64,000 bases of DNA from the NCBI GenBank assembly GCA_034440575.1, contig JAOTOL010001641.1, forward strand, positions 1,913,501 through 1,977,500, in the 5' to 3' direction. Position numbers and translations under genes: made by a program. Within the stretch, counting starts at the first letter, position 1. Each line of letters begins with the position of its first letter. The DNA is from Imbricaverruca yamaguchii (lineage: Eukaryota > Arthropoda > Thecostraca > Neoverrucidae). The notes below the pieces were generated by a model. The model was not told the origin of the DNA, did no database searches, and saw only the letters and a list, made by a program, of their open reading frames with translations. This document shows positions 1-64,000 of the stretch, piece by piece.

Positions 1-3000
1 GATCCTGCAGTCTTATCGGGTGCCGACTACCAGCACAGCAATGTAGCACCGGCCTCTCTGACTCAGATATGGTTCCTCTTCCTGGGGTATGGCTTCTTTG
101 TCTAAGATATGGTTCGTTTGCCTCATATAATGTTTATTTGCCTGAGATTTGGTTTCTCTGTCGGAAATGTGATTCCTCTGCTTGAGATATGGTTCCTCTG
201 GCGGGGTTGCGTAGTGACACGTGCTTCTTGGTCAGTTTGGGAAAGTCAGTTAGTTCGCGGACGCATGAGCTACCTGACCTAACCTAACCTAATCAGTCTG
301 GTAAAGTGATGCAATTTGCCGGCGCATGAAACACAAAGATGAGTGGACAGGATGCAATGTGGGAGGGAATGATGGTTTGGGTTCAGCTCGGTTCACGATG
401 ACAGTTATTGGAATGCCGTGGACTAGTGTTAACAATTTACAACAGCCAGATGCTCTAATCTGCTTTGTGAAAAGCCGCAGGGGTGCTATGGCTGGATGAT
501 TTCTGGATGCTTCTTCATCAAATTTCGCAGTATAAATTTGATGCATGCCTTCAAACAAGGAGGCGGAGCCCCGTCTAACAATATTTGGTTCAGGATCCGC
601 TACAATTGACAGCAATGAAGATTATTCCGAATCTTTCGAGCTCACCCTCACCCCCTCCACACCCCACCCCAGTAATATATAGGCAATACAAAGTCGACGT
701 GGCGTTTGTGGCGCAGGTGACTCGCACATGTAGCTGTTTATTTATGTTGCTTTTTATTCACACCTTGATCACAATGTTTCGTCTAATGTATTGCCTGCTC
801 AAAGGTAGTTGCCCAGCAACTAAATATTCCAGATTATTTTGTAGTCGATAAGAATCGAGCAGCGACTATTCACTCGAAGCGAATTTCACATTACAGTTTG
901 CACTTTTTTCACGTGTATTAAGCACGAGAGCTTAGTTCAAATCAACAATTGCTTTGATGTCCATAAATATTTAGGGTCCACGACTACTTGGAAAAAGATC
1001 AAGTGGAACAGTACTGTCAACTAGGTCAACTTTTTGAGCATTTTTAGCCCCTTTTCATCCATATAAACTTCACTGACGTTTTACTGGCTTGTAATGTCAT
1101 TTCAAGCCGTTTTGGGGGGGGATGGGGTGAGAAGAATGATCAAATTTTGGAAACTGTCTTGAAAGAAGCGAAAACGTAATTTATTGATTAACTATTTATT
1201 GCGCACCCTGAGCAGCACGTGGATAGTCTGATCACGTGGGGGTGGAATGGGGGAGGGGTCGCGATCTAATTGGCTAGATGATGCCTTGGTCATCATATGC
1301 TATGCCATAATAAGGGCGTGTGACATTCTTGGGTTGCTTTAATCCACTGGTGCAATACAAACTCGCGTGTCCAATAAAACCTTGCTGTTTAACCATGAAG
1401 AAGAAATTGTGTAAGAGATGCATGTTTTTGTTTTTGCCAACCCAACTCCACTTTAATATAAATGAAGTCAGGATGGTTGTTTGGGTGGCTTTATGCTCCA
1501 GGGTCCTATGCTCCGTAGTTTAGTTTGTCGCATGATCCTGGCCGCACCATCCAATCCGGGAACTCCAGTTCAACGGCAAAGTTTTCAGCTGGAGTTGTAC
1601 GGTGCCGTTAATGCAGGTTAAAACACGGCCGCTCAGTCGTCGCGTCCCCATCCTTACCAGGCCATATGCCATCTAATACTCGCAGCCGAAGGCTATGACG
1701 GCGTGTGAAGTGGCCAGGACCTCGTATTGCCAGGACAGTGGAGGCAATTGCAGGCCGGCGTTCTAACTAACTGGGCTAGCGGATCGGCTTCAATTTTGAA
1801 CCCCGGCAAAAAAATATGCGACGGGAGATGCTTTTATTTCACAAATCAGTAGCCGGCAAATATGCGGCGTTCCTTCTCAGTGAATGTGGTTTTTGTTTGT
1901 ATTTCAGTGATGTCCGCACCAGTGAAATAAAAACGTCGTATTTGTGGTGTCTGTATGACTTATAGGCAGGGGCGGATCTAGGATTTTCTTAAGGGGATCA
2001 GCCGAAAATGTGTGTAAAGAAAAAGAACATTCTCGCGCCCCATTCAGCGCGCGAAGCCCGCCGAATCATCATCGTCATGCCGTTTAGGGTAATCAGACTT
2101 ACGAATTTATTCAGCATCTTCTCAGGTTTTGTGTGGTACTAATCTCAAAATGTATCGTTTGATCTAGTATATTTTTGTTGCTAAGGGTGGGGAATTCGTT
2201 ATGCTTCTGCTTATAGCGATATTTTCATTGTTTTTGCGACATGTCTCCACCACCACATACTTCTATGTGAGCTGGAGTTGAATGCCTTGAACGCTCTCAC
2301 CGTTAGCACGCATTCGGTCAGTTCCAAGATTGACGAGCCAAATGGTATGGTATGCAGTTTCCGTAGCGACATTGCATTGCATTTCGACAGTCGGGCGCGA
2401 TAGACCGAGCATTGGGTGAAACCGCGCTAATTATTGGGCCGTCGTTGCAGGATGTCCACTTCCCTAGGCCATTTATGTTGTGTAATCGAGTGGGTTTGGC
2501 ATATATACCTGCCAGTACTGTGGCAGGCCGCAGCGGATGTACGGACACGATTCCAGAGCTATTTCGCCGTTAACTGATGCCGCTGTGCTGGGCTGTGTTG
2601 TCCTAATTCTCACCCTTGCCCGGAGCGACATGTGGATGCTTTTCACAGACATATGCGACCAATTTCCACCCCTTGGGAACGCTGCAAACGGAGATGTTCA
2701 GTGTGCAGGCCGGCAGCCTGCAAACTCTTAGACGCAGCCCAGGTTAGGATCGTGAGACTGTTTCAGTTGGGTTAAGTGTTTCTCGATAACAGCTGAAAAC
2801 TTCTAGAAAACAAACAAGAAGTAATCACCAACCACAATGCTTCTAAATTATTCCTCATGACAAAATGTGTCAAATTCCACGACATATATTATTACAACCT
2901 CCCAACGCGCAAGCATCGTAATTGGTTTCATGTGTAGTTAGTTGGCATAACAGTGTTCTAGTCGTATTGCGACTTGCTGGAACGGACAACGGCTAGGAAA

Positions 3001-3150
3001 CAACGTCGGTAAATGTTTTGATGGAATATTTCTGTCTGCTCTTTTAGCTTCTGCTGATAATTGTGTAGCTACAGTAAAGCTAACCACGATATTAAGCTGT
3101 TCTTTTTCGTCTTCGGAAATCGTAAGACATGGGAAGTTAACGAAAGCTTG
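1..3150. other. No supported gene; unique-looking DNA
   Basis: Only short chance open frames occur and none resembles a known family. A CCTAACCTAACCTAA motif lies near 275-292. A phrase beginning GGGGCGGATCTAGGATTTT near 1969, like the start of some invertebrate DNA transposons, has no matching inverted end that I can see. Confidence 0.5.
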
Positions 3151-3156
3151 CCTTGG

Positions 3157-3474
3157 CTAGGGCATGGGGACCAACTCCGCGGAGATCACACAGCGTCTTT
3201 CTAATGGTTTTTCTACGATATATTTATGAAGTGATATCTGAAGATCAAGTGCTTCATTGGCTTCATCACTCAAGTCGTCGTCTACGTTGATGCTTTCGTA
3301 AGATGAGTTATGACCCGATAGTTCTCCTCCCCGTTGGTGGATGGTTTTCCTCTTTTCTTTTATCTCACTCGTAACCAGGTATCTTCGAAGCTCCAGTGTG
3401 AATTCTTCTCGACCTACTGCTTCATTGTTTTGGCTGATACTAGATAAATTTAGCAGCAAATTATTTTGGTGCAA
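3157..3474 (-). CDS. Unrecognised open frame, 105 codons
   Basis: An open minus-strand frame with a mixed, acidic-to-basic composition (a serine/aspartate-rich centre followed by a lysine/arginine-rich end). I do not recognise a family. It lies on the same strand as the frames at 3829-4398 and 4839-5099, so it could be an exon of the same unknown gene, but I see no decisive splice pairing. A chance open frame is quite possible. Confidence 0.15.
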   Translation of the reverse strand: MHQNNLLLNLSSISQNNEAVGREEFTLELRRYLVTSEIKEKRKTIHQRGGELSGHNSSYESINVDDDLSDEANEALDLQISLHKYIVEKPLERRCVISAELVPMP

Positions 3475-3828
3475 GTTTCATTGAAGACCATAAGCGCAAA
3501 GCTGGCCATTGTATTTAATGGGACTTGCTTAAAAGCTGGCCAATTGTATTTATATATAAATACACAAACACAATGGGCAGTCCATGTGTAAAAAATATCC
3601 CATTTTTAAAAAAAAATGTGATGTAAAAAAAAAAAAAAAAAAGGGACTTGCTATGGCGAAATCCTTTTTTTCCAACTCGGTTCGCCACTTATAAGTACTA
3701 TTATCGTTCGGCAGTATCGTTGCTCTAGCTAATCAGCTTGCGAATTGTTCCCACTCCACAAAAAACGGTTATACGTAAACATATTGGCGTCCAGCAACGT
3801 CGACCACATTGCTGGTAAATATCGAATA

Positions 3829-4398
3829 TCACTCGAGGCTCTTTTCGTAAGAGGTGGTCTTCGGTTCGTCTGGAAGACACTGATAGATGTTAATATCATA
3901 AGAGGCATTAATCGATGCGAGATATTCTGCGAGATACTCAGCTTCTACGACAGTTTTATCCTTTGTCTCGGCTGCGTTGGTTGTCGTATAGCCTTCCGTC
4001 AACATATCAATCTGTGTGGCTGGATCTTCTGTCCGTTCCAGTGCTGAACCATCATGCGATCCAGTATTGATACCGGGTGAACTGGCTAGAAATAAGTTCA
4101 GAGACGTGAGTATTTGATGCTGGAGAGTCCAAAGTGCACATTTTATTGCCGTCACACATTTTCCAGTGCCAAATATACCTTCGTATGTGCTTTTAGAGAG
4201 ATAATCGTCCAGAACTGGGAGAGTCCATTCGACAGGCGCATGTTGTGTTCGAAGCGCTAGCCATGCGCAGAACTGCCGTCTGGTGCGTTCCAGACGACGA
4301 CCAGTACGGCCACGACGTGGTTGGTGAGACGTTGGTGGTGCTGAGTGAAGTTGCTGGTCCGCGTCGTCAGCACTACAGCAGGATGCTGATTCCAACAC
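3829..4398 (-). CDS. Unrecognised open frame, 189 codons
   Basis: This is the longest non-repetitive minus-strand frame in the first 12 kb. The N-terminal third is arginine/histidine-rich and overlaps a GC-rich stretch, the middle is leucine-rich and compact, and the C-terminal third is acidic. No family motif is recognised. Composition of the middle and end is protein-like rather than simple repeat. It may be part of a gene with the frame at 4839-5099. Confidence is low because no conserved domain or convincing splice site was found. Confidence 0.2.
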   Translation of the reverse strand: MLESASCCSADDADQQLHSAPPTSHQPRRGRTGRRLERTRRQFCAWLALRTQHAPVEWTLPVLDDYLSKSTYEGIFGTGKCVTAIKCALWTLQHQILTSLNLFLASSPGINTGSHDGSALERTEDPATQIDMLTEGYTTTNAAETKDKTVVEAEYLAEYLASINASYDINIYQCLPDEPKTTSYEKSLE

Positions 4399-4838
4399 CT
4401 GCGGTGAGTGATGGTGCCAGCTACCCGAGCGAGGTGAGAGCCGGGCGTTGGTTTCCCGAGCGAGGTCAGAGCCGGTGCCTTGTCACGGGCGCGCGGCTGG
4501 TGCAGGCCATGAGAAGCGCCGCAAGCCGTGCCAGCGGGCGGCCTCACCTGGACCGCCTGCTCGCCGGCTGATAACGAGCAGCGCTAGTGACACGAGGCTG
4601 CCGCTGACAGCTGCTAAGTCGGCTCTGAGAAAATCTCTCCAGTTATACTGGCAATTGCTGCGTCACGCTTTCACTTTACATACTCTTGGCGGATTGAGCA
4701 ATTTGTTTTCTGGATAATGAACCAAAATACACACGAATAGATAGGGCGTCGAATGAAAAGACGCCGATACGATGCTTTTGTTAGGTTTGTATATGGTAGA
4801 GGAAATATATCCAGATACTGGAAAAGTTTTCGTAGCAG

Positions 4839-5099
4839 TCAGGTATCTGTGCTGGAACTGGAATGTTTGATCAAGGTTCGATAGCAAGAAAATAACGAGC
4901 ATGAACCAACTGATGTCGTTGTACTATTGTAGTCGGGATGGCTCTGAACGTACGCCGTGGAATTAAATGTGCAGGATGATGCCTGTTCGACACTGATCTG
5001 AGACTCACCGGTATCCACGGTGCTCATAAGGTGCCCTAACGCATAATGTGAGCCAAACCTTTGAATGAACAGCTCCACTTCCTTTTTCGGCAAATCTCT
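4839..5099 (-). CDS. Possible MACPF/perforin-like exon fragment
   Basis: The frame opens just after an AG (reading CTCAATAG on the minus strand) and begins DLPKKEVELFIQRFGSHY. The F-x3-F-G-S-H-Y spacing resembles the membrane-attack-complex/perforin signature, an aromatic residue followed by F/Y-G-T-H-F/Y, and helical acidic/basic residues precede it as in that family. The following 60 residues are Ser/Thr-rich with two cysteines and do not clearly match the fold. A single motif is weak evidence. If real, this would be an internal exon of a secreted or pore-forming-like protein of which no other exon is confidently identified here. Confidence 0.22.
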   Translation of the reverse strand, partial: RDLPKKEVELFIQRFGSHYALGHLMSTVDTGESQISVEQASSCTFNSTAYVQSHPDYNSTTTSVGSCSLFSCYRTLIKHSSSSTDT

Positions 5100-5429
5100 A
5101 TTGAGTCATGGTGAGAAGCTGATACAACCATCTGAATGACGGATCTCTTGTGCAAGGTCCTCTCCAAGTGTTTGCGCCGATGTCCAACAGGCTGGTTTTC
5201 CAGTCGGCCGCCGCGGGACCTGGGTGGACTCCTGTCCCAGTCCTTGTCTTGCTGCTAAAATGCTCGTGATACCGTGAGCTTAGCCACGCACCAACGGAAC
5301 AATCCGTCGGGCCCATCCGCCATCTTGACGGTAGCTCTAGCTGATTAAGTAAGGAACTATGATGTGGGTGGTCATGATCAGTATGCTGTGTAATAATCAT
5401 AAAATAACCCTTCTGTGGGCCATACATAA

Positions 5430-6900
5430 AAGTAAGCTATAGCAACGTATTGTCGATGTTAATGGCTATCGATGTTGCCAACCGTGATTTGTGAAACAGC
5501 TCCTATCGTCGGGTACATTTACGCCATGGCTACTCGCAGGCTGCATTCAAGCCTGCTGATTCGCAACATCAAGTTATTTTTTCAATCGCTATGCTTGTAG
5601 AGTATGCTGAATTTGAACCCGACGTCCAAGAGGAGTCGTCATTCTTATGCATACGTGAGATGGGCTAGAACAGCTGTCCCTACATCGTGTCAATTTGGAA
5701 CTGACTTAAATAATGCACCTGAGGTGAAGAGATGAACAGGTCGTTCAGCCCACTGGCCGACTGACCTATGCTTCATAGCATATGCTGGTTTAAGGCAATT
5801 TATCGTGAAAAAAAAATTAAATAAAATGGGTAGAATAATGGGATGACACGGCGTACATTATTAAGTCAGATTAAATCTGGGTGCTGCATGACACCATAGA
5901 TCACTGTATTTCAATACATTCAAATATGTACTCCACATGAGTGCGAAATGCCGAAAGCGGAGCTGAATGCACCAAAAGAACATTTCAAAACAGTGTCGAA
6001 ATCGAAGAGACCTAGCTTCCAAGGTCTCGTGGTAATCTTGCCGACAAGGCACTCCACTGGTTACCTGGTGGTGCTTAACGATCGGCGGTGTGATGGCACA
6101 CTAGTGAGTTATCTCCAGAAGCTATGTGCGGCTGGACGATTTATCTTCCCAGCGTTTACGAAGTTTGAGTGTCATCGCTATGAATATTTTATGCATAGTT
6201 TGATAAGTCGGTAGCATCATCAATCTGAAATCGCCCGACGTCGCTGGTTGATTCATTTCACGTTATACTCTGGCTTGGAAATAAAGGCTATTTCGTGCCC
6301 AAATTGAAATGCGGCAACTAGTTTGATGTACGTTGATCTTTATTCAATACTCCCGAAGCATAGTGCTTAGCATAACAAGCATATGCCACTTAGACGAAAT
6401 CACCACAAAGTAGAATGCATAGCGATGCATGCATTCCAGTCAAAGGATGAAACCTTCCCAGAAGACATCGTGGAATAGAAATGGTGGAACAGAAACGTTT
6501 ACGAATCCGGCGAATTAGTAGGCTGTGTCCTGAGAGGTGGGATGCTATAACCGTACGGGATGCAAAAGGCGCGAAATGTGCAATGCAAGGCATATTATTT
6601 TGGGGAAAACTTCGCGAATTGTACACTTTTTTTGGAAGGGAATAGCAGCCCTGCCCATGGGTGGAGATTCAGAGTGTATCTGAGGAGGCGGGTAGTGACC
6701 CCCGAGCTCGAGAACTGCGACCCCCGAGGTGCATGGGATCGCTTATATTGCATTTTATTATCCTTGGAGCGTGGTAAATGCAAGTTCTCTAATAGTTACG
6801 TATTGGGCTCGACCTTGCTAAAACAAAGTTCCGTAATCTGGGGAGTGTTCCTGATACGGGTTGGACCCACATTGTTTTTTTTTTTAACACTACCATCTCT
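5430..6900. other. No supported gene
   Basis: Short overlapping open frames on both strands (up to 127 codons) show no recognisable motif, codon pattern or splice context. No tandem repeat stands out. Confidence 0.4.
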
Positions 6901-7160
6901 GGTACCATCTAGTACCATCTCCGGTACCACCAAGCTGGAGTAGCTGTCATCTCAGCTACCGCTGGGACGACTGGGGCTGCTGGGACAGCCGTTACCGTCG
7001 AGACAACCGTGTCCGCTGGAGCGGCTGTCACGGCTGAGACGGCCATGCCCTCACCCCCTGCGCGGTCGCCGCCGCTAAAATAACCTTCGCCCATGAAGCG
7101 AACGTCGCCCATGAGACGTCCGTCGCCACCGAGACAGCCGTCGCCGTTGGGACGGCCACC
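6880..7160. repeat. Degenerate GC-rich short tandem repeats
   Basis: Runs of related words (GGTACCATCT three times near 6900, then repeated variants of GCTGTCACGGCTGAGACGGC and GACGTCCGTCGCC) make an imperfect array. A 111-codon minus-strand frame across it is Val/Ala/Gly-rich and is best explained by the repeat. Confidence 0.45.
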
Positions 7161-7249
7161 ATCGGCGTTCGAGCAGGTGACGCAGCAAGTGACAGTACTT
7201 ATTCGGAGGTGATGTGGATCATGCATGGCCCCCGAAGGGGGCATATATG

Positions 7250-9130
7250 ACCATCAAAGAGGATCATTCCATAGCCCTCTCGATCCTTAAGCTGTCCTCA
7301 CCAGCACCTGAAGCCCTCTTTAGACCATGTGATGCACTGATCAGCCCTCATGGAACCCTGCCTAACCCTCAAGGGTATCCTTGCATTCAGGCAGGCCTCT
7401 CTGGCACTCGAGGGCTCTCTCCACCCCGCATGGCTCTCTCTCCCTCTCTCTGTCTTTTAGGAGCTCTTCCCATTTCCCGGCAGTATGCTGGCTCTCAAGG
7501 ACATCTTTGCTCTGGGGCTGACCCTCAGTGTTTTCACAAACAACACCAAGTCTAAAATACTCTTTTAGCTATCAGATGGCTCCTATCCCTCAAGTATCCG
7601 CCCAAAATCTCAGATGCATGCATGGGTGAAGTTTGATAATTATTGATTGGGCGCAATGCATGGGGGTAATGGGTGCTGACGAATCTGTGTGTGGGGTCAA
7701 TCCACAAAAGTCCCATGTTAAGAGAACAAGAAGTTGATGGAGCCAAGGCAAGAAGATGGTGGGGCCCAGATCCTATAAAAGCATATGAAACTTCACACCC
7801 TGGGGAATCCCAGTTCACTCATATCTGCCTCTCCGGGCCTCATTCAACCGACAGAGGCCCTTTGCTGCTTTTAGGTGTCCCTTCCAGTCCTCTGCAACCT
7901 TGTTTAGCCTCCAGAGGCATCCAGCTCCGAGATACACCTTATAATGTCTAACAATTATCGCCAGCTCTCAGAATTTTCCTTAGCTTTTAGCGACCACTCT
8001 TCATCTTTCAGGTTTCCTCCAAAACTTTAGGACATCCCAGTTTAGTTCTCTCCAAATCACAGGGGTCCTGTTCAACCCCCAGGGACCCTTTCAAGTTCTC
8101 GACAGCCTTTCTGACTAGCAATGGCGTTCTCGCTCTGTGCTCTGTGTTCTGACTCTCCGTGTCCCTCACAGCCAACGTTAGCTCTTAGGAACTCTTTGGT
8201 TTTTAGGTGGTCCTGCTCTTCTCCTTAAGACCCTATCCAAACCTCTTGGACATCTTAGTCATGTGCTCTCTAGCGCTCAGTAGCACTTTTCCATCACCAG
8301 GGGCCCTCTCCATCTGGTAGGTATCCAGTGCTATCCCGGCCTGTCTGACTTCAATCATTTTCTATCTCCTAAGCTGGCTTTCAAAACTACTCACAACCAT
8401 CGATAGCATTAGGGACCCTTCTTAGCTCTCAGGGGCTCTGTTAGCCTTCAGGGCCCTCTTAACTTACTAGGAGCCCTTCCCAGGTACCGACAGCTTGTGT
8501 TTTGTTTCAGGGACATCGGAGCTGTGCGTCGGGCCCTCGGTGTACGTCACAACGATAGCAGACTCACAGGGAGCTCTCAGGGCCCCTGTTCATCCCTCAG
8601 GGACACTTTGCAACCTCAGACATTGCAGTCCAGTCCTCTCTGGCTTTCAGGGTTCCTCTTCAGCCGTCAGGTTCTCGAAGATTTTAGGGGTGGCTACTTC
8701 TGCTGCTTTTAAGTGATCACAGTCCTCAATAATCCTGTCAAACGTTTATCTCAGATTTATTGTAGCTCTGAGATGAATCCTCACTATTCCTCTTCAGCTT
8801 GTGAGTGAGTGCCCGCCTCCCCCTCCCGATGGGAGCCTTATTCATCTCTCAGGGGCTATTCAAAGTCCCTAGAGCATCCCAGCCCTCTCTGGCCCTCAGA
8901 CACTCTGTTTTTCCTTAGGGACCTCAGGACCCTGTTTATTCCTCAGCTGTTGAGGATCCTTTTCAGCCGAGATGGCCCTTTCCAGCTGGCATGGACATTC
9001 CCGATCTCAATAAATCCCTCTAATCTCTTGACCACCGCATCTTATAGAACTTGGACATTCCAATCCCCTCCACGGATCTCAGGGATTGTGGCTTCTGCAC
9101 CAAAACGCCTCTCGTTTTCATAGCATAGCA
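7250..9130. repeat. Long degenerate pyrimidine-rich array with CTCTCAGGG-like core
   Basis: About 1.9 kb of C/T-rich DNA on the plus strand in which CTCTCAGGG, CCTCAGGGAC, CTTTTAGG and similar phrases return roughly every 30-40 bases. Spacing and sequence are poorly conserved, as in an old minisatellite. Every core looks like a 3' splice site (polypyrimidine then AG/G). No protein frame is recognisable. Confidence 0.5.
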
Positions 9131-10140
9131 ACATGAGAGGATTATGCTGTGCGGTTGGGCCATGTGTGTCATGACATGTCTTATATCTGCCGTATGTAGT
9201 ATTGCTGACATTTCCGTTTTTTAACAGACTTCATGCGAAATCCCTTGCATGATTTTCATCTAATCATGATTTTCATCTTATCGGAATTGTACTTTTATGT
9301 CATTGGTTTTTCAATATTCATATGAGGAGAAAAATGTACCAAAGACCGCAAGTCCACATCACTTTCAAATCCAGCATCTTTGATTTAACATTATCAATTA
9401 TTTTCTCAGTTGCTAATCTAACGGTTACTGTGTATTCCGAATTCGTATAGATATATCAGGCTGTGCTAAATAGCTCGGGACCAGATGATCCTACACTAAT
9501 ATCAGACACGAGTGCCAAAACCTCGCATTAGCCCTGATCCTGTCTCCTGAGTCCCCAGCAAAGTTCAGAAAAAAACAGACCGAATATACGACGACTATAA
9601 AATATTTGGCCAAAAATGTCATCCCTGTTCCAACATACCAGCTACCACTTCGGTACGATAAATACGATTATACATTTTCATGGCACACCAATATGCAGAA
9701 TTGTGGCTTTGGATCTTGTGATTGTATTTGTATTACACGTGACCTGCTATGATTTGCTTATAGCCACAATGTCAAGTCAAGCACTCCAAAATTTCGAACC
9801 ACTAAAAACGTAACCAACGGGGTCATTGTTGGAGAATTGCACACATGTTCCGGGAGACTTCATCATTGGGTACAGCCGGCTTTGGAAGCGTTGAAAGATG
9901 CTTTCCCATGGGTTCTATGTTAGTCCTTCGGGTGTTCACTAGCTTTTAATGGTACACAGGGACACACAAATACAATAATCCACCCATGAAGGTGGAAGAA
10001 CTCCATAAGAAATCCTCCACTGCATAAGAAATCCTGCACACTTTCAATCTCCAATAATGATTACAGTGAAACATATATAAATAGGGCAAGCAGGTCCAAA
10101 ACAAACATTTCACTCGGGGAATTACACTTCGTGGCACCGG
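9130..10140. other. AT-rich spacer without visible gene
   Basis: AT-rich, no long open frame, no recognisable repeat family. Confidence 0.4.
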
Positions 10141-10171
10141 CGGCCCCACGTAGACGCGGTATTATTCGGTC

Positions 10172-10705
10172 CCGGCCTGCCGCAGCAGCCACGCCACATA
10201 CCACCTCCACATGTGTACCGTCTGAGACCCCTCGGTCCGTCGCAGCAGCCACGCCACATACCACCTCCACATGTGTACCGTCTGAGACCCCTCGGTCCGT
10301 CGCAGCAGCCACGCCACATACCACCTCCACATGTGTACCGTCTGAGACCCCTCGGTCCGTCGCAGCAGCCACGCCACATACCACCTTCACATGTGTACCG
10401 TCTGAGACCCCTCGGTCCGTCGCACCACATACCACCTCCACATGTGTACCGTCTGAGACCCCTCGGTCCGTCGCAGCAGCCACGCCACATACCACCTCCA
10501 CATGTGTACCGTCTGAGACCCCTCGGTCCGCCGCACCACATACCACCTCCACATGTATACCGTTTGAGGCCCCTCGGTCCGTCGCAGCAGCCACGCCACA
10601 TACCACCTTCACATGTGTACCGTCTGAGACCCCTCGGTCCGTCGCAGCAGCCACGCCACATACCACCTCCACATGTGTACCGCCTAAGGCCCCTCGGTCC
10701 GCATC
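10172..10705. repeat. 60-bp minisatellite, about 9 units
   Basis: Unit CATGTGTACCGTCTGAGACC plus CCTCGGTCCGTCGCAGCAGCCACGCC and ACATACCACCTCCA. Most units are 60 bp. At least two lack the same 12-bp GCAGCAGCCACG segment, giving 48 bp. Because both lengths are multiples of three and the unit lacks stops in several frames, long open frames appear on both strands; I do not call a gene. Confidence 0.9.
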
Positions 10706-10729
10706 ATAGTCGCCACTTGCAACACGCAC

Positions 10730-12400
10730 CACGAGCGTCCCACTCCCGCACAAATAGCGGCACCCCCAATGGTGTATGATGGTAACTGACCATCATGGGG
10801 TCAATCAGCATCGGCTCGGTCGGGGCCACCACCGACCGATTAGTGGAAAATCGCAGGAGGGCGCGATTTTCTCGCAATTGAATCACACGCCACTGTGAAA
10901 ATAATGTTCCTACATCACGGAGTGTCTAGATCCAAAGTTGTTAAACTTGAATTATTGGGGAGAGTGCCCATATTGCGCCTTGTGTCTCAAATGCGTCCAT
11001 GCTAAGAGATCGATAGCTGATGGCTCTATGCAACTTTTGAATGCATATTATGAACCACTGGGACTATCTCACTTTTCCAATCTGCAGTTTCAAAACAAAA
11101 TCAGAATACGCAAGCAGGAACGCATTGTTAAATTGTTGTTCTATTATTCTGAACACTCATGCTTACTTATTAGTTTTATCTAAGCCGGAACAAGACAGCG
11201 TATTTCATCATTGTGATCAGACATATTTTTTCTTCAGAGCAGCCTAAACGTGGCTACCTATACCCTAATTACGCCATGGGCATATTATATATGGGCGGAA
11301 TAGGAATCCTCCCCTTCCCCGCTATTTTGCTTTCAACTGCGCTGTATCAACGATACAAAACGGCGCCGTTGTTTCCGTCAGGTCAATGCAATTGTGTCCG
11401 AGGTGTGTCCTCAGGCATGTCGATGAGATTCCGGGGACAAATCCAAGGTAAACATTGCCAGAAATGGTAGTGAGAGCACCTCGATGGACTCATCACTTTT
11501 TTGGCCACGAGTATGGCCAGATGTGTTGAAATTCACTTGCATGCGAATATACAGTAGGCATGAAGGATGCGAACATCAATAACTATTTAATATTTAGCTA
11601 TGTTGCCGAGCGTCTGGATGAATCCCAACCACGGCTGAAGCATGATTGCGAATGTGCACTTCGCGAACAAGAGTATAAGGCGCATTGGAAGTTTCGCGAT
11701 CACTAGAGTTATTTGACTTTGAAAAGGTTGCTGATGAAACGAATAGCTTGCAATGACTTCTTGAATGCTAGTAAAGTTTATATTGGGTGCGCTCGCAGTC
11801 GCCAAGCTTCTGCGAATTATGCGCGATCCGGATGATGTCGACAACTTTTACTGGCTGCTTCTGAGATATTCCCAATTGCAAAAATCTCAGCACATGTTCC
11901 AGCCAGTATCTAGTAGCGAATTGACGGCACCCGAAGATATCCCGGTCTCTAGTTATGACCAATTCACTCCGGAAAGTTTGCGAGACTTTGGTGCAACAGA
12001 AAGTGTATGTAAGGGTCTCTTGCTATTGAACTTTCAGAATGAGATACTATCCCGTGCCATCATAGGATATGTATCCTTGCTGATGGCTTGAAACAGCCTT
12101 CCAGAGGTCAAAAAAAGCAAATGGTGGTCACCGACGGACCTATGTAGACCAATCTGGTCGCCGGAGGAAAATGTGCATTTTTATGGACGAGGACACGTTT
12201 TCGACGGCTCAACAGTGGCGAAGAAGTATAAAAACTAGAACCTTTTTATTTGGTCACCAGCCAAACTTGACCGACCGCAACGAGCGCCGTGTGGAACCCA
12301 CCATTTGCCTCGCAGGCCAACATTTTACCTCGTCGCTGCATGAGACATAAATATATTCGACAAAAAAAGTTCACAGCAGATTCACTGGGCATCTGACTCA
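10730..12400. other. No supported gene
   Basis: Non-repetitive DNA with short frames only. The best one (11765-12091, plus) has no recognised domain. The minus-strand AATAAA at 12245-12250 is a plausible polyadenylation signal for the hAT-like gene that ends at 12537. Confidence 0.4.
12245..12250 (-). terminator. Candidate polyadenylation signal of the hAT-like gene
   Basis: AATAAA on the minus strand, about 290 bases beyond the stop codon at 12537. It is the first good hexamer downstream. Position fits, nothing else proves it. Confidence 0.3.
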
Positions 12401-12407
12401 CCACACA

Positions 12408-12525
12408 GCAAACATGTCAGGCAGCAGATCCGCCAGGCTACACGTCAGGCAGCAGATCCGTAGGTAGTACATGCCAGGCAGCAGACCCGCTTGGTAGCAC
12501 AGCAGGCTCGTCAGGCAGCAACACG
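12408..12525. repeat. Imperfect ~30-bp tandem repeat in 3' flank
   Basis: Four diverged units built on GTCAGGCAGCAGATCCG lie just downstream of the stop codon of the hAT-like gene. Confidence 0.6.
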
Positions 12526-12536
12526 AAGCGCGATTT

Positions 12537-13375
12537 TTAATTACAGTACAGATAGTCCTGGGGCTTTTTTGTTCCCTTGTGCCTGGCGATAACTGTTCCC
12601 TCAAGTGTTGATTTGAGGCTCAAAGTGCGCCTACTGAAGTTAAATCGGTGCTTGGCTTGCACCTTTCGGATCAGCCAATCGGAGTGGCACATGTCGGGAC
12701 CATTCCATCGGATGATCAGCTCTTTGGCTGCGTTTTGGTGGTCTAGCTGCCGATGAATGCCAAAGACGGCCTTGACTGAGCTGCCCATGCTCTCTACTAC
12801 GCTCTCGGGCGGGCTCATCAGCCAGAGCCTGATGACTACATTGAGGTAGGGTTGGAGAGCGACATTGCTTTGAGCACGCTGCCAGAGGAGCTTGAGGAGT
12901 TTCTGATTTGAGTCTGCGCAGCTCCGACTCATCGTGACATACGCCTCCTTGACGGCAGCTGGTGGGACAACGTCCGGGATGAGCCGGCGACCTCTGAGGC
13001 GGTCAATAGCACATGCTATGTCCCCAACGATACTAGAAGTTGGAGACCGTTGGAGGCTTGCCAAGTTGGCCACCAACTCGATGTCTGCCATGGACTGCAA
13101 GAGCTTGCCATTGTGACAGCCCTTACTGTCGCCCTTGGCATCGACACCAGCCTCGCGCCGCTCACAGTGCCGGCATAAGATTTGCAGAAAATCTGATATT
13201 TCGGCTACCTGCTTTGCCGTCAAATTTCCACTAAATGCCGCCATGCTTTGCCAGCAGATTGCTATCTCCTCCGGGTTCCCTCTTCTAAAGCGGCATGGAT
13301 ACCTGCAGTATCCAGCGGCGCACTTCCTGCCCTGATGCTGTCACGTGGCAACACAGCCGCCATCCCACGAAGCTG
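12537..13375 (-). pseudogene. hAT-like gene, C-terminal part after the insertion
   Basis: Continues the interrupted gene. From about 13340 to 12537 the frame is open and carries a Cys-rich segment, helices, and LWLMSPPESVVESMGSS with a later IIRWNGPD. That spaced pair is characteristic of an invertebrate hAT-derived protein family. The codon after REK in the upstream part fits ATG-CAG-CAG (MQQL) at 13375, but that frame ends before the one used here, so at least one frameshift lies between about 13265 and 13375. The protein ends at TAA/12537 after DYLYCN. Composition and strand agree with part 1. Confidence 0.6.
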
Positions 13376-13492
13376 CTGCATCTTCTAGACATAAAGACAT
13401 AAAGACATAAAAGATTAGTGCAACTCTGAGCCACAAGGGCCCTTCTTGGTTGCACTCTGTACACTGAACCAGTTGCCCACCAAATCTGCCAA

Positions 13493-15157
13493 TCAGCCCT
13501 CCCTGTAATACTGAAAAGCAAGCCCTCTATTCTTATAATGATTGTCTATGCTGTTTTTAAAGATGTTCAATGTGCTGCTACTGACGATGTTTTCTGGCAG
13601 CTGGTTCCAGTGTTCCACTACCCTGTTGGTGAAGAAAGTTTGCCTTAACCTTGTGCTGCTGTGGTTAATTTTAATTTTGAATTTATGACCTCTAATTGCA
13701 TCATTTCTGTTAAAGTCAAACATTTCCCCAAGGTATCCCCTCTCCAGACCATTGACAAATTTAAAGACCTCGATGAGATCTCCTCTCAGCCTTCTATATC
13801 TAAGTGAAAACATATTCAATTTCTTCAATCTTTCCTCATATGCCAGGTTGCTTATGCCATTAACCATTTTTGTAGCCCTCTTTTGTACTCTCTCTAAAAG
13901 CCAACAATGTTTTTCATAGCTAGGAGACCAAGCTTGGATGCAGTATTCCAAATGTGGCCTGACGTATGCACAGTAAAGCTTCCTGATCACTTCCTCACTT
14001 CTGTATGATACATTCCTATTTATTGCCCCGAGCATTCTCAGTGCCTTCTTCCTGGCTTCCTTGGTCTGTTCTGATGCCCCCAATTTTGTGTTTAGAATAA
14101 CACCTAAATCCTTCTCCTGTTGAGCCACTGATAGCACTTGGCCACCCATCAAGTATGGAGCCTTCATATGCTGCTTACCTACATGCATGATTTTGCACTT
14201 ATCAAAGTTAAATTTCATTTGCCATTCTTCGGACCACTTCACAAGTTCGTCTAAGTCTTTTTGCAGCGAGATATGCTCATCCTGACCTGTTATTGCCCTA
14301 AAGACCTTCAAATCATATGCAAATTTCAAAACTTTACTGCTTAGGCCACTTTCAATGTTATTTACAAATATAATGAACAGTAATGGCCCTAGTACTGACC
14401 CCTGGGGGACTCCACTAAGAACATTTTGCCATGATGACTTTGTACCATTTAGCATCACTCTTTGCTGTCTATCTGAAAGCCACAACTCTATCCATTTTAA
14501 GATGCTACCTGCAATACCATGGGACTGAAGCTGTATCATTAACCGTTTATGGGGTACCTTGTCAAAGGCCTTACTAAAGTCAAGATATGCTACATCAACC
14601 TGATTTCCCTGATCAAATTGTTCTGTGGCGAAGTTCAAAAAGTCCAAGAGGTTTGTGAGACACGATCGTCCTTTTCTAAATCCATGTTGAGTATCTTGAA
14701 TCAATCTGCTACCTTCCAGATAACTAAATATTCTATCCTTGATAATTGATTCGAGTACCTTGCAGACTAGGGATGTGAGACTTATTGGCCTATAGTTTTC
14801 AACTTTCCCTCTTTCTCCTTTCTTGAAAATAGTAACTACATTTGCCCTTTTCCAATCGGTTGGAATTTCATTATGTGAAACTGATCTACAAAATATTATA
14901 CTAAGTGGAAATGCCAGTTCCTTTTCAGTTTCCCGCAACACCCTAGCATAAATATCATCAGGTCCTGCTGCCTTATTTGGCTTTATTTTCCTGATATGAT
15001 TGTAAACAACATCACTACCAATGAAATCAACATCATTTGTCAGATCCCATGTAGCTGAACTATGGTGTACGGTCGGCAGATTGGTCATATCTTCCAATGT
15101 AAACACTGATTTGAACTGCTTGCTCAGCTCCTCAACCATCTCACTATCCTCACCCAA
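13493..15157 (-). pseudogene. CR1-like reverse transcriptase ORF (motif C mutated)
   Basis: Copies element RNA into DNA during target-primed integration. Visible RT landmarks, in order: KPNKAAGPDDI near residue 60, HGFRKGRSC, YLDFSKAFDKVPH (motif A with its Asp), GVPQGSVLGPLLF (motif B) and KFAYDLKVF at motif C. The family consensus at motif C is FADD; here the first Asp is Tyr (GAT to TAT), which should abolish catalysis. A thumb and a C-terminal HLEYCIQAWSP region typical of CR1-like proteins follow. The frame has no internal stop, so the inactivating change is a point mutation in an otherwise young-looking copy. The upstream endonuclease is in other frames. Confidence 0.88.
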
Positions 15158-15251
15158 TGTAGTCCCGTTTACTTCCAGTGGACCAATTGTGCTAGAAACT
15201 TTACTCAGCTTGTAGAAACTAAAGAACTTTTTACTGTCCCCATTACAGTTT

Positions 15252-16215
15252 CTAGCTAAATCCAGTTCCTTTGCTCGCTTTGCTGCTCTGGTTTTTTGCT
15301 TCAGTGTCTCTAGCTTTTCGATACGCCTTTAGATTAATGACATTTGAGGCTTCTTTAAAAACTCTAAATGCAGTTTTCTTAGCCCTAATTGCTTTTATCA
15401 CGTCTGGTGTAAGCCATGCTGGCTTTCCTACCCTTCTTTTGCGTCTTTGCTTTTGGGGGACATGTCTAATCTGAGTTTCCTTTAAGTAAGATTTGAACTT
15501 TTCCCACATTTCACAGGCATTTAAATTGGAGAATTCTTCTTCCCATCTGATGGCACTTAAAGCCGCTCTTATACCGTTAAAGTCTGCTCTGTTGAAATTT
15601 GGAACCTTTACCAAATTATCCTTGATAATTTCCCCTACATGTGCCTTGAATCTAACTATGTTATGGTCACTTTTTCCCAGAGTTTCGCCTACAGTCAAGT
15701 CTTGAACCAAGTCACTTAAATCCGAGAATACAAGGTCCAAGAATGAACCATGCCTGGTAGGTTCCGATACAAACTGGTGTAAGAACAGGTCCTCTTCAAG
15801 GCATTTCCTGAACATTTTGCATGATGGGAGCCAACACCAGCATTTTCATAACCTTTTAGATTAAAGTCACCGAGAATAAGGCACTTCCTCTTAAAGTTTC
15901 TACTGATTTCCTCACAAATCACCTTGTCAAGCTCCAGTTGCTGAGAATGTGGCAGGGTTCCTGATCGGTAGAAAGCTCCTATCCTAAGAGTATTGCTGTT
16001 GCCTTTTCCTACAGTGACATCAAGCCAAATGGACTCCACAGACACATTTTTATCCCCACCTGCTACTTTTTGAGAACTGAATAAGCTATTCACATAGAGC
16101 ATTACACCACCCCCCTTTCATTGCCGGACCCCTATTGCACGAAAACATATTGTATCCCTGGATCTCATAGTCCTGTAAGTTATCTCCAAAATATCCTTCA
16201 CTGACCCATGCCTCT
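15252..16215 (-). pseudogene. CR1-like endonuclease, frameshifted
   Basis: AP-endonuclease-like domain that nicks the target for reverse transcription. The reading continues across three frames: ITEAW...YEIQGYN in one (to about 16110), MLYVNSLF...LILGDFN in the next (to about 15830), and FVSEPTRHGS...GKSDHNIVRF in the third (to 15252). GDFN and SDHN are the expected catalytic motifs and both are present. Breaks fall near a C-run at about 16110, near 15830, and near 15270 before the RT frame. The N-terminal strand with the first catalytic residues is missing through 5' truncation. Non-functional. Confidence 0.8.
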
Positions 16216-16249
16216 GTAATGCAAATCTTCTCCCTTCTCTCTCTGCAAA

Positions 16250-18103
16250 TCTTCTCCCTAAAAATCTCCTGGCGCTCCCATGGAAGCCTTTGGACGTCCT
16301 GCAGTGCACTGCTGAGCTGTGCCACTACTGCATAGACATCAAGCAGTGCTGAGACACGAACCCTGAAGGTGGAGTCGCGCCCTCTCAGGAGCTTGAGCTC
16401 CTCCTCGATCTCCTCCAGGACATTTGCCTTCGCCTTGGAGTTCTGCAGACGGTTTTCGAGGGCACGAGTAGTAGCCCGCAGATTGGTGATAAACGCCTTG
16501 AACACTTTAGCAGCATGTGGGGCGAACCGTGTGTCTGACCAGAGGAGTGGTTTGCGCGTGGCCAACCCCATGCTCTCCCCACAAGCAACCAGCTCCTCAT
16601 ATCCCTTGCCATGGGTAAAACGTTTGGTCATGCGAGAGACCATGGTGATGGTGTCGTTTACCCATCTGCAGGTTGGGGCTGACCTGGCATTCCCATCTGC
16701 TAAGTTGAGTAGGTGCGCACCATCCCAAAAGCATGGCACGCAGGGCGGCTTTGAGCGGACTGCAAGGTCTTTGTCGCTGTTGGCCAACTTCCTCAGAAAC
16801 TGGACTGGCACACCTAGCTGATGGTACTGACCATCTGTACATATTGCCGCCAGCTGCTCCACGCGCTTGATGCCTACACAGGCGGTTGTCGCCAGCCACT
16901 CCTCCGCGAGTGAAGCACCGTCGTGGTTCTTCACGATAGGAGCGCCGATGATGAAAGCCTGGACCATTGCATCATCAGGGGCCTGGGAAACGATGGTTAT
17001 GACAGCAGTAATGTCTATGGTGCGGTGATTCAGGGTCACCTTGTCTGCCACAAGCGCAACACACGGCGAAGACTCAACGTGACGGGTCACGGCGCTGAGA
17101 ATTTCATCAGCGAAGGCATCGCGGAATCGTGCCATTTTAACAGATGAGTGGCAGATGTTGCCCACATCAGCACCACTGAGCTTCAGCAACACGATTAGCT
17201 TTTCAAATTCAGTCTGCGGCAGTGACTCCTCCAGCACGTGATAGGCCACACGCAGGACTCGCTTGCTGACATCTGCTGCCTCCTTGCTCTCCTTCGTCTT
17301 TCTGGTGCTCTTATCTTCATCTGCTCGCATATACTCCTTGTGCTTGGTGGACGTCAGGTGGCATTTCAATGACGCTTTGAGCAGCACGAACGACCGAGGA
17401 AGTGTCATGGGCTTTGGAAAGGACGTCCCGAGAGAGAAGTCATATCGGTAGACGCCAGCGACGTTAGTGGATTTCATGTCAGGAAGCTGGTTAGGACTGA
17501 AATCCGGGTTGCAGACGTCACAGTAGATGACACCGAGGTCTGGAACACACTTGAGGTGATGGGATGAGGCACGGATAAAAGATTCGAGGTCCCTTGCAAA
17601 TTTGAGGGCCTCGAGCTCATCCTTATCACTCACTTCATGCATGACGGTATCACCATGGATGCGAGGCCCTTCCATCAGCTGACAGAGGCGGGAGACTGTT
17701 GACTCCAGCTTCCCTATCTTGGCCGTGCACGCACACACTTCGACCGCACGATGAGACGTGCCGGCCGCACCCTGCCCAGGAACCGGAGCGTCTCGCACGG
17801 GAGCTGCATCACCTGGTGCGTCTCGCCCGGGAGCTGCATCGCCTGGTGCGTCTCGCCCGGGAGCTGCATCACCTGGTGTGTCCCGCCCGGGAGCTGCATC
17901 GCCGGGTGCGTCCCGCCTGGGAGCTGCATCACCTGGTGCGTCCCGTCCGGGAGCTGGGTCGCCTGGTGCGTCCCGTCCGGGAGCTGGGTCGCCTGGTGCA
18001 TCCCGCCTTGGAGCTGGGTCGCTGGACGCGTCTCGCCCGGGAGCTGCATGGCCTGGTGCGTCCCGCCTGGGAGCTGCATCGCTGGGTGCGTCCAATCCAG
18101 GAG
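16250..18103 (-). pseudogene. hAT-like gene, large exon, part 1
   Basis: Opens at a TTTTGGCGTAG acceptor. The first ~115 codons are tandem in-frame repeats of a 10-residue unit (GRDAPGDAAP-like). Next come a coiled stretch, YCDVC with a later KCHLTSTKHKE that together look like a second zinc-binding unit, and a transposase-like core containing VALVADKVTLNHRTID and a long helical C-terminal part. Coding ends at WERQEIFREK, where the retrotransposon begins. In intact relatives this core is the RNase-H-like catalytic domain of hAT enzymes; I cannot assign all three acidic residues, so activity is doubtful even before the insertion. The frame is otherwise open for over 600 codons, which suggests the insertion is younger than the gene. 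Confidence 0.6.
17760..18103 (-). repeat. 30-bp coding minisatellite at the exon start
   Basis: About 11 units of 30 bp (GCTCCCGGGCGAGACGCACC AGGTGATGCA), read in frame as a Pro/Ala/Asp/Gly-rich 10-residue repeat. The first unit starts exactly at the 3' splice site (TAG/CTCC), and each later unit repeats an acceptor-like GCAG/CTCC. Confidence 0.85.
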
Positions 18104-18529
18104 CTACGCCAAAATTAACACATATCAGTGCAGGCATCAATACATCAGGGTTAAAATATTGGTTTTTCGTTAGGTGTGAAATGTCGAAACGAGCATAGCA
18201 GGATGTCTAAATTTGGCATGTAGGTAGTGTAATTTAAATTGCTTTTGATGTCTTTCAAACCAAAATTAGAGTTAATGGTGTAGGTAATTATGACTGGACC
18301 TTTATCATTTGTTTTGAGGTTTATAATTTAGGAAGTATCTCGTATTTCATGAACGAGATACTGTTAGAAAGGAGACATGAATAGTTCATATCCAGGAGCT
18401 GGATGCCGATACTTCTTGGAGAAGGATGTTGATTGAGTGTTCAGAAAGTGTTATATTCCACCCTATTTCGCGAATAATTTATAACTGCAATACATTGACA
18501 AACGACAAATGTTAATAAATGACAAATCT

Positions 18530-19537
18530 TTTCCATTATTCTAAAATATGCTCAGAGCACTTCCAATAACAATGAAGTTAGGTAGCTACTTCCAATATTC
18601 AACTATTCTGTTGGTGAAGAAAGGCTCTCTTAGCTATGTCCTGCTATGGCTAACTTTAATTTTGAATTGATGACTTCTAATTGTATCATTTCTGTTAAAT
18701 TTCACAAATTGCTTGCAGTATCACTGTATGTCTCCCCTCAGCTTTCTATAATTGAGAGAACATATTGAATTTTTCAAACCTTCCTTTGTGTGCTAGGTTG
18801 TTTACACATTAACAAGACATTAACCATTTTCGTTGCCCTCTTTTACACTCTCTTGAAGAGCAAACAATCTTTCCCATAACCAGGTGCCCCAAACCTGAAC
18901 ATGGTATTCCAAAGGCAGCCTGACATGTGCACAGTAAAGCTTTCTGATAACTACTTCACTTTTGTATGATACATTCCAATTGATTGCCCCAAGCATTTGT
19001 ACTATCTTTCTGGTTGTACATTTTCAATACTATCTACAAATATAATGAACAATGGTGATCCCAGTAATGACCACTGGCTGACTCTTGTAAGAACGTCTTC
19101 CACAAGACTTTGTAATTTAGCATCATTAGCTGTTGATCTTAAAACTATAACACTATTTCCACATTAGGTTTGTAGAAAAAATAAAAAAGTCCAAGTGATT
19201 TGTCAGACATGATCAATCATTCTTAAAATCATGTTGAATATCACAAATAAATATGTTTCTTTCCAGAAAACTACCATGCTATCCTCAGCAACTGCTTCAA
19301 TTGCCTTGCAGACTAGGGATGCAAGACTTGCATACTGGTCTACAATTTGCAACTTTCCCGGTCATGGATTCTTAAAAATAGGAACTACATTTGCCCTTTT
19401 CCAATCTGATGTAATTTCTTGTAGTTAAAATGACCTACAAGATATGATACTAAGTGGAATCTCCAATTATTTTTCAGCTTGCAATGCCCTAGTACACCTT
19501 TCATGAGAGCCTGCTGCCATCATGTGACTTTATTTTA
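18530..19537 (-). mobile_element. Old, diverged CR1-like copy (RT part)
   Basis: Aligns by eye with 13590-14995 of the younger copy with many substitutions and internal deletions, no open frame. It ends abruptly where the 3' end of the next copy begins. Confidence 0.75.
19231..19537 (-). pseudogene. RT remnant within the old copy
   Basis: Corresponds to the RT N-terminal third of the younger copy (around 14690-14995): phrases such as CTTGCAGACTAGGGATG and CCCTTTTCCAATC are shared. Stops and indels are frequent. Confidence 0.6.
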
Positions 19538-21230
19538 AGACATAAAAGCAGAGACATAAAGAATAAATGCACCTACAAGCCACAGGAATCCTTCTGAGTT
19601 GGATTTTGTGAACACCAGGGACTGGTTGGGCACCAGATTTGTCAAATATGTATTAACTATCCCTGGAATGCTAGAAAATAACCCCTCTCTCCTAATAATA
19701 TTTGCAATATGCTATTTAAAGGATGTTAATGGAGTCTGTTAGCTGGTTCCAATGACCAACTACCATGTTGGTGAAGAAAGATTATCTTAGACATAAAGAC
19801 ATAAAAACATAACAGATTAGTGCAACTATGAGCCACAAGGGCCCTTCTTGGTTGCACTCTGTACACTGAACCAGTTGCCCACCAAGTCTGTCAATCAGCC
19901 CTCCCTGTAATACTGAAAAGCAAGCCCTCTATTCTTATGATTGTCTATGCTGTTTTTAAAGATGTTCATTGCGCTGCTACTGACAATGTTTTCTGGCAGC
20001 TGGTTCCAGTGTTCTACTACACAGTTGGTGAAGAAAGTCTGCCTTAACCTTGTTCTGCTGTGGTTAACTTTAATTTTGAATTTATAACCTCTAATTGCAT
20101 CATTTCTGTTCCATTCAAACATTTCCCAAAGATATCCCCTCTCCAGACCATTGACAAATTTAAAGACCTAGATGAGATCTCCTCTCAGCCTTCTATATCT
20201 AAGTGAAAACATATTCAATTTCTTCAATCTTTCCTCATATGCCAGGTTGCTTATGCCATTAACCATTTTTGTAGCCCTTTTTTGTACTCTCTCTAAAAGC
20301 CAACAATCTTTTTCATAGCTAGGAGACCAAACTTGGATGCAGTATTCCAAAGGTGGTCTGACGTATGCACAGTAAAGCTTCCTGATCACTTCCTCACTTC
20401 TGTATGATACATTCCTATTTATTGCCCCGAGCATTCTCAGTGCCTTCTTCCTGGCTTCCTTGGTCTGTTCTGATGCCCCCAGTTTTGTGTTTAGAATAAA
20501 ACCTAAATCCTCCTCCTGTTGAGTCACTGATAGCACTTGGCCTCCCATCAAGTATGGAGCCTTCATATGCTGCTTACCTACATGCATGATTTTGCACTTA
20601 TCAAAATTAAATTTCATTTGCCATTCTTCGGACCACTTCACAAGTTCGTCTAAGTCTTTTTGCAGTGAGATATGCTCATCTTGACCTGTTATTGCCCTAA
20701 AGACCTTCAAATCATCCACAAATTTCAAAACTTTACTGCTTAGGCCACTTTCAATGTCATTTACAAATATAATGAACAGTAGTGGCCCCAGTACTGACCC
20801 CTTGCTTGCTTACTCTTAACCTTGTACTACTATGATTCATCTTGATTTGGAATTATTGGCCTCTAATTACACCATATCAGTTAAATTGAAGCATTTCCCT
20901 TGCCTATCATTTCTGCTGACCATGGACCAAGGCTGCTTAAATCATTAACCATATTTGTTGCCCTCTTTTCTATCTTGAAAAGCCAACAATCTGTCATAAC
21001 TAGGTTATCAGGCTTTAATGCAATTTCCAAATGTGGCCTGACATATGCATAGTAGCTTCCTGATAACTTCTTCACTTCATATGACACATTTATACTTATT
21101 GCCCAAACATACCAATGTTTTCTTTCTGGCTTACATGCTGCATACCAGCATGCATAACATTACACTTGTCAAAGTAAAATTTCTTGTAACAATTTTGTCT
21201 GACCACTTTACAAACATATAGAAGTCTTTC
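19538..21230 (-). mobile_element. Middle-aged CR1-like copy split by a younger one
   Basis: Its 3' end is 19538-19788 (starting with diverged AGACATAAA octamers) and its interior resumes at about 20806-21230. Sequence before the break (GGTGAAGAAAGATTATCTTA) and after it (CTTAACCTTGTACTACTATG) are adjacent in the element consensus, so the intervening 1 kb copy is a nested insertion. Confidence 0.75.
19789..20803 (-). mobile_element. Young CR1-like copy nested in an older one
   Basis: Very similar to 13387-14395, including the 3' octamers (19789-19812). It is 5'-truncated just after RT motif C. The reading frame is broken by a TAG at 20165-20167 and motif C reads FVDD instead of FADD. Flanks TTATCTTA (19782-19789) and TTACTCTTA (20810-20818) look like an imperfect target-site duplication. 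Confidence 0.85.
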
Positions 21231-21504
21231 AATAGAAACATGCTCACCGTGAGCTCAATATGCACTCAGTCATGGTGGATCTCATTAATACGCATGTCGC
21301 ATACTCAGTTATAGTGGATCTCATTAATTCACACACTATGATAAAAGCTATGACAATTTTTTTAATGGCTTTAAGGTGTAGCAACAGGTCATTTTGCACC
21401 CAATAAAAGCTCGGATTTCAACATGCTAAAAACAAGCATGATTTAAGCACTGGTGTGAAACAGGTGAAGCCTAGTATAATTGCCTACTGTCCAGGAAGAC
21501 TTAC

Positions 21505-21638
21505 CACTCTGTAGCCATCCATCCAATGGGCCTGTCTTCTTTTCCTTTGCGGGCATGCCTGGATGTTTACGCCTTGTATGCTTGGGCAAGTTTTGAGATG
21601 ACCCATAGAAGTCACAATATGTGCAAAATACGTTGCGC
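21505..21638 (-). CDS. Zinc-finger exon of the hAT-like gene
   Basis: 134 bp between a CATCTAG acceptor and a consensus GTAAGT donor. It encodes a single C2H2-like finger, FCTYCDFYGSSQ then NLPKHTRRKH (C-x2-C-x11-H-x4-H), followed by a basic stretch and GPLDGWLQS, which resembles the QxSLDSWL-like tail found in some hAT proteins. There is no ATG upstream in frame before the acceptor, so an earlier exon with the start codon must exist; a GC-richer stretch at 21780-22050 could hold the promoter, but this is unproven. Its 3' phase (one base) fits the exon starting at 18103. Confidence 0.6.
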
Positions 21639-21719
21639 CTAGATGATATTAACAGGTGCACTGTAATGTCGCACAGCAACCTGGTTTTGAGTACACAAAA
21701 CAAGGCTTAGCGCAGTAAA

Positions 21720-22900
21720 CAGAAATAATATATATTTCAGAGCCGTCAATTAACCGCCATCACATTCGAGCAACACGAACCAGAAGTTCAAATCAAAGGT
21801 CAATCGTAATGCTGGCTTGTGATTGGTTCATTCCGCCAGCGACAGCGGTTCTCGTCGCACCGAACAGGACAATGTGCTGGCAGCTTTGGCGACAGCGAAG
21901 CGGCCACGGTGGCGACCAGATCGTCGCTAGCAATCAGGCGTTTTCCCCAATGGTTTTGTACAGTGGTCGCCGACCGGTCGCCGATGAAAAGGACGCTCCG
22001 GTCCAGCGCGGTGCTTTTGCGAGCAGATTTCTGTTCGCATGTTTGACATGTGCTTGAGGATATGAAATCCTTCCAATTGCTGAATGAAAAACTAGAAGGA
22101 GCTTATAAAGTCACAGGGATGGCTAGAAACTGTTGCCAACGTGCTTTTGTTCCAAATGGGCTCTTCCTCATGCATACTTATTTTAGCAAATTATCTTTTT
22201 TTCAGAGTATAACTATTTCAGGAAATATAATTTACGAAAGCAGTCACTCCAGCAGACATAATTGTCCAGCTCTTGACATTTCCAAGCTATTTAGGTAATT
22301 TTGGTCGCCAAAATTGCTGATAGTTGTAACCACTTGGGCGCCGTCCCCATGTACCATATTGGAGGTTTTTTTACCTCTGCAGCCTTCTGTTATAACTTAC
22401 CGGAAAAGCTATGAAATGTGAAGTGTTCTTGGTTTAACGATCGTCACGCATTGGAAACGTCACGACAATCATCTTGCAATGGCAAACAAGTAGTTGCAAT
22501 CAAAGAATGAATATGCAAAGACTTCAGTTGTATTAATGTGTGGCTCGGTGGAAAATGATGCCCAGGCAGGTGACAGACTATGCACTAACACTGGAAATTC
22601 GCGGCACTTTTCCATCGAATTGTGCTCTTGAGTTTTATATAAAAGGACAAAGCGGAGTAAGTGAAACACAATCATACCGGTTGATTATGAAAGCTTTGCC
22701 ATAATTTTTGTTTATAATACTTCCGCCGAGTCTGAAATCAAGCCCAATACATATATGTCAGTGCATGCTTCTGAGAAAACACAGCAGGTCAGTGTATTGC
22801 AGCCTCCTCTCTCTCTCTCTATCTTCTCCCGAATCTTTACCATCTTCTTGGCCTTCACCTGGACTTAACTCCGATATCAAAGCACGTAAAAAGGGTGCGC
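21720..22900. other. Intergenic region between hAT-like gene and rabphilin-like exons
   Basis: GC-richer segment at 21780-22050 with several GGTCGCC/GGCGACC words that could be a promoter of the minus-strand gene or a degraded transposon end. The rest is AT-rich with no recognisable coding exon. A short (CT)n lies at 22806-22822. Confidence 0.3.
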
Positions 22901-22966
22901 CAGCAGTCGCGTCTATCGACGACAGGCGGTACACCCCCTTGTCTGCCAGAACGGGCGGTGACGGTG

Positions 22967-23044
22967 GCGGTGGCAGTGGCGGTGGCGGTGGCGGTGGCGG
23001 TGGCGGTGGCGGTGGCGGTGGCGGTGGCGGTGGCGGTGGCGGTG
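22967..23044. repeat. (GGTGGC)n microsatellite
   Basis: Twelve to thirteen hexamer units. It gives poly-Gly, Val-Ala and Arg-His frames, all shadows. It lies about 100 bases upstream of the first recognised C2B exon. Confidence 0.95.
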
Positions 23045-23123
23045 CCGACCGCGGCAGGCTGGCGCTCCCGCCGCCCTTACGGCACGCTCAGCCCGTCGGC
23101 TGTTCACAAACAGGTCTCAGTGA

Positions 23124-23548
<425 letters not shown>

Positions 23549-23899
23549 CAGTGGTGCTATGGTGGTGAATACCCGTTGTGTTTGTTGCTTTTGCAATGTT
23601 AGGTTGATATACAATCGTTTAGTCTGGTCGTCTAAAGCAGACCACAACACTCCGTGGCTTTGGTGGGTGGCATTGTTGGGTGGTCCGGGAGTGGCACTGA
23701 TCGGTGGTCCAAAGTCCTGCTTCGCTCAATGTTCTCTCCCGACCGTATTGCTACCTATCTTGCCATGTTCAGTTACCGGGGCTTATGGGACACCAAAGCC
23801 CCTCCCATCCAACGCTATTAGCACACGGCCCTGGCTCGTTATATGAACAGAGGGAGGGGCGATGAGTGTTTCCTTTTGGGCCGTGGTTGGCTCCTACGT

Positions 23900-24270
23900 A
23901 TGTCGGGATCAGGCTCGAGACTGCGGGCTCGAGACCGGGACCGAGGTCAAAATAGAGACGGTGACACAGAGACTCACAGAGATTTAGACAGTGATCGAGG
24001 TCGAGGGAGCGGCAGAAATACTGACCGATACCGAGATCGAGATCGCGACAGTGGCAGATACCGACTGATATTTGGACCGAAATCATAAGACAGAGATAGA
24101 GAACGTGACCGTACCAAAGACAGACAGACAGACTGGGACAGAGCTTTCTCCCAAGAGTAGATCAACACAGTGATATGAACATAAATATATTTAGACTGAA
24201 ATCAAGAAACAGAGATCGAGCAAAGGACAAATACAAATAGTGACCCAGACCGAGATCAAGCCAGTAACAT
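23900..24270. repeat. Degenerate GAYMGAG-type short repeats
   Basis: Purine-rich plus strand with recurring GACCGAGATCGAGATCG-like words. It translates to alternating Arg/Asp, which can be mistaken for an RD/RS domain; the stop at 24086 and lack of splice context suggest simple repeat. Confidence 0.6.
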
Positions 24271-24876
24271 ATATTAGCAGGAAATTTTGTAACCAATGCC
24301 TTCCGATCAAGATATGTTCTTGATAATTGTAGTATTATTACACTACAGTTTAGGTGCATGCCACTACCGTGCTTTTGCGTTGGTGTTGTCTGTTATGTGC
24401 TCGCAAATGTTGCCTTTCTGAGCATTGTAATTTGTCTAATCTTGAGTCGTTCCTGGATCGTGAAGATCAACTTAACTTTTCTATCTCACAATGATTGACC
24501 ACCATGGAATATGAACCTTTATGAACTATATATGTAGACCTAATATTATGTACCGAATCAGAACGTACGTCTGGTAAACTTCAGTCCGGGCCAGGTCAAA
24601 GACTCGAAATCATAATCAGGCATCTATTTACGGTCACCAATGCACTCCAATTGCGTTCACGGCCACCACCGTTCACACTGTCATGTACTCAACTATTTAC
24701 ATTCATGCATACATACTACAAGCAATGGACCCCTCCCCATCCCCAACGCGGGAAGTCACGGCGCCGGTGGGGTTGGCTGAGCTGGGACGGTGGCGATGAC
24801 GGGTGAGGTTCCATGATGCCAAGTAACATTTGCATGGCGATGGTGGATGGTGGATGGTGGATGGCCCCAGCTCGGT
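24270..24876. other. Intron DNA without visible feature
   Basis: Unique-looking DNA inside the intron between C2B exons 1 and 2. A short GGATGGTGGATGGTGGATGG repeat lies at 24842-24864. Confidence 0.4.
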
Positions 24877-25044
24877 TGATTATTGGTTCTACGACGCATC
24901 GACCGTTGAGTCATGTAGCGTCGCCAATCTCTCACGCCGATTGGTCGCGGGCGAAGAGTAGCGACAGGCGAAACTCGAACCCACAACCTTTCGATTGTGA
25001 GACGAGCAACTTACCCCTAGACTACTCGCCTCCGGCCCCGGCTC
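24876..25044 (-). mobile_element. SINE copy 1: tRNA-like head plus hairpin 3' domain
   Basis: Minus strand: an A-box-like TAGTCTAGGGGTAAG and a B-box-like GGTTCGAGTTT about 40 bases later, as in a polymerase III tRNA promoter, then a domain shared with other copies (CGACCAATCGGCGTGAGAGA) and a hairpin CGACGC...GCGTCG. It ends in CCAATAATCAA. Confidence 0.75.
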
Positions 25045-25514
25045 AGTTCTTCGGCTCCACCATCCGATAATGTCGCCATCGTGCTCCACCCCTCTGCTCC
25101 ACCGGTGACCGTGCTGCCCGATGGTGTGCCAGTCCGGTGTCCAGCGCCGCGCGGCACCAGTGTGCTGCCTTCACCGTGGCGCCACCAACGGTCCCCATCG
25201 TCCTCCATCGCTTCTGGAGTTATGCATCATACTTTCTCCCTCTTCCTTTTTTTGGCGCGGATGGTCGCGATTTTTAAAAGAATTCTAGCGTCTCATCCCG
25301 CTTCCATCGCAGGCAGGTCAGCTTCCCCCAATTTACTCCCTTTTGCGGTCGAGCAGTATGGCCGGCGGCAATGGTGGTCGGTTCTTCATTTCAGCGCACG
25401 AAAGATGTCCAGACGCCTTTCGGTGGACTATTATGACGATTTTCTGCTTTGAAAGGCCAGCTGCAGGGTCCTGTTCGTGACCTGTTTTCTTGTTTTTGTC
25501 AGCTGAAACTGCGA

Positions 25515-25616
25515 TCTGGACACGCTGGGGTGGGAGACGCCCAGATTTGTGTCGGGAGAGCTGGTCCGGACACGCTGGGGTGGGAGACGCCCAGCTATGT
25601 GGCGCGAGAGCTGGTT
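25515..25616. repeat. 50-bp tandem duplication
   Basis: GGACACGCTGGGGTGGGAGA-CGCCCAG begins at 25518 and again at 25568. Confidence 0.85.
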
Positions 25617-25696
25617 TTTGGTCGACCCTCTGAACATCTTTCGAAAAATGTAAAATTTCTTTCAGTACCACCCAGTGTTGGATTTTCACTTCTCGG

Positions 25697-25880
25697 TCTT
25701 GTATTCGGAGTGTATAATTTTTAGGCTTGCCAAAGTATGGAGTGTATAATTTTGAGAAGCACTACATTATGAGGTGTATAATTTCCCAGTTTGGCAAATT
25801 ATGGGGTGTATATTGAAGCACCAAGTAATGGAGTATATACATTTATAAATAACGAAGTGTATACATTTTGAAAAATGCAG
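25697..25880. repeat. AT-rich degenerate tandem repeat
   Basis: About six diverged units around ATGGAGTGTATAATTTT, 30-42 bp apart. Confidence 0.7.
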
Positions 25881-25910
25881 TGGTGTTTCCTGGAATGAAG
25901 AATAAAAACC

Positions 25911-26057
25911 CGGGGGCCTCGGTAGCTTAGACGGTGGAGCGTGGGACTCGAATCTCGCGGCCGGCGGCATTTGCAGAGTCCACCCACGACCAATCGGTGT
26001 GATAGGTTGGCGACGCTATAGAACCTTGTGGTTGAATGCGTCGTAAAATAACCCGAC
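25911..26057 (+). mobile_element. SINE copy 2: tRNA-like head plus hairpin 3' domain
   Basis: Head GGGGGCCTCGGTAGCTTAGA (A box) with a shortened middle and a CTCGAATCTCGCGG B-box-like segment, then CGACCAATCGGTGTGATAGG and the hairpin CGACGC...GCGTCG, ending CGTAAAATAACCC. Confidence 0.75.
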
Positions 26058-26473
26058 AATTCTTCTCCTTCAAGAATAAAACTCCTTCGTCATTTGTTAG
26101 GTTTCTATCATGGTGTCTAACAGACAACCAGATGGGGTCCACCATACATCGTCGTCTGAAGTCATCCACGTTACGTGAATTACTTATAAGGCAACTCCCT
26201 GAACAATGGTAGAGAAAATGATCACAAAAGTATACTTAATCGATGTCAACCAAGTTTATATATCAATACCTGTCACTCCTGACATACCAACACCGCACAC
26301 CTAATACAAATTCACAACATACCTCGAGAGCAGGACGTACGTGCACCGACTAATCTATGGGAGGGTCTAAGATGTTACTTCGGGATATGGGTTTTTGAAT
26401 ATATAATGGTTTAAGGAAAAACTAAAGCAATCCGTCTAAAATCTTTTATTCTCTCGATTACGAAATTAGCTAC

Positions 26474-26699
26474 ATAGGGTTACGTCGGCAGCTGCACACG
26501 GTTACGTTGGCAACTGCATATGGTTACGTCGGCAGCTGCACATGGTTACGTAGGCAACTGCATATGGTTGCGTCTGCAGCTGCATATGTTACGTCGGCAG
26601 CTACATGTGGTTACGTTGGCAGCTACATATGGTTACGTCAGCAGCTGCACACGGTCTCGTCGGCAGCTGCACACGGTTACGTAGGCAGCTGCATATGAC
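26474..26699. repeat. 22-bp minisatellite, about 10 units
   Basis: Unit GGTTACGTCGGCAGCTGCAC plus AT/AC. Variation is mostly in the CGTCGG and AGCTGCA positions. Confidence 0.9.
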
Positions 26700-26930
26700 T
26701 ACGGCGCAGCGTTCATGGCGTGACGACTGCCTCGCCACGCTGGCCTCAGCTGCCGTGACTGGGTCAGGTGCAGCGCCCTGGGGCGTGGAGCTGATCGATA
26801 GCTGGGCGCGTGGTTTTGGTGGTGGGGTGGGAGGGGGATGGAGGTGTGGCAGGCGGCAGGTCAACCCTGCTCCGGTTTGTGCCGCGTGCACCAAGTGTCT
26901 GCACCGTCTGCTGTGACTATCGACCGCCGG

Positions 26931-28078
26931 TCACCTGCAACACCGTCAGCACAGTCACCACCATAGGGCACTCCGTCCACACTCCGGTCACCTGCAGCAC
27001 CGTCAGCACTGTCACCACCATAGGGCACTCCGTCCACACTCCGGTCACCTGCAGCACCGTCAGCACTGTCACCACCATAGGGCACTCCGTCCACACTCCG
27101 GTCACCTGCAGCACCGTCAGCACTGTCACCACCATAGGGCACTCCGTCCACACTCCGGTCACCTGCAGCACCGTCAGCACCGTCATCACCATAGGGCACT
27201 CCGTCCACACTCCGGTCACCGCAGCACCGCAGTCCACCATAGGGCACCCGTCCACACTCCGGTCACTGCAGCACCTCAGCATGTCATCACCATAGGGCAC
27301 TCCGTCCACACTCCGGTCACCTGCAACACCGTCAGCACTGTCACCACCATAGGGCACTCCGTCCACACTCCGGTCACCTGCAGCACCGTCAGCACTGTCA
27401 CCACCATAGGGCACTCCGTCCACACTCCGGTCACCTGCAGCACCGTCAGCACTGTCACCACCATAGGGCACTCCGTCCACACTCCGGTCACCTGCAGCAC
27501 CGTCAGCACTGTCACCACCATAGGGCACTCCGTCCACACTCCGGTCACCTGCAGCACCGTCAGCACTGTCACCACCATAGGGCACTCCATCCACACTCCG
27601 GTCACCTGCAGCACCGTCAGCACTGTCACCACCATAGGGCACTCCGTCCACACTCCGGTCACCTGCAGCACCGTCAGCACTGTCACCACCATAGGGCACT
27701 CCGTCCACACTCCGGTCACCTGCAGCACCGTCAGCACTGTCACCACCATAGGGCACTCCGTCCACCCCGGTACCTGCAGCACCTCAGCTACACCATAGGG
27801 CACTCCGTCCACACTCCGGTCACCTGCAGCACCGTCAGACTGTCACCACCATAGGGCACTCCGTCCACACTCCGGTCACCTGCAGCACCGTCAGCGCTGT
27901 CACCACCATAGGGCACTCCGTCCACACTCCGGTCACCTGCAGCACCGTCAGCACAGTCACCACCATAGGGCACTCCGTCCACACTCCGGTCACCTGCAGC
28001 ACCGTCAGCACTGTCACCACCATAGGGCACTCCGTCCACACTCCGGTCACATGCAGCACCGTCAGCACCGTCACTCTG
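26931..28078. repeat. 57-bp minisatellite, about 20 units
   Basis: Unit CACTCCGGTCACCTGCAGCA + CCGTCAGCACTGTCACCACC + ATAGGGCACTCCGTCCA. Most units are identical; shortened, indel-bearing units at 27215-27290 and 27755-27840 divide the array into blocks. It lies in the intron before C2B exon 2. The 57-bp length keeps several frames open on both strands; no gene is called. Confidence 0.95.
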
Positions 28079-28269
28079 CTGCGGCTCCTCCACAGGGCAC
28101 CTCGTTCCAACTTCGATCACCTGCAAACTATCGGTTCTGCCACCTAAACATGGCACTCCGTTCCCACTCCGGTCGCATGCAGAACGTCAATATCGTCATC
28201 TTGCTACGACTTCCCTCCATGACACTCCGTGCCCCTCTCTTGCCATCCAACTGCCCGCGCCCTCCCACC

Positions 28270-28510
28270 AACTCCGCAGTAGGGCAGGGCTCCTGCTCTA
28301 ACGGACGCCTCCTCCGCTACTCTTCGCCCGCGACCAATCGGCGTGAGAGATTACCGACGTTATATGACTCAACGGTCAACGTGTCGTAAAACCAATAACT
28401 ACCACGACGGCTTTTCAGTAGGGCTCCTGCCCTAACGAACGACTCCTCAGTAGGGCTCTTGCCCTAACGGACAGCTACTCAGTAGGGCTCCTGCCCTAAC
28501 CGACGGCTAA
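28270..28510. repeat. 35-bp GTAGGGCTCCTGCCCTAAC repeat with an embedded SINE piece
   Basis: Units CAGTAGGGCTCCTGCCCTAA + CGGACGGCTACT occur at about 28275, 28418, 28450 and 28480. Between the first and second lies the SINE 3' domain at 28308-28402. Each unit contains a small palindrome (AGGGCTCCTGCCCT). Confidence 0.75.
28308..28402 (+). mobile_element. SINE copy 3, 5'-truncated
   Basis: Shares CTACTCTTCGCCCGCGACCA-ATCGGCGTGAGAGA with copy 1, then the hairpin region and CGTAAAACCAATAACTAC. No tRNA-like head. Confidence 0.7.
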
Positions 28511-28738
28511 CTGCGCCGACGAACAGCTTGCGGCGTCGCCACCCTAATCGCCCACCAATGCTAGCTCGCCCTCCCCCTCCCCAATCGCGCCGCTGACATT
28601 ATTCAAGTTGCAATGTCGTCGAGCAGCCAGGTTATTGACTGTCATTGGGTGCCTGGCGGCAGCCTGAGCCCACGTCCAACCACTGACCGGAGCTGCCGGC
28701 CAGCACCGCTGCGAAACTAATGTGCAGCGTCGCTCCAG

Positions 28739-28908
28739 GCAGCTGACACCGGGCGGCAGCAAGCACAAGACCGCCACCAAATGGAAGAGTCTCAACCCGG
28801 AGTTTAACGAAGAGTTCACGTTCCCGTGTCGGCGCACCGAGCTGTCCCGCCGCACTCTCGACATCAGGGTCTACGACAAGGACATCGCCAAGAGCAATGA
28901 TTATATTG
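28739..28908 (+). CDS. Rabphilin-3A/Doc2-like C2B exon 2
   Basis: Continues the same domain after a 5.4 kb intron: QLTPGGSKHKTATKWKSLNP, EFNEEFTFPC, then LDIRVYDKDIAKSNDYIG. The lysine-rich strand and NPEFNEEF are hallmarks of rabphilin/Doc2 C2B, and the Asp-x-Asp...Asp of calcium loop 3 is intact. Starts after GCTCCAG (G completes the valine codon begun in exon 1; an earlier AG at 28726 would give a stop) and ends at ATTG/GTAAGC in phase 1. Tryptophan replaces a usual lysine in KxKKTLNPEF. Confidence 0.88.
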
Positions 28909-28909
28909 G

Positions 28910-30300
28910 TAAGCGACATGGACAGGGCAAAATCGTTCGATTTCATTATCACAGAATGGATGTGATTTATGTCGTACTTCCCAGACCTACAGGCTACAAT
29001 ACAAGTGGTTGGAAACCGTCGATACGTCATAAGTCAGGATTTGAAGCAATCAAGGCAGTGCTTGGAAGTTGAAAACGCCTGGTTGAACTTCAGTATCATT
29101 CGAAGAAATGTTTCTGATCACAGTAAAGAACTAGTTAAACCTCACACAGAAGATTGTGCTCAAGCATGTCCTGCCTGTAATGCGCATGACATTGACACCC
29201 TATAAAAGACTCAGGGACGACCGTTCGACACCCAGAATTCCTTAAATTGCTATTCGAATATGTGTATGTCACACAACTAGCAGGAGCACTGTAGGCACTA
29301 CAACACGAACGCTCGCATCAACTCGCAATGCATGACCGCGAAACACTTGTAGAAAACACGTAAATGGCCATCCCTACATGTCGTAGGGATGAGCCGATTT
29401 GTGCATGTCGTAGGGTCGTAGGAATAATCGGCTCATGTTCGTCGGACGTACATGAGCCGATTTGCTTCCCAACTAGAAATAAATGGTTACTTAGCGGTGC
29501 CTTCGGAAGTAGATGACCCGAATCGCTTTAGGAAAATATAGAACTAAAGACTAAAATGAAAATTAGCACACCGTAAAAAGGACTACTCAGAGGAGCCATC
29601 GGACATAGATGAGCCGATTTGCCTTGCAACTTATAACGCAAACGACTATCCAGAGGTATAAGGTACGTAGAAGATCCGAATTGCAAAACAGTGTAGTAAG
29701 CAAACTGACAACTTTGCATGGCATGCTTAGACTAACCCGCTACTAACAACTAACACGCGGCGGCCGGCGTGATAGGCGGTATGGACAATTACCTCCTTGT
29801 TCGCACGGTAAAGATCCCTCCGTGTTCTTCGATAAGAGTAGGCTGAGACCGGCACCCTGGCAAAATCAACTTCTCGCCACTTTCAAAGCACCCCCACCCC
29901 TACTCAAACTACAAATTATTTTTGTGGAGGAGTAAAGTAAAATTAAAACCATTTAGACATCAGGGAGATGTCCTCAACCCAGCTCCCGCCCTCAGAACCT
30001 AAAATATCACACTAACCATAACGAAAAATTTCCTTAACGTAAATGTCCACTTGCCTGAACCTTGATCGCAAACACTTGTCTTCATAGACAGACATGTAAC
30101 GCACTCGCCTTAAAGGCGGCGCAAATGACCTTTATGATCTGGCACGCCTAAAAAATCACTCTCCCTCCCCTGTTCGATTCATTCCCATTCCCGATTCGGT
30201 AGCTGTCGCTCGCTTCGTTATGTTTCGTGCGTCACCTGGCCACTGAAGAGCAGCGGATTATACTCCCAACTTTGAGCGATCGACTCACCGCCACCTCCAA
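28910..30300. other. Intron DNA; GAGCCGATTTG repeats at 29370-29690
   Basis: Within the large intron before C2B exon 3. Six diverged GATGAGCCGATTTG-like words lie at 29390-29690, two of them forming a perfect 12-bp inverted repeat (29426-29437 and 29451-29462). No exon is recognised. Confidence 0.5.
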
Positions 30301-30308
30301 TGAATACA

Positions 30309-30311
<3 letters not shown>

Positions 30312-30374
<63 letters not shown>
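30312..30374. repeat. (TA)n microsatellite
   Basis: About 31 TA units. Confidence 0.97.
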
Positions 30375-30377
<3 letters not shown>

Positions 30378-31670
30378 GTATGTACAGATATATAATATTA
30401 TATGTGTGCATGTATGGTGCATGCAGATGTACATCTGTGTCGGAGTGGAAATGTTAGATGGGTAATGTTTGTTAATAGTTTTACTGCGTGATAGCACTCA
30501 AGAGTGTCCATTCACTGTTAATCTCATTGGTTTATTGTACCATTGCACCACGCATGTGTAATACCAATCCTTGATTTGAAACGGTTAAATGTGCATGGTT
30601 TTAGATGACAGCGCAACAAATATGGGCCTGGGTGGCTATTGTTATTTCCGCGCCAGATGAAATACGATGTTTGATATGGAACATTTATACATACATGCAT
30701 GGGAGATACGGTGTACGAGTAAGCAGGTGCCCAGCATCACTCTTGCATGTATGCCGTTGCATTTCGGGTGGTATTTATTATCCACATATTATGAAAGAAG
30801 AATAATTGCTAGTGGAAGATTTAGCCAGCTGCATCATAATTTATCGTTCATTGATAGGTAATGCCAGTCAACGCAGGGCAGGGGAATTGCTTAACTTGGG
30901 GTACTTCGGCGTCACTAATGCCTACATTGGTGCCACTAAAAGTAACATCAAACACTATGAGCTGACACGCCTAATTATGTCACGATATCATTTAACATCA
31001 CCAGAAAATAACTCTAATGAATGTTTTGATCATCCACTGGCATGGTTGATATTAGTCTTACCACCAGAAACAAAATTATCCCGACATCTACCCGCCTACT
31101 CGATGCTTTGATGATTAACTGCCGTGGCCAGGGTTAGTCGTACCACAAGGAGCGATATCTTCCCGACATCCCATCGACTGCAAAGTAACTCATCTGCGAC
31201 TTAACGCTGAGCATCCATTAATGGGAACATACCGGTTGCTAGCAGGTATATTGCCATATTAGCTTCTTCAGCATCTTTTTTTACTGCAAAATGGCGACGC
31301 TCAAGCAGTCACCAGTTCAAGCAATGCAGGGCACGGATAAACACTCGTCAGCCTACAAGACTGGAATTTAATTACACAGCTGACACCCGTTAATGAGTTC
31401 CGGCGTTTTCTCGGCTGAATATACTGCCTGCGTCGCCACAAACATAGCCGGCAATGGCATAACGCCAGACATTTTGGAAGAGGAGTCCAATATTAAATTT
31501 CTCCAATAATCATTTTGTTGTCGAAAATAGTTCGATGGGCAAAAGCTCTAGAGGCTAATATACAAGAACTATCGATATTTAGCAAGCTGAGGGAGAAGAT
31601 ATCTCCCCTATGAGGGAGAGCAGTCAGCCGTCAGCTCCCCCATGTGTGCGCTATTCATATGTGGTTCCTG
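30375..31670. other. Intron DNA without visible feature
   Basis: No recognised exon, RNA or repeat; short chance frames only. Confidence 0.4.
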
Positions 31671-31671
31671 T

Positions 31672-31940
31672 CCCCACATCTACACGCGGCCGGTTTGTGT
31701 CCCTGTCTATACACAGCTGGTCCGTATCCCTGTACATGTACACAGCTAGTTCGTGTCCCTGCCTATACACAGCTGGTCCGTATCCCTGTACATGCACACA
31801 GCTAGTTCGTGTCCCTGCCTATACACAGCTGGTCCGTATCCCTGTACATGTACACAGCCGGTTCGTGTCCCTGCCTATACACAGCCGGTTCGTGTCCCTG
31901 ACTATACACAGCCGGTCGCCTCGAGCTGTGTCCCTGCCTT
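31672..31940. repeat. ~28-bp minisatellite, about 9 units
   Basis: Unit TGTCCCTGCCTATACACAGC TGGTTCG with alternating variants (TGTACATG for TGCCTATA; CCGTATC for TCGTGTC), so neighbouring units form a partly dimeric pattern. Confidence 0.85.
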
Positions 31941-32003
31941 TACACTAAATGCGTCTGCTTGGCGGAGCTTCGGATGCAATTGGTTGAGCAGCTAATTGGA
32001 GTG

Positions 32004-32277
<274 letters not shown>

Positions 32278-32349
32278 TACTGGTACCACACACTGGTGCA
32301 CTGGTGGTGGCACTCTTGAGCGAGCGCCAACACAGAAGACTAAGCAGCT

Positions 32350-33100
32350 AACTGGAGTGAGGTGTGTGGTACTGGTACTGGTACGAATGGTGTACCGAGC
32401 CCCGTCACAGGCAACGGAGCACCGGCCCGATGTTCTCAGGAATGAGCGCTAGATGGAGGGGGAGGGGGTGACCATAGCGTTTCATGTGAACCGAGTAATG
32501 AGTCGTCAGCTGTTTACGACGGATCGATACGCGGTCCAACAACAGGCACTAAATTATACACCGGCCATGTCGCCTCGCGTGCTGCCTGCCATGAAACGCA
32601 CACATCTGTCAAAATTCGCGATTTTTGGCGTCGGGGCGATGATGCAACTACAACTTGGCATTTATATAGCTTCCAGGTCTTGAAGAAGTCACCAACTAAG
32701 AATTTGAGTAAACTTGTTTCAGAAGATCAAAATGATAAGGCAGGTGCTTGCTCTGCGGCTTAAAATCAAGTACTTCACTACGCAAATGATAATGAACAAG
32801 TGTCATGTCGAGAGAAACCGTATTTCGCAAGTTTCACTAGTGAATTTTAATTATAAAGACGATGATGGCATTCATTTAGTACAATCATGGCATACGCTGG
32901 GTTTGTTTTTAAAAAGTTCTTAAAGCACCTAATATTTTTTTAATCACTTCAGAATTCCTCGCTTTATGATTGGCCAAAATACTTGTGACGTCACGTATGT
33001 CGTGGGTAGCGAAGGTCGACTGCCAGGCATTCGATTTTGCGCATAGGACGCTGCCGAGTTTGGATTAATCATGACTGTTTTAGCTTAAATGGCAGATATG
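32350..33100. other. Intron DNA without visible feature
   Basis: No recognised exon or repeat family. Confidence 0.35.
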
Positions 33101-33101
33101 T

Positions 33102-33960
33102 TTGACCGAGAATGGAGAGAATTGTACGCGCGACAACCCACTTAGAGGTGGACAACTCAACAACAGTACTGCACCACCCGTGCCTACTTCTACTCATGAT
33201 CCAAGTTATGAAACAACGCAAACAGACTGCGAGACAACCATTGAAGAACTCGGAGAAACCCATGTTGCAAGAATTAGCACCGACCACAGCTCTGATTACC
33301 TCCCGTCAGATAGTGAGCCAGAAGAAACCGATGATCATTTTCTAAATGATATGTCCCGGATGGTTGTTCGGGCTCTGGTCAAAAGGCACCCATCTCGGTA
33401 TATCGTTGTGCCTCCACAGCACTTCTATATCGTTGGTCTATTAGCCAATATGATTGAATATGTAAACAGAGGTCAGGCATTGACAAGGGAAGATTGAGTG
33501 TTTATGGTACTGATGTGCATAGGATTAGACATGCCGAGTCACCTGCTCGCCAGCCTGTTCGGTGTGGGCACTGGTTGCGTATCAAGGCTGCTAGCTCGTG
33601 TCGTGCCTATGCTAGGGAGCTGTTTAACCGAATTGGTTGCTTGACCAGAACAGCAACCGATCCGTGATAATCTGCCTGATGCATTTATGGCAAATTATTC
33701 GTCTTATGAAAGCATTATTTATTGTTCCGATTTCAAATTTAAAAACGGGCTCACGCGGTCGCGCAGAGTATGTCATGGTCAGAGTACAAAAAATGCAACA
33801 GTGTAAAATATCTCCTTTTTACTACCCCTGACGGACTCTCAACTTTGCATCTGATGGAAAACCAGGGCGCGTCAGTGACATGTACTTGGTGTGCAGTTCA
33901 GGATACCTGGAGTTTTTTGTCTTCAACGTCCGCCACCCAAGATCAGGTGACCAGGAACAC
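33102..33960 (+). pseudogene. Harbinger/ISL2EU-like transposase pseudogene (DDE_Tnp_4 type)
   Basis: The upstream part has an acidic N-terminal region with a TTQTDCET motif. The core reads ALTRED, a TGA stop, then VFMVLMCIGLDMPSHLLASL-FGVGTGCVSRLL (helix-turn-helix), a second stop, PEQQPIRDNLPDAFMANY, SIIYCSDFKF, and in another frame WSEYKKCNSVKYLLFTTPDG. These are the ordered landmarks of DDE_Tnp_4 proteins, where the usual IIDCTE carries the first catalytic Asp; here it is Tyr (IIYCSD). Two stops, at least one frameshift and the missing Asp show a dead copy inside the rabphilin-like intron. Terminal inverted repeats were not found. Confidence 0.7.
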
Positions 33961-35650
33961 CTTATATTAACACCATGAAATAAACAGTAAAATCGCGGCA
34001 CTCCCAGCTAAGAGATGGAAAACAAATAGACAAGCATACAAAGCATCGGGTATTAGAGCAATACAACTAATAATAAATAATAATGTTAGTAGTCATACCC
34101 AAAGGAGGCATATGACTGACCCTGGATCCATCCCAACAAGAAATTTGGCTCTAAACTATAATGTTAGCAGCTGGTTTGTGGCCGGATGGTGGTGAGCACT
34201 CCTGATTTGTAGTCATTTTTTTTTTAACTTTGGCTCCTCCCACAACTCCATCCAGCTAAGCATAGGCTTAGCTGGATCTACCAACAGTGCAACCGTTTTA
34301 GCAGGTTTCAAAGAGTTGGAGGCAGCAAAACGCGGCTGTTCGATAGTCCGGCCACCAAGCGTTCGAAAGGATGCAACTCTGAGCACCGCTGCCGTTGTGA
34401 AGATATAAACGATCGCCGGGTTGCGGATACACATCGAACGCGTTATCGCACGTTTGCGCGTATTTATAATGTTGGTCATGCATTCATGTATTACAACAAG
34501 CATTTAAGCATGTACACTGCATGTTGTAATTTACTGCAACATGCAGTATGCAGCTTGCAGTGAACCATTACCATTAAATGTCAGTTATCCCACTGTGGAG
34601 TAGAAATGTTTGAAAAAAATGTGAATGCATAAACAACTTCTCTTTCACTGGAGTGGAAGCCTTAGTGTCCAGATAGCGCGCATATCATTTATGGCATGGC
34701 CCTTCCCATTATTTCACACATTTTACTCAAAAACATTGTACAAGCTTTTACTGTTTGTTCACACGATACCACGATGTCCTGGATTTGAAAGAGTTAGTTA
34801 GTTATTGGGCTTTAGGGCGCATCGACTACATTGGTCATGTAGCGCCCATGGATTTGAAAGAGAAAAGTTAGCTGTTGCATTCTCACCATAATAGATTATC
34901 TACGTTTTTGAGGTTCAAATCTTCTTGAAAATCATTAGCTTAGTGTCACAAGCACTCCCCTGTTCTCCATGACATGATTCGATTAAAAAAATCTTGTATA
35001 AATACCCGATTCAGACTTCACTGCGCGTCTCTGGCTTGGCCGCTTAGATACACGACATATCTGACGTCATCACCACGAGTACGTATTTTAATTGAAGACG
35101 TCTCTTAATTGAAAAAAGTTTAATTTGTTAGGAAATCAACCTCCTATGAGCACAATACTTCAGTTTTGTGTGCGAAATACTACATACGTTTTTTCCAACA
35201 AAATACCCAGTACGTGAAACTTGTCATTATGTCCCATTCATACGCATCAACAAGTGAAAGAGCCATATTAACACGCAATATTTTATATTTTGATGAAAAT
35301 ATTTGCGTGAGGTTGTCTGATGCTCCGAATCGAGCTGTGCCATTAAAAAAATAACGTCAACGGTCAGAGATTTTGCAACTTTTGGCCCTTTAAAAATTCT
35401 CGTTTACGGGATTACTGAAATCGTGACATCGTGACCTAAGGTCACGTGGCCTATTTTACCTTTCGGGACAGTCACAATGTGATTTGAAAAAAGTGCACAA
35501 AAAAGTTCGATATCTTATCTTTTGAAGGAAAAAAAATATCGTTTTGCTCCTAAAACTCCACGTATCCGTTCAAAATTATGCATGCATGCATGCATGGTTG
35601 TTTTTGCGCTGGTTTATCGTGACCTATATGATATGTATTTAGAACGGCAT
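33961..35650. other. Intron DNA without recognised gene
   Basis: AT-rich; a SINE 3' domain lies at 34797-34852 and an 11-bp perfect hairpin (ACTGCATGTTG...CAACATGCAGT) at 34515-34545. No other structure stands out. Confidence 0.4.
34797..34852 (-). mobile_element. SINE copy 4: hairpin 3' domain only
   Basis: Minus strand: GGGCGCTACATGACCAATGT-AGTCGATGCGCCC with the same loop region and a CCCAATAAC end as the other copies, but with stem GGGCGC:GCGCCC instead of CGACGC:GCGTCG. Confidence 0.65.
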
Positions 35651-35968
35651 GCAGTGGAACCTCGGTTTTCGTGATTAATCCGTTCGAAAAAGTCTGACGA
35701 AAACCGAATTTACGAAAACTGAAGCAAACATTCCTATAAGAAGTAATGGAAATCCAATTAAGCCGTTCCAAACACCCAAAAATATTAACAACAAATAAAT
35801 TGTATAGAGAATAACTATAGCTTTACATACAGAAAACAATGACAAATAAATACAAATGACTAATGAAATGGATAAATGAGCATTTAACATCACTTTTACC
35901 TTTATTGAAGACTCTTGTTGGCTTATGGAAGACGGCGAAGAGAGGAGAGGGATGAGGAGAGGTTATTG

Positions 35969-36560
35969 TACCGAAGGGGAATCCCCCTCCATAAGGACTT
36001 CGAGTATTAAGGCCCTATCTAGGATTACTTCCTTTCTTTGTCTTTTACTGGCACTAGGACCAGCTTGAGAGCTACTGGACCACTGTTGCACACAAAATCT
36101 GACCAGAGGTCTGTTTCGGGTGTTTCTCGAAGATTTTCCTAAAGTGGGACAAGGCATTATCATTGAACACGTTGCAGACACGGCTTACAACAGCTTTGTT
36201 AGGGTAATATTTATCCACAAAACCTTGTAACTCACTGCACTTTGCACACATGTCCTTAATCACTGAGCAAGGCACATTATCCCCGCTCTCTTTGCACACA
36301 TGTCCTTAATCACTGAGTTAGGCACATTATCCCCGCTCTCTTTGTACACATGTCCTTAATCACTGAGCAAGGCACATTATCCCCGCTCTCTTTGCACACA
36401 TGTCCTTAATCACTGAGGAAGGCACATTATCCCCGCTCTCTTTTTCCTCCTCCTTCTCTGAAGCAATTTCCTTGGCTGCCGTTTGTTGCTGTTCCGGTTG
36501 AAGGTCTTGCAGCTCTTCAGTAGTTAGCTCTTCCCTGTGATCGTCCACCAACTCTTCCGC
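35969..36560 (-). pseudogene. Tigger transposase C-terminal remnant
   Basis: Reads VDDHREELTTEELQDLQPEQ (acidic coiled region), EKEEEKESGDNVPSSVIKDM, then CSELQGFVDKYYPNKAVVSR and ALSHFRKIFEKHPKQTS. These match the C-terminal tail I know from TIGD1/Tigger1-type proteins. Frameshifts lie inside a 50-bp tandem amplification (36244-36443, four copies) that repeats the segment for ESGDNVPSSVIKDMCAK, and again before the end at 35969. Not functional. Confidence 0.78.
36244..36443. repeat. 50-bp repeat, 4 copies, inside the Tigger remnant
   Basis: GCACACATGTCCTTAATCAC + TGAGCAAGGCACATTATCCC + CGCTCTCTTT begins at 36244, 36294, 36344 and 36394. 50 is not a multiple of three, so each copy shifts the frame. 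Confidence 0.92.
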
Positions 36561-36719
36561 CGAGTCACGCAGGCAGGCAGACGAGTTTGATACGGAACAC
36601 TTTCAACTGTGCGAAAACCGAGCGGATGTACGAAACTGTGACAAAATTTCGACGACAAAAGTCATCGAAAACCGAATCGTACGAAACCTAAGGCACACAA
36701 AAACCGAGGATTGCTGCAT

Positions 36720-37340
36720 TTCCGAAATACAAGGCTGTTGAGGTGCGATACACGTGATGGGATGATAATGGTAGTCACCTGGTCTTGAATGTTGTGCTGC
36801 ACAAGTGTTCTGACTCGTCAGGTCCAGGGTTAAACATAATGTCCGAAATGTCTCCAAATTGTGGCAATAGATGATTTATGAGTTATACCTTACCATGAAG
36901 TACAAGGAGAGAGAAACATCCGCAATATAGCAATCACATTCCGATTGCTGAGAAACCATTCCCGCAACCATTTATTGCTTCACGAAAATAAAAATCTGCA
37001 AAAGTAGTGAAATATTAGGAAGGGCGCACAAGTTATTAGTGGTGTTTTGGCATGGTATTAGCGTAAACTTTTTACTTTCATGCCTTTGATTGGTATATTT
37101 TGGTATTTTATCCTTTTCGTCTTTTTATGGTTACATCTCAGACTTCACCTTCCATTAATCCCATTGGCGTCATACGAATGAACAAAACAAAACATAAATA
37201 TATTCGTCCTCCCCAGGAGCATTTCATTGTCTGGTTCACAACCTATACTATCTATATAATTTAGAACTGTTAAGGTGGACGACCTGCCGATCGTGTCAAC
37301 CGGTCACCTGGGGTCTGACCATGTGTCAGTCGGTCGGTCA

Positions 37341-37345
<5 letters not shown>
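36720..37345. other. Intron DNA without visible feature
   Basis: AT-rich; no exon, RNA or repeat recognised before the (TA)n at 37346. Confidence 0.4.

Positions 37346-37385
<40 letters not shown>
37346..37385. repeat. (TA)n microsatellite
   Basis: About 20 TA units, 150 bases before the last C2B exon. Confidence 0.95.
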
Positions 37386-37388
<3 letters not shown>

Positions 37389-37531
37389 TGTGTGTATATA
37401 CATATAAACATACATGCGATCCGAGCCATGACATCTCACATAGATTTTGGCTTGAATGCAAGCCCACTCCAGGCTGAAAGAAGATACAGCGCCACCGAGC
37501 GAGACCTAACTGTGTCGACATTTGCCCTCAG

Positions 37532-37662
37532 GCTGTCTGAAGCTGTCCATTGACTCGTGTGGCGAGCGGCTGCGACACTGGTTCGACGCGCTCAAGTACC
37601 CGGACACGCGTCATGACCGCTGGCACGACATCATTGGCCAGCACCCGTCCGCCTTCGTCTGA
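37532..37662 (+). CDS. Rabphilin-3A/Doc2-like C2B exon 3 with stop
   Basis: Starts after TTTGCCCTCAG in phase 1 and completes the Gly codon of exon 2: GCLKLSIDSCGERLRHWFDA, LKYPDTRHDRWHDIIGQ and a short tail ending SAFV with TGA at 37660-37662. GERL-HWFD-L...RWH is the conserved last helix region of rabphilin/Doc2 C2B. The intron before it is 8.6 kb and carries the Harbinger-like, Tigger and microsatellite insertions. The three exons together give one complete C2B domain of about 150 residues. I favour rabphilin-3A-like over Doc2 or synaptotagmin from the loop and helix wording, but a database search should decide. Confidence 0.88.
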
Positions 37663-39520
37663 GCGGTCGCCGTATGGAGGCAACTGTGTCCTGGAAGACC
37701 GTCGGTAACGGCCCGTCATGCCCGTGGCACCGTCTGTGGCACCTGGAGGACTATTTGCCATCACTTTGGGGATCGTCTGAGCGACTTCGCGGAATCACGT
37801 CTGTGTCTACTGCTCGCTGCTGAGCCGTTTTACAAGCCGGACGTCGGCCCGCACAACCGGTGTATAGCTGCATGCCTGCGGCCACGGCGCGACTTCCAGT
37901 AGTCAGACGACCCGGCCTGCCACCCATGAGCACGTCTCGGCTCTCGGCCGTTGTGCGCTCACCACCGCAGCGGGACTCTAAATTAAGTCCCGAAATGCCG
38001 CCCCCAGCCGTACCCAACTAGGCATCTTCACTTACCCTGCCTTGTATCTTAGCGCACCCCATGTCACCGAGATCTGCTGCAGACCGAAGGCGTTAGAGGA
38101 TACGAACCTGGTCCATCAGGCGATGCCAGTTCAGGAGCGTGTAGCAGCTACGTTCTGAGAACTGGGCAGGAACAGGTAATGCGAAACTAATGTTCAGATT
38201 TATCGGTTTCGCTACGGCGAGATTCACAGGTGCCTACGATTTCAGCGTATTCCTCTGGCTGGAAACGACGCTGGTCGTCCGCGGGAACCTGCATCGATCG
38301 GGCACGTGGACCCACTCCCAAACCCCAGCCAGGCGAGGTGTGATTGTCAAGCTGTTCTGACGCCAATGTGTCAGATGCGTGGGCATTTGGAATGATGTCA
38401 AAGCTCCACACCCAGGTGAACGGTGTGCGAGGTGATCAAACCGAGGTGGTCGAGCTGTCGCATGTGTATGTAATGATATGTACATGTTTATTAAAACACT
38501 GGACGCATTGGAACCCTTCGTTCTCTCAACATCATTATCCACACAGCCGTATGCCTCGATATAGCGACCAACGTTACTCGATTATTCCCATGGAGAAAGC
38601 CTTCCGTACTTTCTATGCTGTGGACTTAGTGCTCTCAACTTTGAAACCCAACCGTGAAGCGTATGGCGGTTCATCGACGACGATGTTCGCGATATTTTTC
38701 AAGCAACTTGAATGTATGCAACTTGAAACCAATCTTAATTACATAATTGCAATTCACCTAGCTAAAGCGAAATGATAGTGAATTGCCACTCTCTTGGCAT
38801 TTGCACGTTAAAATGGTATTTAATAAATCATCTTATACGCCAAGTCGAACAACATCCCACTAAGCATTACCACTCTCCGCAACAACGAACAGCCAACATT
38901 ACACGAACATATCTTCCATTTTCTTTCAACTACACGCATTATTCATGACCTGTGATATAAAAGAGAAACGATGAGAACACCAAACGAACAAAACATTTAA
39001 GTAAAAAAATGAAAAAAAGAAAACATGAAAAGGAACATTCGGAAAAGCAAGCATAAGACAAGTTAAAAAGGCAAGAGAAAATATAAACAAGACCTGTTCA
39101 AAAGCAAAACGAACAAAAAATACAACGTTCCATGATATATAAAATTGTTTTTTGAAATGCTAACGCTACTGTAGCGAAGTTCCGTTCCCAACCCATCTTT
39201 TACACACCACACCATAATCAGACACCGTCCGGACTGGCAACTCTTGCTACTTCATCGCTTTCGGCATGTCAACAACTCTACAACTCCTGCTCTACTACAA
39301 CTCCTCTCAGTTCTGCTCACCTCTACTCATCTATCTTCAATACATCATTGAACTACGCTTCCAGTCGTCTCTCTTCAAGTCAAAACTACTGCACGTCCAT
39401 TTTCGTTTACTCTCTCTCATAACTCAATACCCCTTCCGCCACCATATCCTACCTTAAAGCATTACACGACCACCCACACAGCAACAGCGGATATCACCAA
39501 CTCGGTGGCAGGCAGACTAA
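37663..39520. other. 3' flank of rabphilin-like gene; A-rich stretch
   Basis: GC-rich until about 38060, then mixed. 38990-39130 is A-rich with short AAAACGAACAAAA-like words. A 143-codon plus-strand frame (38344-38775) shows no motif. Confidence 0.35.
38822..38827 (+). terminator. Candidate polyadenylation signal of the rabphilin-like gene
   Basis: AATAAA about 1.16 kb beyond the stop codon. It is the first clear plus-strand hexamer I noticed downstream, with no further support. Confidence 0.2.
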
Positions 39521-39525
39521 ATTGA

Positions 39526-39569
<44 letters not shown>

Positions 39570-39582
39570 GTATGTATTTGTG

Positions 39583-39630
<48 letters not shown>

Positions 39631-39641
39631 ATGTATGTATG

Positions 39642-39702
<61 letters not shown>

Positions 39703-39729
39703 CATATATATGTATACATACATATATAT

Positions 39730-39779
<50 letters not shown>

Positions 39780-39880
39780 ATATATATACATACGCACACA
39801 CACACATACAAACGCACGCATATACACGAAAACATGCATACACACAAACAAGCACACAATACACAAACACACCCACACAA
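39526..39880. repeat. Compound (CA)n/(TA)n/(GT)n microsatellite
   Basis: Blocks of CA, TA, TG, TATG, TA, CA and TA follow each other with short interruptions. All long frames here are artefacts. Confidence 0.95.
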
Positions 39881-40499
39881 AAAACCAAGTGTATAACCCA
39901 CAAAAGTGTTCATGTTCTCGGTAGAAATCCAAGGTTAAAAAAAACTATCCAGTTCGGAAATCGTACAAGTACTGCGGAACGATTTCAAGGCCATCGAATC
40001 CTAGAAAGGTTGCTTCGAAAAGGCATATTCTATCCAACATTCGAAAACCGACTAGGACTGTATTCCCAATGCACTCAGCTTGCATATGTAAATGTAAGCC
40101 CATAGAACCTTGCGAAAGCGGCTGCATTCACCATGCCTAATCACCGTGCCTCAGAGCTGTTCTGGCGATAACATCACGATATCGGTGATAGGTAGGGTGC
40201 GAAGTGACAGACCATTCCGTTTAATGGTGGCACCAGTTGCAGAAAGCCAGCTCCACGGAACACACAGCAAAGGCAAAGCATTGTATTTGGCCAAGCGTTC
40301 AACTCCATATACAAAGCCTGAAAGCTCCATACACAAAGCCTGAAATATGTAATGGACACTGGAGTATTAAGCATAGCTATGCAACTCGAACAATAGCATA
40401 CAAGAGTTCACGCAGTCAATGACAAAATTATGTCCGTGATCGAGCCCCGTAAAATCCCCACCTGACCTAGTCCCGGGCGTTCCCACAACAAATCATCTG

Positions 40500-41170
40500 C
40501 GTTTTCCCAGTCAAGCAGCCCTCGCCCGGCACCAGCAATCCCAGCCCGGCACCAGCAGTCCCAGCCCGGCACCAACAGTCGCAGCCCGGCATCAGCAGTC
40601 CCGGCCCGGCACCAACAGTCGCAGCCCGGCACCAGCAGTCCCAGCCCGGCACCAGCAGTCCCTGCCAGGCCCAGCACCAGCAGTCCCGGCCAGGCCCAGC
40701 ACCAGCAGTCCCGGCCAGGCCCGGCACCAGCAGTCCCGGCCCGGCACCAACAGTCCCGGCCCGGCACCAGCAGTCCAGGCCCGGCACCAACAGTCCAGGC
40801 CCGGCACCAACAGTCCCGGTCAGGCACCAGCAGTCCCAGCCCGGTACCAGCAGTCCCAGCCCGGTACCAACAGTCCCTGCCAGGCTCAGCACCAATAGTC
40901 CTGGCTCGGCACCAACAGTCCCGGCCAGGCACCAGCAGTCTCAGCCCGGTACCAACAGTCCCTGCCAGGCCCTGCACCAACAGTCCCGGTCCGGCACCAG
41001 CAGTCCCGGCCAGGCACCAGCAGTCCCAGCCCGGTACCAACAGTCCCTGCCAGGCTCAGCACCAATAGTCCTGGCTCGGCACCAACAGTCCCGGCCAGGC
41101 ACCAGCAGTCTCAGCCCGGTACCAGCAGTCCCGGCCAGGCCCTGCACCAACAGTCCCGGCCCGGCACCAC
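40500..41170. repeat. 20-bp minisatellite, about 33 units
   Basis: Unit CCCGGCACCAGCAGTCCCAG with variants (AACAGTC, CAGGCCC). Larger blocks repeat: the run CCAGGCTCAGCACCAATAGT + CCTGGCTCGG occurs near 40880 and again near 41050, so a segment of about 170 bp was duplicated. Minus-strand frames rich in Gly, Cys, Trp are repeat shadows. Confidence 0.92.
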
Positions 41171-41368
41171 CGCTCTGATCCGAGTGCGGGGGGAGGCCAC
41201 TGGCAGCTGGCGACTGCGGCAGAAGGTCGGTCGAGTGTAATCAGCGGCGGTGACTGGCGCTGGCGGGTGGACCCTGTGACGTCAGCGGCTGCTGAGAGCG
41301 CCGACACCGACTCACGCTCTGCTGTATGTATCCGACTCACGCTCTGCTAACGAGGGCGCCATAACGAG

Positions 41369-41421
41369 CCGCCGCCGTCAACCGCCCATACGCACCGCGT
41401 ATAGGCGGTTGACGGCGGCGG
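41369..41421. repeat. Near-perfect GC-rich palindrome
   Basis: Arms CCGCCGCCGTCAACCGCC (41369-41386) and GGCGGTTGACGGCGGCGG (41404-41421) with ATACGC/GCGTAT extending the stem and only a few loop bases. It lies directly beside the 42-bp array. Confidence 0.93.
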
Positions 41422-41424
41422 TGT

Positions 41425-43235
41425 GGTGTGGTCGGGCAGGGTCCTGCCACCGCTCACCCACGGTACCAGACTCCTGTCCGACCACACCAAAACGGCCGAC
41501 AACGGTACCAGACTCCTGTCCGACCACACCATAACGGCCGACAACGGTACCAGACTCCTGCCCGACCACACCATAACGGCGGACCATGGCAGTAGACTCC
41601 TGCCCAACCACACCATAACGGCGGACCATGTCACCAGACTCCTGCCCGACCACACCATAATGGCGGACCATGGCAGCAGACTCCTGCCCGACCACACCAT
41701 AATGGCGGACCATGGCAGCAGACTCCTGCCCGACCACACCATAACGGCGAACCACGGAAGCAGACTCCTGCCCGACCACACCATAACGGCGGACCACGAC
41801 AGCAGACTCCTGCCCGACCACACCATAACGGCGGATCGGCAGCAGACGCCCGGCCAACAAGGAGATTTCCTGGTCGGGCAGGAGTCTGCTGCCGTTTTCC
41901 TCAGACCACGGCAGCAGACTCCTGCCCGACCACACCATAATGGCGGACCATGGCAGCAGACTCCTGCCCAACCACACCATAACGGCGGACCACGGTACCA
42001 GACTCCTGCCCGACCACACCATAACGGCGGACCATGGCAGCATACTCCTGCCCGACCACACCATAATGGCGGACCATGGCAGCAGACTCCTGCCCAACCA
42101 CACCATAACGGCGGACCACGGTACCAGACTCCTGCCCGACCACACCATAACGGCGGACCACGGTACCAGACTCCTGCCCGACCACACCATAACGGCGGGC
42201 CATGGCAGCAGACTCCTGCCCAACCACACCATAACGGCGGACCATGTCAGCAGACTCCTGCCCGACCACACCATAATGGCGGACCATGGCAGCAGACTCC
42301 TGCCCAACCACACCATAACGGCGGACCACGGTACCAGACTCCTGCCCGACCACACCATAACGGAGGACCACGGTACCAGACTCCTGCCCGACAACACCAT
42401 AACGGCGGGCCATGGCAGCAGACTCCTGCCCAACCACACCATAACGGCGGACCATGTCAGCAGACTCCCTGCCCGACCACACCATAATGGCGGACCACGG
42501 TAGCAGACTCCTGCCCGACCACACCATAACGGCGGGCCATGGCAGCAGACTCCTGCCCAACCACACCATAACGGCGGACCACGGTACCAGACTCCTGCCC
42601 GACCACACCATAATGGCGGACCATGTCAGCAGACTCCTGCCCGACCACACCATAATGGCGGACCATGTCAGCAGACTCCTGCCCGACCACACCATAACGG
42701 AGGGCCATGGCAGCAGACTCCTGCCCAACCACACCATAACGGCGGACCATGTCAGCAGACTCCTGCCCGACCACACCATAACGGCGGACCATGGCAGCAG
42801 ACTCCTGCCCAACCACATCATAACGGGGGACCATGGCAGCAGACTCCTGCCCGACCACACCATAATGGCGGACCATGGCAGCAGACTCCTGCCCGACCAC
42901 ACCATAACGGCGGACCATGGCAGCAGACTCCTGCCCAACCACATCATAACGGCGGACCATGGCAGCAGACTCCTGCCCGACCACACCATAATGGCGGACC
43001 ATGGCAGCAGACTCCTGCCCAACCACTCCATAACGGCGGACCACGGTACCAGACTCCTGCCCAACCACATCATAACGGCGGACCATGGCAGCAGACTCCT
43101 GCCCGACCACACCATAATGGCGGACCATGGCAGCAGACTCCTGCCCAACCACTCCATAACGGCGGACCACGGTACCAGACTCCTGCCCGACCACACCATA
43201 ACGGCGAACCATGTCAGCAGACTCCTGCCCGACCG
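41425..43235. repeat. 42-bp minisatellite, about 42 units, with two inverted units
   Basis: Unit CAGACTCCTGCCCGACCACA + CCATAACGGCGGACCATGGC + AG. Variation is limited to a few alternating sites (CCCGACC/CCCAACC, TAACGG/TAATGG, ATGGCAG/ACGGTAC/ATGTCAG). Two units are reversed: GTGGTGTGGTCGGGCAGG at about 41427 and GGTCGGGCAGGAGTCTGCTG at about 41872, each making a foldback with its neighbours. Long frames in four or more frames on both strands (up to 449 codons) follow from the stop-free 42-bp unit. Confidence 0.95.
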
Positions 43236-43239
43236 AACC

Positions 43240-43930
43240 AACACCGACACGACACCACCGCTGCTATTTTCTCAAAGATGGCATGTCCATGATATTAGCA
43301 ACATATTCGCATTCGCAGTCAGCATCCTATTAGCATCCTATATACTCTTCGATTTCGCTCATATTTTCAGGATATGATCTTAGTCGCTTGCCAAAGTAAG
43401 GCAACAACAATTATTCACTTGATCTGCAGAAGTCAAGGAATGTCATTCGGGTCAAAAACGGGGTACCGCTTGAAAGTGAAAGTATTTCACTTAACCGAAT
43501 GATTCCAACGCCTATATGTCCGCTGGCCATCAGTGACGCAGTACATCGAATTGCGTGACCTTCAATGTCACAGTATGACGCCAGGTCACTGAGGTTTGTT
43601 TCACCCATGCACTATATCAATTTACAGTGTACCGAATAGTCATGGGGATACATTGGATATACGTGATTTTTGCACGTAATTTACATAGTTCGCACACGGT
43701 CATCGAACAAAATGACCCGTCATGGTCATCGATACATCCACGGTCGCCAAGGTGTCTAAACTATAGTAAGCATGAACAAGTTTCGGGTGCCTGACAATTT
43801 CCGTAACACTTTACATAACGCTATGAACTGACACATGCAGATTGACTAAGGTCCATGGATGCAGCACATTCAAGCATCTGGTGTACAATCTCAAAGTTGG
43901 ACCTATGTTCGCAAAATATTGTTAAACCTT
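43240..43930. other. No supported gene
   Basis: Unique-looking DNA; no recognised frame, RNA or array. Confidence 0.4.
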
Positions 43931-43939
43931 GTGCTACTG

Positions 43940-44090
43940 CCATCTACGGGATACCGAATAAACCGCCCTGAATGCATGCATCGGATGGACATTAACACCG
44001 AATTATCTCCCATCGGGCAAGAAGGCAGCGCATCCATGTATGTCACCTTGAAGGTAAACACTTGACCTCGAGTCAATGTAAACAATAGCT
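43940..44090 (+). repeat. Dispersed repeat R, copy a
   Basis: Partial copy: ATGCATCGGATGGACATTAA ... CTCCCATCGGGCAAGAAGGC ... ATGTCACCTTGAAGGTAAAC. Same order of words as copies at 44131 and 46690. Confidence 0.6.
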
Positions 44091-44130
44091 GTATGACCTA
44101 TGGGAAAACTATTGGGCACTGACTATCACC

Positions 44131-44475
44131 TTCCTGAATACATTTATCGGATGGATATTTGCGCGCATATTCTCCCATCGAGCGAGGAAGCAGCACATCG
44201 AGCATGTGACATTCAAGGTCATGGTTTCACCTCAGGTCAGGATTGATGAAGTTTAGAAAATTAAAGTGGTTCACTGGGGGGTCTACAATATTACGGTATG
44301 TTGGTCAAACGAAGCACTAAATGTAGACTACCTTAACACTGATACATGTACAATCGATACAGGAAACAGCACATTGCGTGATCTGCCACATTTCATCGGA
44401 TGCACTAGCGTCCCATTCAGCAACGCATTCAGAAACGCATTCACCAATATCCTCTGCATTCATCTGACACTGACA
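44131..44475 (+). repeat. Dispersed repeat R, copy b
   Basis: Longest copy, matched in inverted orientation by 47166-47500 over about 340 bp: CTTCCTGAATACATTTATCG, CGAGCGAGGAAGCAGCACAT, CCTCAGGTCAGGATTGATGA, CGAAGCACTAAATGTAGACT, GGAAACAGCACATTGCGTGA and CACTAGCGTCCCATTCAGCA are all recognisable in the reverse complement there. Confidence 0.75.
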
Positions 44476-44591
44476 CAATCTTCGCAGCCATTGCCGTATA
44501 CATTGCAACACGATATTTTGCTGCGATGGACCTTTTCATCTATTCACTCATCCTATTCATCAGTCTTAACCAGACCGTCGCCCGCGATAGG

Positions 44592-45470
44592 TAGCTCCGC
44601 CGCCTGTCCGCCGTCGTCTGACCGCCGCCGCCTGACCGTCGCCGTCTGACCGTCGCCGCCTGACCGCCGCCGTCTGACCGTCGCCGTCTGACCGTCGCCG
44701 TCTGACCGTCGCCGTCTGACCGTCGCCGCCTGTCCACCGCCGTCTGACCGTCGCCGTCTGACCGTCGCCGTCTGACCGTCGCCGCCTGTCCACCGCCGTC
44801 TGACCGTCGCCGTCTGACCGTCGCCGTCTGACCGTCGCCGCCTGTCCGCCGCTGTCTGACCGTCGCCGTCTGACCGTCGCCGCCTGTCCGCCGCCGTCTG
44901 ACCGTCGCCGTCTGACCGCCGCCGTCTGACCGTCGCCGCCTGTCCGCCGCCGCCTGACCGTCGCCGTCTGACCGTCGCCGTCTGACCGTCGCCGCCTGTC
45001 CACCGCCGTCTGACCGTCGCCGTCTGACCGTCGCCGTCTGACCGTCGCCGTCTGACCGTCGCCGTCTGACCGTCGCCGTCTGACCGTCGCCGCCTGTCCA
45101 CCGCCGTCTGACCGTCGCCGTCTGACCGTCGCCGTCTGACCGTCGCCGTCTGACCGTCGCCGGCTGTCCACCGCCGTCTGACCGTCGCCGTCTGACCGTC
45201 GCCGTCTGACCGTCGCCGTCTGACCGTCGCCGCCTGTCCGCCGCCGTCTGACCGTCGCCGTCTGACCGTCGCCGCCTGACCGCCGCCGTCTGACCGCCGC
45301 CGCCTGACCGTCGCCGCCTGACCGCCGCCGTCTGACCGTCGCCGTCTGACCGTCGCCGTCTGACCGTCGCCGTCTGACCGTCGCCGCCTGACCGCCGCCG
45401 TCTGACCGTCGCCGTCTGACCGTCGCCGTCTGACCGTCGCCGCCTGACCGCCGCCGTCTGACCGCCGTAC
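44592..45470. repeat. 14-bp minisatellite, about 62 units
   Basis: Unit CCGTCGCCGTCTGA with CCGCCGCCTGTCCA-type variants. Because 14 is not a multiple of three, each frame steps through all three phases and every minus-strand frame reads the same Arg/Asp/Gly/Gln-rich peptide. No gene is called. Confidence 0.95.
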
Positions 45471-45554
45471 ATCAATATTGCGCGAAACAGCTATGGCCCC
45501 AATCATTGGGCATGCAGTTAAGTAAGAGTTGGCAGAAGCTGTCACGGACAAAGC

Positions 45555-46020
45555 CAACTTGATGAGAAACTGAAGGCCGAACTATCCGAGGTGAGTGACC
45601 AGGTGAACCAGCTCGAGCAATACTCGAGCCGCAACTGCCTGGATATTGCTGATGTTCCCGAAGGTGTCAGAGGGGACACAGGACACCTAGTTATTGAGGC
45701 GGCCAGGAAAGCTGGTGTCACCGTGACGAAAAACGACATCGATGCGAGCCATCGGGTCGGACATCCCAGAGAAGGGGGAAAAAAGCAAAATAATAGTCGG
45801 ACTGTATTCGTATTTATTATATATAAAAAACACCAGGAAGTTTCCCAGGCTAAGAAGCGGGTGCGATCCGACAAAGCCTATGACATTTACATTTCAGAAA
45901 CCTAACGAGTAAAAATACGGAAACGATGTACCACGCACGTCAGCTGAAACAGCAAGTGATAATCATGGCAGGTTGGACGGGCAATGTAAAATTAAAATAC
46001 GAGACAGGGAAAACTCGTTG
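45555..46020 (+). pseudogene. Retroelement ORF1-like fragment (L1 ORF1p/Transposase_22 type)
   Basis: Coiled-coil start (LDEKLKAELSEVSDQVNQLE) followed by QYSSRNCLDIADVPEG and NDIDASHRVGHPREGGKKQN, then FIIYKKHQEVSQAKKRVRS. The QYSRRN-L-I-GVPE and DIDRSHRVG phrases are standard landmarks of the RRM-like domain in ORF1 RNA-binding proteins of non-LTR retrotransposons. After AYDIYISE the homology continues in the next frame (TSKNTETMYHARQLKQQ, WTGNVKLKYETG), so a one-base frameshift lies near 45903. No associated RT is visible; it is an isolated fragment next to the 14-bp array. Confidence 0.72.
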
Positions 46021-46029
46021 ACAAGGGTC

Positions 46030-46680
46030 ACCCGATGCCTGTCGGACCTCTGCCTAGATGGGGTGAGAGTCCATCGTGCAGCCACACGTCCGACTGAGTC
46101 CGCCTCTGCCGTCTGCCGACCGCGCTCTCGACAGTGGCGCCGAATTCCATACCAGGAGGGGCAGAAGCAGCAGGGGCGGAGCGTCGTGTGCTCCAGGACA
46201 GATCGACCAAGTATTTCACATCTTGCACCCGCTGAATTCGTATCTAGACCAAAATTTGTGCATAGGGTAGTTCAGGTGCTCTGAACACACCTGAACAAGT
46301 TTTATCACGATCCGACCAAAAGTTTCGAAGATAAAGCTTCCGGCAATATTTTGAGATCATACAACAAGGTTATCTTTGGCGACACATATCTTATCGATAA
46401 TGAAGAGGAAGTGGGACATATGCATGTTTAGGAAAAATACAAAAGAAAACAAACGTGATAAAATAACAGCATTTATCACGTTTGACCTCGTGGCCCCATG
46501 ACCTCGTGACCTGTTACCCCTGACCCATTAAAATTCATAACTTTGATGGCAGAAATACAAATGGGCATGATTTGGTTGCCCTGAAATGACTTAGTTGAGG
46601 CCCACCAAATCACCTGGTGACTCATGGCCACCATTTGACCTCAGGTCAAGGAATACGTTTACATTACGCCATTTGAGAAG
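46030..46680. other. No supported gene
   Basis: Mixed DNA with several ACCTCGTGACC-type words; no frame or array recognised. Confidence 0.35.
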
Positions 46681-46689
46681 ATTATGGTG

Positions 46690-46850
46690 GACCGAATAAC
46701 ATCTTCCTGAATACACCGATTGAATGGTCGAGCAAAGCAAATCGGAAATCTATCGAGCAAGGAAGAAGCACATCCAAACATGTGGCCTTCGAGCTCAACG
46801 TTGTATCTCTGGTCAGGACTTATGAGTAATAAAACGAAAGTGGCTAAATG
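46690..46850 (+). repeat. Dispersed repeat R, copy c
   Basis: Shorter copy in the same orientation as copies a and b: CATCTTCCTGAATACACCGA, ATCGAGCAAGGAAGAAGCAC, CTGGTCAGGACTTATGAGTA. Confidence 0.6.
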
Positions 46851-46859
46851 AGCATGGTT

Positions 46860-47160
46860 CACTTGTCATTCCCTTCTTCATTCAATCATACATTTATATG
46901 AACGGTTCCTGCGACCTGTGCGTGCCCTGTATGCGAGCACTACAAATGAAGGGTGCGAGGCCCACAAATTTAAGACACTCTGTCGTTTTGGTTATTCCAG
47001 CAACTGGACATTATCACGCTTAGTAAATTCCTCGACAAGTTGTGCGATTCCCAGATTTGGCACCGTTGATGTAGATGACCTCTGTAGATGAAAGCATCCA
47101 TCGTGTTAAAAATATTTTTGCGGGAAAATATACGGCAACGGCTACGATGTTTGTATCCAA
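46860..47160. other. No supported gene
   Basis: Nothing recognised. Confidence 0.3.
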
Positions 47161-47165
47161 TTTCC

Positions 47166-47500
47166 AGACGAATCAGAAGATCTTGGCGAGTGTGTTTCTG
47201 GATGCGTTCTGAATGGGATGCTAGTGTTATCTGATGAAAGGTATCAATGTGTCAAATGAATGAGATCAGGTCACGCAGTGTGCTGTTTCTTTTATCGATT
47301 GTGCATGCATCAGTGTTAAGAGTCTACATTTTGTGCTTCGTTGGACGAACATACCAGTGGACAACTTTAGTTTTCTGAATTTCATAAATCCTGACCTGAT
47401 GTGAAAACGTTGACCTTGAAGGTCAAAAGTTAGAATGCGCTACTTTCTCGCTCGACGGGAGATTGTGCGGCGCCAATATCCATTCGATACATGTTTTCAG
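47166..47500 (-). repeat. Dispersed repeat R, copy d (inverted)
   Basis: Reverse complement of copy b over nearly its full length, roughly three-quarters or more identical by eye. Confidence 0.75.
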
Positions 47501-47519
47501 GAATACCTTATGACATTGT

Positions 47520-47793
47520 TGAATCTTGGGCATTGTTGCCAACCTATCACACACACACAGACACCGTAGCCATCTCACCATCAAAACTAAAAGCAGGAGT
47601 GGGAGCTAATACCGACGAACAGCGGGCGTTGCTGTGCGACCACACTACACTGCGGCGGGCAGCTGGCGCCTGACCCGGCCAACCGGTCCAGTGTAACCAG
47701 CGGCCGACGGTGTGGGCGGCGGCTGGCGGCGGCTGGCGGCGGCCCGCTGCGCCGTTGGTTGGCTGGTCCAGTCAACAGCAGCGGCCGCGGTCG
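47520..47793. other. GC-rich 3' flank of SGSH
   Basis: Contains GGCTGGCGGCGGCTGGCGGC short repeats at 47715-47745. The stretch around TCCAGTGTAACCAGCGGC (47687-47704) resembles GTCGAGTGTAATCAGCGGC at 41231, a possible dispersed repeat. No clear polyadenylation signal. Confidence 0.4.
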
Positions 47794-47940
47794 TCACAGC
47801 TCGTCGTGCAGGGCCATGCACAGCGGCCGGAGCCGGTGCGGCCCGGCGTTCTGTAGCACGCCATGGGGACTGCACACCCACGGGTCGTCGGTGAGCCACT
47901 GCCACTGCTGCAGCTCACTGCGCAGCTGCGACAACAATTC
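47794..47940 (-). CDS. SGSH: SGSH (heparan N-sulfatase) last exon
   Basis: 49 codons including stop: ELLSQLRSELQQWQWLTDDP then WVCSPHGVLQ and a tail ending PLCMALHDEL. Human sulfamidase ends with the same layout (WQWETHDPWVCAPDGVL...PLHNEL). SGSH is a lysosomal enzyme that removes N-sulfate groups from heparan sulfate. Starts after a CTGTCTGCAG acceptor in phase 0, matching the previous exon. Only the nearest of seven identical acceptors keeps the frame to this end. The two exons give the C-terminal 97 residues; catalytic residues, including the formylglycine cysteine, are on exons further right and were not found before 64000. Confidence 0.9.
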   Translation of the reverse strand, partial: ELLSQLRSELQQWQWLTDDPWVCSPHGVLQNAGPHRLRPLCMALHDEL

Positions 47941-48385
47941 CTGCAGACAGCACACAGCACCGTCAGCCACTGCCACTGCTGCAGCCCACTGCGCAGCTGC
48001 GACAACAATTCCTGCAGACAGCACACAGCACCGTCAGCCACTGCCACTGCTGCAGCTCACTGCGCAGCTGCGACAACAATTCCTGCAGACAGCACACAGC
48101 ACCGTCAGCCACTGCCACTGCTGCAGCTCACTGCGCAGCTGCGACAACAATTCCTGCAGACAGCACACAGCACCGTCAGCCACTGCCACTGCTGCAGCCC
48201 ACTGCGTAGCTGTGACAACAATTCCTGCAGGCAGCACACAGCACAGTCAGCCACTGCCACTGCTGCAGCCCACTGCGTAGCTGTGACAACAATTCCTGCA
48301 GGCAGCACACAGCACAGTCAGCCACTGCCACTGCTGCAGCTTATTGCGCAGCCGTGACAACAATTCCTGCAGGCAGCACACAGCA
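47886..48385 (-). repeat. 71-bp minisatellite repeating the 3' splice site and exon start
   Basis: Seven copies; the one nearest the coding end is the real exon start. On the minus strand each unit has CTGTGTGCTGTCTGCAG then GAATTGTTGTCGCAGCTGCG and the codons for SELQQWQWLT. CAATTC (plus strand) starts at 47935, 48006, 48077, 48148, 48219, 48290 and 48361, an exact 71-bp step. Confidence 0.95.
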
Positions 48386-50745
48386 TCGTCAGCCACCGTG
48401 ATACCACTGTACCGCAGACAACAGCAGATGGGACACAGCACCGTCAGCCGCCGTGACACCACTGTACCGCAGACAACAGCAGATGGTACACAGCACCGTC
48501 AGCCGCCGTGACACCACTGTACCGCAGACAACAGCAGATGGTACACAGCACCGTCAGCCGCAGTGACACCACTGTACCGCAGACAACAGCAGATGGCACA
48601 CAGCACCGTCAGCCGCCGTGACACCGCTGTACCGCAGACAACAGCAGACGGCACACAGCACCGTCAGCCGCCGTGACACCACTGTACCGCAGACAACAGC
48701 AGACGGCACACAGCACCGTCAGCCGCCGTGACACCACTGCACCGCAGACAACAGCAGATAGTACATAGCACCGTCAGCCGCCGTGACACCACTGTACCGC
48801 AGACAACAGCAGATGGTACATAGCACCGTCAGCCGCCGTGACACCACTGTACCGCAGACAACAGCAGACGGCACACAGCACCGTCAGCCGCCGTGACACC
48901 ACTGTACCGCAGACAACAGCAGACGGCACACAGCACCGTCAGCCGCCGTGAGACCACTGCATCGCAGACAACATCAGATGGTACACAGCACCGTCAGCCG
49001 CCGTGAGACCACTGCACCGCAGACAACAGCAGATGGTACATAGCACCGTCAGCCGCCGTGACACCACTGTACCGCAGACAACAGCAGATGGTACATAGCA
49101 CCGTCAGCCGCCGTGACACCACTGTACCGCAGACAACAGCAGACGGCACACAGCACCGTCAGCCGCCGTGACACCACTGTACCGCAGACAACAGCAGATG
49201 GCACACAGCACCGTCAGCCGCCGTGACACCGCTGTACCGCAGACAACAGCAGATGGTACACAGCACCGTCAGCCGCCGTGACACCACTGTACCGCAGACG
49301 ACAGCAGATGGTACACAGCACCGTCAGCCGCCGTGACACCACTGTACCGCAGACAACAGCAGATGGTACACAGCACCGTCAGCCGCCGTGACACCACTGT
49401 ACCGCAGACAACAGCAGATGGTACACAGCACCGTCAGCCGCCGTGACACCACTGTACCGCAGACAACAGCAGACGGCACACAGCACCGTCAGCCGCCGTG
49501 ACACCACTGTACCGCAGACAACAGCAGATGGTACATAGCACCGTCAGCCGCCGTGACACCACTGTACCGCAGACAACAGCAGATGGTACACAGCACCGTC
49601 AGCCGCCGTGACACCACTGTACCGCAGACAACAGCAGATGGTACACATCACTGTCAGCCGCCGTGACACCACTGTACCGCAGACGACAGCAGACGGCAGA
49701 CAGCACCGTCAGCCGCCGTGACACCACTGTACCGCAGACGACAGCAGATGGTACACATCACTGTCAGCCGCCGTGACACCACTGTACCGCAGACAACAGC
49801 AGACGGCACACAGCACCGTCAGCCGCCGTGACACCACTGTACCGCAGACAACAGCAGACGGCACACAGCACCGTCAGCCGCCGTGAGACCACTGCATCGC
49901 AGACAACATCAGATGGTACACAGCACCGTCAGCCGCCGTGAGACCACTGCACCGCAGACAACAGCAGATGGTACATAGCACCGTCAGCCGCCGTGACACC
50001 ACTGTACCGCAGACAACAGCAGATGGTACATAGCACCGTCAGCCGCCGTGACACCACTGTACCGCAGACAACAGCAGATGGTACATAGCACCGTCAGCCG
50101 CCGTGACACCACTGTACCGCAGACAACAGCAGACGGCACACAGCACCGTCAGCCGCCGTGAGACCACTGCATCGCAGACAACAGCAGACGGCACACAGCA
50201 CCGTCAGCCGCCGTGACACCACTGTACCGCAGACAACAGCAGACGGCACACAGCACCGTCAGCCGCCGTGACACCACTGTACCGCAGACAACAGCAGACG
50301 GCACACAGCACCGTCAGCCGCCGTGAGACCACTGCATCGCAGACAACATCAGATGGTACACAGCACCGTCAGCCGCCGTGAGACCACTGCACCGCAGACA
50401 ACAGCAGATGGTACATAGCACCGTCAGCCGCCGTGACACCACTGTACCGCAGACAACAGCAGATGGTACATAGCACCGTCAGCCGCCGTGACACCACTGT
50501 ACCGCAGACAACAGCAGATGGTACATAGCACCGTCAGCCGCCGTGACACCACTGTACCGCAGACAACAGCAGACGGCACACAGCACCGTCAGCTGCCGTG
50601 AGACCACTGCATCGCAGACAACAGCAGACGGCACACAGCACCGTCAGCCGCCGTGAGACCACTGCATCGCAGACAACATCAGATGGTACACAGCACCGTC
50701 AGCCGCCGTGAGACCACTACATCGCAGACAACAGCAGAGGCTCTC
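48386..50745. repeat. 55-bp minisatellite, about 42 units
   Basis: Unit CCGCCGTGACACCACTGTAC + CGCAGACAACAGCAGATGGT + ACACAGCACCGTCAG. It shares GCAGACA...ACACAGCACCGTCAGCC with the 71-bp unit and directly continues that array, so it is probably a derivative. An 8-unit block of 440 bp (49801-50240) recurs almost unchanged at 50241-50680. In the minus orientation the acceptor-like core is CTGTTGTCTGCGG: the AG of the 71-bp unit is GG. Confidence 0.95.
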
Positions 50746-51084
50746 AGCGCTGTCAACCACCGCCAGTCAATATCGTATACTGACAAATGTACAATGACAC
50801 TTGCAGACAGCATATATAATAGTCATAACATACTCAGCTACCGTCGGCCTTCATTGGCCACCGTAAGCCACTGTAATATCACCATCAGCGTCCGTCGTCC
50901 ATCAGCATCACCGTATGTCGTCCACAGTCGCGCGCCTGCCAACATCACGCAATCGGAGCTGGGCAAAACAAAAGCAGCACCGGGGCGCTCTAGCCTGGAT
51001 ATGATCTGGACCAGGAAGTATGGTGAGCACATGATACAGTTACGCCTTAAGTTGTGACCGGTAACACACCTGACGGCAACTGAC

Positions 51085-51231
51085 CCGATATGAAGGCTTG
51101 AACGCCAGGTTTTTCCGCTCGTGCGGGTCGTGCTTCAGGTCGTACAACTCCCACTCAGGCCTGTGATAGTAAGTGTGTAGAGTTTTGTACCACGGCAGCG
51201 GCTCTCCAGACACAGTGCGGTTCAGCAGGTC
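51085..51231 (-). CDS. SGSH: SGSH (heparan N-sulfatase) penultimate exon
   Basis: 49 codons, phase 0 at both ends: DLLNRTVSGEPLPWYKTLHT, YYHRPEWELYDLKHDPHERK and NLAFKPSYR. DLLNRT...WYK...YY.R..WELYD...DPHE..NLA is diagnostic of N-sulfoglucosamine sulfohydrolase. The acceptor is GTGGCGGCAG and the donor is CGG/GTCAGT. Joined to the last exon it reads PSYR-ELLSQLR, aligned with PRFA-QLLEMLR in the human protein as I recall it. The intron between them (47941-51084, 3.1 kb) is almost wholly minisatellite. Confidence 0.92.
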
Positions 51232-54200
51232 CTGCCGCCACATAACACACACATCATGCGACAACGCGTTACAGCTCTGCTTCACCGTATCAAACGAACG
51301 GGACACGACCATGAAGCATGACGATGTGCACTGCAAGAAGACATTGGAGGATATGCTGTTCGTTTCATCTCGGTAATTTCATTCCAAATGCAACTTTCGT
51401 GGTGAACACCGCTATTTCTCACATTCACTGCCTGGGTGTTAATTTCTTGAGCCGCCACCGCCTATGATGGTCCTGCTTGTGCTACCGCCTGTTGTGCTGT
51501 CGGGAATCCAGATTATAAATATAGGCAGTATGGCCCGGATGTTGCATAGAGCGCAAAATCTAACGCCAGACTGCTACACGAACGGCTACACGTGCTGAGC
51601 TGAATTTGTTTCCGCGAGCGAAGACCATAGTATCACATTGGCGCTTAACAGAACTGGACGCCATAGCTCTCGGATAATATCACCACGCGCAGTCCCGAGA
51701 AAAAGTGAATAACTGAACTTAAAAGTTATATGTTGTAATGAACGGCTTGGTTCAATGAACACTGCCACTTCCTTCATCCATGGCTGAGTGACATTTTAAG
51801 AACAATTATTTGGAAGACAAATACATTGCAAGAATACCTTTTCATGTTCAAATGGTGACTATTTTGAAGTTGAGCGAATAAACCACCTGCACAAATTGAC
51901 TACACTTCATTGTCCTTTTTAATAATGCCATGCAATTTGTGTATGGCATTATGAGGTATGACATAATGCACATTTCATTATGGCATATTTAATTTGGCAT
52001 ATTTCATGGCATATTGTGTTTTAGGTTATTTTATGGATTTCTATCACCCTAAAATAACTTAAAACACAAATGTAACGTCTAACTTAGTGTAACCTACCCT
52101 ATGTGAATGCATTACACAGAGCTTACTTTAAATGTTGGGTTCGTGATTCGTATTCTGGGATGCATAGATGGGAGAGTACAATCAGTCCACATAACACAAC
52201 TCCGTTAATCGCCGCATATGCAAAAACATGACGTGTGTCTTGACTTGCGTCATTCAGGTCAACATTATACTATGGGATAAACATTACACCACCACCTTTT
52301 CATCACTAATCCTAAAAGAGAAACCGACACATCTGTTCTGCATGAATTAAATATCCCACAACTATTTTTGGCTTACTTAATCAGATGACCTGATTGTATA
52401 ACTTATAATTGCCATGTTTTATGACATGTGAAGTCGTGCTAAGCATAAAGCAACATGGAAAGGCTATGGGTATGCTGATCTGACATGTAGAAAGCAGTTA
52501 GATATCGTACCATTTAGTAATCAAGATATATTTGAGGAAGAGCTGCAGCGGAAAATAAAGCTTGCGTGAAATAGTCGTTCAACGCTCCATTTTCTTGTAT
52601 CATAATTCGATCAGCACAGTTCATTGTGTAATACTGATTCGGCTTTCATGGCTCTCACTAAAGCACATATGAAGTGCACAGCAAAGTCCAATTTACATTA
52701 CCCCGGCACGCCATGACGGCATGGGTATAACCACTGAGGGGAGGACACATTCCCCCCTAATTTTTGAAAAGTAGCGATTTGTGCCCCACAATTTTTGTTG
52801 TCCCCCAAGCCTCACCCACCCGGGTATGATCGCGACAAAATTACACTTAGTAATTTATAACGTGAAAATACATCTTCAAGAGAATCACCAAAAATACTAG
52901 AAACCGATCAAGCCAATCAATGGGATTCACAGGCACTTCACGGGCGTCACAAAATCTCCGAATGTTATATCAGCAAACGTTAACAAATTGCTGCTTCCAG
53001 GCCATTCTTGAATAACATGAACCTTGGCCATCTTGTGTTTTCGCTTCGGTGGAAAATTGTGCTTTGCAAGACAACAAATTTGCATTATCGCAAGGCTATT
53101 ATAATCTCAGGTTGCATTCCCCTGCACATATATTCAAAAATCTTGAACAAACGTGATTCTGGGTGTCTTTGGGTACCTTCAAGACCATGAAGGGAGTCAT
53201 GGACAGTCTTAATCAAGTGCATCAAGTTAACGTCGATTTCGTATTCAACGTATTCGCCAGATGCGTATTGGCGTCGACATTAACACGCGCCCTGGAGGGT
53301 CTCCGAAAATTACGAGCACTGGGGGGGAAGGATTCCGCCCCCTAATATCTCGGCTCGTATTAACGCTGGGTAACGAAATTTGCAGGTGGATGCGTTGGAT
53401 TTGTGGTACTAAACTCTATTGTGTAAAACTTTCATGACCTTAGGTCTATACTTCGAGGTCAAATGAGGTCACATATGTCAAACGTTTTTATTTTGCGTGG
53501 CTTGGCTTGTTATTGTTATGGATTGCTGCGATTGTTTAAATGCTCCAAAATGGACATTTATGATGTTTTGGACATTACTACTGATGCAATACAGATGATA
53601 GTCCCGGCATATAGGTGCTACTATATCAGGTCAGTTACCTGTTCCAGTTGCCAGAACGTAACGCCCGCCCGACTGCTCCGTTGGGCGGCTGGGAGACTCG
53701 GCGAAATTGGCTTCGCGAAGAGAGGAGTGAAGTATATGAATACAGTATGGAAACGCTTAGGTACAAAGTAACAAACAGTAGTTTTCAGGGTGTGTAGGGA
53801 GTAACATGCAAAGTGACATCAGTCGCATGACAGTCATTTGTATTTATGACAACATTTCGGCTGATAAAGTTTGGTTCCATTAACCTGTCCTGAACTTGAC
53901 CTGGTTTCACCTCGGTGACCTAACATGAACTTGAAGCTATACAGCATAACAATATACATCAAACAAGTCGTTAGCGTTGCCAATAACACTTCCATTTTGC
54001 CAATATACGGAAAGCGCATCATCGCCGAATTTTGTCGTCTCGCGCTTTTAAAACGTTTTTGCTTGAACGGCCCCTAACTGGAAAATGTTTCAGTTATGTA
54101 CAAAAAACCGAGGGGTGGGCGGATTTCGCCTCCCTCCAGTGCGCGAGTTAAACGACGGGTTTATAATCGTTCTTAATCAATTACCACAAATGCTTCTGCT

Positions 54201-54280
54201 TGCACTGAACACGCTGGAAGCAACTACACAGGTTACACATTACGAACTTAACGGTCAGGGTCTAGCGCAAACCGGCTTCT
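51232..54280. other. No further SGSH exon recognised
   Basis: Contains part of dispersed repeat S (52037-52180). A stretch at 52720-52810 with GGGGAGGACACATTCCCCCC and ATTTTTGAAAAG looks like a transposon end without a partner. Short frames only; no sulfatase motif such as C-x-P-S-R was found on the minus strand. Confidence 0.4.
52037..52180 (+). repeat. Dispersed repeat S, copy a
   Basis: ATTTCTATCACCCTAAAATA, AACGTCTAACTTAGTGTAAC, CTACCCTATGTGAATGCATT and TACTTTAAATGTTGGGTTCG are shared in order with 58345-58412 and/or 62884-62985. Confidence 0.75.
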
Positions 54281-55158
54281 TCGTTTGCCTCTTTTTTTTC
54301 TTTTTGATCCAAGCCTGCCCAAATATGGTATCAAGCAATAGCCTGTGGTGAGCCATCATGTAAAATTTTAAACCGGTACATGTCAAGGGCATAATTCTAG
54401 GTCAAAGGTTAGTTTGATTTATTAGATGGCGACATTGATGGAATATCGACCGAACGCGAGATTCGGATGCTATCGCTTCAATTTCCATAAAATGGGCGTC
54501 ATTCGACGTCGCTTGTTGTGCGATATCAGAAAGTGAATAATTCGAAATCATCTGGACAGGTAAGAAATTCAAGCTGATTTGTTTTCCGGCCGCCTTACAT
54601 ATTTTTCGACCATGCCTAACCAGAGTCACTATCAAGCGATAGCCCATGGTGAACCATTAAGTAACATTTTGAAACCGGGATATATTAAGGCCAAACTTCA
54701 AGGTCAAAGGGTAGTTTGAATTTTCGAAGTCCTCGCTATTGGTCGCTATGGCTTCAAATTTCATCAAATGGGTGTCAATTGACAAGCTTGTGCCTTATTA
54801 TAATGTTACCAAATCGAACTAATTCCAAAGGTCAAAGGTGAAACCGATTTTACTTGGTCGCCTCGTATTTTTTTCGTCGCCCTAACCTACCCACATCTTG
54901 GATCAAGAAAGGCCCGTGGAGTGCCTCGAGCAACATTTCAAACTGGAACAAGTTGGAACTGGAACATACCAATCTTTAAAAAAAACGAAGGATAGCTTAA
55001 ATTGCTCGAAGTCTTCGCGCCTCGTCGGTATGTCTTCAATTTTCATCCAGCGGAAGTCATCCGACGTGTCCTAAGGTACTTTATCAAACTGTTCAGAAAT
55101 CACATTAATTTTCAAAGTCAACGGTTGAACTCCTTTTTTTTCTGTCACCTCGCGTTTC

Positions 55159-55452
<294 letters not shown>

Positions 55453-55734
55453 TCGCATTTCTTCGTTTTATCCCAAAGCTAACCAGGTTTCGCACCAAGA
55501 GATAGCCCGTGGGCAACCCTCAAGCAACATCCCAACCCGGGACATGTCAGGTGAAGCTTTAAGGCCAAAGGTTAATTTTTTGTTTATCTTTTCAAAATCC
55601 TCGCGTTTTGTTGCTGCAGCTTCACTTTGCATCATGTGGGTGTCATTCGACGTGGCTTCTTGCCGTATGGTATCAGAATGTTGACACATCGAAATAATTT
55701 CACAGTTGTCGAAGATCCAGTGTGTATACAATGA

Positions 55735-56500
55735 TTGCGTGTAATAGGAATAGGAGGACCAAATCTGTTTTTGTTTGCAGCCCTTGCGATAACAGGCACT
55801 CATATTCCAAGTGACAAGGAGCTCCCCAAAGAAATCCATCATAACCTGCTCAGATGGCGCTCCCATCACTGGCTTGAAATTTACATCACCACATTGCTGT
55901 TCCGGACATATAAAGAATGTTTTCCTCAATTATCTGCTTTCCTCTTAATGGTCCAACGGAAGTTGTGAAATTTGGAAGAGAAGCCACACATGAATACGCG
56001 CAATTTTATAGCCAGCCTGAGTTCATAACCACGAGAGAGCAATGTTGTAATCCAGGAATCGTCATGGGGGCACTTATCAGGAGGGGCACTTGTCAGGAGG
56101 GGCACTTGTCAGAAGGGGCGCTATTTCTTTGGAGCGGCGCCACTGCGAAAGCAACTGGAGGAGCACTTTAGGCTACAGAACTCGAAAGGGCGGGATGCAC
56201 TCGGCCTTTCCCGAAGGGGCGACTTTCCTTCCAAGCGGCCTCTTTTTCATTCATAGGAGCGCTTATGTCTGAAAAAAATAGAATGGGTACAATAGAACCT
56301 TTTCAGAGGGACGCCTTTTCCCGGCATGAGGGTCGCCACCTTCCACATGCCCTCAGTGCCGCACCATTTATCCGCCCTGTTTAGCATTGCATCGAAATGT
56401 GTTCCCGTAAAACAGGAAAGACTGGGCAAGATTATTGTATGTCAATATTTACTACAATAAAAACCATCGTCCAATCTTCCTTGTTTTTCCTGCTACATGA
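55735..56500. other. No supported gene; GGGGCACTTGTCAGGAG repeats
   Basis: A short 16-18-bp repeat (AGGAGGGGCACTTGTC) occurs three times at 56068-56118. Otherwise no recognised feature. Confidence 0.4.
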
Positions 56501-56639
56501 GGACAACATTTAATATACTTGCAGCACGGCTCGATGGCGATTGTGACATCGAGCCCAGCACATACGACGTAAAGCTAGATGTCCATGGGCAGTGCAAAGG
56601 AGTGAAACTAGCCAATTTTGGCGGAACATTTTATGGTAA

Positions 56640-56831
56640 ATTTGCTGTATCAGGTTTTTGTTTCGATTTTGGGGAATTTGTCTTTGGAAGACCATGTTTA
56701 TGAATGCGATGATGGGATGATGATGCGACTGTATCATCAAATTTGCTGTATCAGGTTTTTGTTTCGATTTTGGGGAATTTGTCTTTGGAAGACCATGTTC
56801 ATGAATGCGATGATGGGATGATGATGCGACT
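56640..56831. repeat. 101-bp tandem duplication
   Basis: TTTGCTGTATCAGGTTTTTG begins at 56641 and again at 56742; the copies differ at very few bases (TTTATG/TTCATG), so the duplication is recent. Confidence 0.95.
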
Positions 56832-56849
56832 ATTTGCTTTCTGTGCAAA

Positions 56850-59800
56850 TGCTTACTCTTCAGGTTGTGAGGAAAATATTGCCAAAAGGGGGGTTTGAGT
56901 TAGGCATCATTCCACAAATAGGAACGTTAAAAACATGACAAAAATGCAGCATAACCTAGCCTAACCCAGCCTAACCTACTTTTTTTTAGAAAATAAATTT
57001 TGTCCTCAAGTAGAAAAAATGTCAAGCAATATATTTCTGATTACAAAAATAAACCCAGCCTAACCTAACGAAGCTGCTTTTGAAGAATAAAAATCATTTT
57101 TGGGAATCTTGTCCGGAAATATCGCTTTAAGGATTGGCAAATCTCAAAACCAGCATGTAAGAAGTGGCTGAAATTTCAGGATATTTTTAGAGGATTTTAT
57201 TTGCTTGGGGAGGGGGGAGATTATCTTGTCCCCTCTATCTTATCCAAACTTACCGCGTCCCTGGTTTGTCCCCTCCCCCAAAGTTAGAATCTGTACACCC
57301 ATGAAAACGGCGATATCTTAGGATGAATTTTTGTATAAAGTTGTTGGTTGTTGGATATTGGAGCCGTATATTATGGAGTTGTTGAGTCATATGTGAGATA
57401 TAGATATAAGTTGATGGATATATATATCAGTAGTATAAATTGGAGAATAGCTGGCATGCACAATATTACAATAATTACAGAACTGGTCGGTATCATGCCA
57501 ATGCATTCTTCAACTTAGTGACCGAAATGGTCAAAAGTGCAGTGAAAAGCTTTTTGGCTGGCAAAATATCACAAAAAAGGGGCATTGAGAGGAACATAGG
57601 ATAAGAAATTACGTCAAAAATATAACCTAACCCAACCTAACATAGCCTAACCACCCATATCAGAAGTATTATTTGGTAGATTGAAAAATGACATCACATG
57701 TCTCAAAACTTGTCATTTTAAAACTTAACCAAACCTATGCTAACCTGTTCTTGAGAAAAAGGTACCAAAAAAAACGAACAATTAAAATTCCGTGAGGTAA
57801 AATTACAAACCCAATTACTCAATTCCAAATTACAAACAAAATACCCAACATAATCTATCCTAACTAAATATCCAACATAATCCTCCGCTTTGCTTGCTTC
57901 ATGAAGATAAAATACGTGTAAAAATTGAGCAGCGAAAATTGAGCACCTCAAGGCACTTTAATACAAACTGTTTTTCAAGGAAAAAACAAATTTTGTAAGA
58001 TAAAAATTCAAAAGAGAACATTTTTGAACACTTCTCCAAACTACAAATCTGATCAAACCTGACCATTTCACCTGCTTCATGGAGGCAAACATGCGTGCAC
58101 ATCTTCTCTTGTGCTCAGACTAACCATCAAATATATTCAAACCTGTATTACTATGCCTAATCCATGTGTTTGGTATCCACGAGACACGTTTACTAGTGTG
58201 CTAGGCCAGGTAAGGCTGAGTTAGGTTATTAATTGAAACATTGGAAAACACTTGTTTGGTATTTTTTTTCACGTTTTTTTCAGATTTATTTTTCTTACAT
58301 GGGACATTAGGCTCGGTAAGATAAGGTTATGTTATCTGTTAACATCATTTCTATCACCATAAAATAACCTAAAACACAAATTTAACATCTAACTTAGTGT
58401 AACCTAACCTATGAGGCATTCCATGGTAACTCAACCGGTGGGTGCCGTCCTACCATTTTTTTATTTTCTTGAAAAGTTGTGTACCGGGCCTTTCAAGAGC
58501 GAACAATTCATTTATGACAACAAAAAATACCACAAAAATATTTCCCAAGATACAGTCTTGGCAAATTTCCCAAGGTCAGTGACGAGGCCCAACTTTCACG
58601 ACCCATAACTCCGAGGCTAAGAGAGCTATTTCATTTAACTTTTTTTGTTGAATTGGGTCGAATCAAGGAACTTGTGTATCTCGGATTTTCGATTTTCAAT
58701 TTATTAGGTCACGTGACCTCGTGACCTATCATTTGCTGCGTGACCTTGACCTATTGGCTGCTGAATTTATAATTTCCGTCTGATGACGATTTGAGCCTCA
58801 TTCAGGTCATTTCAAATAAGTAAATAAAAAACGTGGGGTTCGACCTGTAAAAAGTACTTTTTGGCATCGAAATGCTGACAACACGCTGGTTGGCCCCCTA
58901 TCCGTCGAAAACTTCGCATCTATTTGGCATACGGTTTCGAAATGGTCCAGAGTGGCTCCCGACGACGAAACCTGTCGGTTGGTGCCTGTTATAAGAGGTG
59001 AGAAAAGTGTCTAGCCTGTCACCTACAGAATATCGAACACCACCAGGCTGTCACATGTTGATAGTTCACATTAAGACCCGTTTGCATGTGTATGAGCGCG
59101 AAATATCGACCATGCCGCTGAAATGGAACAAAGAAGAACGTTTTAGTTCATATATGATCTCCAATTTGTTCAATTATATACGACCTTCAAGTATTATTTA
59201 ATATGTCAAATTACAGCACAATATAAGCTAATTTTGCTTCTATGGTTCTATGGTGCGTTTCCATCAATGTCCATCTGTGGTGCTTATTATTGTGGTTTAA
59301 TGTACTCACAATATGTTGTGCACACATTTTACTTAGCAAAGCAAAACCACAGGTTAAGCTAGCTTTTATCGTGAAAATATGCTCAATGTATGTCAGACAA
59401 AAATAAAAAGAGATCAGACCAGGTTAGATATTTTAACATTTGTATTATTGAACACACAAATTGTGCCATTATTGAAGAAACAATTGAAAGGGAGGTATTG
59501 TAAACCATGCCAAACCATTTTAGATATTAAACAACAATAGTATGTTATTTTGCTATCTAACTAAAAAATAAACATTTCTGAGGGGAATCAATGGTCACAT
59601 CATCCTAATCATGCGAATACACATGGTATTACAATATGCTGTTCTCCAAATCCAATGACTCATTGGAAATGAAATTCACCGATACAAATTGAATTCCCTT
59701 GTACAATAAGGAAGTCAATATAGCACCAATATCAAGGGCAGAGTGTCATAGGTAATATTTTGTAGTTTCAAGTAATTTATTTTTTAAACCTCTTGGTCAA

Positions 59801-60500
59801 TGCAGCAAGTTCTGCTTATGGCAAAACATGGGCGCTGACACAAATATATAAAATCCGTGGAAGTGACCAGATGAAATGATCAAAATAAAGGCTCATATTG
59901 GAAGAACCAAAATATTTGTTGTCATGATAAGGATTACAGAAGTCTGCAGTGTGGTAAACTGGCTGAAATAATATGTTAGACTGAGAAACGAGAAAAGTGT
60001 CAGTTCAGTCAGGTATGAACAAGGTTGGGTTTATGTCTCGGAATTCTGGAATTGGAGAGGAAAATTATGTGGCATTACAGGTTGGCATAGAGCAGAGGAC
60101 TTTGAGGACTTTTCTTTTAATCTGAATCCTGGATTACGAGAGGAAAACTGTTTTGCATTCCAAGTTGAAGAATGATGGGATTTGTTTCTGTCATAAAAAA
60201 AACTATTTTCGCACTTTTCACGGTCATGCTCCGTGTTTAATGCTCCCATGATAATGACCAAACATGAAGGAGATCGCAGTCATTGTCAGACTCAATTTCT
60301 CTTTTGGATAAATGGAGTGGAAGACTTCCTGGAGATAAAATAATATTTTTCGCGGCTAACATCAAAGACAAGACCATGTTTGCAATACTTGTCATGACTC
60401 TCGTCTCTCAGAGACGAAACACCACCTACGCACACATACACAAGTTCAGCTTGAACAGCGCTTTGGTACTTATTAGGTAGATACGTGCACACTGAAACCA
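56850..60500. other. AT-rich, CCTAACC-rich DNA without supported gene
   Basis: Many AGCCTAACCTAACC-like words (56950-57075, 57625-57660, 57720-57745). Dispersed repeat S copy b lies at 58345-58412. No exon recognised. Confidence 0.4.
58345..58412 (+). repeat. Dispersed repeat S, copy b
   Basis: TTCTATCACCATAAAATAAC CTAAAACACAAATTTAACAT CTAACTTAGTGTAACCTAAC; same order as copy a. Confidence 0.75.
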
Positions 60501-60510
60501 CCTTTGAAAA

Positions 60511-60580
60511 CAAACTGCGCCAGAAAACAGAACTGTTGCGTCGGATTCAGTCTCTGGAAGGTGACAGGATACTGTTCCGC
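60511..60580 (+). repeat. Direct repeat T, copy a
   Basis: AAACTGCGCCAGAAAACAGA ACTGTTGCGTCGGATTCAGT CTCTGGAAGGTGACAGGATA; partner at 61353. Confidence 0.75.
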
Positions 60581-62000
60581 CCGTCCGCCGCACGAGATTG
60601 CCGAAAGTGACGTCTGGTAACGGTTGCGGGCGTCGACGATTGCAAGAAAAGTATTGGTGATGGATAAAATCCGAAGGACTTGTGAGCATCACAAAGAGTG
60701 GGGCTATCCGCACGTACAACTTTCTCCACGAATTGTCATTCGACAGTGGTGTAGAGACAGTGGAAAGCGGAGCCTTTTTCACGGACTGAAACACGTGCAG
60801 CCTGTGTCACGATGACTGCGCCCGCACACTCTGCAGCCACTAATCGTCAACTTGAAAATTATAGTCGGTGAACGGGGCCATGATGTGAAGGTGACGGTAA
60901 GTCACTAAGTTTAGCCGTTTCCGAGAACCAGACCAAATCGTGAAAAACGCCCAAAAACGTCGCTTCCGCTTTTCATAACCCCTCGCGTGCGCGTGGCGCG
61001 TGACTCGGAAACGGTTGCCACGACGATGTTGACAATTGTCGTGGCAATACTGAGGTGTTGGTTTGGTGTCAATCGGTTCATTGGTTGTCGAGATATTGCG
61101 GTTTGAATCGGGTCGATGGGGAGCGCTAAAATTGGTGATTTTCCGAACGCAAAATCTCAGTTTTACATGCTATTCCTATGGGCGACCAATCATTCACCGG
61201 ACACCCGTTCTCTCAAGACCTCGGTGACGTGCACCCGCAACACGTTGACCTGACCGCAACGCAATTGTGTCAGACGGATAGCCAACATTTGGAGCTTTCA
61301 CGTGATGTCAGCCATATCTCGTTACCTGTGATGTGAGCCGTGCCATACGCCACAAACTGCGCTGGAAAACGGAACTGTTGCGTCGGGCTCAATCTCTGGA
61401 CGGCGACGGAACAGTTCCTAGGTGACAGGCTTACCACGGCAAGGTTAAAACCTATGGACTTTACCAAGAGTGGTAGAGTTTTTTCAGCCCCCCCCGTTCC
61501 CTCGATCATAGCTACTAAATTGTTTCTGTACGTTTCCGATACATGCACTGCAACAAGATGAGTACTTATATGTCTGCATGGTTAGAAAATACAAATTGAC
61601 TGGGTATGTTAAGAGGAAAAGCGGCCTGATGATAAATACAATCCATACGCAATGATAATACGGTATCGTAGGTTGCCACCACAACCGGATATATTTTTCA
61701 TATATCTGTCACCCACGCTCGTGGCCGAGTAGCCGGTTTTTTCACCTCTGCCTGTTATCCTGCCATCAGGTCATAAGGTGACATTGACATTAGGTGTTCA
61801 AGGTCATTGAATCTGCGGTCACAAATTTATTTCTGGCTAAAACTGCATCCATAAATGAGCTAAACAGCTGAACTCAATGTTATTGTGTTCGTCACATCGA
61901 GACGGTTACAGTGATATGTGGGATGACCCCGATAGGTCAAGTTAGGTCACTTGACCTGAGGTCAGGTCACCGATACAATTGCAGGTGCCCATTGACATAT
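60581..62000. other. No supported gene apart from repeat T
   Basis: Short frames on both strands; the 122-codon minus frame at 60426-60794 spans repeat T and is not recognised. Confidence 0.35.
61353..61425 (+). repeat. Direct repeat T, copy b
   Basis: AAACTGCGCTGGAAAACGGA ACTGTTGCGTCGGGCTCAAT CTCTGGACGGCGACGGAACA; about 85% like copy a. Confidence 0.75.
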
Positions 62001-62212
62001 ACCTATCGATAGAACAACACACCAGCGCACTAACACGACTCACAAGGCAGAACCTGTGGTGCTTTCTTGTTCCCTTGATCGTCACGGCTTTGGTGCAGCT
62101 GCCATTCAGCTCCTGCTTAGCCTTGTGCACTTCCTTTTTTGTGACATAGAAAAACTTGATCTTTGTCACAAGCTGCCCGGCAAGAAATGTTTTGCCTGCC
62201 CGGACCGTTTTC

Positions 62213-62395
62213 CTATTCTGGTAGGCTGCCTGGATCCTTCGTAAGACGCTTTCGGCAAGTATCACACAGATAACTGTCAACACATAGCCGGGGATCATCG
62301 AATATCTGGACCAGATTTTTGTGTGGCAATCTAACACCTTTATACACCTTCTTCTTATGCCGCTTATACAGGTCACAGCGGAAAGGAGCAGGCAT
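62213..62395 (-). CDS. Possible Cys/His zinc-binding exon of a transposon-related protein
   Basis: A 60-codon frame with its own ATG: MPAPFRCDLYKRHKKKVYKG then a linker and DSYLCDTCRKRLTKDP. The C-x4-H...C-x2-C pattern with a basic KRHKKK and CRKRL resembles a small zinc-binding module seen at the start of several uncharacterised invertebrate proteins, often near transposon genes (recalled, not checked). The TAG stop follows SLPE; a neighbouring minus frame continues with a Lys-rich stretch, so either a splice or a frameshift could extend it. Strand and position give no link to SGSH. Confidence 0.3.
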   Translation of the reverse strand: MPAPFRCDLYKRHKKKVYKGVRLPHKNLVQIFDDPRLCVDSYLCDTCRKRLTKDPGSLPE

Positions 62396-62883
62396 CGTTC
62401 CCGGCTTCGAAACTAAGGACGTCTATTGACACTGTCGACAAGTCAGCTGACTAATCCTTACACGGCGTCACTGCTCTCCCCACTGACAAGTGATTGTTGG
62501 TGGTGCGATGCCTATATAAAAAAATCCGTTGTTTGCGTCTCCAGCGTCTGCAGCGCATGCTATTGGTCACTGGTCAGACCCCATGTTTGTCGAACGTAGA
62601 CGCCGACCTATGGAGGGGGAGGGGAGAGACCAGAGCGCTCCCCTTCTGCGACGGCGCACTCCGCATTGTTATTGACATTGGACTTCGACCTCAGTACCGT
62701 CGCGTCGCGCTGTACAAGTCGTCGTGCCATGCCCCATGACATGAAATAATACTCAGTTGTTCTTGTTCCTGTGCGGCGTAGGTGTAACCACTATTAATAG
62801 CGGCAACTTTATCTCATTGGAAGATTCATCAAACAGCACCATAGACATTACACCGGTGTACTACAACATAATTGTGAGCAAAT

Positions 62884-62985
62884 GAAACGTCTAACTTAGT
62901 GTAACCTACCCTATGTGAATGCATTACATAAAGAGTTTACTTTAAATGTTGGGTTCGTGCTTCCTATTCTGGGATATGGAGAGGA
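62884..62985 (+). repeat. Dispersed repeat S, copy c
   Basis: AAACGTCTAACTTAGTGTAA CCTACCCTATGTGAATGCAT then TTTACTTTAAATGTTGGGTT; nearly identical to copy a in the overlap. Confidence 0.8.
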
Positions 62986-62989
62986 AAAT

Positions 62990-64000
62990 TGTGTGGTTAT
63001 CCAAAATAGACAAGACATTTTTTTCAAACCTGTAGCAGAATCACAGCTTGCACATTCCAGTGAATCTTGAGCACCTGATCAGGGGGAAATTCATCGTAAA
63101 ACATCACCATCAACCTCAAAATGAGAAAAAACAAGATGGTGATGTTCTGGATGCCAAATATCCATAAGCAGTGTATTTATCTGACCATTTACAAATCCTT
63201 ATCAGAACCATGCATAATTTTAAGAACTACATCACATAATTGTACATCAATAGAAAAAGGCTAAGCTAACCAAACCCGATCAAATAATATCACCCAGAAC
63301 AAGGAATATTCCCAGCATGACATCAATCTATCGAAATGTTATCACGGATGCCATGATGTCCCTCGTCTTCTGTGTGGAATCAATGGGTATATAGTTGATA
63401 TTTATTTGGGTGCGTCAGCTTCTTTAGCTATGCGGTACCAATGTGGAATAATTGTGGAATGAAGCGAAACTAAGCATTTTCAACGCGAAGGAATATTATA
63501 TCTTTTGCGAGGAGTCTTCAATTTCTCCTCGTGTCATGTCTGACAAGCACCAGGTCTGAATTTGGACAAGGTTTGCACAGAAGTCTGTGGCATAAAAAGT
63601 AATCCCAATAAAAATAATGCATGTACATAGACTATTTGTGAAACTAGTCGACTCTGTTCACCTTTGCCGGAAAAAAGATGTGCGAGGAAAACTGACATAA
63701 GTATTATACTCTACTGTCGTTGGATTTTGCCTCATGAACCAAAACTGTACGCGGAAGTACTTCCCATTGTCCATCATGTTGTGCGATAATTATGTGGATG
63801 CATACTTGTCATGCAGAATAAAATGCTAAGGGTTGATATCCTTTTTACGTAGAATGGGTGGTGTAGTTCAGTATGATTTGATTTCTGTCATCTGTACTGT
63901 ATTTTGTTATGGAAGCACACAGTTTTCTTGAATATGATGATCAAGGAGGCTGGAATGGAATACCACAGGGTGTTCAAATTCGCTCAGTAAAGCGTCAGTT
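62990..64000. other. AT-rich DNA without visible feature
   Basis: No open frame, exon, RNA or array recognised to the end of the window. Confidence 0.4.

What the first reader, a model, noticed from the sequence alone, without database searches (positions are those of the whole stretch)
47886..50745. A minisatellite made of a 3' splice site plus exon start fills the last SGSH intron
The last SGSH exon and its acceptor are repeated six more times upstream in exact 71-bp steps, each with CTGTCTGCAG/GAATTG and the codons for ELLSQLRSELQQWQW. Only the copy nearest the stop joins in frame to the true C-terminus. The second-nearest gives a frameshifted tail. From any further copy, the second unit is entered in a frame ending SSGSG-TGA. 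So one enzyme end depends on choosing the last of seven near-equal acceptors.
Basis: partly seen in the sequence, partly recalled or inferred. Interest (0 to 1): 0.87.

Follow-up and report, generated by a model that had tools for sequence, protein, structure and literature searches.

The report
Repeated splice acceptor in barnacle SGSH
In a genome that is likely a barnacle's, the splice site and start of the last exon of the lysosomal-enzyme gene SGSH stand 7 times in a row here and 12 times on what is likely the other parental copy, and since only the last copy restores the true protein end it is likely the one used, which would put a repeat type known from lancelets and one human gene into a crustacean.

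Summary
The repeat is real. The window's minus strand holds the last two exons of SGSH; eight more lie upstream on the same contig. The last acceptor with 47 nt of exon is repeated in 71-bp steps: seven AG sites, of which only the last gives the conserved C-terminus. Copy 2 gives a 79-residue tail, copies 3-7 give 39 residues ending SSGSG. A second contig, 97.6-98.8% identical in its long blocks and most likely the other haplotype, carries 12 units with identical coding exons: a length-polymorphic minisatellite, not an assembly error.

Corrections: the 71-bp array fills only 456 of 3,144 intron bases (most is a related 55-bp array), and three of seven copies read CTGCCTGCAG.

The nearest relatives are barnacles. 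Boundary-spanning minisatellites ('mirages') are published for lancelet genes, with normal splicing, and human ABCA7 has a donor-type one. This is an acceptor-type member in a likely crustacean. Five further junctions here carry such repeats, but no more often than the repeat background predicts. Most likely it is a tolerated by-product of minisatellite growth, spliced mainly to the last copy. No RNA was available, so acceptor choice is untested.

The parts
51085..51231 (-). SGSH penultimate exon (DLLNRT...KPSYR), phase 0 at its 3' end, donor CGG|GTCAGT
   Evidence: tblastn with recalled human SGSH, 59% identity over aa 409-457; junction read; the same intron position is suggested by ORFs P0126/P0127 of other sources (my reading)
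47941..51084 (-). last SGSH intron, 3,144 bp
48378..50738 (-). 55-bp minisatellite, about 43 units (about 24 in the second contig); shares 25 of 26 bases with the intron part of the 71-bp unit but lacks CAG|GAATTG
47894..48396 (-). 71-bp minisatellite: 7 units of 24 bp intron end (CTGAC branch-like motif overlapping its start, CTGYCTGCAG) plus 47 bp exon start; string 5'-abbccdc-3'
48366..48366 (-). acceptor copy 7, first exon base; product 39-aa tail
48295..48295 (-). acceptor copy 6; 39-aa tail
48224..48224 (-). acceptor copy 5; 39-aa tail
48153..48153 (-). acceptor copy 4, identical to copy 1 from -24 to +47; 39-aa tail
48082..48082 (-). acceptor copy 3, identical to copy 1 from -24 to +47; 39-aa tail
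48011..48011 (-). acceptor copy 2 (one base different); 79-aa frameshifted tail, stop ends at 47772
47962..47966 (-). CTGAC branch-like motif of copy 1; its A lies 23 nt before the exon; the same motif stands before 7 of 7 acceptors (function inferred from a recalled consensus)
47794..47940 (-). true last SGSH exon including TGA
23265..23541 (+). second splice-junction repeat in the window: C2-domain exon end (...DPFVKV) plus donor GTGAGT, about 41-bp period, 7 donor-like copies, also 7 in the second contig

Best explanation
This is a length-polymorphic minisatellite whose repeat unit is the 3' splice site plus exon start of the last SGSH exon (7 units here, 12 on a second contig that is likely the other haplotype), and it is likely tolerated because the spliceosome would mostly use the last, exon-proximal copy. 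How it works: (a) Shown: a 71-bp stretch of intron end plus 47 nt of exon stands in tandem on the intron side; the exon-proximal copy stays joined to the rest of the exon, so the coding sequence is intact. (b) Shown: interior units differ in number between the two contigs while the three 5' units and the exon copy are the same. (c) Inferred: growth is by replication slippage or unequal exchange, as for other minisatellites, in a genome where such repeats are dense. (d) Inferred, untested: all copies are competent acceptors, and sequence beyond +47, present only after copy 1, favours the last copy; any use of copies 2-7 would yield an SGSH with a nonsense tail whose stop codon lies in the last exon.
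For: Architecture and frames. Second contig C128, 55,272 bp, collinear with a 47.7-kb span of the window (53722-5975) in seven kept blocks totalling about 31 kb, five of them over 4 kb at 97.6-98.8%; it carries 12 units (abbcdcccdddc against abbccdc), with exons 10 and 11 identical. The C-terminus encoded only after copy 1 is conserved in two barnacle-like and three more distant SGSH proteins, so the copy-1 product must be made if the gene works. Same kind elsewhere in the genome: C2 exon donor, SGSH exon 5 donor, myosin exon donors L026, L044, L050. Background: 17.3% of window points and 17.9% of myosin-flank points lie in local direct repeats, against 2 of 19 SGSH exon edges and 3 of 60 myosin match edges, so no splice-site-specific duplication mechanism is needed. 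Precedent for normal splicing: PMC3087553 (abstract and passages) and PMC3902484 (one passage). Precedent for partial leakage in human ABCA7: PMC5954066 (passages).
Against: No transcript of this species was found: the best full-length protein is 80% identical (120 best of 1,186 hits listed), and the search with the last two exons gave 9 hits, none above 85% identity. So use of the last acceptor is not shown. Nothing within -24 to +47 distinguishes copy 1 from copies 3 and 4, and a first-come model would favour the upstream copies. The exon-edge survey is small and not random; for myosin it uses HMM match edges as stand-ins for splice junctions and a slightly stricter overlap rule (10 bases each side) than the background count.
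Confidence: 0.8

Rival explanations
1. A functional splice ladder: several or all acceptors are used, so that allele length sets the share of full-length SGSH versus C-terminally replaced SGSH.
For: Every unit is a self-contained module: CTGAC with its A 23 nt before CAG|G, and copies 3 and 4 are identical to copy 1 from -24 to +47. In human ABCA7, where a VNTR carries the donor, a transcript retaining one unit was seen at about 2%, and longer alleles changed another splice event (PMC5954066).
Against: In amphioxus, cDNA work found regular splicing at such loci. The alternative tails are out of frame; the conserved C-terminus lies only behind copy 1. No RNA data here.
Confidence: 0.12
2. Assembly artefact: the array, or its repeat number, is produced by the assembler.
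For: Tandem repeats are commonly mis-sized by assemblers (general knowledge), and a published amphioxus globin mirage was mis-assembled in the draft genome.
Against: Two separate contigs carry the array with the same three 5' units, the same last unit and the same exons. The exact counts 7 and 12 could still be off.
Confidence: 0.04
3. The second contig is a paralogous duplicate and not the other haplotype, so the 7/12 difference is not allelic.
For: C128 1-11252 has no match of at least 300 bp at over 94% in the 151-kb stretch searched.
Against: Collinear over a 47.7-kb span of the window, five blocks over 4 kb at 97.6-98.8%, including non-coding DNA. The exact-pattern search of the whole assembly found the repeat on just these two contigs.
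Confidence: 0.08
4. The 71-bp repeat works as an intron-gain or recursive-splicing device: 17 of the 19 units over both contigs (types b, c, d) hold GTGAGC or GTGGGC, and in the 15 of them that are followed by another unit the stretch to the next AG is 49 nt, so each repeat could be cut as a 22-nt exon plus a 49-nt intron.
For: GT...CTGAC...CAG within 49 nt is visible in unit types b, c and d.
Against: The donor-like site is coding sequence of the real exon and departs from the recalled donor consensus before the GT (GCA|GT); use would add 22-nt frameshifting pieces; recursive splicing needs AG|GT at the joint, which is absent.
Confidence: 0.02

Closest known systems
Amphioxus 'mirages' (Adh3, globins BflGb6 and BflGb9; also TnC and PGBD5)
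   Same: [quoted passage not shown] many units carry AG or GT signals; BflGb6 is also a 3'-splice-site type and also differs between haplotypes (6 and 3 units); boundary copies escape homogenisation (PMC3087553, passages; PMC3902484, one passage).
   Different: Those are cephalochordates, this is likely a barnacle; last exon of SGSH; unit 71 bp (BflGb6 150-160 bp, Adh3 10-72 bp); next to a second, 55-bp array; splicing shown there, not here.
Human ABCA7 intron 18 VNTR
   Same: A minisatellite that includes the splice site of the flanking exon and is length-polymorphic (PMC5954066, passages).
   Different: Donor side, 25-bp unit, in a human gene with measured effects on splicing and expression.
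Internal tandem repeats at exon-intron boundaries of human segmental-duplication genes
   Same: Minisatellites at boundaries that can create alternative introns (PMC2812944, passages).
   Different: Analysed through transcripts of paralogues; here no transcripts, and no new intron is claimed.
Intron gain by tandem genomic duplication
   Same: Duplication of a segment carrying splice signals (search listing and starts of abstracts only: PMC4974935, PMC2891723).
   Different: As I know the model, a new intron arises inside an exon; here the intron is old and its end is duplicated.

Membership tests
mirage (boundary-spanning minisatellite) | tandem repeats whose unit contains both intron end and exon start (or exon end and intron start) | tested here: met
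   24 bp intron + 47 bp exon per unit, 7 of 7 units
mirage (boundary-spanning minisatellite) | units carry AG or GT splice signals | tested here: met
   CAG|GAATTG in 7 of 7 units here and 12 of 12 in C128; units were found by that string, but no 71-bp step is missing
mirage (boundary-spanning minisatellite) | length differs between haplotypes | tested here: met
   7 against 12 units; that C128 is the second haplotype is inferred
mirage (boundary-spanning minisatellite) | regular mRNA splicing despite the repeats | not testable with these tools
   no transcript of this species found
mirage (boundary-spanning minisatellite) | somatic instability (reported for Adh3) | not testable with these tools
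   needs reads or PCR
N-sulphoglucosamine sulphohydrolase (SGSH) | full-length homology and conserved C-terminus | tested here: met
   476-aa conceptual protein 80% identical to Pollicipes SGSH over 100% of the query; first exon not located
NAGNAG-type tandem acceptors (definition recalled) | two AGs three bases apart | tested here: not met
   acceptor spacing is 71 bp
recursive (ratchet) splicing (definition recalled) | AG|GT zero-length exon at the joint | tested here: not met
   joint is CAG|GAATTG

The most novel reading that the evidence does not exclude
The acceptor ladder is a heritable dial on a lysosomal enzyme: each extra 71-bp unit adds one more complete branch-point-acceptor module, so longer alleles divert more transcripts into 39- or 79-residue nonsense tails that escape exon-junction-dependent decay because the stop is in the last exon; and barnacle genomes, saturated with minisatellites, carry such ladders and their donor mirror images at several per cent of splice junctions.
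Probability: 0.13. Interest if true: 0.65.

Novelty: new member of a known kind. Interest (0 to 1): 0.42.

Why it matters
It gives a natural test of how the spliceosome chooses between acceptors that are identical from -24 to +47, with two lengths (7 and 12) likely in one animal as internal controls. It suggests that splice-junction minisatellites, described mostly from amphioxus, occur wherever minisatellites are dense; that can be checked across barnacle genomes. It also warns that gene prediction across such junctions can place an exon edge on the wrong copy.

Tried and rejected
So the survey rests on 19 SGSH edges and 30 of the 72 myosin matches (the 30 cut out).

Idea that the 55-bp units are 71-bp units that lost the acceptor (the alignment gap removes AGGAAT): the shared intron block is certain (whole-unit score 72, best of 2,000 shuffles 41; 25 of 26 bases). 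For the exon part the test depends on settings: with local alignment 125 of 2,000 shuffles reach the observed score; with global alignment and other gap costs 25 of 5,000 dinucleotide shuffles do, and for a second unit variant 92 of 5,000. Left as suggestive.

Idea of a splice-site-specific duplication mechanism: rejected on present data, since exon edges are not enriched (5 of 79 against a 17-18% background). The C2 array was left out of that count because it was found by looking at arrays.

Idea of microhomology at birth (GTGGCT on both sides): not used as evidence, because the left copy may itself be an older repeat unit.

Idea that poly(A)-site proximity picks copy 1: weak, since the first AATAAA or ATTAAA lies 1,975 nt after the stop in both contigs.

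Amphioxus as source: rejected; the closest SGSH is Pollicipes pollicipes at 80% and a Branchiostoma one is at 58%; myosin-XIX is 72% to Amphibalanus amphitrite and 63% to Pollicipes, so it is likely a third barnacle species.

Full report
What is there. On the minus strand the window ends a gene for N-sulphoglucosamine sulphohydrolase (SGSH). Eight further exons were found in order upstream on the same contig, the farthest about 60 kb upstream of the penultimate exon. As placed, 9 of 9 donors begin with GT and 9 of 10 acceptors end in AG; the exon 2 acceptor is less sure and the first exon was not found. The conceptual protein of 476 residues is 80% identical to SGSH of the goose barnacle Pollicipes pollicipes and 76% to a protein from an unnamed short contig; the next hits by score are at about 62% and below (120 best of 1,186 listed). 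A myosin-XIX from the same genome is 72% identical to Amphibalanus amphitrite and 63% to P. pollicipes. The genome (767 Mb in 1,430 contigs) is therefore likely that of a barnacle that is neither of these two species.

The repeat. The last intron is 3,144 bp. Its last 456 bp plus the first 47 bp of the last exon are seven units of 71 bp with no indels. Each unit has CTGAC (a branch-point-like motif; consensus recalled) with its A 23 nt before the exon, then CTGYCTGCAG|GAATTG and 47 nt of exon. There are four unit types; copies 3 and 4 equal copy 1 exactly from -24 to +47, and copy 2 differs by one base. Nine of 71 columns vary over the 19 units of both contigs, three in the intron part and six in the exon part; the units were found by the string TGCAGGAATTG, but no 71-bp step lacks it. 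Further upstream lies a 55-bp array of about 43 units that shares 25 of 26 bases with the intron part of the 71-bp unit. Counting the first AG after each TGAC-type motif, the window intron offers 49 modules, 42 in the 55-bp array and 7 in the 71-bp array; in two of the 42 the AG lies only 3 nt after the A.

Reading frames. Joined to exon 10, only copy 1 gives the conserved SGSH C-terminus; copy 2 gives 79 residues, copies 3-7 give 39 residues ending SSGSG, and all 42 AGs of the 55-bp units in the window give tails of 0 or 5 residues. In the second contig the same holds for the 71-bp units (copies 3-12 give 39 residues), while two 55-bp units there give 24 and 37 residues. In an alignment of six SGSH proteins, this one included, the part encoded beyond the repeated stretch has invariant T, D, P, W, C, P, V, L and G positions.

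A second haplotype. An exact-pattern search of the whole assembly found the unit on one other contig, C128 (9 exact matches; 4 in the window, since the pattern holds CTGTCTGCAG). C128 is collinear with window 53722-5975, seven kept blocks of about 31 kb in all; its intron is 2,453 bp with 12 acceptor units and about 24 of the 55-bp units. Unit strings are abbccdc and abbcdcccdddc: both ends agree and the interior differs. Exons 10 and 11 are identical in the two contigs. This makes an artefact unlikely and shows a polymorphic minisatellite. That C128 is the other haplotype is an inference; one end of C128 (1-11252) has no match of 300 bp or more at over 94% in the 151 kb examined.

Not alone. 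In the same window, plus strand, a C2-domain exon (stretches of 39-40 of the 40 residues match Doc2, synaptotagmin and rabphilin, E down to 5.6e-11) ends at 23293, and its last bases plus GTGAGT-type donor are repeated to seven copies at 23265-23541, in both contigs. SGSH exon 5 (outside the window) has a donor-side repeat. Among 30 myosin-domain loci cut out of 72 matches, three show boundary-spanning repeats, all on the donor side as I read them by eye: L026 (32 bp, 3.3 copies), L044 (two copies) and L050 (39 bp, 20.5 copies). Against this, local direct repeats cover 17.3% of the window and 17.9% of the myosin flanks, while 5 of 79 surveyed edges (2 of 19 and 3 of 60) are spanned; the rule for the myosin edges was slightly stricter. 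There is no sign that splice junctions attract duplications; those that fall there are probably kept because the exon-side copy preserves the coding sequence.

What is known. Repeats of this anatomy were named mirages in amphioxus (first described for Adh in a 2002 paper that is cited in PMC3087553, and that I could not read). The globin study describes an acceptor-side case with 6 and 3 units in two haplotypes and reports, from RT-PCR, that splicing is regular. PMC3902484 says the same of Adh and TnC. In human ABCA7 a 25-bp VNTR contains the donor of exon 18; a transcript keeping one unit was seen at about 2%, and longer alleles increased skipping of exon 19. In the paper searches made here (an open-licence library only, best rows listed) I saw no report of such repeats in a crustacean. 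In the three barnacle genome papers that I opened by term search, 'tandem' does not occur in two, and the third mentions tandem repeats only as collapsed regions of its assembly.

How it likely works. The array most likely grows by ordinary minisatellite turnover and is tolerated because the spliceosome mostly uses the last copy. What selects that copy is not known; it cannot be anything within -24 to +47, so sequence beyond the repeated part is the natural candidate (inference). Mis-spliced products would end in the last exon and so would probably not trigger exon-junction-dependent decay (general knowledge). Whether longer alleles leak more is open and directly testable.

Verdict. A real and well-described structure, a new member of a known kind in a new animal group, with an attractive natural experiment attached, but without RNA evidence.

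Noticed in passing
window 23265-23541 (+): Donor-side splice-junction repeat on a C2-domain (Doc2/rabphilin/synaptotagmin-like) exon: seven GTGAGT/GTTAGT/GTGAGG copies at 39-41-bp steps, more diverged than the SGSH array and length-stable (7 in both contigs, 3 differences in 670 bp).
   Followed up: yes
own genome C1408, SGSH exon 5 donor (outside the window, about C1408:2007542): Exon end CAGTACAG|gtgacc and following intron repeated, three copies visible.
   Followed up: partly
L050 735-1518, L026 1415-1521, L044 1673-1820: Myosin-domain exons with repeats across their donor junctions; in L050 a 39-bp unit stands about 20 times.
   Followed up: partly
C128 1-11252 (L010 and start of L009): This end of the second contig has no match of at least 300 bp at over 94% in the 151-kb primary stretch although the rest is collinear: haplotype-specific insertion or misjoin.
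   Followed up: no
C128 27097-31391: About 4.3 kb in C128 between two blocks that adjoin at window 36830-36837: presence/absence difference between the contigs.
   Followed up: no
window 48126-48131 (-) in copy 4, and equivalents: 17 of the 19 units over both contigs contain GTGAGC or GTGGGC; where another unit follows, GT to the next AG is 49 nt, so the repeat mimics a complete short intron.
   Followed up: partly
window 41458-43234, 26927-28074, 44598-45464: Other long minisatellites (42 bp x43, 57 bp x21, 14 bp x62) within the same 64 kb.
   Followed up: no
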